A program made the position numbers and the translations under genes. Of a DNA stretch of 41,094 nucleotides, positions 1 through 41,094 are shown in pieces. The DNA comes from a virus: positions 7,490-48,583 of the IMG/VR virus record IMGVR_UViG_3300033144_004524; one strand, 5' to 3'. Under the pieces are notes generated by a model, which was given only the letters and a program-made list of their open reading frames with translations, did no database searches and was not told where the DNA came from. Numbering within the stretch: position 1 is the first letter of the stretch; each line of letters opens with the position of its first letter.

Positions 1-9
1 GAGCGCGTC

Positions 10-396
10 GTGGATTCGCTATTCCCGAGGGACTACATGGTGGATGGCGAGCGCGGCGGGATGGAGAGTGATTCCGCTAAGCAGATTCGCGAATCAGGGG
101 GAGGCTTCCCCAAACTGCCGCCACCTACTCACACTCGGCAGCCGTGTATGGTCTGCGGCTCAAAAAACGAGTACGGTCGACCGTACACACGAATACGCCA
201 GGCGGTCAAGCGCGGCCTTTGCAAAAAATGCTATGACAAAGCTTGGTATGGTGTGAAGAAAGGAAACATTGCCTGGATCGATCTTGAGAAGATTGGATTC
301 GCGCTCTCAGTTGAGGAGCATAACTTCAGGGCAGTAGTTCCGAGCCGCAAGAGTCTGAGCGCGTTGAAATCTCGGAAGTCGCGGGAAAGTATTTGA
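10..396 (+). CDS. Small zinc-ribbon protein, possibly 5'-truncated
   Basis: Function unknown. The middle of the protein carries a CxxC pair (CMVCG) and a second CxxC pair in RGLCKKCYDKA, followed by V-x2-G-x3-W-x2-LE, which looks like a zinc-ribbon fold that could bind nucleic acid. The same RGLC-x2-(C/H)Y-x-KA signature recurs in the protein at 11768, so the phage carries two relatives. The codon at 10 is GTG and the frame stays open to the window edge, so the true start may lie outside. ATG codons at 37 (after GAGGG) and 61 are alternatives. The tail is basic and Ser-rich. The next gene is preceded by its own promoter overlapping this stop codon, so this gene may end a separate transcription unit. 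Confidence 0.7.
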   Translation: MDSLFPRDYMVDGERGGMESDSAKQIRESGGGFPKLPPPTHTRQPCMVCGSKNEYGRPYTRIRQAVKRGLCKKCYDKAWYGVKKGNIAWIDLEKIGFALSVEEHNFRAVVPSRKSLSALKSRKSRESI

Positions 397-422
397 CTTC
401 TGAGGTGTGGCGCGTTTATACT
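393..422 (+). promoter_or_regulatory. Sigma-70-type promoter
   Basis: TTGACT at 393-398 and TATACT at 417-422 are separated by 18 bases. Each hexamer matches the bacterial consensus at five of six positions. The -35 box overlaps the stop codon of the first gene, and the expected start point near 429 lies about 40 bases before the next start codon at 470. It would drive the leading genes of the + arm. The match is by eye, with no transcript evidence. Confidence 0.6.
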
Positions 423-469
423 TGATTGGGAGGATGGCCACATGCAACACGAAACCGATGAGGTGCACA

Positions 470-772
470 ATGGGTCTAACATCGGGACGACTTGAGCCCG
501 CACCATTTCGACCGGTCACCCGCCGGCTTGCTGGCTTAACCAACAGTGAATTGGTTTTGCTGTTTCGGAAACGAGCCGCTATTGTTGCCGAGGATCTTGA
601 TGGCCATGTCTTATGGGGGAGTAACTTCCATATCTATTGGGACCGGATGATGGCACTACAAGATCAACTCTACGAGATCATGATGGAAATTCAGTCAAGG
701 TATCCTGCCAGGGAAATCACTGAAGACTATGACCGAACACTCCCCGTAATGGAGCCAAAACCGAATGCCTAA
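470..772 (+). CDS. Hypothetical phage protein
   Basis: Not recognised. The product is about 100 residues with no membrane segment and no Cys pairs. Its middle is helical and moderately charged (LTNSELVLLFRKRAAIVAED), followed by a Trp/Tyr-rich stretch and an amphipathic segment with DQLYEIMMEIQSRY. The ATG at 470 was chosen because GAGGTG sits a few bases upstream. The frame is open further upstream, but the ATG codons there lack good spacing to a ribosome site. It is the first gene after the promoter at 393-422, and its stop overlaps the start of the next gene (ATG at 765), so the two are probably co-translated. It could be a small early host-takeover protein, but nothing in the sequence proves a function. 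Confidence 0.6.
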   Translation: MGLTSGRLEPAPFRPVTRRLAGLTNSELVLLFRKRAAIVAEDLDGHVLWGSNFHIYWDRMMALQDQLYEIMMEIQSRYPAREITEDYDRTLPVMEPKPNA

Positions 773-1040
773 AACACCAAATTGCATCTCGACCGTGGAA
801 ATCGAATGGAAAAATCGCTGCAAAAAGACACTTCGTTGGGGTACGTTGGAAGTGCAATCGTGGCTGTCCATGTGCGGGGTGTACAAGCTTGAGTGCTCGC
901 ATCACATGCCGACCAATGTGTGGAGGGCAATGGTGCGCGATGAGCATGGCGAATGGCGTATCATTAGGAATCATCGCGCGCGTGGCCCGGCAGAAAAGTC
1001 CTGTGAGGAGCATGCAAGGGAGCAACCGAAATGTGCGTGA
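765..1040 (+). CDS. Hypothetical phage protein with Cys/His residues
   Basis: Not assigned a function. The 91-residue product has a C-terminal half containing NVWRAMVRDEHGEWRIIR followed by RGPAEKSCEEHAREQ, a pattern I associate with small conserved phage proteins of unknown role. Cys and His residues are scattered (C19, C37, C44, H46, H47, then C and H near the end), so metal binding is possible but not shown. The start overlaps the previous stop by 8 bases, and GGAG lies about nine bases upstream. The next small gene overlaps its 3' end. It belongs to the leading cluster of short early genes. Confidence 0.6.
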   Translation: MPKTPNCISTVEIEWKNRCKKTLRWGTLEVQSWLSMCGVYKLECSHHMPTNVWRAMVRDEHGEWRIIRNHRARGPAEKSCEEHAREQPKCA

Positions 1041-1237
1041 ACCATGTGAAAATCGAATGCTCCAAGCTTATTGGGTTGTATCGCGCCTCCCTCGGGGAGG
1101 TGTCAGCGGTAGGCGAGACGGCGGGGGATGCAATCCTAAGACTCAAGGAGAAGGTATCCCCGAGGGGGCGGCCAGTCGGAGGTGAGCCGAGGCCCATACT
1201 TACCGTCAAGCGTTGCGCGGCCACATCCGCAACATAG
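1031..1237 (+). CDS. Hypothetical small protein
   Basis: Not recognised. The product has 68 residues. It overlaps the previous gene by 10 bases, with AAGGGAG about eight bases before the ATG. The central part is helical (GETAGDAILRLKEKV) and the C-terminal 20 residues are basic and low in complexity. The coding signal is modest and an overlapping frame of similar length exists, so this call rests mainly on the ribosome site and the tight packing of the cluster. A GC-rich 6-bp hairpin (1086-1100) lies inside it. Confidence 0.45.
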   Translation: MCVNHVKIECSKLIGLYRASLGEVSAVGETAGDAILRLKEKVSPRGRPVGGEPRPILTVKRCAATSAT

Positions 1238-1256
1238 GGTAGGGGGCACACATTGC

Positions 1257-1445
1257 ATGCCTAAGGTAACATGCGAGGAGTGTGGTTGTGCTGTTCGTAT
1301 GACGAGAAAGTGGCTGGAAGAGGCCGGGGCTCCGACGTGTGGCTGCGGAGGAGAGATGCAACAAGAGGGGGGTGCTAAGGAGGTGAAGTATCTCCTGGGG
1401 CAGCAGAAATTCCCATCAATGCCAGAGGATCAATCAGGAGAATGA
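1257..1445 (+). CDS. Small zinc-ribbon protein
   Basis: The product has about 62 residues. It begins MPKVTCEECGCAV and continues to CGCGG, giving paired cysteines (CxxC and CxC) about 20 residues apart, the spacing of a small zinc ribbon. The role is unknown; nucleic-acid binding or a structural zinc site are both plausible. The ATG at 1257 was chosen because it starts just before the conserved-looking Cys pair and follows a G-rich stretch (AGGGGGC). An upstream ATG-less extension of the frame reads as non-coding. The next gene starts directly after its stop, with AGGAG contained in the 3' end of this gene. Confidence 0.6.
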   Translation: MPKVTCEECGCAVRMTRKWLEEAGAPTCGCGGEMQQEGGAKEVKYLLGQQKFPSMPEDQSGE

Positions 1446-1446
1446 A

Positions 1447-1779
1447 ATGACTGAGGCCAGTCGTTGCGCAATCTGTTCGGCGAGAGTCGATGAGCCCCAT
1501 CTGGAGAAGTGCGCTCTAGCTGGAAATGTTTGGTTCAGGGACACAATCGATCTCTGGGGCGGCCTCACAAGCCACACCCCAAAGCCCATGCCACACGGGA
1601 TCGGGTACTGGCTTGCAAGGAGAAGGGCCGCCGATGTCAAATTGGCAGAGCGTGACAGGAGATCAATTGCAGCAGCGCTCCTGTTGATATTTGGCTATGC
1701 CCTACTCGGAGGTATTGTATTCGTTGTCGCCGTTGATGTTGCGATACGTATCGCTCCTCTTGTCTTACCCTGGAGTTGA
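1447..1779 (+). CDS. Membrane protein with N-terminal Cys motif
   Basis: The 110-residue protein has two parts. The N-terminus has CAIC and a third Cys at residue 22, a possible metal-binding knuckle (a nearby His is also present). Residues about 73-105 are almost entirely hydrophobic (AAALLLIFGYALLGGIVFVV and onward) and should form one long or two short membrane helices, with the C-terminus ending soon after. A charged stretch (RRRAADVKLAERDRR) precedes the membrane part, so the N-terminus is probably cytoplasmic. AGGAG lies six bases upstream of the ATG. Function is not known. It sits two genes before the serine recombinase. Confidence 0.65.
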   Translation: MTEASRCAICSARVDEPHLEKCALAGNVWFRDTIDLWGGLTSHTPKPMPHGIGYWLARRRAADVKLAERDRRSIAAALLLIFGYALLGGIVFVVAVDVAIRIAPLVLPWS

Positions 1780-1780
1780 G

Positions 1781-1987
1781 ATGGGAACTCTCCCAAAGTC
1801 TACCGACATGCGCACGAAAACCAGGCGGATCAAGACATTGGCAAAGTCCATCGGAGCCATGGGGTATACGCCGTTAACGTCAAGGACATTGGCCAACGTG
1901 CTGTACGATCTGTCGACTTCCGATCCGCGCAGGCGCATCGAAGTGATAGGATTATTCAGCCGTATCTCGGAAGGGAAAACAAAATGA
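1781..1987 (+). CDS. Small basic protein upstream of recombinase
   Basis: The product has 68 residues, is strongly basic at its N-terminus (MRTKTRRIKTLAKSIG), and has a helical remainder (SRTLANVLYDLSTSDPRRR). The ATG at 1781 follows CTGGAG at good spacing and lies 1 base after the previous stop; the longer upstream frame overlaps the membrane gene and is unlikely. Its stop overlaps the start of the serine recombinase (ATGA at 1984), so the two are translationally coupled. A short basic protein coupled to a recombinase could be a recombination directionality factor or DNA-binding partner, but I see no recognisable HTH and that role is only inferred from position. Confidence 0.6.
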   Translation: MGTLPKSTDMRTKTRRIKTLAKSIGAMGYTPLTSRTLANVLYDLSTSDPRRRIEVIGLFSRISEGKTK

Positions 1988-2673
1988 TCGCAGTAGTCTA
2001 CACTAGATTTAGCCCTCGCCCAAACGCGCAGGAGTGTGAATCGTGCGACAAGCAAGAGGAGCGATGCGTAGAATACTGCCTGTGCAAGTGGGGCGTTCAA
2101 CCTGTGCATAGATTCCGCGATGAGAATGTCAGCGGAGGGGTATTGGATCGACCAGGGTTGAACATGGCGATTGAATCGCTGCGGGGCAACGGCGACAACG
2201 TCCTGGTAGCAGATTCTATGTCCAGAATCGGCAGGGATATGCTTGTTATCCTGTCAATCCAGCATGAGGTAGAAAAGGCCGGGGGGAGGATTGAATTTGC
2301 GGACGGGAGCCCTGTGTCAACCACGCCGGAGGGGGAATTATTCAGCAATATCCTGGCTGCATTTGCTGCATACGAAAGATCCAAGATCAAACACGCCACC
2401 AGCAGGGGTCTGAAACGCCGGCAAGCCAATGGGGAGTGGTTCGGGAAGCCGCCGGCTGGATACATGCTCGACCCGGATGACAGCAAGAAATTGGTTGAAT
2501 GCCCCGAGGAGCGTCTGCTGATCGACAGAATAATGGAGCTGGCGGAGTGCGGTTACAGATCAACCGATTCGGCAGGCTTCCTGCATAGCAAAGGTTACTC
2601 CTTTCGGGGGAAACCGTGGTCGGCGAGGACCATTAGGAAAATCATTCAGAGAATCCGGGCAGAAGAAGCTTGA
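1984..2673 (+). CDS. Serine recombinase (resolvase/integrase family)
   Basis: Site-specific recombinase that cuts DNA through a serine-phosphate link. Residues 1-135 form the resolvase catalytic domain: YTRFSPR with Ser10 as the expected nucleophile, DRPGLN, and SRIGRD with the active-site arginines. Residues about 140-225 match the start of the Recombinase DNA-binding domain (GKPPAGYMLD, then YRSTDSAGFLHSKGYSFRG and WSARTIRKI). At 229 residues it is far shorter than large phage serine integrases (about 450-600) and lacks their zinc ribbon and coiled coil, so it resembles IS607-type or compact recombinases. It may act as integrase, resolvase or invertase; no crossover site was identified. No repressor gene was recognised, so lysogeny is unproven. 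Confidence 0.9.
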   Translation: MIAVVYTRFSPRPNAQECESCDKQEERCVEYCLCKWGVQPVHRFRDENVSGGVLDRPGLNMAIESLRGNGDNVLVADSMSRIGRDMLVILSIQHEVEKAGGRIEFADGSPVSTTPEGELFSNILAAFAAYERSKIKHATSRGLKRRQANGEWFGKPPAGYMLDPDDSKKLVECPEERLLIDRIMELAECGYRSTDSAGFLHSKGYSFRGKPWSARTIRKIIQRIRAEEA

Positions 2674-2697
2674 TTTCAGCAAGATACGAACTATGAT
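2670..2697 (+). promoter_or_regulatory. Possible promoter before the exported-protein block
   Basis: TTGATT (2670-2675) and TATGAT (2692-2697) are 16 bases apart, in the 80-base gap after the recombinase. The -10 box matches at five of six positions, the -35 at four. It would start transcription of the secreted protease and following genes. The gap also holds a short GTGCAGTGCAGTG repeat of unknown meaning. Confidence is limited because the -35 box is weak. Confidence 0.35.
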
Positions 2698-2754
2698 GGA
2701 GTGCAGTGCAGTGTTTAGAGTGGTTCGTTTCACCCGTTGAGAAAGGAAGAGTGC

Positions 2755-3657
2755 ATGGCCTATTGTAGACAGCGTTTGCTGGGATTGCTCCTGGCAGTAT
2801 TTCTGGTTTTTTGCTTGACGAGTCAGCGATGCCCCGCCTCCGTTGGCACGGATCTGCAAGCAGTCAGCGTCAATGTGTATTGCCCGGGGGGAACGCAAGG
2901 CTCGGGGACTATTTATATCGCGCTCCTCGGCGATGGAACCAGCTTGACGTGGATCTTGACAGCAAACCATGTAGTCAGCGGTCTCCGCAAAGTGACCACG
3001 ATCATCGACGAAAAAGGTAAAGACAGGAAGATAGTGAAATATCGAGATGCGGAGGTCGTGCAAGAGAAAGTGTGGGAAGGGCGAAGCGCTGGTGAAGTTC
3101 GATACGCGGCGAAAGTTGTCAGTGTAAGCAGGACCAGGGATCTTGCGCTGTTGCAAGTGCGAATGGCAAGCGCGTTCTCCACTGGCGCACAACTGTATAT
3201 GGAGAAGGCGATTCCAGAGCCGGGAACTGAGTTGTACCATTGTGGTGCTCCGGGCGGACGGGACCTTGGCGGAACGTGCTCGCTCACTCCTGGAATTGTA
3301 TCTAGAATTGGAGTTTCCATCCCATCGTATGGTGGATCGGAACACGGGATTTTCGACCAGGTTACATGCGCAGCGCTGGGCGGGTCGTCCGGCGGACTGG
3401 TCGCCTTGACTGGAGATGGCCGCGTAGTGGGAATTATCACGCTCGGCATGAGAGGCGCTGACTCGTTTCATTGGTGCGTTCCCGTGCGATCGATTCTCCA
3501 GTTCGCAAGGGAATCACGCCTGCTGTGGGTTTTTGATCCCGGGGCTGATCGCCCTGAAGATAGTGGATCAATTGACGCGGTCCTAGAGGTCAGCGACGAT
3601 ACCAAGTTTTCCAGCGAATCGCTGAGTGAATCCGATTCAGATTCCGGCACGGAATAA
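2755..3657 (+). CDS. Secreted trypsin-like serine protease
   Basis: Probable exported endopeptidase of the trypsin/HtrA fold. Residues 1-28 form a signal peptide: a short basic start, then a hydrophobic core (LLGLLLAVFLVFCL). The catalytic triad is visible: His72 in LTANHVV, Asp129 in TRDLALLQV, and Ser212 in GGSSGGL. The C-terminal 40 residues are acidic and Ser-rich (SSESLSESDSDS), like a disordered tail; no PDZ domain follows, unlike DegP. ATG at 2755 was chosen because AGGAAGAG precedes it; a TTG 18 bases upstream is possible. It heads the exported-protein block. Such proteases are unusual in phages and may act on host envelope proteins, on phage proteins in the periplasm, or in lysis; this is inference. 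Confidence 0.85.
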   Translation: MAYCRQRLLGLLLAVFLVFCLTSQRCPASVGTDLQAVSVNVYCPGGTQGSGTIYIALLGDGTSLTWILTANHVVSGLRKVTTIIDEKGKDRKIVKYRDAEVVQEKVWEGRSAGEVRYAAKVVSVSRTRDLALLQVRMASAFSTGAQLYMEKAIPEPGTELYHCGAPGGRDLGGTCSLTPGIVSRIGVSIPSYGGSEHGIFDQVTCAALGGSSGGLVALTGDGRVVGIITLGMRGADSFHWCVPVRSILQFARESRLLWVFDPGADRPEDSGSIDAVLEVSDDTKFSSESLSESDSDSGTE

Positions 3658-3665
3658 GGTGGCCC

Positions 3666-3673
3666 AGGAGGAG
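3666..3673 (+). promoter_or_regulatory. Strong ribosome binding site deciding a start
   Basis: AGGAGGAG is one of the best Shine-Dalgarno matches in the + arm. It lies too close to the ATG at 3674 for ideal spacing (2 bases from AGGAGG) but 8 bases from the in-frame GTG at 3680, two codons later. The GTG may therefore be the real start. Confidence 0.5.
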
Positions 3674-4282
3674 ATGCCAGTGGCAAGCGTAATTTTCGAT
3701 ATCAACGGCCGCCCTATCTACCCAGAAGCCGGAGACTTATTCGGATTTTCCGGGTCCGGCTGGGTATCCAAAGCGATCACACTGCTGACCTATGGATGGC
3801 CTGGATGGGGCATCTCTCATGTGGCCATTGTCGCTCCGTATAATGAAGTGCCGTCTCTATACGAGTCAACAACGTTGACTGATCTGGTGTGCAAACACGC
3901 CAAGAGGCGGCTGAAGGGCGTGCAGGTACATGATATCAGGGACAGGATCGAGGCATACGAAGGGCGCATCTGGTTCTATGCAGCGACACAACCAGTATCC
4001 CGATACAGCCAGGTGGACATGGAATTGTTCCTCCTGGGGCAGCTAGGCAAGGAATACGATGCCATCGGTGCGTTGCGGTCTGGCGGGAAACTCTTCAGCT
4101 TCGTGGAGAGTCTTCTCAGGGAAGAGGACCTGTCGGATATCTATTGCAGCGAATTGGCGGCTGCTGCGCTCCGCATAGTTCGATTGCTAAACACGAATAA
4201 CGTCAGCAAGTGGAACCCTGCCGCGCTATTGCGCCATCAGGTGCGGACCTATGCTGCCGAGCGACCACGGAGGGTGAAATGA
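3674..4282 (+). CDS. YiiX-like permuted NlpC/P60 cysteine hydrolase
   Basis: Likely papain-fold amidase or peptidase. The family signature is visible in permuted order: DLFGFSG and WGISHVAIV with His49, GKEYDAIG in the middle, then YCSELAAAAL with Cys158 near the C-terminus. This is the YiiX/YebB-type layout, where His precedes Cys. The length of about 200 residues fits. No signal peptide is seen. Start is ATG 3674 or GTG 3680; the latter has better spacing to AGGAGGAG. Family members cleave amide or ester bonds in peptidoglycan peptides or lipids. Its place among exported and membrane proteins suggests a role at the envelope or lysis, but substrate and timing are inferred only. Confidence 0.75.
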   Translation: MPVASVIFDINGRPIYPEAGDLFGFSGSGWVSKAITLLTYGWPGWGISHVAIVAPYNEVPSLYESTTLTDLVCKHAKRRLKGVQVHDIRDRIEAYEGRIWFYAATQPVSRYSQVDMELFLLGQLGKEYDAIGALRSGGKLFSFVESLLREEDLSDIYCSELAAAALRIVRLLNTNNVSKWNPAALLRHQVRTYAAERPRRVK

Positions 4283-4413
4283 AGTACGTTAGGCCGAAGA
4301 GGAAAAACAGGCATAGGAATAAGCTGGACAGTACCAGCAAATGTCACATTTGCAATACGAAACATTTATCACATATTCCTTGCCATATCCATCGCCCGAG
4401 GGTGGTAAAATGA
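4279..4413 (+). CDS. Tiny Cys/His protein
   Basis: The product is 44 residues: a strongly basic first half (MKYVRPKRKNRHRNKL) then KCHICNTKHLSHIPCHIHR, which supplies C-x2-C, H, C-x-H ligands suitable for one zinc ion. The ATG overlaps the previous stop (ATGA at 4279) and its own stop overlaps the next ATG (ATGA at 4410), so it is embedded in a coupled series. GGAGGG lies seven bases upstream. Function is unknown; a small zinc-binding nucleic-acid or protein-binding factor is possible. Confidence 0.6.
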   Translation: MKYVRPKRKNRHRNKLDSTSKCHICNTKHLSHIPCHIHRPRVVK

Positions 4414-5015
4414 TTCCAGATACCGTGTTTAAGCGCCTGATCCTTGCGGTGTATGCGTCAATTTTGATAATAGTTTTCGCTCAATTGCTGGACCACGGCA
4501 TTTTGACACTTAACATTCCCGGCTACACGGGCATTGCGCCACCTCGCGAGGTGCCAACTGTCAACCTGCCACCTGGACTGAGGCAGGGAAATTGGACCGG
4601 CGACTCTTGCGTTTGGGCTAGTCTAATCTCGCTGCTCAGATGGCAGGAGCAGCCAGCGGCGGCGGACTTTATCAAACGGAATTACCAGGGCGGGGCGTAC
4701 ACCAGTCGCCTCGGGGGCCAGATGGACCTGATTGGAATGCGGTACGCCGAGACGCACGCCGGCAACACCGCCTTTCTCGAATGGGCGGTCCGCACCCGAC
4801 GAGGAGCCGGCATTGTCGTCCGAGGCGGTCGCCACATGGTCGCCCTCGTACACCTCGATAAAACGAGGGCCGGCATCCTCGACAATAATAGCGTTGGCAA
4901 GATCCTGTGGCGAAGCCGCGAGGATCTCCTGGCGGAATGGCGGGCCGCCGGGGGCTACGCGATAGTACCAGTCTACACCCCGCCCGCACCCCATGTTGAA
5001 GGAGACAGACCGTGA
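4410..5015 (+). CDS. Membrane-anchored C39-like papain-fold peptidase
   Basis: Residues 8-28 form a membrane helix (LILAVYASILIIVFAQLL), and the rest is expected outside the cytoplasm. The soluble domain resembles peptidase C39-like papain folds: Cys67 in GDSCVWAS at the head of a helix, His142 in GGRHMVALV, and Asp158 in ILDNNS, in the usual Cys-His-Asp order. The length of 201 residues fits one domain plus anchor. The ATG at 4410 follows GAGGGTGG and overlaps the previous stop. It is the third peptidase-like enzyme in this block. It may cleave host envelope proteins or process neighbours; no ABC transporter is present, so bacteriocin-type processing is unlikely. G+C rises from here to about 6200. 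Confidence 0.65.
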   Translation: MIPDTVFKRLILAVYASILIIVFAQLLDHGILTLNIPGYTGIAPPREVPTVNLPPGLRQGNWTGDSCVWASLISLLRWQEQPAAADFIKRNYQGGAYTSRLGGQMDLIGMRYAETHAGNTAFLEWAVRTRRGAGIVVRGGRHMVALVHLDKTRAGILDNNSVGKILWRSREDLLAEWRAAGGYAIVPVYTPPAPHVEGDRP

Positions 5016-5713
5016 AAGATAAAGAATTGTATGCCGGAGTCCTATTTGTGGTCTCGGTTTGTGCGTCCGTTCTGGTCGTATCGACCACCACTGGGAATCC
5101 TGGAAAGTGCCTTGACGACCGCTGCAACGTGCCAACCGTGGAGACCGACGCCAACCTCCCGGTCGAGGAGCGTGTCGCCCCCATCGACGATTCGGCCGAG
5201 ATGCACCTGTCGATTGTGGGTAGTAGCCGGAGCCGCGAGTACCAAAAGCTGGTCCGCTGGTTCGACCGTGACCAGAAACTGAACGACTTCCGTAAGGGAT
5301 TGAAGTACCATGCGGTGACAACGGCGTCCCCCCTCTACAATGACCGATACCGACCGAACGTGCAGGGCCTCCCCACGGTCCGGCTGCAAGACGCCCAGGG
5401 GGTCGTTCTCTACGAGGTTGCGGGCCAGGATGTCCCAGCGTCAGAGTCTTCGTTGCTTTCCGCCATGGTCCGAGCCGTCGAGAAATTGACCGGGAACAGA
5501 TTCAAGTGCGACCCGAACCGAAACAAGTGCGACCCGAACCGGAAGAAAACCCCAGCCCCCGAGGTCGCGCCGTTCGTGGAGCCGGAGGTTCTCGTCGAGC
5601 CTGAGCCGAAGCCCGAACCGGAGCAGAGCAACACCCTCCCCATTTTGGCTGGCCTGGTCGGGGCGGCTGCGGCCGGTGTAGCAGGCGCTCGAAAGAAGCT
5701 GAAGGCCGCCTAG
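5012..5713 (+). CDS. Bitopic membrane protein with thioredoxin-like domain lacking CxxC
   Basis: GTG start at 5012 after GGAG; it overlaps the previous stop (GTGA). Residues about 7-25 (YAGVLFVVSVCASVLVVST) form a signal anchor and residues about 210-226 a second hydrophobic segment followed by RKKLKAA. Between them, about residues 60-165 look like a degraded thioredoxin fold: a helix (YQKLVRWFDRDQK), then a strand after GLPTVRL, in which the Pro matches the cis-Pro loop. No CxxC active site is present, so it is not a simple thiol oxidoreductase. A tandem KCDPNRN/KCDPNRK repeat and a Pro/Glu-rich linker (residues about 180-205) precede the last helix. Function is unknown; it may be a binding or scaffold partner of the C39-like enzyme. 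Confidence 0.65.
   Translation: MKDKELYAGVLFVVSVCASVLVVSTTTGNPGKCLDDRCNVPTVETDANLPVEERVAPIDDSAEMHLSIVGSSRSREYQKLVRWFDRDQKLNDFRKGLKYHAVTTASPLYNDRYRPNVQGLPTVRLQDAQGVVLYEVAGQDVPASESSLLSAMVRAVEKLTGNRFKCDPNRNKCDPNRKKTPAPEVAPFVEPEVLVEPEPKPEPEQSNTLPILAGLVGAAAAGVAGARKKLKAA
5504..5541 (+). repeat. Tandem 21-base repeat within coding sequence
   Basis: AAGTGCGACCCGAACCG occurs at 5504-5520 and again at 5525-5541, a 21-base period that keeps frame and duplicates KCDPNR in the membrane protein. The identical third bases suggest a recent slippage duplication. Confidence 0.8.
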
Positions 5714-5818
5714 CCGCCAAACTGGCCCAAACGCCCCCAGTCGCTATACAGTCGGCACCTTTCGGGGCCCGTTTGTTGACACCCCTACCTAAGTACCCAC
5801 TCAACAAAAGGACACACT

Positions 5819-6199
5819 ATGTTCAACTTCGACATCCAAACCATCCTCATCATCGCGGCCGTCGTGGCGGCAGCGTACTACGGAAGCCAGTACCTCGTCG
5901 GCGTGGACACCAGAGTCGAGGGGCGACGGCGTGCCGCAAACGAGCTGGCTGGCCAACTCCAGGCTCTCGGGCTGGTGCAGATCCCAGACCTTCTTTTGGA
6001 CTACGGGGTCGGCGACTACAGCGGCATGGGAGAGCACCTCATTCGCGTGGTGAAGCTCTTTTCTGGCAATCCAGCGGCCGTGCTTACGGAGTTCAACCAA
6101 ATCTTCGGCCGCCTGCTTGACGCCAAGCTCAGCACCAAGGAGGGGCGAGCCCTCATCGAAGCGAAGTTGGCAGAGACGGCGGCATCAGCCGAGAAGTAG
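5819..6199 (+). CDS. Small membrane-anchored protein
   Basis: Not recognised. The product has 126 residues, with an N-terminal membrane helix at about residues 7-26 (QTILIIAAVVAAAYYGSQYL) followed by a helical soluble domain. AAAGGA lies six bases before the ATG. A 105-base gap precedes it, the longest in this block. The gap contains an isolated TTGACA at 5774 without a -10 partner, so the gene may have its own regulation, though no promoter can be defined. High G+C and codon use match the two upstream genes and differ from the rest of the arm. The soluble part (LLLDYGVGDYSGMGEHLIR, then EGRALIEAKLAETAASAEK) has no known motif that I recognise. Confidence 0.65.
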   Translation: MFNFDIQTILIIAAVVAAAYYGSQYLVGVDTRVEGRRRAANELAGQLQALGLVQIPDLLLDYGVGDYSGMGEHLIRVVKLFSGNPAAVLTEFNQIFGRLLDAKLSTKEGRALIEAKLAETAASAEK

Positions 6200-6235
6200 G
6201 CCGCTTATGGAATTGCCGTCCGGCAAGAGTGGGGA

Positions 6236-6445
6236 ATGAGCAGCATGGAATACGGCAAGGCGATCCTGAAGCGGTCGCTTACGATAATTGTCGCCGTGAC
6301 AATTATCGTGCTGCCGTATTTCGTGATGCACAAACCAGCCCTGGAGTCATTCAGCGTAGACTATGACGGGTATATTGTTCCGACATCGGAAGCGCGCGAC
6401 AACGCACGCAGACCCTTGAATGTTACGGCGAATCGGAGACTGTAA
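6236..6445 (+). CDS. Small single-helix membrane protein
   Basis: The product has 69 residues. A basic N-terminus (KAILKRS) precedes one membrane helix at about residues 14-32 (LTIIVAVTIIVLPYFVM); the polar tail ends in basic residues. The topology is one helix with a likely outside C-terminus. ATG codons at 6236 and 6245 are both possible; the ribosome site (GGGGA) is weak for either. Its stop directly abuts the next ATG (TAAATG). A 5-bp hairpin (6213-6226) lies upstream. It could be an antiholin-, pinholin- or spanin-like part of a lysis set with the following gene, which is only a guess. Confidence 0.6.
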   Translation: MSSMEYGKAILKRSLTIIVAVTIIVLPYFVMHKPALESFSVDYDGYIVPTSEARDNARRPLNVTANRRL

Positions 6446-6775
6446 ATGAAGATTACCGCACTAGGCCTCTTGGCCGGCTCGGTACTAATGGCCGCTTCGG
6501 ACGTTATTCCTAGCGGCGCGACTAGCATCTTCCAAGGCAGTGCATTTGCGCTCCTGGGATGGATGGTGTGGTACTTGCTGGCCAAGGCTTTGCCGGCGCA
6601 TTACAAGGCTGCGGCCACGGAGAGGAGTGAGTATCTGTCTGCACTTGACTGCGCGCGCAAGGACTATCTTTCGGATGCACAGGATTATCGTAAGCAGTTC
6701 TGCGAAGCCATCGAAAGATTGGAGCGCTCATTGCGGGAGCTTCACGATAGTATCGAAAGGATCGGACGACAATGA
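6446..6775 (+). CDS. Putative holin-like two-helix membrane protein
   Basis: The product has 109 residues. Two hydrophobic segments, about residues 3-20 (ITALGLLAGSVLMAA) and 30-48 (GSAFALLGWMVWYLLAKAL), are separated by a short polar turn and followed by a charged helical tail that looks like a coiled coil (AIERLERSLRELHDSIERI). Two helices and a charged C-terminus match class II holins in layout and size, but holins have little sequence identity, and membrane scaffolds look the same. The gene abuts the previous stop and overlaps the next start (ATGA at 6772). The nearby papain-fold enzymes support a lysis cassette; no classical endolysin was recognised anywhere in the window. Confidence 0.5.
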   Translation: MKITALGLLAGSVLMAASDVIPSGATSIFQGSAFALLGWMVWYLLAKALPAHYKAAATERSEYLSALDCARKDYLSDAQDYRKQFCEAIERLERSLRELHDSIERIGRQ

Positions 6776-6984
6776 ATGTTCACCTAGTCTCGGAATTGGG
6801 GGAGTTTCTGGTTGGCACGGTAGAAGAAGTGCTCTCGGGATCGCCGCCTGGATTGCCACCTTGCAGTGGCGGAGTTGGCCAGTCTCTTGGAACATTCCTG
6901 TGTGACCACGTCGCCGAAATGATGTCGGATGTGGACGATGAGGACAGGGATGGGGAGCTGGACCTGGTGTTGCGTGTGCGATAG
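6772..6984 (+). CDS. Small acidic protein
   Basis: Not recognised. The product is 70 residues, acidic at its C-terminal half (MMSDVDDEDRDGELDLVLRV), with two Cys in a Gly/Pro-rich middle. It shares an ATGA overlap with the preceding membrane gene and ends the exported-protein block. The DVDDEDRDG stretch vaguely resembles an EF-hand or dockerin-type calcium loop, but it is too short to call. The 31-base gap after it holds the ribosome site of the Sak4-like gene. Confidence 0.5.
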   Translation: MNVHLVSELGEFLVGTVEEVLSGSPPGLPPCSGGVGQSLGTFLCDHVAEMMSDVDDEDRDGELDLVLRVR

Positions 6985-7015
6985 CTGCCTGAAGTCATAA
7001 ACGAAGGGAGAACTC

Positions 7016-7822
7016 ATGTCTTTCGATCTTCAGTCTATCACTGCGGACTGCCAGTCCATGCCGCCGAGGATTATCGTTCTCGGCGTGGAGAAAATTGGCA
7101 AGTCGACCTTCGCAGCCTCCAGCGACCGTCCCATCTTTTTCCCGATCGTCCGCGAGGAAGGTATCGACGATCTTGCTGTGCCGAGTTTCCCAACTGTCCA
7201 TAGCGTCGATCAATTGATGACCGGCCTAGGCAGCCTGTACAATGGGGATCACGACTTCGGAACGGTTGTGGTCGATTCTTCTAGCGCCTTGGAGCCAGTG
7301 ATCTGGCGATCCGTGTGCGAGAAATTCAATTGCGACAACATCGAAAAGGTGGGTGGAGGATACGGAAAGGGATACACCTACGCAGTCGATCAGTGGGACC
7401 TAATACTCCAGGGGCTTGACGCGCTTCGCACAAAGGGAATCGCGTCAATCATCATCGGGCATGTCAAGGTCAAGGTTTTCAATGACCCGGAAGGACCCTC
7501 ATACGACCAATACCAGTGGGATATCCACGACAAGGCGGCCAATAAGCTGTTCAGGTGGGCCGACAGCATCTTGTTCTGCAATCAAAAGGTTGCAGTCGTG
7601 AAGGAAGACGCCGGGTTCGGCAAGACCATTGGCAAGGGTGTCGATGTCAGCGGTGGACAAAGGTATCTGTACACGCAACGAAGGCCGGCGCATCCAGGCG
7701 GCGGTCGCGGGGCTTATGGGCGCTTACCTTACGAGCTATCGTTGTCGTGGGATGCTTACATGCAAGCAATTACGTCAGTAGTCAAACCTCAAGAGGAGAG
7801 CAACAATGGCAGACCTGAGTGA
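7016..7822 (+). CDS. Sak4-like RecA-fold ATPase (recombinase/annealing)
   Basis: Phage single-strand annealing or recombination ATPase of the AAA_24/Sak4 type. Walker A is at residues 23-31 (GVEKIGKST), Walker B ends at Asp87 (FGTVVVDSSS), and IIIGHVKVK near residue 145 fits the sensor strand. The length of 268 residues is typical. AAGGGAGA lies six bases before the ATG. It is followed, overlapping, by an SSB-like protein and further on by a nuclease, the usual neighbours of Sak4 proteins, which load on single-stranded DNA with help from the SSB. It opens the recombination and replication block. Confidence 0.85.
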   Translation: MSFDLQSITADCQSMPPRIIVLGVEKIGKSTFAASSDRPIFFPIVREEGIDDLAVPSFPTVHSVDQLMTGLGSLYNGDHDFGTVVVDSSSALEPVIWRSVCEKFNCDNIEKVGGGYGKGYTYAVDQWDLILQGLDALRTKGIASIIIGHVKVKVFNDPEGPSYDQYQWDIHDKAANKLFRWADSILFCNQKVAVVKEDAGFGKTIGKGVDVSGGQRYLYTQRRPAHPGGGRGAYGRLPYELSLSWDAYMQAITSVVKPQEESNNGRPE

Positions 7823-8366
7823 TTTTTTTGGAAACGGATTCAAGCCGCAAGACCACGAACCTGCTGGCGACTTCGCGCTGGTCCCTGCTGGCAAATACGT
7901 TTGCCAGGTCGCGGGGGCTTCCGTTCAGCCTACTAAGGCGAAGAATGGGTATTACGTCAAAGTAATGCTCAAGATCCTGGAGGGGGAACACGCCAACCGC
8001 GTCCTCTACGACAACATCAACATCGACAATCCAAGCGAGAAGTGTACGCAGATTGGACTGTCGCAGTTGTCCGCGCTTGGCAGGGCCATCGGGGTGGATA
8101 GCCTTCAATCGGTATCGCAGATCAGCGGTCAGGTTGCGGTGGCGAGCGTGCGCGTGAAGAATGAGAATAACGAAATCAAGACCTATATTTCTGTCGCGGA
8201 CTACAGGTCGCAACAAGTGACAGCGCAAGCCAGTCCGGCGGCGGCGGCAGCTACGCAGATCGCAAGCCAGCCGACTCCCGCCTGCCCAACAGCAGTAAGT
8301 AGCCCGGCGGAACCCACCGCTGCCGGAAGCGCTGTGACTCCCCCCCCGCCGTGGGCACGGAAGTGA
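7806..8366 (+). CDS. DUF669-like single-strand DNA binding protein
   Basis: Likely SSB-type protein. Residues 1-140 show the DUF669 pattern: an N-terminal FKPQDHEPAGDFALVPAGKY, strands around YYVKVMLKILEGEHANRVLYDNI-like segments, and a final VRVKNENNEIKTYIS. The C-terminal 45 residues are Ala/Pro-rich, disordered, and end PPPPWARK instead of the acidic tip of bacterial SSB. It starts inside the end of the Sak4-like gene, with GAGGAG just upstream, and the two proteins probably act together on single strands. Its own tail overlaps the next gene's start (GTGA). Confidence 0.75.
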   Translation: MADLSDFFGNGFKPQDHEPAGDFALVPAGKYVCQVAGASVQPTKAKNGYYVKVMLKILEGEHANRVLYDNINIDNPSEKCTQIGLSQLSALGRAIGVDSLQSVSQISGQVAVASVRVKNENNEIKTYISVADYRSQQVTAQASPAAAAATQIASQPTPACPTAVSSPAEPTAAGSAVTPPPPWARK

Positions 8367-8656
8367 CGATCTCATCATCGGACGGCAATCCACGCAGACC
8401 GCGGATCAGCGTGCTGCGAACCGACGATCCGCCGAGGGTCGGCAACGAGCGGCTTGCGGGGCTGTACGAAGATGGCGTGGAGAGCCCGCAGGCTAACAGC
8501 GCCGCCGCCGAGCTGCTTGCGGCATGCGAGGCTTTCATGAAGGCAGAGGATTGCGCCGTAGCGGCACGAACACGCGGGCTGGAGCCTGCGTGGAGTATGG
8601 CCCGAGACGCCATTGCCAAGGCCACGGCCAGCCCAGGGGAGGTGACTGAAATATGA
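8363..8656 (+). CDS. Hypothetical small phage protein
   Basis: The product has 97 residues from a GTG at 8363 that overlaps the previous stop; a GTG at 8351 would add four residues. The C-terminal half reads ELLAACEAFMKAEDC, then LEPAWSMARDAIAKATA, the helix pattern common in small phage proteins of unknown role (often ending in AIAKA). The N-terminus is polar and probably flexible. It sits between the SSB-like and Tat-signal genes in a chain of overlapping starts. Confidence 0.6.
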   Translation: MTISSSDGNPRRPRISVLRTDDPPRVGNERLAGLYEDGVESPQANSAAAELLAACEAFMKAEDCAVAARTRGLEPAWSMARDAIAKATASPGEVTEI

Positions 8657-8892
8657 CAGTGCCAAGAAGGGAATTCCTCCGCGCCATTGTCGCGCTGACA
8701 ATCGCTTCAGCGGCGGCCATTGCGCCCAGCGGCCTCGCAAAACCAATGCAGCGTTTGCCGGACATCGGCCACTGGAAGAACTGGAAGAATTACACTTGTG
8801 TGTATAGCCCAATAGACAAGGAAGTCCTGATTCAGCGTATGAAGAAGTGCATGCGCGACCGTAAGTTTAGTGACAAAGGAATAATCCCATGA
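8653..8892 (+). CDS. Small protein with twin-arginine-type signal
   Basis: The product has 79 residues. The start MTVPRREFLRAIVALTIA contains the RR-x-F-L-(K/R) pattern of Tat signal peptides (Arg5-Arg6), then a moderately hydrophobic stretch to residue 24 and a plausible AKP or similar cleavage region near residue 30. The mature part is only about 50 residues, with two Trp, two Cys (C49, C66) and many Lys. A phage protein sent through Tat within a replication block is unexpected. It may be a captured host N-terminus. The ATG overlaps the previous stop, and its stop overlaps the methyltransferase start (ATGA at 8889). Confidence 0.6.
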   Translation: MTVPRREFLRAIVALTIASAAAIAPSGLAKPMQRLPDIGHWKNWKNYTCVYSPIDKEVLIQRMKKCMRDRKFSDKGIIP

Positions 8893-9644
8893 GCACACAT
8901 CAGCTATGCCACGGAGATTGCCAGGACCAGGAGTCGCCTATCTGGAATCCTAAACGCTCTTGGCCCCCCCTGAAATACGCATGCTGCTTCATGGACCCGC
9001 CTGATGCGATCGACCTAAAGCGGAGTGGTTACATCGAAAGACCCAAGGACGGGTATATCCCGTGGCTTACTTCCATCATTGGGGCAGCTATCGAGCATTG
9101 CGGCATCGTATGGGTAAGCTACAACGCGATCTGGGATTTGCCATTAAAATCCTGGGTCCATCATGCTCTGCTAGGATGGAGAAAGATTGAGGTTAAACCG
9201 TTTGTGTGGACGTACACGTTTGGGCAAAACCGGAAGACTGATTGCGGGCCAGGATTTAGGCCGATGCTGAGATTCAGGCATGAAGATGCCGAACTGTACC
9301 CCGATCAAATCAAGGTGCCATCCGTGAGGATGCTGACAGGGGACAAACGCGCAGCGCCAGGAGGGAAGGTGCCACTAGATGCGTGGAGCGATTTTCCCCG
9401 CGTGGTCGGAAACGCGAAGGAGCGTAGGAACTGGTGCCCAACTCAACATCCAGAGGGGTTAGTCGAGCGCGCAATCAAGCTGTCCACAAAGGAGGGAGAC
9501 ACGGTGCTCGATCTGTTTTCTGGTACTGGGACGGCGATTAGGGTGTGCAAACGCATCAACAGAAACTCGGTGTCTGCCGAACTTAGCCAGGGGTACTGTG
9601 GTGAACTCCTCAAGGAGCATGATCGCCTGGTAATGCTTGGATAA
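8889..9644 (+). CDS. DNA N-methyltransferase (motif IV before motif I)
   Basis: DNA adenine-N6 or cytosine-N4 methyltransferase using S-adenosylmethionine. The catalytic motif IV comes first (FMDPPDAI, residues 35-41) and the AdoMet motif I near the C-terminus (VLDLFSGTGTA, about residues 205-215), the order of beta-class enzymes. NSVSAEL after it fits motif II/III with an acidic residue. The motif is DPPD, with Asp where an aromatic residue (Y, F or W) normally stacks on the base, which may weaken or alter activity. At 251 residues it is compact. Likely roles are protecting phage DNA from host restriction or marking it; target sequence unknown. Confidence 0.8.
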   Translation: MSTHQLCHGDCQDQESPIWNPKRSWPPLKYACCFMDPPDAIDLKRSGYIERPKDGYIPWLTSIIGAAIEHCGIVWVSYNAIWDLPLKSWVHHALLGWRKIEVKPFVWTYTFGQNRKTDCGPGFRPMLRFRHEDAELYPDQIKVPSVRMLTGDKRAAPGGKVPLDAWSDFPRVVGNAKERRNWCPTQHPEGLVERAIKLSTKEGDTVLDLFSGTGTAIRVCKRINRNSVSAELSQGYCGELLKEHDRLVMLG

Positions 9645-9677
9645 TCATCGTTGTCATAACGGGAGTTTGGGTAGCAC

Positions 9678-10001
9678 ATGATGCGAATCAGCACAAGTGA
9701 CAATCCGCTCGGTCTTCGCATCGGCGAAGTCGTTAGGGTAAGGCAAGTCTGCACCATCGCCTACGACGGCGACCAAAAGCGTTTTTTCTTTGAGGACTTC
9801 GGGCGGGCCGCTGTTGTCGTCAGCAGCGTTAAGCGGGCACTTGGAACCTATGTTCCAGGTTTCGCTTACAGCGCGCTCGACACCTTGGACTATGACCTTC
9901 CACGCTTGAAGGTCTCCCGATACGTGCGGCTCTACGAGTGCCGTACCACGATGGGCAGTCGATCGTTTCTTGTTCGCCCTGACGACATCACAATGCCATA
10001 G
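9678..10001 (+). CDS. Hypothetical protein
   Basis: Not recognised. The product has 107 residues (ATG at 9678 or 9681), with a beta-rich pattern: LGLRIGEVVRVRQVCTIAYDG, FFFEDFGRAAVVV, then SRYVRLYECRTTMGSRSF. No membrane segment or Cys pairs. GGGAG lies 13 bases upstream, at poor spacing. It sits between the methyltransferase and a DUF7173-like gene, so it is probably expressed with the replication block. Function cannot be stated. Confidence 0.55.
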   Translation: MMRISTSDNPLGLRIGEVVRVRQVCTIAYDGDQKRFFFEDFGRAAVVVSSVKRALGTYVPGFAYSALDTLDYDLPRLKVSRYVRLYECRTTMGSRSFLVRPDDITMP

Positions 10002-10023
10002 TACCCCAAACGGGAGAGGGAAT

Positions 10024-10422
10024 ATGAAGACTCTGGAAGATTTGGTGACTGAACTTCTTGATGCCAAGAGCGCGGAGGAGTATGCCAAAGAGAAAAGAAT
10101 CAGGGCAGAGGTGGGAATCTGCGAACGCATCCCATCCGAGGATGGGAAGAAACAGGTTACTGCCAAGCTTGATTCGGGTGGATCGGTAACGGTCAAGAGG
10201 GACACAAATTACTCTGCCGACACAGGCGCTATCCTGAAGCTTGGCTTGTGGGCGGAAGGAGAACTCTCGCCGCCAATCAAGAAGAAAGCGACCCTGGACG
10301 TTGTCGGATATCATTGGTATGAAGAGCACCATCCAGGGGTATTTGCCCGATTAACCGAGCACGTCTCAGCCAAGCCTGCTAAGCCGAGTGTGACAGTGAA
10401 ACTACCGAAGAAGGGAGAATAA
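10024..10422 (+). CDS. Small recombination-associated phage protein (DUF7173-like)
   Basis: The product has 132 residues. The N-terminal helix (LEDLVTELLDAKSAEEYAKEKRIRAE), an IPSEDGKK turn, and GGSVTVKRDTNYSAD fit a conserved phage family found beside RecB-like nucleases and Sak4-type ATPases, where a helix is followed by a strand of the form G-x-V-x-V-x-R. The role of that family is unknown to me. The Lys-rich C-terminus is probably disordered. ATG at 10024 was chosen because GGGAGAGGGA lies directly upstream; a longer upstream frame overlaps the previous gene. Its stop overlaps the nuclease start (TAATG). Confidence 0.65.
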   Translation: MKTLEDLVTELLDAKSAEEYAKEKRIRAEVGICERIPSEDGKKQVTAKLDSGGSVTVKRDTNYSADTGAILKLGLWAEGELSPPIKKKATLDVVGYHWYEEHHPGVFARLTEHVSAKPAKPSVTVKLPKKGE

Positions 10423-11771
10423 TGGACATAGCAGACGTGGTGCCGCAAGAAACCAAAACAGCCAAGGCAATTGTCGCATACTGGAAGCAAAAAGGCGACG
10501 CCGATAGTCGGCCTTCAAGGAGGCTGGGGGCTTCGTCGCTTGGCAAGCAGTGCGAGCGTGCTTTATGGTACAAGTTCCGCCACTGCGATAAGACTAATTT
10601 CCCAGGCCGGATGTATCGTCTTTTCGACCGGGGTCAGTTGGAGGAACCGCGTGTAGTCTCTGACCTGGAAGGCATCGGCTGCGAAGTTCATGCAGTCGAT
10701 CCGTCAACTGGCGAGCAGATCACCGCGACCGCGTGTGGCGGACACTTTGTTGCGAAGCTTGACGGTGCCGTGGTGGGCGTTCCCGATGCGCCCAAGACGT
10801 GGCATGTTCTTGAGATAAAGACGCACAGCGCCAAGAGCTTCAATGCACTGCGCAAGAAGGGAGTGTTAGATAGCAAGCCGGAGCATTTTGCCCAGGTCCA
10901 GATAGAGATGCACCTCACCGGAATGGCAAGAGCGTTGTATATCGCTGTCAATAAGGATACTGACGAGCTTTACGTCGAGCGCATCAAGTACGATAAGGAC
11001 TACTGCGAAGCATTGCTTGAGCGCGCGGAGAGGGTCATTTACGGCCATCATCCTCCAGAGGGGATTTCCGATCGATCGGATTTCTATCTGTGCAAATTCT
11101 GCGACTCGAATTCTATTTGCCACGGTCCGCTGCACACGGAGCCTCCATTTCCAGTGGCGCAAATTTCGTGCCGTCAGTGCTGCTATTCCACACCATCACC
11201 AGATGGCGTCGACGGAACTTGGCACTGTGAGAAACACGGGAAGGCAATTACCTATGCCGACCAGCTGGGGGCATGCGAGCACCATCTAATACTGCCGCAC
11301 CTCATGCCCCGGTGGTCGGCTGAATGGAGCGGTGACAGCATCATATTCTCCAGTGAGGTAATCCCTAGCGATGGCGGCGAGTGTAGACGGGAGGTATTGA
11401 TTAACGGTCCACGAACAGTAGGTAGCGCCAACTATAGCAGCCTGGAGCTATCCGTTGTGCCACTCACCGTCCTTCTTAATCCATTTGTCTCCAAGGCCAA
11501 GGCGCTGTTCGATGGCGCAGCTATCGGAGAGCCTCAACTGGATATTATGGACAGATATCCGATGGAGGATTGCGAGGTATTGTGGAGCGGGGCGATTGAT
11601 GCCGACGACATCAAGGCCGCGTGGGTCGCCAAGGTGGGGCATGCCTCTCCGTTGGTTCCCCTGTGCTCAACGAATCTTCCGACCCATAGCGCATCAGAAT
11701 ATGATGAAGGTTTCGTTGTCATGGCTGACTACACGACTAACACGGCATACATTCTGAGGGGAAAACAATGA
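10422..11771 (+). CDS. RecB/Cas4-type PD-(D/E)XK nuclease with Fe-S cluster motif
   Basis: DNA exonuclease that resects ends for recombination. Core residues: Glu at 74/75 in RGQLEEPRV, Asp114 in AKLDGAV, Glu131-x-Lys133 in VLEIKTH, and a Gln motif in HFAQVQIEMHLTG. One Cys near residue 44 (GKQCERALWY) plus three in CKFCDSNSIC (about residues 228-237) match the four-cysteine 4Fe-4S arrangement of AddB and Cas4. A second Cys/His-rich stretch (CRQCC, HCEKHG, CEHH) follows and is an extra possible metal site, after which about 140 C-terminal residues have no recognised match. The length of 449 residues is longer than simple Cas4 proteins. It sits between a DUF7173-like gene and a zinc-ribbon gene. 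Confidence 0.8.
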   Translation: MDIADVVPQETKTAKAIVAYWKQKGDADSRPSRRLGASSLGKQCERALWYKFRHCDKTNFPGRMYRLFDRGQLEEPRVVSDLEGIGCEVHAVDPSTGEQITATACGGHFVAKLDGAVVGVPDAPKTWHVLEIKTHSAKSFNALRKKGVLDSKPEHFAQVQIEMHLTGMARALYIAVNKDTDELYVERIKYDKDYCEALLERAERVIYGHHPPEGISDRSDFYLCKFCDSNSICHGPLHTEPPFPVAQISCRQCCYSTPSPDGVDGTWHCEKHGKAITYADQLGACEHHLILPHLMPRWSAEWSGDSIIFSSEVIPSDGGECRREVLINGPRTVGSANYSSLELSVVPLTVLLNPFVSKAKALFDGAAIGEPQLDIMDRYPMEDCEVLWSGAIDADDIKAAWVAKVGHASPLVPLCSTNLPTHSASEYDEGFVVMADYTTNTAYILRGKQ

Positions 11772-12148
11772 CAGCCGCTACTCCACTACGAGATATGTAT
11801 TGCCGTAAGCGGGAGTGCTTGATTCGCGATTGTCGCGAAGATGCATACTCAAGGGGCCTGTGTCTATCGCACTACAACAAAGCACAATATCTCGTAGGGC
11901 AGGACGTCGAGACTTGGTGGACGCTGGAGGAAAGATCCGAGGCGATGCCGAGGAAGACAAGGTCGCCAGTGACGGAAAGTCAACTGCGTCACGCAATCAG
12001 AGAGCTGCACAAGCGCGGGTGCTATCCATCCATCGTGGCCATCAATTTCACGTTAGGCAGAAGGTCTAATACGCTCAAGCCCGCCGATCAGGAGGTACGC
12101 AACGAGGAGTTTGAGGGTCTTGGAATTGAGATGAAATCGCACGGCTAA
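11768..12148 (+). CDS. Zinc-ribbon protein, relative of the first gene
   Basis: The product has 126 residues. C11, C16 and C21 (CRKRECLIRDC) are followed by SRGLCLSHYNKAQYLV and VETWWTLEE, matching the RGLC-x2-(C/H)Y-x-KA motif of the gene at 10. The second half is a basic helical region (SQLRHAIRELHKRGCYPSI) that ends in an acidic tail. It probably binds DNA or RNA, though no target is known. The ATG overlaps the nuclease stop (ATGA) and the helicase gene starts eight bases after its stop, so it is translated with the recombination genes. Confidence 0.65.
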   Translation: MTAATPLRDMYCRKRECLIRDCREDAYSRGLCLSHYNKAQYLVGQDVETWWTLEERSEAMPRKTRSPVTESQLRHAIRELHKRGCYPSIVAINFTLGRRSNTLKPADQEVRNEEFEGLGIEMKSHG

Positions 12149-12156
12149 GGATCGCC

Positions 12157-13782
12157 ATGATTACCCTCAGGCCATACCAACGCGAAGCCAAGAGGGCCCT
12201 CGCTGAACATCTAGGCGCAATGAGCACAAATCCGTGCATCGTTCTCCCTACTGGGTCGGGAAAATCGCTCGTGATCGCGTCATGCCTCTCGGACTGGGTA
12301 TCGGAATACAGTAAGTTCCGGTGCATCGTTCTGGCGCATAGACGGGAACTTGTTCAACAGAATTATGACGAGTTCATGTCCAATGTCCGTGGGATGCGGG
12401 ACATTCCGCAATGCGAAGTCGGCGTCTTCTGTTCTGCGCTCAAGAGGAGAGATTACGATGCGCAACTTACGTTCGCTTCTATCGATTCTGTTTACCGCAA
12501 AGCTGGCGAATTTCCCCCCTTTGATTGTATACTGGTTGACGAGGCTCATAGGATACCTCCGAAGGGTGAGGGGAAATATCTGACATTCCTAAATGGGTGC
12601 CGGAGATGGAACAACAAGCTCGTGGTGGTTGGCCTCACGGCTACACCGTTCCGAATGGGGAGCGGACCGCTATGCCACAAGGATCACCTCCTGCAAGAGG
12701 TCTGCTATGGGGTCGGTGTTTCTGACCTAATCGACGAAGGATACCTCTGCAAGCTACGATCTAAGGTGGGGAAATCAATTGCCGACTTATCCGAAGTCAA
12801 AAAACGAGGTGGAGAATATGCGATTGCTTCCCTTTCAAAGGCGACTAACCGAGCAAATTTGGTAGAGAAAGCGGTTGGGGAGATTATCGCTATTCTCGCA
12901 CGAGAGAAGCGGAAATCAGTGCTCATATTCTGTGTTGATGTTGAGCACTGTAACATGGTCTCTCAAGAGCTTGCGAGATACGGCATCCGCGCGCCAGCGA
13001 TGACCGGGAAAACTCCGCATCGTGAGCGGGACAGAATCGGAAATGATTTCAAGGACGGCCGACTCTGCTGTGTGTGCAATGTCAACGTTTACACGGAGGG
13101 CTTCAACGCGACCCGCGTTGACTGCATCGTCCTGCTGCGTCCAACGATGTCGCCCGGTCTTTACAGCCAAATGGTTGGCCGTGGGCTTCGCACGCATCCC
13201 GGTAAGGAGGATTGCCTGATCCTGGACTATGCGCATTGCATCGAGGAGCATGGACCTATTGATCTCCTCGGAGGCGGACAGTATACTATAATGGCCGTAT
13301 GCGGCGAATGCCGGGAATCATTTTCCCGCGCCACCCGTATTTGTCCGCGTTGCGGATGGGAGATACCGAAAGTTGAGATGGAGCGGCTTGAGTCTGCCGA
13401 ACGCCAGAGAAGGATGCACGACAGCAAGGCGTCCAGCAGGTCAATCCTGTCTAACGAGCCGGAGACCCTCAAGGTAGACGAGATCACTGTTGGCCCGCAC
13501 TACAAGGAAGGAAGCGAAGCCAGCATGGTCGTCAGGTATCGTTGCGGACTGCGTATGTTCAGGGAATGGATATGTCTTGAGCATAAGGGATACGCGGGGC
13601 GAAAGGCTGTCCAGTGGTGGCGTGAGCGATTCGGCAGCGCGTCAAAAGTCCCTACAGTTGCGGATGCAGTCAGCAATCTGTTCACATGCTCCACGATTTC
13701 GGAATGGACCAGGACGATAAGCGTCCAGAAGAACAGGAAGTATTTCGAGATCATTGATTACAATCAGCCAATCAACGGATGA
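12157..13782 (+). CDS. RadD-like SF2 helicase with zinc knuckle
   Basis: ATP-driven DNA helicase or translocase. Q-motif-like RPYQREA (residues 5-11), Walker A PTGSGKS (31-37), DEAH (128-131), TATPFR for motif III, and motif VI in MVGRGLRTHPGK. A Cys cluster (CGECRESF, CPRCGW at about residues 380-405) matches the zinc element of RadD/YejH-type helicases. The remaining 130 C-terminal residues are unassigned. The length of 541 residues fits. RadD acts with single-strand DNA binding proteins in repair of broken forks. Phages use related helicases for recombination-dependent replication, in line with the nuclease, Sak4-like ATPase and RusA here. Confidence 0.85.
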   Translation: MITLRPYQREAKRALAEHLGAMSTNPCIVLPTGSGKSLVIASCLSDWVSEYSKFRCIVLAHRRELVQQNYDEFMSNVRGMRDIPQCEVGVFCSALKRRDYDAQLTFASIDSVYRKAGEFPPFDCILVDEAHRIPPKGEGKYLTFLNGCRRWNNKLVVVGLTATPFRMGSGPLCHKDHLLQEVCYGVGVSDLIDEGYLCKLRSKVGKSIADLSEVKKRGGEYAIASLSKATNRANLVEKAVGEIIAILAREKRKSVLIFCVDVEHCNMVSQELARYGIRAPAMTGKTPHRERDRIGNDFKDGRLCCVCNVNVYTEGFNATRVDCIVLLRPTMSPGLYSQMVGRGLRTHPGKEDCLILDYAHCIEEHGPIDLLGGGQYTIMAVCGECRESFSRATRICPRCGWEIPKVEMERLESAERQRRMHDSKASSRSILSNEPETLKVDEITVGPHYKEGSEASMVVRYRCGLRMFREWICLEHKGYAGRKAVQWWRERFGSASKVPTVADAVSNLFTCSTISEWTRTISVQKNRKYFEIIDYNQPING

Positions 13783-13786
13783 GAAG

Positions 13787-16012
13787 ATGCTGGAATATGC
13801 CCTGAAATACGCTCAGCTAGGATGGCATGTTTTCCCATGTGTCCCGCGAGAGAAGCGCCCGCTGACCATGCACGGGGTGCATGACGCGACCACGGACTAT
13901 GCCAGAATAAGGAAGTGGTGGGGATCAACAGCCAGCGCAAATATCGCAGTAGCGTGCGGCGACAAATCCGGATTGTTCGTAGTCGACGTTGACATTGACC
14001 CCGATAAAGGCATAGACGGTTTCGAGTCGCTGAAGGAGTTTCCATCGCTCCCGGAGACGGTTCGTCAAGATACACCGCGCGGAGGCTTTCATGCTCTATT
14101 CGCGGCTTCCGTACCACCGGCCAACAAAAACGGTTTTCGTACAGGTATCGACATCAGGGGCAATGGATTCTACATCGTACTCGCGCCATCGATTCACCCT
14201 AACGGAGGGCGGTACTCCTGGGCAGCAGGACTGTCACCATGGGAAGTGGATCAGGCTGTCTTTCCGGACTTCATGCGGCCGTCAGTCAAGGCGGCGACTG
14301 CGAGGCAGCACAGCCCTGCGCCTGCCGCCGACATCGACAGCAGTGAGGTTATGCGTAGGGCGGGAGCATATCTACTATCGTGTGGCCCGGCAGTCCAGGG
14401 GTGCGCTGGGCATTCAAGGCTGTTGTGGGCTGCGGTCGCCATGGTCCACGGGTTCCTGTTGACAGACGACCAGGCATTTAGCCTATTGGCAAGCACATAC
14501 AACCCCGCGTGCATTCCTCCGTGGGACCTGGACGACCCGAATGAATTGAAGGACTTCAAGAGGAAAATCGCAGAGGCAGGGAAGATACCCCACAAGAACA
14601 ACTCAGGATGGCTACTGCACGACGCTGAGTACGCCGCGCCAGCACCGCTGATGGGGGCGAAACAGGTGCAATCTTTCATCCAGAATTCGCTCCCAATCGA
14701 TCAGCAAGGAGTTGCGCCCAAAAGTGCCCCACCCGAAATCAAGAGTGTCACGAAAGCCGAGATAGAATTCCTAACACGGCCTGCCGGTTTCGCTGGCGAT
14801 CTGTGTGGGTGGATCAACTCGACATCTATACGCAAGCAGCCACTCCTTACATTGGGATGTGTCCTCTCCTTTTGCGGCGCTTTGTTCGGGAGGAAGATCA
14901 AGATAGGCCGCCTGAGGAGCAACCTGTACTGCATGGGCGTGGCTCAATCTTCGGCCGGAAAGGGGCACGCTCCGGAACAGATCAGGCGGTTATGCCTTGC
15001 GGCCGGATGCGACTCGTTGCTTGGAGGCGACTCCTGGACGAGTGATGCGGCCATTGAGGTAAGGCTGGAGAAATCACCTGCAACGCTATTCCTTTGTGAC
15101 GAGATCGGGCATTTCCTATCAGGTGCCAAGGCCACACCTTACGGTGCAATCAGAACCGTCATCCCGGCGTTGATGAAGTTGTACTCCATGGCAGGGAGCG
15201 TCTACGTTGGGAAAGAATATGCGCAATCCGAGAACAGACGTACCATCATTCAGCCGTGCTGCTGCCTTTACGGAACTTCAACGCCGTCCAGATTCTTTCC
15301 AGGGTTGTCGACCAAGGAATTCGAGGACGGCTGGCTTTCGCGATGCCTCGTCTTCCTGGCAGACGACATGCCCTCCAAGGAGAGGACACAGGCAGCAGCG
15401 AGTGATATCCCCGATCATCTGACCGAGACCACATTCGCTTGGTTTGCCAGAAGGATCAGATTTGAGGATGAAGCCGAGCTTTGCGCCTTCACCCAGGCGC
15501 AACTTGGCGGAAAAGTTGTTGAGAGGATTGACTTGCTCGATGTTGCGGTTACAATGGAGGCGGAGGAGATTTTCAGGAAGTTCGATCTGCGATCGGAGGG
15601 AATGAATGCGGCTAACGCCCGTGGGATCGGATCGTTGTGGCTGAAGGCCGAGGAGAACGCGAGGAAGATTGCGCTCATCATCGCCGCCGGGAAATGTTTT
15701 GACGACCCAGTTGTTGCCGTCGAAGATGCAGATTACTCGTGCAGACTTATCTCATATCTCATCAACGATTTTGCTCCCCGCGCCGAGCTAGTCTCTGACA
15801 ACGAGACTGGCAGCAAGAAGATCAAGCTCATCGAGGCCATTAGGGCGTTCGGTTCTATGGGCTGCCAGAATCGGCAAATCACGCGAAAGACACAGTGGTG
15901 CAAGCAGCGTGAGAGAAGGGAGCTACTGGAAGACCTGGTTCAGGGGGGGCAAATTGCAATCGAAACATCTGGCAAAACAGTAACATACAGGTACGTCGAT
16001 TCCGATGAATGA
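13787..16012 (+). CDS. Primase-polymerase fused to a helicase-like ATPase domain
   Basis: Bifunctional replication protein. Residues 1-170: archaeo-eukaryotic primase (prim-pol) domain with VDVDID (Asp67, Asp69, Asp71 region) and TPRGGFHALF (His102), able to make RNA or DNA primers and possibly extend them. A middle linker is followed by a DUF3987-like ATPase: P-loop-like AQSSAGKGH (about residue 390), Walker B-like LFLCDEIGHF, then a long arginine-rich region (GLSTKEFEDGWLSRCLV). Length is about 741 residues from the ATG at 13787; a TTG 33 bases upstream would extend it. The upstream helicase overlaps slightly. With no DNA polymerase in the window, this protein is the best candidate for initiating replication. 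Confidence 0.85.
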   Translation: MLEYALKYAQLGWHVFPCVPREKRPLTMHGVHDATTDYARIRKWWGSTASANIAVACGDKSGLFVVDVDIDPDKGIDGFESLKEFPSLPETVRQDTPRGGFHALFAASVPPANKNGFRTGIDIRGNGFYIVLAPSIHPNGGRYSWAAGLSPWEVDQAVFPDFMRPSVKAATARQHSPAPAADIDSSEVMRRAGAYLLSCGPAVQGCAGHSRLLWAAVAMVHGFLLTDDQAFSLLASTYNPACIPPWDLDDPNELKDFKRKIAEAGKIPHKNNSGWLLHDAEYAAPAPLMGAKQVQSFIQNSLPIDQQGVAPKSAPPEIKSVTKAEIEFLTRPAGFAGDLCGWINSTSIRKQPLLTLGCVLSFCGALFGRKIKIGRLRSNLYCMGVAQSSAGKGHAPEQIRRLCLAAGCDSLLGGDSWTSDAAIEVRLEKSPATLFLCDEIGHFLSGAKATPYGAIRTVIPALMKLYSMAGSVYVGKEYAQSENRRTIIQPCCCLYGTSTPSRFFPGLSTKEFEDGWLSRCLVFLADDMPSKERTQAAASDIPDHLTETTFAWFARRIRFEDEAELCAFTQAQLGGKVVERIDLLDVAVTMEAEEIFRKFDLRSEGMNAANARGIGSLWLKAEENARKIALIIAAGKCFDDPVVAVEDADYSCRLISYLINDFAPRAELVSDNETGSKKIKLIEAIRAFGSMGCQNRQITRKTQWCKQRERRELLEDLVQGGQIAIETSGKTVTYRYVDSDE

Positions 16013-16388
16013 GCAAGTCGTAATCATTCTCACACTGCCGGCAAAAATCCTGTCGCCAAATGCGAGTTTCGCTACGCTGGGGGGGCGATTCGCGAAGGCC
16101 AGCGCTGCTAAGAAACAGAGAAGGATGGCATACGAGGCAGTCATGGAAGCACAAATCGAGAGCATGCCATGGGGCAAGGTGTCAGTTTCCCCGGAATTTT
16201 TCTGCAAGACGAACAGGAGACGCGATACGGACAATGCCATAGCCTCACTGAAGGCAGTATATGATGGCATTGTCGATTCCGGCCTGGTCAGGGACGACAC
16301 ACCCGAGTACATGAAAAGAGAGGAGCCAAAGTTTGGCGTAGGCAAGGTTCACCCACGACTAGTTTTGACTCTCGCCAGATTGGAGTGA
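16005..16388 (+). CDS. rusA: RusA-like Holliday junction resolvase
   Basis: Endonuclease that cuts four-way DNA junctions. Visible family features: LSPNASFAT near the N-terminus, KKQRRMAYE (residues 36-44), and NRRRDTDNAIASLKAVYDGI with acidic residues at Asp74 and Asp76, ending in LVRDD (Asp97, Asp98), the metal-binding carboxylates of RusA. The length of 127 residues is typical. It overlaps the end of the primase gene by 8 bases. Its job would be to resolve branched replication and recombination intermediates and prepare DNA for packaging. Confidence 0.9.
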   Translation: MNEQVVIILTLPAKILSPNASFATLGGRFAKASAAKKQRRMAYEAVMEAQIESMPWGKVSVSPEFFCKTNRRRDTDNAIASLKAVYDGIVDSGLVRDDTPEYMKREEPKFGVGKVHPRLVLTLARLE

Positions 16389-16394
16389 AGGAGG

Positions 16395-17093
16395 ATGAAG
16401 GTACTTGCCATCGGTGACATCCATGCGCCTGCCGCGCATCCTGGGTACATGCAGTTCTGCCGGGATATGTATTACGAATGGTCGTGCAACCAGGTGGTCT
16501 TCATTGGTGACCTGGTAGACTTCCACTGCATCAGTTTCCATGCAGCAAATCCGAACTGCCCCGGCCCTGAAGATGAGTACGATCTGGCAGCCAAGCAGGT
16601 GAATGTCTGGAGGAAGCATTTTCCCAAGGCAAAGGTCTGCATTGGGAACCATGATGAGCGTGTACTGCGACTGGCGGAGTCAGTCAACATACCGTCAAGG
16701 TTCATCCGCGATTTCAACGAAACCTGGCGCACTCCGGGATGGGATTGGCAATACGAGCATATCATTGACGACGTGTACTACTTCCACGGTGCTGGCCAGG
16801 GGGGGGTGCATCCGGCGTGGAACGTGGCTGGGAAGATGCTAATGCCCGTCGTCATGGGGCACTGCCACTCGCGCTCTGGCGTCAAGTGGCGGGCAAATCC
16901 GATGCGAAGGGTTTTCTCCGTCGATGTCGGATGCGGGATTGACGTTGACGCATTCCAGTTTGCCTATGGCCGGCACATGAAGGAAAGGCCGATACTCTCA
17001 GTTGCGATCATTAGGGACGGTATTCCGTACCATGAGATCATGCCGTGCGGCATTAAGGAAAGGTATCACAAGAGACACTTTAACAGGAGGTAG
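16395..17093 (+). CDS. Calcineurin-like metallophosphoesterase
   Basis: Phosphoesterase with the five metal motifs: GDIH (Asp8, His10), GDLVDF, GNHDE, a single His in YYFHGA, and GHCHS. The length of 232 residues is that of a free-standing enzyme. The substrate cannot be told from sequence; candidates are cyclic or dinucleotide signals, DNA or RNA 3' ends, or nucleotides. The ATG follows GGAGG. It opens the accessory part of the + arm and is followed by a nucleotide-pool pair, so a role in nucleotide turnover is reasonable inference. The C-terminus is basic (KERYHKRHFNRR), which could bind nucleic acid. Confidence 0.85.
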   Translation: MKVLAIGDIHAPAAHPGYMQFCRDMYYEWSCNQVVFIGDLVDFHCISFHAANPNCPGPEDEYDLAAKQVNVWRKHFPKAKVCIGNHDERVLRLAESVNIPSRFIRDFNETWRTPGWDWQYEHIIDDVYYFHGAGQGGVHPAWNVAGKMLMPVVMGHCHSRSGVKWRANPMRRVFSVDVGCGIDVDAFQFAYGRHMKERPILSVAIIRDGIPYHEIMPCGIKERYHKRHFNRR

Positions 17094-17096
17094 GTG

Positions 17097-17318
17097 ATGA
17101 ACCGACACTTCTGGAGACGCATCGTGCATGTCGATCGCTATCGAACGCTGGGCCACCCCAACAGCGCCGCAGACTCGGTATTAGTCACGCTCGACTGCGG
17201 TCACCAGAAACACTACAAGGGCTCGCAAGAACCCTCGGGACAGATCGTTACTTGCAAACCTTGTGCCGACAACGCGAAGACTCCCGATGAAGACGACGCC
17301 CCAACAGGAGATAAATAA
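17097..17318 (+). CDS. Small zinc-ribbon-like protein
   Basis: The product has 73 residues. VTLDCGHQKHY followed by VTCKPCAD gives one CxH and one CxxC ligand pair about 25 residues apart, a possible small zinc fold. The ATG at 17097 is six bases after AGGAGG (17085-17090); a GTG at 17094 is the alternative. The stop overlaps the start of the next gene (TAATG). Role unknown. The acidic C-terminus (TPDEDDAPTGD) looks disordered. Confidence 0.55.
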   Translation: MNRHFWRRIVHVDRYRTLGHPNSAADSVLVTLDCGHQKHYKGSQEPSGQIVTCKPCADNAKTPDEDDAPTGDK

Positions 17319-17956
17319 TGCCCATGTGTCAATGTCCAAGGTGCGACGGATGCGTCCTAGAAGACAGCGAGTATCGCGACGAAATGTGCCAATGCTCGGA
17401 GTGCGAGTTGGTGGAGATATGTAACCGCGTTGCCGGAAAGTCAGGCCCACCCGTTGAATGCGAAGGCGGGCTCGGCCGGGATCTCGATGGTCCGGCCGAC
17501 TTCCATTGGCACGCCGATAACAGCAACCGCGAACCACCTCAGTTGGCTCAACGGGTATGCGACCCCGTTCCGAAAGGTGATGGCCGAGAGGAGCGAGATC
17601 CATCCGGCAAGGATCAGCACGCTCCAGGTGCTAAATGCGATGCAGGTAAAGTCGAGCTTTCGTATCTCGAATACTTCCCCAAGGCGCTACGGGCTGTCTG
17701 CCTGGTGTCAATGTTCGGTGCGAAGAAGTATTCGAGGGGGGGGTGGATACACGTAAAGGACGGGAAGCGCAGGTACAAGGATGCGAAGTTTCGCCACATG
17801 CTTCCGGATGATGGTTTTGCCGCTCGCGACAGCGGGCTCCCTCATGCGGCGCACGCTGCGTGGAATGCGCTTGCAGTCCTGGAACTGGAGTTGTCTGAAT
17901 CGCCCGGCCTCCTTGAGGCCATGCAATCCACTGTAGCAGAAGGAGGAGGGAAATGA
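17318..17956 (+). CDS. dATP/dGTP diphosphohydrolase-like protein with N-terminal Cys domain
   Basis: Two parts. The first 40 residues hold eight Cys (C4, C6, C9, C12, C24, C26, C29, C35), a likely double zinc site. After a linker, residues about 106-200 match the dATP/dGTP diphosphohydrolase N-terminal domain (DUF5664): KCDAGKVELSYLEYFPKAL, FGAKKYSRGGW, YKDAKFRHML, DSGLPHAAHAAWNALAVLEL, with conserved His residues for metal. Members of this family are associated with phages that make 2-aminoadenine (Z) DNA, where they remove dATP, but many relatives have no such link. No PurZ gene was recognised in the window. It overlaps the next gene, a deoxyribosyltransferase-like enzyme, so they likely work on the same nucleotide pool. 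Confidence 0.65.
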   Translation: MPMCQCPRCDGCVLEDSEYRDEMCQCSECELVEICNRVAGKSGPPVECEGGLGRDLDGPADFHWHADNSNREPPQLAQRVCDPVPKGDGREERDPSGKDQHAPGAKCDAGKVELSYLEYFPKALRAVCLVSMFGAKKYSRGGWIHVKDGKRRYKDAKFRHMLPDDGFAARDSGLPHAAHAAWNALAVLELELSESPGLLEAMQSTVAEGGGK

Positions 17957-18489
17957 ACCGACTTCGCGACACGACATGCTACCTCGCTGGCGCTATGGAA
18001 AAAGTAGACGGCAGCGGCAGAGATTGGCGTATGGAAGTGAAATCTGAGCTGAGCCACCTCAAAATCCAGTGGATGGACCCGACATGCAAAAATTGCGACA
18101 TTGGATGCGAAGACGAGCAACTGAAAATTGATCTGCTGGAAGCGCGGTCCAGAGGGGAATATAATTTAGTCTCCAGGGAAATGTCGCTCATCCGGAGGGT
18201 CGATAGGCTGATGGTTACACAGAGCGATTTTGTTATCGTTCGCATCGATCCGGGGGTGCCAACGTTCGGGACGCATGAGGAGGTCGCTTTGGCACGTCAA
18301 CTTGAGAAGCCAGTGATTGTTTGGGTGCCAAGTGGGAAGAAACAAGCCCCGCTATGGTGGCTTGGTATGATTCCGCACAGGTGGTTTTTCGAGAGCATTG
18401 CCGAAATGAAGGCTTACCTGGAACTCGTTGACGCGGGGTGCGATTACGATCCGAACCAGTGGTGGATTTTCGTCCGTCCATCCGAGTAA
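17953..18489 (+). CDS. Nucleoside 2-deoxyribosyltransferase-like protein
   Basis: Likely member of the nucleoside deoxyribosyltransferase/DNPH1-like fold. YLAGAMEKVDGSGRDWR at the start, IDPGVPTFGTHEEVALA in the middle (GT-x-E-E with the acid that normally attacks the sugar), and EKPVIVWVP, then HRWFFESIAEMKAYL at the end fit the phage branch of this family. The length of 178 residues is normal. Such enzymes swap or hydrolyse the base of deoxynucleosides or their monophosphates. It is coupled to the preceding diphosphohydrolase-like gene (ATGA overlap at 17953), suggesting a small nucleotide-editing pair. The exact reaction is not determined by sequence. Confidence 0.7.
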   Translation: MNRLRDTTCYLAGAMEKVDGSGRDWRMEVKSELSHLKIQWMDPTCKNCDIGCEDEQLKIDLLEARSRGEYNLVSREMSLIRRVDRLMVTQSDFVIVRIDPGVPTFGTHEEVALARQLEKPVIVWVPSGKKQAPLWWLGMIPHRWFFESIAEMKAYLELVDAGCDYDPNQWWIFVRPSE

Positions 18490-18641
18490 TGGATACAGCA
18501 TTTACTTGGCTCGACCAGATTATACAGGCCGCGCTCCGCCTGTTTCCGTGCATCCCGATTATCCGCTCCACTCACGGAGGAGTGAAGTGGGTGCGCGGCA
18601 GGCGTTCTCGAAACCTTCTTCTTAGGCAATCATATACTTGA
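18489..18641 (+). CDS. 50-residue protein, possible SPFH-domain N-terminal remnant
   Basis: The start MDTAFTWLDQIIQAALRLFP, then IIRSTHGGVKWVRGRRSRNL, resembles the first 45 residues of SPFH/stomatin-type proteins, where a membrane-associated helix precedes GV-x-W-V-x-G-x-R. Then the frame stops. No continuation is found in any frame before the next gene, so this may be a decayed fragment, or a short protein in its own right. The ATG overlaps the previous stop (TAATG at 18489). Its G+C and codon use look like the neighbours. I give the family match modest weight. Confidence 0.45.
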   Translation: MDTAFTWLDQIIQAALRLFPCIPIIRSTHGGVKWVRGRRSRNLLLRQSYT

Positions 18642-18660
18642 CAAGACGTGAGAGCAGCCC

Positions 18661-19491
18661 GTGAAAAGTAAACCAACCACAATTGCTGCCCGTCAGCTCC
18701 TGGACCTTTTGGCCATTCGGCATGCCGCCGACGTGTTTGTGTCGGAGTGTAAGACGGGACCGACGATCTACGCAAATAGGATGCAGAAGATAGACGCATG
18801 GGCTATGAAGAAGTCGTGGGCACACCCTTTGGCCATCGCGTATGAAATCAAGGTTTCGCGGAGTGATTTTCTGTCTGACGACAAGTGGCGTGGATACCTT
18901 CCGTACTGTAATGCGTTTGCTTTCGTCGCACCCCCGGGGGTGATCCAAAAGAATGAGGTCCCTGAGGAGGCGGGGCTGATAGTCTGTTCGACGAACGCCA
19001 CCCGCCTCTACACCAAGAAGAAGGCCCCGTACCGCGATGTGCCGATCCCCGACAGCCTCTATCGTTATGTGCTGTTCAGTCGCACGAGAGTGTCTACGCA
19101 CGAAAGAGATATCAGTGAGGATAATGCGGCGTTTTGGCAGCAGTGGGTGCAGGGAAAGCAAGAGTTGCGGGATCTCGGCCGCCGCGTCGGGAAAGCCCTA
19201 CGAAAACGGCTAACAGAGGCAGTCGACAAACGAGACAGAGAACAACATCGCCTGGCCCTCGAACTGGAGAATCTAGCGGACGCAAAGAAGATGCTTACGG
19301 ACTTGGGTTTCGCGGCAAACCATACTCCAAACGAGTGGCAGATCGAAAGGAAACTAGAGCGGATCAAAGCCTCCGTACCCCCGCAAATCCTGGAGGCTAT
19401 CCGCAGTGCTGAGGGGGCGCTGCGAACGGTCGGCAGGGCGTTGGAGACAATCGCTACGGACCTGCCGAAGGATGATGCGTCAAGTATATGA
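18661..19491 (+). CDS. MmcB-like PD-(D/E)XK nuclease-fold protein
   Basis: GTG start at 18661. Residues about 20-130 look like a MmcB-type nuclease core: VFVSECKTGPTI, then AYEIKVSRSDFLSDDKWRGY (residues about 60-80; Glu-x-Lys of the PD-(D/E)XK motif) and FAFVAPPGVI. The second half is helical and highly charged (RRVGKALRKRLTEAVDKR), probably a coiled coil or partner-binding arm. Proteins of this type are linked to DNA repair in alphaproteobacteria, and standalone phage relatives are common but uncharacterised. It could also be a truncated relative of a restriction endonuclease, but no methyltransferase partner is next to it. A terminator lies just past its stop. Confidence 0.6.
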   Translation: MKSKPTTIAARQLLDLLAIRHAADVFVSECKTGPTIYANRMQKIDAWAMKKSWAHPLAIAYEIKVSRSDFLSDDKWRGYLPYCNAFAFVAPPGVIQKNEVPEEAGLIVCSTNATRLYTKKKAPYRDVPIPDSLYRYVLFSRTRVSTHERDISEDNAAFWQQWVQGKQELRDLGRRVGKALRKRLTEAVDKRDREQHRLALELENLADAKKMLTDLGFAANHTPNEWQIERKLERIKASVPPQILEAIRSAEGALRTVGRALETIATDLPKDDASSI

Positions 19492-19518
19492 TTGCCTTCT
19501 TCTTAGGGTGTAACAACA

Positions 19519-19553
19519 AACACCACACCCGGACATGCCAGGTGGGGTGTTTA
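19519..19553 (+). terminator. Intrinsic terminator after the MmcB-like gene
   Basis: AAACACCACACC (19519-19530) pairs with GGTGGGGTGTTT (19542-19553) with one mismatch in 12 and an 11-base loop. The + strand then runs TTTATT, and the - strand product also ends in TTTGTTGTTA, so it can stop transcripts from both directions. It lies 28 bases after the stop at 19491 and just before the SprT-like start, so that gene probably depends on readthrough. Confidence 0.65.
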
Positions 19554-19570
19554 TTGATCGGGAGATATAC

Positions 19571-19963
19571 ATGAAGCTGAGCAAACGTCGTCATCGCTTG
19601 TGGAGGTACATGATCCATCAATTGAGGAAGAATTTCAATCCTGGGGTTCCTGTGAAAGTTAGGACTTCCCCATTGTTAGATGACGGTGATAGTGATGGTG
19701 TGATTAAGCTCGGCCGATTGGTCAAGGTTATCATTCGCATCGACAGCAAGAGCACCTGGACTGAGCGGAGCGACTCCCTGGTCCACGAGTGGGCTCACGC
19801 CATGGAGTGGGAAGCCAATTGGGCGGACGACGGTCCCAAGGAAGAACACGGCGCAACATGGGGCGTTTGGTACGCCAAAATCTACCAGCATCTCTTCGAC
19901 CATTGCTGGGATGACATGAAGCAGCGCAAGTTGCTTAGTCCAAAGCAACTCAAACTTGAATAG
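19571..19963 (+). CDS. SprT-like zinc metallopeptidase
   Basis: The product has 130 residues. HEWAH (residues 72-76) is the zinc-binding HExxH motif, and EEHGATWGVWYAKIY downstream contains the third His and the conserved G-x-x-W of SprT/SPRTN-type domains (the latter cleave proteins cross-linked to DNA). The N-terminus is basic. Relatives occur in phage genomes but their targets are unknown. ATG at 19571 was chosen over an upstream one because GGGAG lies at good spacing and the extended N-terminus would overlap the terminator stem. It is the last + gene, four bases from the convergent - gene. Confidence 0.7.
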   Translation: MKLSKRRHRLWRYMIHQLRKNFNPGVPVKVRTSPLLDDGDSDGVIKLGRLVKVIIRIDSKSTWTERSDSLVHEWAHAMEWEANWADDGPKEEHGATWGVWYAKIYQHLFDHCWDDMKQRKLLSPKQLKLE

Positions 19964-19967
19964 CTAC

Positions 19968-22900
19968 TCACTCCGCCCGCTGCTGCTGAAGATCGCTAAA
20001 GAGGTTCCATCGCCCCAGGAACCTCTTTAGCTTCGCTGCCCTGGAAGCTGCCCTGACCCCGCTGGCCCTCATTCGCTCGTCCATGTCGTACATCATGTCC
20101 TCTGGCGAGTGCCCTAGGCGAGACGCCTCGGCAACTACCTGAGCGATCTCAGCAGTGTGATCGTAGGTTTCCCCTTTTTCGTTGACACCAATCATCTTCG
20201 GGTGCGCAGCGATATCCTCTGCGAATCGACCGGGAGTCGCGCTGTCGTATGTCTGCGCGCCAGCGCCGGCGACTGTCAGCAGCGAGACGGCCACCTTGGT
20301 GGGAATGTTGTAATCCTCAGTCATCACGTCCAGTATGTCATTGACGGCCAGCGGAATCAGAGTGCCACGCGCAACGGATTGCGGAGTCGTCGGCTCTCCG
20401 ACCAAGTTCTCTCCAGCTAGTATGTCGACAACCGCGCCGGGGACGGGCGCTAATTTGCTGCGCAGGAAATTGGCCATGACATCGGACGCAGCTAATCCGG
20501 TATACGTTCGACCAGGACCGCGTATATCAACAATCTTCCCAGTCGAAGTCTTGCGCTGGCCAGTCTGCAAACGGCGAAGTAAAACAGTGACCTGGGACAG
20601 CCCGGCAAGGGGGTCGATCCTGGTATTGCCTATTCGCACCTTCCAGAGGTCGGCGGACCTAGCGTCAAACTCGACGACTGCCTCAGGATCATCGTCATCC
20701 TTGAACAGGTTCATTAGCATCACAAGTGAGCCCATGAATGTCCCAGCGCCGATTACAGTCTTCGCGTACTCCTTGGCAATGAGCGTCCTGGCCCTGCCTT
20801 TCGCCTTCCAGATTGGCATGCCAGTAAGAAATTGAAACCTGGATGCGACGTACCGCGGCGCGAAGAAATAAATCGCAAGCGTGGTCGCGGCTTGCTCTGC
20901 TTTGCCGAGACCACCACGCCCAGTAATGACATTCACGTAGTATGCGATCATCTTCGCTTCAGCATCGGTTACTTCACCATTAACGCCAAGCGTTGCGGCG
21001 AGTGAGTCGAAGACATCAGCGCGAATCCTGTTCAGGAACGTAACATAAGCGCGCTCTGACGCAGCGACACCAGGAACGTACTTCTCGGCAAACTCTCCCT
21101 GAAACACCTCCTCCTGAGAAGACAGCGGGCCATCGACAGTCGTCACTGCAAGCCCACTCTTGGCTCGCAATGCAGCGTACGGACTTCCTTCCATCTCCTC
21201 CATGGCCTCGAATGCGCCCTTCTCGGACCAGAACGACCTCAGCATCGGAGCGACGTTGCGCGCTGCGAGGAATGGGTGCGAGTAAGCCGCCAATGCGCCC
21301 TGCCTCAGTAACGCAGATAAGTCAAAACTAGTCAGGATTGACCGGGAAGCATTTAACGCACTGTGCAACTGCTTAATCGACCTCTCTTCGAGCGGCATCT
21401 TCTGCCATTCAGCTTCGCTCTCCATGCCCTTGAATTCATTCTTGAGACCTTTCAACTCAAACTTCAGATCGACGGCCTCCTTATCGAGGACTGTCTTCTT
21501 CGTCTTGCGCTTTGAAAAATCTCCTTCTACGATCCTTCGCCTCGTTTCCCTGATACCACGCCTCAGACCTCTTTTGAGTGCCTTCAGTCGCTTACTGTCC
21601 TCCGCTGAACTGGATTCGGATTCCTCAATCTCAGTCTCTTTACGGGCAATCTTATCCTGCGTCTCGACGATCCTTCTATCAAGTTCCTGGACCCTGGTCA
21701 ACTCCTCAGCAGTGATAGTCTTACCGCCCCTGGCAATGCCCAGCTTACTGGTCATTGTCTCAAGTGAAAAGTCTTCGTGCAGAAGCATTTTCCTGGCACC
21801 GAGAGAACGCGCAGTAATCCTTCCAATTGTCCTGAATGTTTGCTCCGCATCTCCAGTCTCGTTAGACGCAGCGTTGGCTAATGCTTGAGCGCGATTAATC
21901 GCAGCGGCATCACCAGATTTATTAGCCTCCGACAGCGCTGTATGCGCATTGCGAATTGCGCGGCTCATCTTCTGGTATTGAATTTGCAGAACAGCAGTCT
22001 CGCCAGGGCCCACAGCGCGAGGATTCTCAGCCAACTCCTTCAGCAGCTTATCGCCAAGAAACGGATCACGAGTCAAGGATTGCGATGCGCTGTCGAGCAA
22101 TTGCTGGTGTGTAACAGCCTCGACGCCAGTAATCCTGCCGCGCCCCTGCTCCGCCCGAATGCGGTCAACGATCTCGTTCCTGACACTCGTGACCCACGGT
22201 GCGGGCTGTTTTGGCGCAGCCTCCTGCGACTCCTGCTCTGCGACTATCTCGGGAGTCACCGGTTCCCCGGCCTCGGGCTGAGATTCCTGCTGCCCCATCG
22301 CGGCCCGCGACTCAAGCTCATTCTCTATCTGGATATTTCTGCTCAACTCCTTGACGTACCTGGTACGCTGCGCCTGATTCTCGTCTAGGTTCTTAGGAAA
22401 TCCAAGTCCCCGCCAGTCCTTCCTGGATACTGGCTTGCCGCTTTCGGCAAGTTCATGAACCCTTTCGCGAGTCTCCTGCTGCTGCCTCGCTTCAGCGCTA
22501 CCTCTCGCAATCTGCACGCCGCCAAGGCCACCAACAGTAAACCCCGTCTGGACAACCGTCTCCTTGATTATGTTTCCCCACCCCTCCGTTAATTCACCTT
22601 CCTGGACACCGGCTAGCTTTGCTGCAACATCATGCGAAAGCTCGGTGACAACTTCTTCCGGAACCTCCCTGGCGAAAGAGACGCCAAGAGCCTTCAGTCC
22701 ATCCCTGATACTACCAGCTATCAGACCCTTCTTGGCAGCCAGCGTTTCAGCACCGCCCCAACCGAACTTCTGCATTACGATTGCGGGCAAAGCCTCGACA
22801 ACACCCTGCACGACGGCGTACTGCGCAAGATCCCACCCCTTCAGGCCGGCATCCTTGCCCTCCGTGATCGCCCTGTTGGCCTCCTGGGCAGCGGCGACCC

Positions 22901-23417
22901 CGATCGCAGCGTACGAACCGCCAACCCGTGCGGCGACAACCATGGGCAGCATGGACCGCCCTGCGCCGCGCACGCCACGCTGGATGATGTCCGGAACCGG
23001 CCCACCCTCCTCGCGCTGCCGCTGAGCCTGCTCCATAGTAGCAGTCCAACGGTTCATGGCGTCCGCGTACCCCCCCTGCCCTACTACCCTAGCGATTGGC
23101 GAGATGAAATCACCCCCCGTTTCAGTACCCCACGCCAGGAATCCTGGGGTCATGGACGCCTCCAGTTGCCGCGTGGCCTCCCCAATCGCGTGCTCCTGGG
23201 CTTCCGGACTCAAACCCGGCCCAGGGGGCCCCTGGGACAACTGGGCCTCCACGGGGCTCCTGGGGGCACTCACGAGGACGGCCTCATCCCTCCAGGACGG
23301 AGCCCCGCGAGATTGGGGCGGAGCCAAGGGCTGGGCTTCGGGCGGCACTGGCTGCTGGTGCGGAAGACCGCTTACTAGGATTGCTTCGTCTCTCCATCCC
23401 ATTTCCGGGGTCCTCAC
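19968..23417 (-). CDS. Large internal virion / DNA ejection protein (LPD38-like)
   Basis: The product has 1149 residues and is the last gene of the late operon. The N-terminus repeats a short motif, WRDEAILVS (residues 8-16) and WRDEAVLVS (42-50), in a Pro/Gln-rich segment. Residues 150-330 carry several Ala/Gly-rich hydrophobic stretches (GGSYAAIGVAAAQEA; VVQTGFTVGGLGGVQIA), then Gln/Glu-rich helices, a highly charged coiled coil (near RRIVETQDKIARKETEIEES), and in the last third a segment like the LPD38 'large polyvalent' domain (SILTSFDLSALLRQGALAAY; RAYVTFLNRIRADVFDSL). Such giant proteins are carried inside the head and form an ejection channel in short-tailed phages. No transglycosylase motif was seen. 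Start is uncertain; an upstream gene overlaps it by 4 bases. Confidence 0.7.
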   Translation of the reverse strand: MRTPEMGWRDEAILVSGLPHQQPVPPEAQPLAPPQSRGAPSWRDEAVLVSAPRSPVEAQLSQGPPGPGLSPEAQEHAIGEATRQLEASMTPGFLAWGTETGGDFISPIARVVGQGGYADAMNRWTATMEQAQRQREEGGPVPDIIQRGVRGAGRSMLPMVVAARVGGSYAAIGVAAAQEANRAITEGKDAGLKGWDLAQYAVVQGVVEALPAIVMQKFGWGGAETLAAKKGLIAGSIRDGLKALGVSFAREVPEEVVTELSHDVAAKLAGVQEGELTEGWGNIIKETVVQTGFTVGGLGGVQIARGSAEARQQQETRERVHELAESGKPVSRKDWRGLGFPKNLDENQAQRTRYVKELSRNIQIENELESRAAMGQQESQPEAGEPVTPEIVAEQESQEAAPKQPAPWVTSVRNEIVDRIRAEQGRGRITGVEAVTHQQLLDSASQSLTRDPFLGDKLLKELAENPRAVGPGETAVLQIQYQKMSRAIRNAHTALSEANKSGDAAAINRAQALANAASNETGDAEQTFRTIGRITARSLGARKMLLHEDFSLETMTSKLGIARGGKTITAEELTRVQELDRRIVETQDKIARKETEIEESESSSAEDSKRLKALKRGLRRGIRETRRRIVEGDFSKRKTKKTVLDKEAVDLKFELKGLKNEFKGMESEAEWQKMPLEERSIKQLHSALNASRSILTSFDLSALLRQGALAAYSHPFLAARNVAPMLRSFWSEKGAFEAMEEMEGSPYAALRAKSGLAVTTVDGPLSSQEEVFQGEFAEKYVPGVAASERAYVTFLNRIRADVFDSLAATLGVNGEVTDAEAKMIAYYVNVITGRGGLGKAEQAATTLAIYFFAPRYVASRFQFLTGMPIWKAKGRARTLIAKEYAKTVIGAGTFMGSLVMLMNLFKDDDDPEAVVEFDARSADLWKVRIGNTRIDPLAGLSQVTVLLRRLQTGQRKTSTGKIVDIRGPGRTYTGLAASDVMANFLRSKLAPVPGAVVDILAGENLVGEPTTPQSVARGTLIPLAVNDILDVMTEDYNIPTKVAVSLLTVAGAGAQTYDSATPGRFAEDIAAHPKMIGVNEKGETYDHTAEIAQVVAEASRLGHSPEDMMYDMDERMRASGVRAASRAAKLKRFLGRWNLFSDLQQQRAE
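19995..20031. terminator. Perfect hairpin at the convergent collision point
   Basis: GCTAAAGAGGTTCC (19995-20008) and GGAACCTCTTTAGC (20018-20031) are a 14-base perfect inverted repeat with a 9-base loop. It sits within the last codons of the - strand ejection protein and 31 bases past the final + stop, where + transcripts would need to stop. There is no long T run on either side, so it may work as a bidirectional terminator or RNA stabiliser. The coding sequence around it must preserve both the protein and the stem. Confidence 0.6.
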
Positions 23418-24451
23418 AACGGCCGTGGCTTGCGGTATACATTACCATTCTCGTCCATGAACTCCGCTCCTGGCTGAAGTTCAGCATACGCGGCGTCATC
23501 CCCCGTCCTGACTACCTCCCCACCCCTGGCAATCCACGCTTCGATGGCCTGATATGCCGCACCACCGGCGGGCGGCGGAACGGCAGCACCGCCCGGCGAT
23601 GGTATCAAGTCTCCGTATATTCCACTCAGGATTTGATTTATCTCAGTTGAATTTCGCCTACGGTAGGAAATTTTCGCCTTGCCGTCCACGTAATCAACCT
23701 GCTGAACCTCTTCCTTCAGCAGGTCCAGTTTCGCCTGGCGAAGCTCCCGCTGAATGGCGAGCCCCTCCTTGCGCGCATCAGACTCGGCCTTAATCATTTC
23801 CTTTTGCGTCTGCGCATCGAGCTTCGCCTTGATCCCGGCCTCGCTCTTGTCGAACGAAACCTGAGTAACCACCCTCCCGCTAGGCTCCATGGTCATCTGA
23901 TTCCCATTCTCCATCCAAACGTCGCCAGGCCCCTTGCCGGCAGCCTTTAGCTCCTCAATCCGTTTCTCTTCGTCAGTTTTGGGCTTCCATGACATTGGCG
24001 CGCCAAGACGCTTAGCCGTAACCATTTGTTCAAGCTGTCTTAATTCGTCATCGCCAAACCGTCCGCTGCTCCTGGCTTCATCGAGTGCGTGTTGCTCCGT
24101 TGCGAATTGCTGCTTTTGCTTCGCTGTATACTCAGTCTTCCAACTGTCTGCGGCAGCCCTACCCGCCTCGCGAGTCTCAGTGAGCTTCCTCTCGAACTCC
24201 TCTGCACGCAACTCCCTGTCGTAACCGTGGGCAAGCAAGGTTCGATCATACGCATCCTTGGATGCCCGCTGCTGTAGCTGGAACCTAGACTGAATATCAG
24301 CATCGTGCATCGCGCGCTGCTGATTCAGTTGGTCGTACTGGAGCCCGCGCTGCTCCTGGTTCCGGCGTTCATCAGTCATACCAGAAACTAGGGCAGCAAG
24401 TCCGACTGCGCCGCCCGCCCCTGGAACATCATGTCTTACTGTAATGGGCAT
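23414..24451 (-). CDS. Internal virion / ejection-type protein
   Basis: The product has 345 residues, highly helical and charged: MTDERRNQEQRGLQYDQLNQ, then long Gln/Glu/Lys-rich stretches (KLTETREAGRAAADSW; AGIKAKLDAQTQKEMIK). The N-terminus is Gly/Ala-rich (GAGGAVGLAALVSG), a possible membrane-associating segment; near the C-terminus, PSPGGAAVPPPAGG is a flexible linker. I do not recognise a family. Its position between a second Q-rich protein and the 1149-residue protein, plus composition, matches the internal core proteins of short-tailed phages. It overlaps the next gene (ATGA) and lies 7 bases after the previous one. Confidence 0.6.
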   Translation of the reverse strand: MPITVRHDVPGAGGAVGLAALVSGMTDERRNQEQRGLQYDQLNQQRAMHDADIQSRFQLQQRASKDAYDRTLLAHGYDRELRAEEFERKLTETREAGRAAADSWKTEYTAKQKQQFATEQHALDEARSSGRFGDDELRQLEQMVTAKRLGAPMSWKPKTDEEKRIEELKAAGKGPGDVWMENGNQMTMEPSGRVVTQVSFDKSEAGIKAKLDAQTQKEMIKAESDARKEGLAIQRELRQAKLDLLKEEVQQVDYVDGKAKISYRRRNSTEINQILSGIYGDLIPSPGGAAVPPPAGGAAYQAIEAWIARGGEVVRTGDDAAYAELQPGAEFMDENGNVYRKPRPL

Positions 24452-24458
24452 TATTCAC

Positions 24459-25082
24459 CTATCGAGAACGCGAACGAATTCTTGCCTGCCTGGCCTGCGC
24501 TGCTGCGACATGGGCAGGGACGGAGCCTTGCGCAGGCGAAGCACCACCTGTCTGGTTTAACTGACCAAGTGCTTGCGCTAGTAACGGTTGTGCAGATGCG
24601 CCGTAGGCGCTTCCAATAGATCCGGCGAGTGCTTGCAACGGAGCCATGCTAGGATATTCGTCGGTCCTACGCTCCATAATTCCAAGCCTAGTCTGCTGCA
24701 TCTGATCGGCCGAGCGATCCAAGGAAGCCTGCTGCTCTCGCTGTATGCCCGTCTGAAGAGTGGGCGCAATAGTGGTGTTCCCAAGACCAAGTCGGCCCAA
24801 CTGTTGCATGGCATTCGACTGTTGCGCACCATAATCGGAGCGAATGTCTGCTGCTCGCTGCCCCGTAGTCTGATCCGCGATGCCAAGCATCTGCTGATAC
24901 CGCTGCTCATTTGCTTGGAGCGCACCCTGGTATGCCTGGTTGTAGTTTGAGACCAATGACCCGAGACCGCTGGAGACCTGCCCGAGTGCAGCGCCCTCCA
25001 GCCTTGGCTGATTCGGAGTCGTCCTGGTATACCCCTGGAAGTCGTTTCTGAAGAATCCCGCCCATGGGTCGGAAGCTGCCAT
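24459..25082 (-). CDS. Gln/Ala-rich virion protein, ejection-type
   Basis: The product has 207 residues, very rich in Gln, Ala and Arg: LVSNYNQAYQGALQANEQRY, GIQREQQASLDRSADQMQQT, SIGSAYGASAQPLLAQALGQ. The N-terminus MAASDPWAGFF and the C-terminus RQARIRSRSR are distinctive, the latter basic. The composition and its place just before the two larger internal proteins resemble small internal core proteins such as T7 gp14, which helps form the channel across the outer membrane. I could not confirm a homology by eye. Expected to be ejected into the host with the DNA. Confidence 0.55.
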   Translation of the reverse strand: MAASDPWAGFFRNDFQGYTRTTPNQPRLEGAALGQVSSGLGSLVSNYNQAYQGALQANEQRYQQMLGIADQTTGQRAADIRSDYGAQQSNAMQQLGRLGLGNTTIAPTLQTGIQREQQASLDRSADQMQQTRLGIMERRTDEYPSMAPLQALAGSIGSAYGASAQPLLAQALGQLNQTGGASPAQGSVPAHVAAAQARQARIRSRSR

Positions 25083-25094
25083 TGTATTTCCTCG

Positions 25095-26042
25095 CTATGC
25101 TGTTAAATCAACAAGTTCAGTTGCATCGAAACGAATCCAGCCAAGTTCCAGGATGTCATTCGACTCGGGCGGAGTCTGGAACACCTTAGAAAAATTCCCG
25201 ATCAACGTCGGTCCCCAGTAGTATGACGCAGTATGCGTAAATGTAATGTCTATACTGTCGTCGCTGTCGGTGAAGTAGTAAGCGGTCTGATATCCTACCC
25301 GCTCCCCCTCGGCCAATACCCACTGCTCAGCACTAACCTCGACAGTACAAGTTATTGTCTCTGCTCCGAATTCATACGATCCCGTGCCCCAGAACGGAGG
25401 AGAATGAGGCGAGCCATCAGCACCGGTATCCGTATCCGGGTTCAGTTCGCGCGCAAGAAGCCTAGTGTCGTACGGATTGCCATCGTGCCAGAAGAACAAG
25501 CTGCCATACATTAGGAAGTATTCGGCGTCATCATAACCAACCAATGCTATCTCAGTCACGAAGGTAGCCGTGTACCCTACATCGGCAGTAATCTCCGCAG
25601 TATCAGAAACAGTCTGCCCCTCGACTGTTGACTCCGCAGTCAGGACTATGGTGTCGCCCTCGTTAGCTTCTGTCAACTCAAATTCAATGGTCGGCTCCGC
25701 GCCCCAGTAATCGCCGATGTCGCTGTACGATGATTCTATCGAACTCGCGTAGTCTTCGCCACCCGAGAACCTGAGATTGATTGGGGCACCGTCAATTGCT
25801 GCCGACCAGGCTATCACACCGCTACCCGGCTCGTCGGTCGCATACGTAACATGGTCAAGCAAATTCAGCGTGACTGCCGCCGACAGGTCATCGCTAATTT
25901 CGCCAGCAGTCGCGGAAAGCGAATACTCGGGAGTATACCCAGGCGGATCAGGGCCGGGGTGCTCCCAATCAGGGTCCCAGCCATCTGGAACGTCAGGCGG
26001 AGTCGCATCCGCTTCAGGTTTCGCTACGTATGCACCAGCCAT
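25095..26042 (-). CDS. Ig-like beta-sandwich virion protein
   Basis: The product has 315 residues, rich in Thr, Ser, Gly and Tyr, with long stretches of alternating strands: FELTEANEGDTIVLTAEST, then VSDTAEITADVGYTATFVT. Residues about 40-160 look like one or two Ig-like domains (EYSLSATAGEISDD, PSIEFELTE-type strands). The C-terminal half has no recognised match and is very acidic and Tyr-rich. A Pro-rich N-terminal stretch (PDVPDGWDPDWEHPGPDPP) suggests a flexible attachment. Ig-like domains on phages often decorate the capsid or tail and bind host surfaces. It lies directly after the fibre, so it may be a receptor-binding accessory or a short fibre. Confidence 0.6.
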   Translation of the reverse strand: MAGAYVAKPEADATPPDVPDGWDPDWEHPGPDPPGYTPEYSLSATAGEISDDLSAAVTLNLLDHVTYATDEPGSGVIAWSAAIDGAPINLRFSGGEDYASSIESSYSDIGDYWGAEPTIEFELTEANEGDTIVLTAESTVEGQTVSDTAEITADVGYTATFVTEIALVGYDDAEYFLMYGSLFFWHDGNPYDTRLLARELNPDTDTGADGSPHSPPFWGTGSYEFGAETITCTVEVSAEQWVLAEGERVGYQTAYYFTDSDDSIDITFTHTASYYWGPTLIGNFSKVFQTPPESNDILELGWIRFDATELVDLTA

Positions 26043-26060
26043 AAATCATTCACCCTGACC

Positions 26061-28865
26061 TTACGCAGTGCGTGCGGTTACTTCATTCCAACTGGTGCCA
26101 TCAAACACAAGTGTCCAACCACCCCAGGTTGAAATTGTACGGTCCACAGCACCAAAGAGCATGATGTCTTGGTTTCCAGTGCCTTCGCTGTGCTCTAAAG
26201 TTACGCTGTTTGAGCCGCTGGTCCGTACTACTTGAAGAACCTGGTTTGCCACTCCACCAACAAAACCGCCAATTGTTACATTGTTAGATGACGAATCCAC
26301 GTAAACAATGTTAGCACCGGACACATCCACATTGTCTGTCGGACCGGCAGCGCTAACGGTGACAGCCGCGCAGTGCAGCCCACCGGAAACCTTCACCTGC
26401 CCGCTGCCTGGCTGCAAGTCGAGATGCGTTCCATCGTAGTCTATCCTGGCCTGCTGAGATGCACCTAATACGAGGCCAGCATTATTCGCGTTGATTACCC
26501 AATCCCAACCCGTGTCATCCCACATGGAATACGCATTCGTAACCGTACCACCTGTTAATGGAGCCTCGAAATATATATTATAGAGGTTGGTTATTGTTCC
26601 ACCCCTAATGTACGGACGCAATCTATGTCCATAGCAGTTAGTCGTAGTTCCGACAGCGCCAGTTGCGTGGCCGTAGGTGGAGTCGTATGCCGTTTGGTAG
26701 TCCAGCGTGCTGCCCGCCGCCATATCGGATGTAGCCGTGGCCCCCATTACGCCAACAACGTGACCGCTGTTAGTGATGCCAGCAGCGACATTGGCGGGCA
26801 CGGAGAAATTGATACCGCGATTATGGTAGGTGCCGTTAATAGTCACGGTCGGATACAGATGAACTACGATTCCATGCGCCCAACTATCGTTAGTAACTGT
26901 CCAGGCTCCGGAGATTCCATCATCCACGTAGCTATCCGTCCCGAGCGACAGATGGTCGAAATGTGGATTGGCAGATATGGTAACATCCTGGTCGATGTAC
27001 GAATGGTCGCTTCCGTTGGACGAAACATGCGCATCGAGCGTAGCGCCATCCACCGACAAATCGCGACCATCAATCGTAACCAGGGCGTCCACTGCAAGAT
27101 TCCCAGCAAGGCTTCTCGCGCCGCTCGCCAGGAGGTACTGTGTATGGTCGTCATCGCCAAGACCGACTAAGCCGTCATGGTCTGGCAAGGATGAGCTTGT
27201 GTGCGTATGCCCGGGATCAGCGCCGCTTGTAACATTGGCTCCGGTGACAGTTCCGCTAGTCGTGAGGTTACTTGCGCCAAAATCTACCGCGTCCCAATTT
27301 GTGAAATGAACCTCGTCATTAGCCGTCACGCCTTCACTGTTGATAATGAGATCAGCGCCGTCGAAATAGATAGAGGCGTCTTGGGATTCTCCGAAGTAAA
27401 ATGGTTTATCATACGGGAAAGAAAGCTCCTCCGAGCCACCCGTCATTATGCCTTTGATTATTCCGCCTATATTAAGCTCATCCGAAACATCGCCAGCACT
27501 TAGGTCTGCGTCATAGCCGATGCAGATGTTATCAGAGCCCGTGGTTATGCTATTCCCTGCCTGGTAACCGATGAATAAGTTACCGGAATAACTGGAAAGA
27601 GAAACACCTCTCCCCGCATGAATCCCGATGCAGATATTTTCATCTCCCCCTTGATTGAAATATAGAGACCCATAGCCTAGTGCGAAGTTGTCATCTCCTG
27701 TTGTATTGGAATATCCTGCTTGATAACCGTATGCCGTGTTTCCAGCTCCACCCACATTGGAATAGAGCGCACGATAACCTATACCCGAATTATTCGGTCC
27801 CGTGCTTGCGTAAAGAGCCCCAGCACCTACTGCCACACAGCGGATTGCCGAAACATTATAACGGAGAGCTTCCACGCCAATCGCTACGTTTCCGTGCCCT
27901 GTTGTATTCGCAGCCAAAGCCCCACCACCTATTGCTGTGTTATAATATCCCGTGGTGTTGTCGGCAAGAGCTATACGACCTATTGCTGTATTGAAATATC
28001 CTGTGGTGTTAGCGTCAAATGCTCCTGAGCCCATTGCTACGTTATAGCTTCCGTGTGCGGTGCTTGTCGCTGTGCTCCCCATTGTAAAATTACCAGCGCC
28101 TACTCCTACGAAAGTATTCCGACCAGTAGGAACAGCCGTATTTCCCGTAGGGTGATGGAAGTTGTGAACAAACCTATCACCTGCTTTAGAAATAACCCCC
28201 TCATCTGAAGCAGTAGTGTCTTCCAAATCTACATTGCCGAGGAAGACTGTGTAGCCTGTATCTACTTCCTTTGGGTCGATAACCAGATTTGTGCCGTCGT
28301 AGTAGATGGAGGCGTCTTGGTTTGCGCCAAAATATGCCTTCCAGTTATCCCCATCAATGTTCAGGTGCCCATTTCCAACCCAGACTTCCTTCCATCTCCT
28401 TGTAGCGGAACCTAAGTCATAAGTGCTATCCGCGAATGGGAGTAAATCTGAGAGTACGCCTGATCCAACAGCAATGGAACCAGCTATTGAAACAACATCG
28501 AAATATCCTACGGCATATCTCTTTGAATTTGTGCCAATCGTATAGAGAGAGTCAGTGACAGGAATTACTGTCTGCGTAGCTTGTATGCCGGTTAAGTCGC
28601 GAGTTCCGTCGGCCAGCAAATACTGCGTATGGTCATCGTCGCCTAACCCACCAAACCCTCCGTGATCCAGCGTTGATTGGTTGATCCATTGCGCCTCGCC
28701 AGAAGCATCAGCCTGGAGGAGTTGGTCTTCAGCGCCAACTGCATCCGGGAGAATGCTTTCGATAAATTCCACCCTCTCCGTCAGCGAAACAGTATCAATG
28801 GAAATCCGCCCGAAGGCTTGCCGTATCTCAACTGGGTCATGCCCGTGGGGAATACGCCTAGTCAT
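26061..28865 (-). CDS. Long tail fibre with YadA-like repeats
   Basis: The product has 934 residues and is likely the receptor-binding fibre. The first 60 residues are the probable attachment part (LTERVEFIESILPDAVG). GLGDDDHTQYLLA appears at residues about 73-85 and again near 568-580, flanking related DASIYYDGTNLVI/DASIYFDGADLII pairs and a third copy of the type (ARIDYDGTHLDL). Residues about 249-452 are a run of around ten imperfect 21-residue repeats such as NTTGYYNTAIGGGAL, the left-handed beta-roll pattern of YadA/Hia adhesin heads, which form trimers. Long C-terminal beta-rich part follows. The start overlaps the previous gene (ATGA at 28862). The repeats probably set host range and are prone to gain or lose units. 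Confidence 0.8.
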   Translation of the reverse strand: MTRRIPHGHDPVEIRQAFGRISIDTVSLTERVEFIESILPDAVGAEDQLLQADASGEAQWINQSTLDHGGFGGLGDDDHTQYLLADGTRDLTGIQATQTVIPVTDSLYTIGTNSKRYAVGYFDVVSIAGSIAVGSGVLSDLLPFADSTYDLGSATRRWKEVWVGNGHLNIDGDNWKAYFGANQDASIYYDGTNLVIDPKEVDTGYTVFLGNVDLEDTTASDEGVISKAGDRFVHNFHHPTGNTAVPTGRNTFVGVGAGNFTMGSTATSTAHGSYNVAMGSGAFDANTTGYFNTAIGRIALADNTTGYYNTAIGGGALAANTTGHGNVAIGVEALRYNVSAIRCVAVGAGALYASTGPNNSGIGYRALYSNVGGAGNTAYGYQAGYSNTTGDDNFALGYGSLYFNQGGDENICIGIHAGRGVSLSSYSGNLFIGYQAGNSITTGSDNICIGYDADLSAGDVSDELNIGGIIKGIMTGGSEELSFPYDKPFYFGESQDASIYFDGADLIINSEGVTANDEVHFTNWDAVDFGASNLTTSGTVTGANVTSGADPGHTHTSSSLPDHDGLVGLGDDDHTQYLLASGARSLAGNLAVDALVTIDGRDLSVDGATLDAHVSSNGSDHSYIDQDVTISANPHFDHLSLGTDSYVDDGISGAWTVTNDSWAHGIVVHLYPTVTINGTYHNRGINFSVPANVAAGITNSGHVVGVMGATATSDMAAGSTLDYQTAYDSTYGHATGAVGTTTNCYGHRLRPYIRGGTITNLYNIYFEAPLTGGTVTNAYSMWDDTGWDWVINANNAGLVLGASQQARIDYDGTHLDLQPGSGQVKVSGGLHCAAVTVSAAGPTDNVDVSGANIVYVDSSSNNVTIGGFVGGVANQVLQVVRTSGSNSVTLEHSEGTGNQDIMLFGAVDRTISTWGGWTLVFDGTSWNEVTARTA
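27510..28121 (-). repeat. YadA-like 63-base repeat array inside the fibre gene
   Basis: About ten imperfect units of 21 residues (N-T-T-G-x-x-N-x-A-I-G-x-x-A-L) are encoded here, including blocks where the nucleotide sequence is also nearly repeated (for example between 27900 and 28020). The unit NTTGYYNTAIG is seen with small changes several times. Boundaries are approximate. Confidence 0.7.
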
Positions 28866-31192
28866 GACATCCTCCGCAGTCCAAGAGTGGCCGTCTCAGC
28901 AATGACGTTCTCAATAGCCCACTTGCGGCTATCGCTACCGGTAATCCTCAAGACAAAAGATTGTCCGCCACCGGCAGGACTCACAGTAGCATTCAAGCCC
29001 TCGCTCCACGTCCCCGTATCCACCGATGAAGTAGACCCAGCCGCCGCCTCTGGCGTCAACCCCGTGTAAACATTCCATGTAACGTCGCCGCTGCCGGCGG
29101 CCATTAGCGCATTCATCGCCCGTAATGCACCGGTCAGCCCCTCGGGCGCTAACGGAATCGGACCAATGTCCACGTAGTTCGTGAATGCAGTGCCGCAATC
29201 ATCCTCCGCGAGGTCGGAGAACCGGCGAAGCTTTCCATCTCGCCCTCCAAGAATCGTACCGTAATCTTCAATGGGGATGGATTGTGCGTTGCAAGTCGAT
29301 GTCGGATCATGATCTGAAGCTAGGGATACTGGCCAAAATGTTTTTCCCGTCCAATCGAACCACCAGTGCAGCCGCGAGTTGGCTTCTTCCGCCGATAGGA
29401 AGATATGCACACCTCGCCCCTGCGCATCGTACTCAAGGTTGACGACAGTATCGTTGGGACTGATGTTGAGCAGTTCTTTCGGAAGCACATCTCGGGATAC
29501 TGAAATTGGATAATTCTCTCCACCTGGGGGAAGAATATACAGCCCGTCAAGGCTAAGGAAAATCACCTCCCCAGCGGGGCCAATACACCACGCCTCCGGG
29601 CCAACCACGCCAGCTACCCTGCTCAAGGAATCTAGACTGCCGCCAAACGCGGGATCTCCCCTCAGCCTCCATAGGCTATTGCGACAACCGAAAATCAAAT
29701 AGTCATCACTATGCGGAATCAGGGCCACTATTGCTTCACCTGGTACTCCGGCATCAGATGCAGTACCAGCCACGGCAGCCCGAGAATCTGTCTGTGAGTA
29801 ATCAAAATCAGTCTCCGTACCAACGCGGGCCATGTACCACGCATGCGGGGCAATCTCTGCACCGGCTAGGACCATCCTGTCCAGGTAGTGCGCCACGAGC
29901 GGACAGCCTGTCGGAACCTGGCCAGCAGTAGCCGTCCATATCGCGAGCGTGTCCGCCGCTGGATCGTAGACCTTCGGTGCTCGCTCAATGCGATACGCGC
30001 AAGTTCCGTCCCCTGGAGACGAAGCCAACGTCAACTCCCCGGCCGCAATGGAGGAAATCTTGTATGTCCCAGCAACCGTTGCACCTCCGACATTCGACAC
30101 AACAACGACATCATCATACGTGCTAATGCTCAAGGCCGACCAGTCGTCTACGCCGGCAGCATCAAGGTCCGCTCCGGATACTGTGCCATCAGTCCCGGTA
30201 ACGCGCAGGTCTCCATAGTCGGCAATGTAAAGCTTCTGCCCGCTCTGCGCCGCCGTGAGAAGTGTGTCATCGCGCAGCGACAAATCAGTGGTCGTCTGCG
30301 TCAATGTTCCGTAAGTCGTCTCCCGGAACACATTCCCGTCCGTGGAGGCAACGAGCAGGGACCGTAATGCTGGAACTGTTCCAGTGGAGTAATACTGAAC
30401 ACGAAACGTATTCGCTAAGTTCAGTCCTCCGTCAACCGAGCATTCCAGACCGAATCCAACCCGCAATCCCGCCTGCGAATCAACCGTCTCGCTTCCGATG
30501 TTTGTGCCTTGCCAGAAGACAGTCACGGTATCTGCTGACACAACAGCCGTCAGCCATCCCGGCTGCGGGGTAACTGTACCAGGTGTTAGCGCATACGAAG
30601 TCTCCGCGCTACCGGTGTACGTTTTGATTGTGCCAGTGTACGCGCCAGTGTTGCCAGTCATCACCAACTCAACTTCGACGCCTTCCGTCGAGTAGGCTGG
30701 CGTTGAATTGTCCATCCGGAGGTACAGTTGGTACTTTCCGTGCCATGCGTCCTCCCACGGGACCAGATACATTTCGACACTATACGATTGTGACGAATCA
30801 ATTGCCAGTGCGTCTCGCACAACGGCAGCATCGTCGACACTCGTATCGATGTACGCAAGAGCACTGGGCAATATCAGCGGCACATCGCTGGACCACGAAG
30901 CTTGTGCCCACACATCTCCAATAGCAGTGCCAACAAAGTTGTCGCTCCAAGCAGTGAAACCATCACCCTTGGCGATCACCATTGACGTTAGCAATCGAAC
31001 TGCGCCACCAGTATCCGTTATGTGGGAATACGTCAAACCCGGACGGCTGCCCCCCCTCTGTCTACGCTCAATGGTATCAAATGATCTCACATTGAGGCAA
31101 TCGAACGTAGAATATGGAGGCTGTTGGCGATAGGAGGAATGCTTATCCAGCCCCGCCAACGGGAAGACAACATCAAGTCGCCTGTGTTTCAT
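28862..31192 (-). CDS. Nozzle-like tail protein
   Basis: The product has about 776 residues from an ATG at 31192 (the frame is open 44 codons further upstream, but GGAGAAGG lies at workable spacing to this ATG, and the upstream part overlaps a terminator). The start reads LDVVFPLAGLDKHSSYRQQPP, then CLNVRSFDTIERRQRGGSRPG, a pattern typical of podovirus tail proteins that line the distal tube. Later segments show blade-like repeats: AWYMARVGTETDFDYS, LIFGCRNSLWRLRG, LDGLYILPPGG, in line with a beta-propeller or nozzle fold such as P22 gp10 and T7 gp12. It should sit between the adaptor and fibre. The fibre gene overlaps its stop. Confidence 0.65.
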   Translation of the reverse strand: MKHRRLDVVFPLAGLDKHSSYRQQPPYSTFDCLNVRSFDTIERRQRGGSRPGLTYSHITDTGGAVRLLTSMVIAKGDGFTAWSDNFVGTAIGDVWAQASWSSDVPLILPSALAYIDTSVDDAAVVRDALAIDSSQSYSVEMYLVPWEDAWHGKYQLYLRMDNSTPAYSTEGVEVELVMTGNTGAYTGTIKTYTGSAETSYALTPGTVTPQPGWLTAVVSADTVTVFWQGTNIGSETVDSQAGLRVGFGLECSVDGGLNLANTFRVQYYSTGTVPALRSLLVASTDGNVFRETTYGTLTQTTTDLSLRDDTLLTAAQSGQKLYIADYGDLRVTGTDGTVSGADLDAAGVDDWSALSISTYDDVVVVSNVGGATVAGTYKISSIAAGELTLASSPGDGTCAYRIERAPKVYDPAADTLAIWTATAGQVPTGCPLVAHYLDRMVLAGAEIAPHAWYMARVGTETDFDYSQTDSRAAVAGTASDAGVPGEAIVALIPHSDDYLIFGCRNSLWRLRGDPAFGGSLDSLSRVAGVVGPEAWCIGPAGEVIFLSLDGLYILPPGGENYPISVSRDVLPKELLNISPNDTVVNLEYDAQGRGVHIFLSAEEANSRLHWWFDWTGKTFWPVSLASDHDPTSTCNAQSIPIEDYGTILGGRDGKLRRFSDLAEDDCGTAFTNYVDIGPIPLAPEGLTGALRAMNALMAAGSGDVTWNVYTGLTPEAAAGSTSSVDTGTWSEGLNATVSPAGGGQSFVLRITGSDSRKWAIENVIAETATLGLRRMS

Positions 31193-31240
31193 TGCGTCAA
31201 ACCTTCTCCATATTCTCACTTGGGAATTCTGCACCAAATG

Positions 31241-31279
31241 AAAAAACCCTGCCGGGGCCAATCGGCAGATCCGGCAGGG
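31241..31279 (-). terminator. Intrinsic terminator before the nozzle-like gene
   Basis: On the - strand, CCCTGCCGG and CCGGCAGGG form a 9-base perfect stem (31271-31279 and 31247-31255) with a 15-base loop, followed by six T (31246-31241). It lies after the 122-residue gene and before the nozzle-like start at 31192. A strong textbook shape, it should cut most late transcription here. Confidence 0.8.
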
Positions 31280-31304
31280 AGCAAGTGTAATCAGATGCCG
31301 GGGC

Positions 31305-31673
31305 CTACTCGAAAAGTTCCTCAAGCCGCACGAGATCCTGAACCGTCAAAACGGCACTGTCACCAAGCGACTCAACAATATCGCTCAACATGACATCCGA
31401 TTTTCCAAGATCAGAATCCTGACTTAGAAATTCGCCAAATCTTCGTGCATATTCACCGAAATCCTCGGTTCCGGCTTCAATCCGTGCCTCAGTTCCAGGT
31501 TCAGTTTCCGTAATCTCATGGATGATTGCGACACGTCTCTTTTCGATTACGTCGCATTCGGCAGCAATGCGTTTCGCATACTTCAAAAGCCGGTATGCCA
31601 ATTTGGCTGGCAGTTCCTGCGTGGCCAACTTCTCAATAGCAGGAGATGCGTTCATCAAGGACGACAGCTTCAT
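31305..31673 (-). CDS. Small helical phage protein of conserved type
   Basis: The product has 122 residues from an ATG at 31673, chosen because GGGAGGGAG lies just upstream (an ATG 30 bases earlier is unlikely). MKLSSLMNASPAIEKLATQE, then LPAKLAYRLLKYAKRIAAECD, EFLSQDSDLG and LSDIVESLGDSAVL with a leucine-rich C-terminus match a widespread small phage family, whose role is not known to me; it often sits among tail genes and may be a tail or head-tail assembly factor. It is flanked by two terminators, so its expression level is set separately from its neighbours. Confidence 0.65.
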   Translation of the reverse strand: MKLSSLMNASPAIEKLATQELPAKLAYRLLKYAKRIAAECDVIEKRRVAIIHEITETEPGTEARIEAGTEDFGEYARRFGEFLSQDSDLGKSDVMLSDIVESLGDSAVLTVQDLVRLEELFE

Positions 31674-31701
31674 CTTCTCCCTCCCTTCGTTACACGGAAA
31701 C

Positions 31702-31742
31702 AAAAATAACTCGGCAGAGCGCCGATTGGGTGCGCTCTGCCG
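31702..31742 (-). terminator. Intrinsic terminator after the 474-residue surface protein gene
   Basis: On the - strand, CGGCAGAGCG (31742-31733) and CGCTCTGCCG (31721-31712) form a 10-base perfect stem with an 11-base loop, followed by AGTTATTTTTG. It lies 14 bases after the stop codon at 31756. The T-rich tail is interrupted by A but still typical. Confidence 0.75.
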
Positions 31743-31755
31743 GGCAACTAAAAAC

Positions 31756-33180
31756 CTACGCCTCGCCAGTTACGCTGCTGGCGTCGAATAAAGCGATGTA
31801 GTACGTGGTTCCGCCAACATCGACCTTCATCAGCGCATCGTAACCAACGGTGCCTTCGGAGCCAGTATCGCCGGCAACACCGTTAACGATCTCGACACCG
31901 TTATCAACACCAGATCCGGAGTGAGTCACACCAAGAACGTAATCCCACTCGCCCGTTGATGTATTGGTTACAGCATAAGCTACAGACGATCCAGATGCGA
32001 GACCCGCACCGTTGAAAATAGCAGAAAATCCAGCAATCGGAGTGGTGGCAGTGATCGCAGCGCCTCCGCCAAGCCGACCTTCCACGCACGCCGTCCCGTA
32101 GCGATAGGCGGGAGTGCTGACCACGCCGGTCGTGTGACCCTCGAAAGTCCCGATGACGCCGGCATGTAAGTGCCCGAGCGTGGCGGACCGAACCACCATC
32201 TGCCCCATGACACCATAGGTCTCCTGCGCAACGGTCGCGTCTCCCGCGTTACAGACGTGCCGAGCGCGAAGCACCTTGGCGGAATACGCAGAGGTAAGGT
32301 CGCCGGTCGTGGAGCCGTGCATCTCAACAGTCGAAAGCTGCCCATCGGAATAAACATTCTGGGCCGTGCTGAACAACACCGCGCTTGTCGTTGCGGCGCT
32401 CCCCGCGAACTGGCCTACCTGTATACCCTTGACAACATCGGGGCCGACAAGCAGGATACCAACAGGCCACTTCGACGTGCCGCCAGACTTATTGACGATC
32501 ACAGCGGCCATGTCGCCAGTGACAGTGTACGTGCGAGTCGAGTTGAGCGTAAGCTCAAGTCCGGCATAGTACGAACTTGCCGCAACGGTCGTGGTGCCAG
32601 ACGCGCCTTCCTCGATCGCTGCCCGCAAACAAGCAACGTGTCCGGTGAGGGTCCGCGCCCCGGTTCCGGCAAGCTCTAGGTAGCCTTGCACGGGAGCGAC
32701 AACGGCGTTAACGCCAGTAACGTCAATTCCGTCTTTCGCCTTGATTTGCCCTCGCATCGCATTCAACGTCGGAGTTGCCTGGTCTTTCGTCAGCAAAACC
32801 CTGGACAGGACGGCCCGAATATCGCCAGTCATGGCGGCTCCGCCGTCATCGAACAGGAAGCTAACCGGACGAGTGGCGGCAGAGCTGAGAACGGCACCGC
32901 TCCCGGCAGCGTTGGTATATTCGCCAAGCGAAATGGAACCAGTCAACGGAAGCGCAATGTCATCCCCGACTATGGGTGCATTGAAATCACACGAGGTAAC
33001 GCTACCCTCGTTCACGTACAGCGCAGTCTCGTCACCACCATCGGTGTGATGGAAAATGCAACCAACCTGGTAGCCGTCCGTTCCATCAGTCGGAACAGTT
33101 GCGCCGCTGGAGAAAAGCAACCCCCGATCCGCAAGGACGGGCTGTTGCATCCTGAGAAGAGAAGCGATTCTGGAAATCAT
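31756..33180 (-). CDS. Beta-rich virion surface protein
   Basis: The product has 474 residues, rich in Gly, Ala, Ser, Thr and Val, with regular strand-turn repetition (VGDDIALPLTGSISLGEYTN; YLELAGTGARTLTGHVACLR; YYAGLELTLNSTRTYTVTGD) and no Cys pairs or catalytic motif. It looks like a repetitive beta structure such as a head fibre, tail-side spike or large capsid decoration, perhaps trimeric. MISRIASLLRMQQPVL at its start could be the attachment part. I do not recognise the family. It follows the small 95-residue protein across a terminator, and has its own terminator after the stop. Confidence 0.6.
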   Translation of the reverse strand: MISRIASLLRMQQPVLADRGLLFSSGATVPTDGTDGYQVGCIFHHTDGGDETALYVNEGSVTSCDFNAPIVGDDIALPLTGSISLGEYTNAAGSGAVLSSAATRPVSFLFDDGGAAMTGDIRAVLSRVLLTKDQATPTLNAMRGQIKAKDGIDVTGVNAVVAPVQGYLELAGTGARTLTGHVACLRAAIEEGASGTTTVAASSYYAGLELTLNSTRTYTVTGDMAAVIVNKSGGTSKWPVGILLVGPDVVKGIQVGQFAGSAATTSAVLFSTAQNVYSDGQLSTVEMHGSTTGDLTSAYSAKVLRARHVCNAGDATVAQETYGVMGQMVVRSATLGHLHAGVIGTFEGHTTGVVSTPAYRYGTACVEGRLGGGAAITATTPIAGFSAIFNGAGLASGSSVAYAVTNTSTGEWDYVLGVTHSGSGVDNGVEIVNGVAGDTGSEGTVGYDALMKVDVGGTTYYIALFDASSVTGEA

Positions 33181-33202
33181 CGAAGTATCCTTTGCGAAAC
33201 GA

Positions 33203-33232
33203 GGAAAAGAAAAGCCCGTGCTTGAGCCGGGC
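33203..33232 (-). terminator. Intrinsic terminator after the 95-residue gene
   Basis: On the - strand, GCCCG (33232-33228) pairs with CGGGC (33218-33214), a 5-base GC stem with a 9-base loop, followed by TTTTCTTTTCC (33213-33203). The T tract is strong, the stem short. It fills the 60-base gap before the 474-residue gene. Confidence 0.65.
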
Positions 33233-33240
33233 CAGTTGAT

Positions 33241-33528
33241 TTATGAAGCAACCTGCGGGCCGGGGAGGTACGCAACACTGCCATCCTGGTAAACACCGCT
33301 CGCCCCATTACCGATAGCATATACAGCCTCTGTCGCGAGAGGGCCATGCACCGACACCGAGTCACCGGCATTGATGAGTTTGATTCCTTCCCCGGCGACG
33401 GCGGCCTCGCCAAATGCTAGATTTGCAGCGGTTGCGTTGATAAGCTGAACCGTCAGGTGGTCACGATATTCGTCCGCTGCAACGATAATAGCGCTCGCAG
33501 AAGTTCCAGTCCACACACCCTTTGACAT
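33241..33528 (-). CDS. Small virion-type beta protein
   Basis: The product has 95 residues. Short strands alternate with Gly/Ala turns (GTSASAIIVAADEYRDHLTVQL, split by a Gly region, then SVSVHGPLATEAVYAIG), with no charge cluster or Cys. Its size and position right after the head-tail adaptor suggest a head completion or minor surface protein. It could also be a small head-fibre or decoration unit. The family is not recognised. A terminator follows directly. Confidence 0.5.
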   Translation of the reverse strand: MSKGVWTGTSASAIIVAADEYRDHLTVQLINATAANLAFGEAAVAGEGIKLINAGDSVSVHGPLATEAVYAIGNGASGVYQDGSVAYLPGPQVAS

Positions 33529-33540
33529 AGTTGTGTTCCC

Positions 33541-34332
33541 TTATATTTGATCGCCGCCGTAAGTGATCGAGTAAGCGCCGCCGTACCGTTCGTTACCCCT
33601 TCGGAAAACCTCACGCCCCAACTCCGCCGGTGCGCCCATGCTACCGTAACTGGATGGCCGATTCTTGAGGTCTCTTGCAATCATGTCAGCCAAGAACTGA
33701 CCGAACTTTCGATTATGCAACCCCTCGGAATCCCCCCGACGCTCCTCAGCGGCAGCAAGACAAGACTCCTTGTGGAGTTCGCTCATCTTCATTCCGCCCA
33801 GGGGATACGGACATGAATCGCTCAGCTCGCCCTGGAAGGCATCATACGTATAGTACAATGTGAAGGAGGTGTCAAACTCCGGATAAAACAGGACTTCCTG
33901 TCGCTGCCCGCCAGCCCCAGTGCTTGCCTTCCATCGCACCGCAAACCAATAGGCGTCCCCATTTGTATCGCTGGCGGATCGTGCTTCAACAATCACAGAG
34001 GTCGGAACCTCCCGAATCATCGCCTTATGCACATCGGGAGCATAGTGGAAACCTCCCACAACCGAACCGAGGTCGTCCGGGAGATCGTAATCCCCGTCAT
34101 CCGCGACGACAGCAAGCGTAGTGGTCGGCTGAAGAAATGACCACTTATGCCCAGCAGCGCCCTGGATAACCGACGGAGGATACATGACGCGCCGATACCC
34201 AGACTGAACAATGTCTTCAATCTCGGTTATCTGCGCCGCAGACCAATTGCCGATCGTCGACCCATAGCCGAGAAAGAACCCAACAGATTGCTTCAGGTCA
34301 GCCCAGCCAAGCGTTAACGAGCTTTCGGCCAT
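33541..34332 (-). CDS. Head-tail adaptor (connector) protein
   Basis: The product has 263 residues. The N-terminus LGWADLKQSVGFFLGYGSTI, then ITEIEDIVQSGYRRVMYPP is the helix pair of adaptor proteins that ring the portal in short-tailed phages, and the middle has WSFLQPTTTLAVVADDGDYDLP and a strand-rich core. HKESCLAAAEERRGD, then HNRKFGQFLADMIARDLKNR closes with a helix arm. The family is usually encoded after the capsid genes, as here. It joins the portal to the nozzle. It lies just after the double hairpin and is the first gene beyond the capsid block. Confidence 0.75.
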   Translation of the reverse strand: MAESSLTLGWADLKQSVGFFLGYGSTIGNWSAAQITEIEDIVQSGYRRVMYPPSVIQGAAGHKWSFLQPTTTLAVVADDGDYDLPDDLGSVVGGFHYAPDVHKAMIREVPTSVIVEARSASDTNGDAYWFAVRWKASTGAGGQRQEVLFYPEFDTSFTLYYTYDAFQGELSDSCPYPLGGMKMSELHKESCLAAAEERRGDSEGLHNRKFGQFLADMIARDLKNRPSSYGSMGAPAELGREVFRRGNERYGGAYSITYGGDQI

Positions 34333-34345
34333 TGTGCGACTTTCG

Positions 34346-34386
34346 TATAAAAGGCCCCGACTGGGAAGAGAGAACCAGTCGGGGCC
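34346..34386 (-). terminator. Strong intrinsic terminator after the decoration gene
   Basis: GGCCCCGACTGG (34386-34375 read on the - strand) pairs perfectly with CCAGTCGGGGCC (34364-34353), a 12-base stem with a 10-base loop, followed by TTTT (34352-34349) and TAT. The best terminator in the window. It follows a second hairpin and would sharply limit transcripts passing from capsid to connector genes. Confidence 0.85.
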
Positions 34387-34391
34387 ATGAT

Positions 34392-34425
34392 TCGCGCGAC
34401 TTGTGATCCGTTTTCAGTCGCGCGA
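34392..34425 (-). terminator. First of two tandem hairpins after the decoration gene
   Basis: TCGCGCGACT (34425-34416 when read on the - strand) and AGTCGCGCGA (34401-34392) form a 10-base perfect stem with a 14-base loop, ending 5 bases before the next stem starts. It has no T tract, so it may protect the capsid mRNA 3' end from exonucleases or assist the terminator that follows. Confidence 0.6.
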
Positions 34426-34430
34426 GATGA

Positions 34431-35249
34431 TTACCCAATCACGGAGCCGAGGACACCGGTGCAGTACCAATGCCCACCTGCGTCATTGCCAAACCACGCA
34501 AGATCGATTTCCTCGTTATCCGCGTCCATGGTAATGGTGGCGAGTGTGCCAGTCGGGTCGGCATCGCCCAAGCCTTTGAGCCCGCTGGTAACGGTGACGA
34601 CGATATCGCTAGTCGTCATCGTAGCAGCGCACTTGAACATCTTCTTCTGGCCAGGAATCGTACTGTCGGCCAGCGTGGACGTCGCATTCGCCGCGAGTGT
34701 AACTGCCGTAGGGAATACAGTCACGCCGCCAACCATGAAGGTATGTGCGCCGCCGGCCGGGTCCAGCGTCGGAACCTCCAGCAAGCCAGACGGGGGGCCG
34801 GTCTGCAAGAGAGCGAATACCTTGCCGGCAGTCGAAGAACGGGCGACCGTCTGGAGAGGAACCGCCGAGCCTTCGCCCTCGAATCCGACGTACCGGAAAT
34901 ACCCGGCATACGTACCACCAGCCTCGCAGGTCAAGATGCCGCTACCAAGCGTGGCGTCCACCTTGGCGAGGATGTTGCACGCAGACCCGGGAAGATTGAT
35001 CTCGATGAACTGCCCGGTGGAAGAAGCGGCATAAGACCGCGCCGCAACGCCTGCGAAATATCGAGCGTTGGTAATACTGGGAAGCTCGACAAAATTCATA
35101 CGTTTGGCGTCGACGGCAGAGGCAGTGCCACGATCGTAATCATAGCAAAGCCCCTGGCCTTCACTGAGGGCGGTGGTGCCAGTGAACCACACCCACTTCG
35201 AGAACACCGGGAAAGCGGAAACCGGCGCGTTAAGAGCATGTGAAACCAT
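34431..35249 (-). CDS. Probable capsid decoration protein
   Basis: The product has 272 residues. Gly, Ala, Ser and Thr-rich beta pattern: VPQGQ-like turns, YFAGVAARSYAASSTGQFIEI, CNILAKVDATLGSGILTC, and TMDADNEEIDLAWFGNDAG, the last close to a Trp-containing end. No catalytic motif. It directly follows the capsid gene and precedes a strong double terminator, the location of an abundant decoration or cementing protein. It may instead be a minor head protein. A cysteine pair (C-N-I-L...L-T-C) could be buried or disulphide-linked. Confidence 0.55.
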   Translation of the reverse strand: MVSHALNAPVSAFPVFSKWVWFTGTTALSEGQGLCYDYDRGTASAVDAKRMNFVELPSITNARYFAGVAARSYAASSTGQFIEINLPGSACNILAKVDATLGSGILTCEAGGTYAGYFRYVGFEGEGSAVPLQTVARSSTAGKVFALLQTGPPSGLLEVPTLDPAGGAHTFMVGGVTVFPTAVTLAANATSTLADSTIPGQKKMFKCAATMTTSDIVVTVTSGLKGLGDADPTGTLATITMDADNEEIDLAWFGNDAGGHWYCTGVLGSVIG

Positions 35250-35296
35250 ATCTAGAAACCTTTATGAGAGAGTTTTTTATCCAGTCAAAGGACAGC

Positions 35297-36331
35297 TCAC
35301 GCAGTTGCGAGGACGGCCTGCTTCCTGAGATCCGTGCAGATCATATTGCACGAAAGGTCGTTGTCCACACGGCGAACCGTGTGCTTATTCGGCACCATGT
35401 ACGGAGCCGTCAAGTTGTTCTCCCAGCCGGCGAGAACGCCAACAGCGAGCACCTTCCAATCGAGCATGTAGACAGGATTCTGGGTGTCGTCGTCGAGCTT
35501 GGGGGCATAAGTGACCGGAGTCATCTTGAACATGGTTCGCCCGCCCTTGGAGTCCAGATCCTCACCAAGGTTCATGTTCTGATTTTCAAGCAGCTCCTCC
35601 ATGAGACCGAGGACAGCATCGTTAGTGTAGATGCCGTTCCTCATCGGCCCAACATCAGGCGTGGCATGGGATACGACAGACCGGAACTGAATCTTCCGAT
35701 GCGCCTTTCTCATGCGGCGGATCAAGTCCTCCTTAGAGACGGCAACGTATTGGCTCGTCCAGTTCGCCCATCGTTCGTAAGTCCCCGTCGAAAGACCGGC
35801 CCGGCCATCCGTGAACCCCGAGGGATTTCCACCATTGAAACCCTCGGACGCATTCTTGACGATCCAGTACGCAATACCGAACGGGGTCTTAGCATCCGCG
35901 GAGTCATCCGGCTTGCTCCAGAGGATTGTTTCCAGATACTCAAAAAGGCTGACCATCATGGCCACATAGCGAGTCTTCACTAAATCGACGATCGCTTTCC
36001 CGCCACGCTGGAAAGACGGTTCCCGCTGATCGTAGATATAGTGCGCGTTCACATGACGCACGTCCACTTCGCCCTGAACCATCGTATCAGCCAGGGCCGT
36101 GCCGTCAGTTTCATACAACCCAACAGCACGAGCGGAATGATTGTGGTCAGTCTGCGCCTGGAATTGCCACGGATGGCCGCCCTCGAACTTCTTCTGCCGG
36201 CCCTTCCACATCTCACGAACGGCAACGTGATCCGTGAGATCGGTCTGCAAGTCCACGAAAGCGCCCTTCTTGACCAGGTTTTCCTGGGTCAGGAGGACAG
36301 CATCATCAATCTGGGAAAAGGTCAAACTCAT
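35297..36331 (-). CDS. Major capsid protein
   Basis: The product has 344 residues. It builds the head. Features fit an HK97-fold capsid protein without an N-terminal protease-cleaved extension: an N-arm (SLTFSQIDDAVLLTQENLVK), an aromatic-rich strand (HPWQFQAQTDHNHSARAVGL), a central long helix region (VDLVKTRYVAMMVSLFEYLE) and an A-domain-like C-terminal part (YMLDWKVLAVGVLAGWENNL) ending MVPNKHTVRRVDNDLSCNMI. It sits between the scaffold and decoration genes, the standard order. AAAGGA lies upstream of the ATG. The family cannot be refined without structural comparison. Confidence 0.8.
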   Translation of the reverse strand: MSLTFSQIDDAVLLTQENLVKKGAFVDLQTDLTDHVAVREMWKGRQKKFEGGHPWQFQAQTDHNHSARAVGLYETDGTALADTMVQGEVDVRHVNAHYIYDQREPSFQRGGKAIVDLVKTRYVAMMVSLFEYLETILWSKPDDSADAKTPFGIAYWIVKNASEGFNGGNPSGFTDGRAGLSTGTYERWANWTSQYVAVSKEDLIRRMRKAHRKIQFRSVVSHATPDVGPMRNGIYTNDAVLGLMEELLENQNMNLGEDLDSKGGRTMFKMTPVTYAPKLDDDTQNPVYMLDWKVLAVGVLAGWENNLTAPYMVPNKHTVRRVDNDLSCNMICTDLRKQAVLATA

Positions 36332-36363
36332 AGGTATTTTCCTTTACGCAATCTCCGTTGGAT

Positions 36364-37347
36364 CTATTTCGCAAAGTACGTTTCTTCAACGAGCTTTGCT
36401 ACAGCATCCTCCGGATCTGTGTCTGGTTCACTTTCTTTTTCGCGAGACGATCGCCCCTTGTGCAAGTGCTGCTTGCTAAGGTTGCGCAAGTCGCGCTGTA
36501 CGGCTGCTTCTTTCTGCTTCGCAATTTGATCGCCGAGCACGATCGAGACTGCGGTACTGAAAACTTCCTCACGCGGCGGGGGCACCTTGCCCACGGCGCC
36601 ATGGCCGGCAAGCATCACGGCCATCTGCTCCGCAACGGCATCACGCACCGCAAGCTGCGGACTTCCCTGCTGAAGGGATCGATAACTTCCTTCACCAAGG
36701 GTACTGTGAAAATCTTCACCCAAGCCGGTGACCTGCGCATCGAACCAGGATTCGATCTCCTGCGCGACAGCAGCCTGGTTAGCGTTCGTAACCCCATCCT
36801 GTCCGGATCGCAACGACTTAATTTCATCACGCTGCGACCTAATTTGGTCAGCAAGGGTCCCAAGCAACTTGATTGTATCTGGATCGAATTCCTCGGGATC
36901 GAGACCGTTAAACACGTCCAGCGGGTCATCCTCTGAAGTCTCGTCAACCTTTTGTGTTTCCCTTTTCGCCGCCTCCAGCTCATTGGTGGCCTGCTCCAGC
37001 CGGCCGCAGACCAATGACAGGGCTTGCTCGCTCGGGAAGGCTTGCGCCTCATCTAAACTTAGCCCCGCGCGAACGGCGCGCGTAAGGCTCTCATTCGTAA
37101 GTCCAGCCTTGCCCGCATCTTCTTCTCGCTCCCCGTCTTGGGCCCCATCAACCGGCACATCGCCCTCAGTAACTTCTTCCGCTCCTTCTTTGACTGGTGC
37201 TGCTTCATCGACGGGCTCGGCGACCTGCTTGGCATTCCCTTCGTCCTCCACTTCGGGAATGGAATCTTCGACATCTACGCCGTCAGTATCGGCAGTATCC
37301 AGAATTGCAGCGTTGATCTCGGCAGCCAATGTCTCTTCAATCGACAT
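36364..37347 (-). CDS. Capsid scaffolding protein
   Basis: The product has 327 residues and is very acidic in the first third (VEDSIPEVEDEGNAKQVAEP; EEVTEGDVPVDGAQDGERE). The middle holds a coiled coil (GRLEQATNELEAAKRETQK; ADQIRSQRDEIKSLRSGQ) and the end is basic (RDLRNLSKQHLHKGRSSREK) before a short acidic tail. That acidic, coiled, basic-tail layout with an 'E-x-E' N-terminus is typical of phage scaffolds, which bind the capsid protein by the basic end and are lost during maturation. It lies right before the capsid gene, as in most podoviruses. Confidence 0.75.
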   Translation of the reverse strand: MSIEETLAAEINAAILDTADTDGVDVEDSIPEVEDEGNAKQVAEPVDEAAPVKEGAEEVTEGDVPVDGAQDGEREEDAGKAGLTNESLTRAVRAGLSLDEAQAFPSEQALSLVCGRLEQATNELEAAKRETQKVDETSEDDPLDVFNGLDPEEFDPDTIKLLGTLADQIRSQRDEIKSLRSGQDGVTNANQAAVAQEIESWFDAQVTGLGEDFHSTLGEGSYRSLQQGSPQLAVRDAVAEQMAVMLAGHGAVGKVPPPREEVFSTAVSIVLGDQIAKQKEAAVQRDLRNLSKQHLHKGRSSREKESEPDTDPEDAVAKLVEETYFAK

Positions 37348-37358
37348 TTTCTCTTCCT

Positions 37359-37727
37359 CTAACTGAATGAGTTTTTGTCATGCAATCCTCGCGCCTTGAG
37401 CGCTCTCTTCCGATGGGCAGCGCTGGTGTAAATCGGGTCCCCTCCGGGTGTCACTTCAGTGGGGCAACCGCTGCCAGCAAGGTGGTCACGCAACTCCTGA
37501 GCTTGCGAAGCATGAACTCCACTAGCAACACACGGCGGCATGGGCCAAGTGCCCAACCCCGAACGGCCGCACGATCCGGAAGCGACAAATCCACCCACAC
37601 CCTCAGCTTGGCGATCTCGATACGCACGCCTGCCGCCAATGCGGACGCACTTCGGGATGCTATCGCGATCAAATTCGCGCTCTACCGTAATCAGGCCGTC
37701 CGGTGTTGAGAAGCAATATGTGACCAT
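37359..37727 (-). CDS. Conserved small phage protein near the portal
   Basis: The product has 122 residues. WPMPPCVASGVHASQAQELR, then GCPTEVTPGGDPIYTSAAHR and KRALKARGLHDKNSFS match a pattern common in phage proteins beside portal and scaffold genes (a 'GVHPSQ...F/VTPDGRP...HRK' string). The function is unknown to me; the N-terminal half, MVTYCFSTPDGLITVEREF, carries only one Cys of the zinc ribbon many relatives have, so the metal site looks lost. The stop is just before the scaffold start. Confidence 0.6.
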   Translation of the reverse strand: MVTYCFSTPDGLITVEREFDRDSIPKCVRIGGRRAYRDRQAEGVGGFVASGSCGRSGLGTWPMPPCVASGVHASQAQELRDHLAGSGCPTEVTPGGDPIYTSAAHRKRALKARGLHDKNSFS

Positions 37728-37741
37728 ATTTCACCTTCCAA

Positions 37742-37781
37742 CAGTATACCAAGCCCCATTAGGAAAACTTACCAGTATACC
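37742..37781. repeat. Two CAGTATACC repeats 31 bases apart
   Basis: CAGTATACC occurs at 37742-37750 and 37773-37781, separated by 31 bases, close to three helical turns. On the - strand each reads GGTATACTG and contains TATACT, the same -10 hexamer used at 417-422. It lies between the 139-residue gene and the next gene. It may be a phage promoter or operator pair, or chance. Confidence 0.4.
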
Positions 37782-38188
37782 CCCACATCCTGCGGCCGTT
37801 TACGCAATCCCTTCGAGTAATCCGGAAGATCGCCGTCCGCAGGGGGCCTTTTCTTCAGCGTCTTCTGGATTTTCGGCACCGACCCAAATTCGATACCCTC
37901 CTTCCGAACGAGCTTCTGGAGCTTCTTCATCCCCTCGCTTTGCTCGAATTCCTCCTGCCGACTCTCGGCCACGGCCTGCTGGGCAATTTGCTGCAACCGC
38001 TCCTGCCCCTGGGCCTGCCGCTGAGCCTTAGCAATCTTCGCTTTCTCCGCTCTGCTGACCGGGGTAAACGGCCCCCCCATCGCCTGCGAAGGGACATTGC
38101 TCCTGCCTGGATTTCGCTCGTTCGCACCGCCCAGCATGTTGTACGCGCGCTGAAGCCACTGCACAAGTTCGTTCACGTTCTCAGCCAT
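37769..38188 (-). CDS. Small helical protein after the portal
   Basis: The product has 139 residues: WLQRAYNMLGGANERNPGR, then a Gln/Arg-rich helix (KAQRQAQGQERLQQIAQQAVAE, about residues 50-75) and a Lys-rich end (KIQKTLKKRPPADGDLPDYS). No motif recognised. Its location between portal and scaffold suggests a head assembly factor or an internal protein. The start is two bases from the portal stop, so they are probably translated together. Confidence 0.5.
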   Translation of the reverse strand: MAENVNELVQWLQRAYNMLGGANERNPGRSNVPSQAMGGPFTPVSRAEKAKIAKAQRQAQGQERLQQIAQQAVAESRQEEFEQSEGMKKLQKLVRKEGIEFGSVPKIQKTLKKRPPADGDLPDYSKGLRKRPQDVGVYW

Positions 38189-38189
38189 T

Positions 38190-39893
38190 CTATTCCTCCG
38201 GTAAACTGGAAATCATTTCTTGTATTCCGCTCAATCCGCTGTCATCAGAACTAGCGGGCATTCCAGACGCGCTACGCACCTGATCTGCTTGCCTGTTTTT
38301 GGCTTGCTGGCCAGAGTGCTGGGCAGCTTCTACGTTATCTGGAAAAATCACGATGTCGTCAAGCTCGTTGAAGTCCGAATACTTCGCAACAAGCCTAAGG
38401 ACCTTCTGGAAGTCGATTGACCCTCCCATCTGCTGTATCATCGGAAGGAAGGGAACGATGTACTGTTGCATAATCATTCCGAGTCTCTGGAGTTTCAGAC
38501 TCGGGGAATCGTCAATGAGACTGTAGACATCGATCTTGAGTTCGTATTGATTGAACGACCCAACTTTCGTATCGCGATTCCACTGAGTAGGAATGCTCAC
38601 GTCGATTCCGGACACCTTCTTCTGGAGGACACGATTCTTGATTGGATCGTGCCATTCGTACCACGCAAGCGCACGGAAGATGTCCCCGTAGACATCGATA
38701 GCATTCGATGCCATCTGTCGCAGTTGAGCGCCGGCAGCTTCGCTCAGGAGTTTGTCTTGCCCAACTGTTTCTGATTGGGTTGCCAGACCACCGATAGAAT
38801 CGAGATTGTTCGCGAAATATGAAAAGAGTCCCTTCGTTTGGAGAAACATTTCCATGGTCGCTGGGTCTGCGCCGCCGGCCGCGAGAACCTTCGGCTCCGC
38901 ACCAGTCCACAGGAAGCCGTCTCCATCAGACGCCTTCCTATAGGCATCAATCTCCGCAGGGTCATTACCCTGGAACCCGAGACAGCGCTTGAACTTCTCG
39001 GCACCGCGTCCCAGCTTGCGGAAGAGAACATTGGCCAATTCGTGCAGATCCTTCCACACGGCTACCGGCGGCAGAGGCAATAAGTTACCGGGAACATCCG
39101 AATAACCGAGCGTATGGTACGGCCCCCTGTCCGGACCGTTCCATTCCTGCTGATTCAGGAGCACCTTTCCGGGGACTTCATAGGTCACAAGCAGCCCCTC
39201 GTCGGCAAGCCAGACATCACGTAGGTGACGCCTACGCTTGTACTCGTCCGGCGAGCCGCCCGACGAGATCGAATCCGCGCGTTTCTGCCCGTTATCCCCC
39301 ATGTCTGATTGATCGCTACTCGTATTCTCGATTCGTTCTCGTTGGCCCTTCTTCAGTAATTCACTGTCAAGCAGTTCGTCTTCGTTCACCCAGTAGTCAT
39401 GGCCCTGAAACTGGATTTGATTCCAATTCTTTGCGCTCATGTCGACGAAATAATCGTCGGAAGTCACGACTTCGACGAATGGAACGCCGTATGGCACCCC
39501 AAGAATTTTCCCGACGCGCTGCAATCCCACTCTCACGACGCCGATGGTGAAAAGGGATTCGAGAACAAATCGCCTTAGAGTCTTCGTGAGACCGATTTCA
39601 TCAGGGATCAAGTTCACAGCGATCTCGAAATTATCTGCAATCGGCCTTAGCTCGGCCGTATCAGTCGAAAAGAGCGCACGAGGCGACCTTGCAGCCAGCG
39701 ACCTGACATGCGTATCGATGGCGAGCTTCAGAAAGTTCACCGGCATCTTCAGTTCGTTGCCATCGTCGGCGTAATTTCTACCGACCAATTGCCGGATACT
39801 GTCTACGCGCTCACGACGCGAGTGCTCCATTTGCCTCCGCGAATAGTCAATAGCCGTATTAAGTCGATTGAACTGTGATGTAGAAATCACCAT
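38190..39893 (-). CDS. Portal protein
   Basis: The product has 567 residues and forms the dodecameric ring through which DNA enters and leaves the head. Typical portal features: an N-terminal helix-rich start (LNTAIDYSRRQMEHSRRER), SLAARSPRALFSTDTAELRP, a YFVDMSAKNWNQIQFQGHDYW wing-type segment with a large mid-region, and VDVYSLIDDSP and a long C-terminal helix (LPMIQQMGGSIDFQKVLRLV). Terminase precedes it and overlaps it by 7 bases. GGAG lies 4 bases upstream of the ATG. The wing sequence after residue 130 is Trp/Tyr-rich, as in podoviral portals. Confidence 0.85.
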   Translation of the reverse strand: MVISTSQFNRLNTAIDYSRRQMEHSRRERVDSIRQLVGRNYADDGNELKMPVNFLKLAIDTHVRSLAARSPRALFSTDTAELRPIADNFEIAVNLIPDEIGLTKTLRRFVLESLFTIGVVRVGLQRVGKILGVPYGVPFVEVVTSDDYFVDMSAKNWNQIQFQGHDYWVNEDELLDSELLKKGQRERIENTSSDQSDMGDNGQKRADSISSGGSPDEYKRRRHLRDVWLADEGLLVTYEVPGKVLLNQQEWNGPDRGPYHTLGYSDVPGNLLPLPPVAVWKDLHELANVLFRKLGRGAEKFKRCLGFQGNDPAEIDAYRKASDGDGFLWTGAEPKVLAAGGADPATMEMFLQTKGLFSYFANNLDSIGGLATQSETVGQDKLLSEAAGAQLRQMASNAIDVYGDIFRALAWYEWHDPIKNRVLQKKVSGIDVSIPTQWNRDTKVGSFNQYELKIDVYSLIDDSPSLKLQRLGMIMQQYIVPFLPMIQQMGGSIDFQKVLRLVAKYSDFNELDDIVIFPDNVEAAQHSGQQAKNRQADQVRSASGMPASSDDSGLSGIQEMISSLPEE

Positions 39894-41094
39894 CCGTCTC
39901 CAAGTTCTGATTGTTGTTTGTTCTTCTTTTCATCGCGCATCTTGTTCCGCCACGCCAGGCACCCGATGGGGATATCGATCACCTCATCCGGCTTCTTGTG
40001 TTCGTGAATATCCCTGAGCAACATATTCGCCAGAGCATCAGCAATGGCCCTATCGCCGTGGTTTGCGATCGCGCCCGTTGGATCGATTCTCTTCTTAGCC
40101 CTGGAATGGAATACCCCGCCGTCACTTGAATACACATACTCCAGCGCTTCCTCTAGCGCAACTTTCGAGTAATTGAAGATCATACGTTTCTCAAGCGATT
40201 CCCGATACGAACTCAAGACAGCCATCTTGCCTTCCTTCGTTGGGGGCCATCCTGGAATTAGCGCCAATTTGGCGGTGGTAACTGAGTTGTTGCTTCGCTT
40301 GAAGATATTCTTCCATTTCAATTCGACAATCCTTGCGCCGAACTGGCGGCCTGGACCGTTGGATTCCCATACGATCTTCGGAAAGATGACAGCGCTACCC
40401 TTGAACCAACTCGCCAAGGCCACTACTACACTGGCAAACTCTTCTGGTCGTATATGCGGGTTTGCGTACTCGAATAGCTTACGCCTTGTAACATTCGAGT
40501 ACCCGACCGCTGCGGAGTTGGACGCACCAGTTCCTGCGGATACGTCAGCCGAGATGGAGAGCGGATCGCTATTGATCGGTTTGAACTCGTTGCCAGTCGG
40601 GCACCAAATTTTCAGCGTCCCCATGGCGTTGCGGCCGAAGGAAACCGGCTCAGCCTGGTCATTGTAAACCAAGTCGCCAACTGCGACTGGTGGCCGCGCG
40701 ATATCGAGAATATACTGGTTGACTGCCGCCGAAGTGAAGAACTGGTAATCCGATCCGAGATAATCGATATCGAGTTCTTGCGAAATCTCCTGCGGGCTGG
40801 CACACCTTTCGCATTCCCGATCGTACCAAACGCTGCGCATCTTCCCGTCGAGAATCGGCTTGTAGTCTTTCGGGTATCTATCCTTGTCCAATATCTCAAG
40901 ACCACCACCCTCGCCAGTCTTGTAAAGGCCGCGAGCCTTAACTGGATGCTCCGTCCAGTGAAGCCGAATCTTCCTGATGGACGTTTCCTTCATTGCGTAG
41001 AACGCATCGCCAACGCCGGCCGGAGTGGAGTTGAATATCCGGCAGGTCGTGGCATCGCGAGTCGCGCGCAAAACTTGGAAGCCCTGCTCAACGA
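39887..41094 (-). CDS. terL: Terminase large subunit, C-terminal part (cut by window edge)
   Basis: Packages DNA using an ATPase and a nuclease. The window holds only the end of the ATPase domain (RIFNSTPAGVGDAFYAM, near the coupling motif) and the whole RNase H-fold nuclease: SADVSAGTGASNSAAVG with Asp, VIFPKIVWESNGPG with Glu, and NHGDRAIADALANMLL with Asp, the three-acid site. The frame stays open past a TTG at 41071 to the edge at 41094 (reading VEQGFQVLRAT), so the gene starts outside and the TTG is not a real start. A CxxC (RECERCAS) lies in the middle. The remaining N-terminal ATPase half is missing from the window. Confidence 0.9.
   Translation of the reverse strand, partial: VEQGFQVLRATRDATTCRIFNSTPAGVGDAFYAMKETSIRKIRLHWTEHPVKARGLYKTGEGGGLEILDKDRYPKDYKPILDGKMRSVWYDRECERCASPQEISQELDIDYLGSDYQFFTSAAVNQYILDIARPPVAVGDLVYNDQAEPVSFGRNAMGTLKIWCPTGNEFKPINSDPLSISADVSAGTGASNSAAVGYSNVTRRKLFEYANPHIRPEEFASVVVALASWFKGSAVIFPKIVWESNGPGRQFGARIVELKWKNIFKRSNNSVTTAKLALIPGWPPTKEGKMAVLSSYRESLEKRMIFNYSKVALEEALEYVYSSDGGVFHSRAKKRIDPTGAIANHGDRAIADALANMLLRDIHEHKKPDEVIDIPIGCLAWRNKMRDEKKNKQQSELGDGW

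Follow-up and report, generated by a model that had tools for sequence, protein, structure and literature searches.

How does a phage open its host when it encodes a row of exported and membrane proteins and no recognizable endolysin? The question is raised by a compact block of genes in the window, the 41,094-nucleotide stretch of DNA analyzed here, which is part of a circular, complete phage genome of about 48.5 kb. We read the block as a cassette with which planctomycete phages attack the host envelope, most likely as their lysis module, and which mainly cuts protein instead of peptidoglycan, a reading to which we give about even weight. It is built on the conserved gene order, the domains, intact catalytic residues, the replacement of one protease by another, the late-gene position in relatives and the lack of a recognized endolysin.

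Layout, conservation and hosts of the gene block

All of the parts listed in a preliminary description of this DNA lie within positions 2755-6984 on the plus strand (Table 1; probable gene starts were chosen by Shine-Dalgarno-like context), and their placement between recombinase and replication genes is borne out by a serine recombinase gene at 1984-2673 and a Sak4/AAA_24 gene at 7016-7822.

Table 1. Genes of the block, with window coordinates and the basis for each assignment
Feature	Position	Strand	Basis
Trypsin-like serine protease (S1/Trypsin_2), secreted, accessory	2755-3657	+	Pfam Trypsin_2 3.6e-16; motifs ANHV, GSSG
C92 enzyme (permuted NlpC/P60, YiiX-like)	3674-4282 (longest ORF from 3626)	+	Profile match 3kw0, PF05708
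C39-like cysteine protease, N-terminal membrane anchor	4410-5015 (longest ORF from 4341)	+	Predicted fold
TRXn: thioredoxin-like head without CxxC, Pro-rich linker, C-terminal TM	5012-5713	+	Predicted fold
p126: one N-terminal TM and conserved helical domain	5819-6199	+	Present in 93/93 loci
One-TM protein, 69 aa	6236-6445	+	Slot comparison with relatives
Holin-like protein, 109 aa, family hol102; one or two TM, cytoplasmic coil	6446-6775	+	Homologues, E 1e-9 to 1e-19
Acidic protein, 70 aa; start overlaps preceding stop	6772-6984	+	Similar-sized ORF after hol102 in several relatives

Among 93 independent IMG/VR loci, the order C92-C39-TRXn-p126 is kept on one strand in 66 and no other order is seen, with the loci lacking the full four-gene order being mostly cut contigs. 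Because the four-gene core retains both order and strand in so many loci, the block is more than a chance association; scattering in relatives, which the preliminary description had named as the outcome that would count against a module, is not observed. The cassette is carried by two phage groups with unrelated terminases. In 63 lineage-A loci the cassette is followed directly, on its own strand, by a terminase or portal gene; in about 25 others it mostly comes after the last large late gene, with same-strand placement among the late genes in most lineage-B relatives. Sites just before the terminase or portal, or after the last late gene, are usual for phage lysis genes, and this position, together with the failure to find a known endolysin, is among the grounds for reading it as a lysis-type module.

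The window cassette runs in the direction of the recombination and replication genes and opposite to the late genes, which speaks against lysis, and in seven loci an AAA_24 recombination gene lies directly downstream. Both observations would suit a set of genes for envelope remodeling, superinfection exclusion or host takeover, with early degradation or modification of periplasmic and outer-membrane proteins such as receptors, and lipoproteins and periplasmic enzymes are fitting tools for exclusion. We nonetheless think such a role unlikely, as most relatives have the cassette with the late genes and on their strand, it appears constant in both phage groups whereas exclusion genes are usually sporadic, and no other lysis genes are recognized. 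Adjacency to head/portal genes or a large late protein could also reflect functions in virion maturation, entry or non-lytic (chronic) release through the envelope, and one planctomycete phage reportedly leaves its host by chronic release, with no lysis (PMC10945688). However, that phage has a 21.9-kb genome, and the signal, lipobox and TM features of the cassette products would place most of them in the host envelope and not in virions, making this explanation very improbable.

All seven bacterial-genome matches to the cassette fall within the Planctomycetota, and the host is therefore almost certainly a member of this phylum, with planctomycete bacteria very probably the hosts of cassette-bearing phages at large; INPHARED phages gave no match to the cassette. 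Planctomycetes occur widely, and their unusual envelope has been debated for decades as a protein wall versus a peptidoglycan one; to our knowledge, next to nothing has been reported on their lytic phages. Searches of open-access literature on planctomycete phage lysis and thioredoxin lysis cassettes turned up nothing on this cassette. The envelopes have been described as rich in Pro/Cys protein and stabilized by disulfide bonds (PMC3035269), and planctomycetes do have peptidoglycan, which is lysozyme-sensitive (PMC4432640).

Enzymes, tethers and small membrane proteins

The first gene encodes a secreted trypsin-like protease, as described previously, with intact H and S motifs and an N-terminal signal-like hydrophobic stretch, and what does not hold is its standing as a core member: it is an accessory present in nine of the 93 loci, and the eight homologues in other lineage-B loci lie before, inside or after the core.

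The family assignment of the second enzyme, a permuted NlpC/P60 protein, also stands. Its His, polar residue and Cys near the C-terminus occur in the permuted order, and the triad H65/E80/C174 (numbered from the 3626 start) is conserved in 68, 65 and 69 of 69 family members respectively. The window protein gave no matches as a single-sequence scan query and has no Pfam match on its own, but a three-sequence alignment worked as a query; the family profile matches PDB 3kw0 (4.2e-5), and PF05708 is detected in 8 of 25 members (best 9.1e-5). These weak but significant profile hits link it to the Peptidase_C92 relatives YiiX, BcPPNE, LnsA and Tox-Act1, with which it shares the permuted H-E-C triad, and the 15-residue spacing from H to E is that of His49/Glu64 in BcPPNE. 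Lipids are the substrates of the characterized permuted enzymes (PMC3142127, PMC12994826, PMC7387801), and we therefore do not count C92, which the preliminary description had listed among peptidase-like enzymes, as a wall peptidase; a function as a peptidoglycan endopeptidase was set aside. In contrast to the studied relatives, which act on lipids or lipoproteins, the enzyme is phage-encoded, lacks a signal peptide and is by its sequence cytoplasmic, and it always adjoins a periplasmic protease/tether.

The membrane-anchored C39-like enzyme proposed earlier is supported by its predicted fold. The AlphaFold model (pLDDT 83.5) matches 5xe9 in Foldseek (2.6e-4) and aligns with 3erv with a Z score of 14.2 (rmsd 3.0, 142 aligned), and model and alignment together give a papain-like C39 fold with Cys-His-Asp. 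These residues, C90/H165/D181 (numbered from the 4341 start), are conserved in 74, 77 and 76 of 77 members, although Pfam PF03412 matches just one of 25 (5.4e-4). A lipobox is present in 45 of the 77 proteins, such that the enzyme is a lipoprotein in many relatives, whereas the window copy has an N-terminal membrane anchor. The fold and Cys-His-Asp order are those of C39 peptidases and lysin domains (ComA/PCAT1, mycobacteriophage N5, PeiR), but unlike these the phage protein stands alone, as a lipoprotein or TM-anchored, with no ABC-transporter or cell-wall-binding domain.

TRXn, whose gene begins in the last 4 nt of the C39 gene, had been described as a bitopic thioredoxin-like protein lacking CxxC, and this agrees with its model (core pLDDT >90), in which residues 53-161 align with Caulobacter Trx1 with a Z score of 10.8; CxxC is absent from the window protein and from 84 of 84 heads. 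Its C-terminal TM bears a basic tail, consistent with an inner-membrane tether with a periplasmic head. The combination of a lipobox with a C-terminal TM would make TRXn a unimolecular spanin, a possibility that we set aside because most copies seem by eye to have signal peptidase I sites. Relatives encode a second protein, TRXc, a thioredoxin lipoprotein with CxxC in 58 of 58 copies, which is found in 61 of the 75 relatives with room for it; in the window its slot is occupied by the 69-residue one-TM protein. This lack of a CxxC thioredoxin in the window copy, like the lack of a clear holin in lineage A, runs counter to a lysis reading. TRXc shares CxxC with thioredoxins and DsbD-type periplasmic thioredoxins and TRXn shares their fold, although TRXn departs from them in lacking CxxC and in having the Pro-rich linker and C-terminal TM. 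The idea that a C39 cysteine pair is the thioredoxin substrate was dropped, as the co-occurrence of extra C39 cysteines with thioredoxin fell short of significance (p=0.10, uncorrected for phylogeny), which likewise tells against the overall scheme.

The most constant cassette member is p126, which has no relatives in Pfam, PHROG or PDB. The window hol102 protein is related to nine lineage-B homologues (E 1e-9 to 1e-19) and to homologues in the protease-thioredoxin genomes described below (E 1e-11 to 1e-14), and neither the hol102 nor the tm95 small TM proteins of lineage B match holin families.

The search for an endolysin and the exchange of proteases

Pfam and PHROG scans of the window proteins identified no known muralytic endolysin, and there is no Amidase_2 match in the window genome. 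The earlier statement that no normal endolysin is recognized extends to G000, G013 and G015, which are complete circular genomes with the cassette, and to the near-complete G001, in all of which Pfam scans found no known endolysin. It also extends to 28 cassette contigs, none of which has a match to Amidase_2, Phage_lysozyme, SLT, M15_4 or M23. A separate endolysin-holin pair would have spoken against the block as a lysis module, and no known endolysin for such a pair was found in the scanned cassette genomes. These scans are of limited sensitivity, and a divergent lysin could be missed, because the same tool with PF05708 missed most C92 enzymes. One candidate, at window positions 17318-17956, matches an endolysin/T7-lysozyme-type amidase family (PHROG 5033), but was ruled out because the match covers Pfam dGTP_diPhyd_N (1.1e-20); its C-terminal part is diphosphohydrolase-type on sequence read-through, and the protein is of the dATP/dGTP diphosphohydrolase type.

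The arrangement otherwise resembles lambda-type lysis cassettes (holin-endolysin-spanin) in being a compact, same-strand set of export and membrane genes adjoining the terminase or late-operon end, with a small holin-like TM protein also in the lineage-B cassettes. It differs in having no recognized muralytic enzyme or spanin pair, and in having proteases, thioredoxin-fold proteins and the C92 enzyme.

The proteases are also replaceable. In three loci (L100, L109 and L110) C39 is missing, and its place and that of the thioredoxin-like head are both taken by one Trypsin_2-domain protein (8.5e-11 to 2.9e-12) built on a TRXn-type linker and TM. Five capsid-related genomes without C92 or p126 each encode one lipoprotein with trypsin-like and CxxC thioredoxin domains, and in the four whose context was read (G028, G029, G031 and G035) this fusion fills the cassette slot and adjoins a hol102 homologue. 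G030 has a possible papain-like protein with a TM protein and a CxxC thioredoxin, although the papain-like assignment is tentative since it relies on a motif and PDB phmmer gave no significant match; in G032 and G034, which share the capsid, neither the cassette nor a protease-thioredoxin fusion was found. The first two replacements therefore indicate proteolysis and disulfide chemistry.

They also bear on a more ordinary lysis cassette, in which C39 would be an endolysin, exported and anchored, with peptidoglycan endopeptidase activity, and would only be assisted by the thioredoxin-like and TM proteins. C39-type domains are known from phage lysins, among them the C39-like lysin domain of mycobacteriophage N5 (PMC3314691). 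The best viral fold matches of the C39 model include cyanophage lysozymes, mycobacteriophage LysA and the endolysin of Gordonia phage OneUp (4.8e-4), the Z score to the pseudomurein endoisopeptidase PeiR is 13.9, and planctomycetes have peptidoglycan to cut. We also count the likeness to phage endolysins and PeiR in favor of our main reading. Yet ordinary C39 peptidases match the model equally well, and trypsin-like proteases, for which C39 is swapped, are not expected to cut peptidoglycan stem peptides; we regard this option as doubtful.

A possible route through the envelope

If the cassette is a protein-cutting lysis module, small TM proteins (of the hol102 type, perhaps p126) would damage the cytoplasmic membrane, as might C92, provided that it has the phospholipase or acyltransferase activity of its studied relatives. 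On the outer side of this membrane, the TRXn tether would hold the C39 protease or itself bear a trypsin-like head, with its proline-rich arm reaching into the periplasm. In most relatives TRXc may reduce disulfides of cystine-rich wall proteins and thereby open them to the protease, or alternatively may reduce the cysteine protease itself and keep it active, and the secreted trypsin-like enzyme would be a second protease. Topology, partnership, substrates and lysis as the end result are what we infer here. Protein cutting alone may not suffice, because of the lysozyme-sensitive peptidoglycan of planctomycetes. We tentatively suggest, as a possibility rather than a probability, an undescribed strategy in which tethered proteases, together with thioredoxin as the reductant and C92 acting on lipids, dissolve a protein-rich, disulfide-stabilized envelope in place of an endolysin that degrades peptidoglycan, the protease type (C39, trypsin, perhaps papain) being interchangeable and the protease-thioredoxin pairing kept.

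The preliminary description had suggested that the block serves, in an unusual way, to attack the envelope of a host whose wall is rich in protein, or to lyse such a host; linked and ordered genes, planctomycete hosts and the lack of a known endolysin favor this idea, and lysis is the part that goes beyond them. The conserved set of exported protease, thioredoxin-like and small membrane proteins takes the place in which a wall-dissolving enzyme is usual in other phages, and by its gene content it looks like a novel means of opening a protein-rich envelope. If the cassette is a lysis module, these phages show which polymer of the envelope has to be broken for planctomycete cells to open, and protease plus thioredoxin joins the known phage ways of lysing bacteria. 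Should lysis prove not to be its function, the cassette is still a widespread, conserved and unannotated envelope module, whose replaceable protease heads and intact catalytic residues allow ready tests.

Composition and conservation of the cassette

The preliminary description had singled out 2755-6984 as a block of exported and membrane proteins, and this observation is confirmed, with reading frames that match our re-reading (ORF starts assigned by context). Since the two ends of the 48,583-base virus record (window, 7490-48583) overlap by 93 nt, with a single mismatch, and the terminase split across them reads through the junction, the genome is circular and complete. Within the block Pfam recognizes the trypsin-like protease only (3.6e-16) and PHROGs adds weak or uninformative labels; by these databases a serine recombinase lies upstream and a Sak4/AAA_24 gene downstream.

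Features with coordinates
Sequence	Position	Strand	Feature
Window	6281-6309		Near-perfect inverted repeat (CGATAATTGTCGCCGTGACAATTATCG) within the TM-encoding region of the 69-aa gene; minus-strand self-match
Window	6446-6775	+	Holin-like small TM protein (hol102)
Window	17318-17956		dGTP_diPhyd_N protein; rejected as 'endolysin' (PHROG 5033)
Window	26061-28865	-	Repeat-rich 934-aa protein; PHROG matches tail-spike/virion structural; similarity to the relative L004 in pieces only
L255 (contig G031)	8787-9101		104-aa protein with hydrophobic stretches, immediately ahead of the protease-thioredoxin gene; phage-holin-like by eye; INPHARED gave no match
L253 (contig G030)	1605-2357	-	251-aa protein with papain-like motifs, adjoining a TM protein and a CxxC thioredoxin; no significant phmmer match in PDB

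The core comprises a permuted NlpC/P60 enzyme (C92), a C39-like protease (C39), a thioredoxin-like tether (TRXn) and a TM protein (p126). Alignment-based scans of IMG/VR gave 28 C92, 66 C39 and 53 p126 loci, merged by shared proteins rather than by tree into 93 groups, and in 66 of these C92-C39-TRXn-p126 lie on a single strand; the others hold part of the set without rearrangement, most of them at the ends of contigs. Because loci were gathered by searching for cassette genes, frequencies hold within that sample. Catalytic residues are kept in both C92 (H 68/69, E 65/69, C 69/69) and C39 (C 74/77, H 77/77, D 76/77). Of the 75 loci that have room for it, 61 carry a CxxC thioredoxin just downstream of the core, and 43 of 58 copies are lipoproteins by motif (topology and lipobox calls use hydropathy and motif, not a trained predictor); the window lacks it and has the 69-aa TM protein in that place. 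The 103-kb contig IMGVR_UViG_3300050333_000165 carries p126 matches and C39 loci twice each, in opposite orientation, at ~6.2 kb and 75 kb; it either holds a second cassette or was joined from separate pieces.

The C92 family profile matches PDB entry 3kw0 (4.2e-5), and 8 of 25 members carry PF05708. Members of this permuted class are lipid-binding or lipid-acting, among them YiiX/BcPPNE (PMC3142127), the phospholipase Tox-Act1 (PMC12994826) and LnsA, a lipoprotein acylation component (PMC7387801), and C92 may act on the membrane. The TRXn head model (pLDDT >90) has a thioredoxin fold (Z 10.8), and all 84 heads lack CxxC; TRXn also has a Pro-rich linker and a C-terminal TM segment. p126 has a single TM segment plus helices, and database comparison found no known relatives. 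The C39 AlphaFold model (pLDDT 83.5) is tied between a C39-like peptidase, PeiR and ComA (Z 14.2, 13.9 and 13.0), and endolysins are among its viral fold matches.

Search for another lysin, position and host

A disguised peptidoglycan endolysin system is an unlikely reading of the cassette. Amidase_2, Phage_lysozyme, SLT, M15_4 and M23 occur in none of the 28 cassette contigs, with positive controls detected and the absence covering those five families. When 81 proteins from four genomes, three of them circular (G000, which holds the window, G001, G013 and G015), were scanned with Pfam, neither a lysin nor a holin turned up, nor is either among the 25 families listed, of 38, for G004. Because the PF05708 control shows that divergent members escape such family searches, our claim is 'no known lysin' rather than 'no lysin'. 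The PHROG 5033 label 'endolysin; inhibits RNA polymerase' matches the dATP/dGTP diphosphohydrolase N-terminal domain (PF18909), for which it looks wrong, and it could mislead phage annotation.

The cassette occurs in two lineages whose terminases, when compared, show no similarity. Lineage A (63 loci) has on one strand a 189-aa gene, C92, C39, TRXn, p126, thioredoxin, small genes, terminase (PHROG 675, 2.8e-76) and portal (PHROG 145, 1.7e-32). In lineage B (~25 loci; full-length members ~50 kb) a large late protein and an optional trypsin-like gene precede C92, C39, TRXn, p126, thioredoxin and a hol102 or tm95 TM protein; AAA_24 or a tyrosine integrase comes next. In these relatives the position argues for a late role, but for the window, itself a lineage B member, it is neutral at best, because its late genes lie on the strand opposite the cassette and a recombinase precedes it. 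Envelope remodelling or exclusion is likewise improbable as the cassette's role, and virion or release roles take what probability remains.

When 84,980 species genomes were scanned with the C39 family, seven loci were recovered, every one of them in a MAG assigned to Planctomycetota (Pirellulales, Planctomycetaceae and others), four with the full C92-C39-TRXn-p126 order and three with parts of it; INPHARED searched with C39, p126 and C92 gave no match. Since MAG matches are binned contigs, a Planctomycetota host is one that we infer.

Protease replacement and a proposed model of envelope attack

The replacement comparison (REPLACEMENTS) covered loci without C39 and relatives fetched by capsid protein, cassette presence disregarded. 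Three lineage B loci with intact flanks (L100, L109 and L110) lack C39 and encode between C92 and p126 a single protein with a Trypsin_2 domain (8.5e-11, 2.9e-12 and 9.8e-11), then a TRXn-type linker and TM segment. Seventeen capsid-relative contigs, eight of them 42-53 kb, lack p126 and C92; the p126 model matches 28/28 cassette contigs. All six fetched cassette-less relatives are circular. In four (G028, G029, G031 and G035) the large late gene is followed by a gene for a single lipoprotein that fuses a trypsin-like domain (matching the L100 protease at E 1e-21 to 1e-23) with a CxxC thioredoxin domain (matching PDB thioredoxins at 7.4e-7), and a hol102 homologue comes next; the same fusion is encoded in G033. 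In G030 this slot is occupied by a putative papain-like protein together with a TM protein and a CxxC thioredoxin, and in G032 and G034 neither the cassette nor the fusion was found. Common to most of these genomes are a thioredoxin, a protease that is exported and a small TM protein, and the fusion in one protein is direct evidence that protease and thioredoxin work together.

The SDS-resistant planctomycete envelope is, in older wall literature as cited in PMC3035269, a disulfide-held protein rich in proline and cysteine; peptidoglycan has also been proved by later work (PMC4432640). One possible job of the thioredoxin is to preserve the activity of a cysteine protease where the compartment is oxidising. 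Trypsin-like enzymes need no free thiol, and since CxxC thioredoxin accompanies these too, wall disulfides are the slightly better candidate substrate. Disulfide reduction together with protein cutting would open a disulfide-held, protein-rich envelope. The proposal of an unusual envelope-attack or lysis module is partly borne out and sharpened. We put the chance that the cassette is a lysis-type envelope-attack module at about even, and we infer lysis as the outcome from where the genes lie, from the lack of a recognised endolysin and from the targeting of the envelope.
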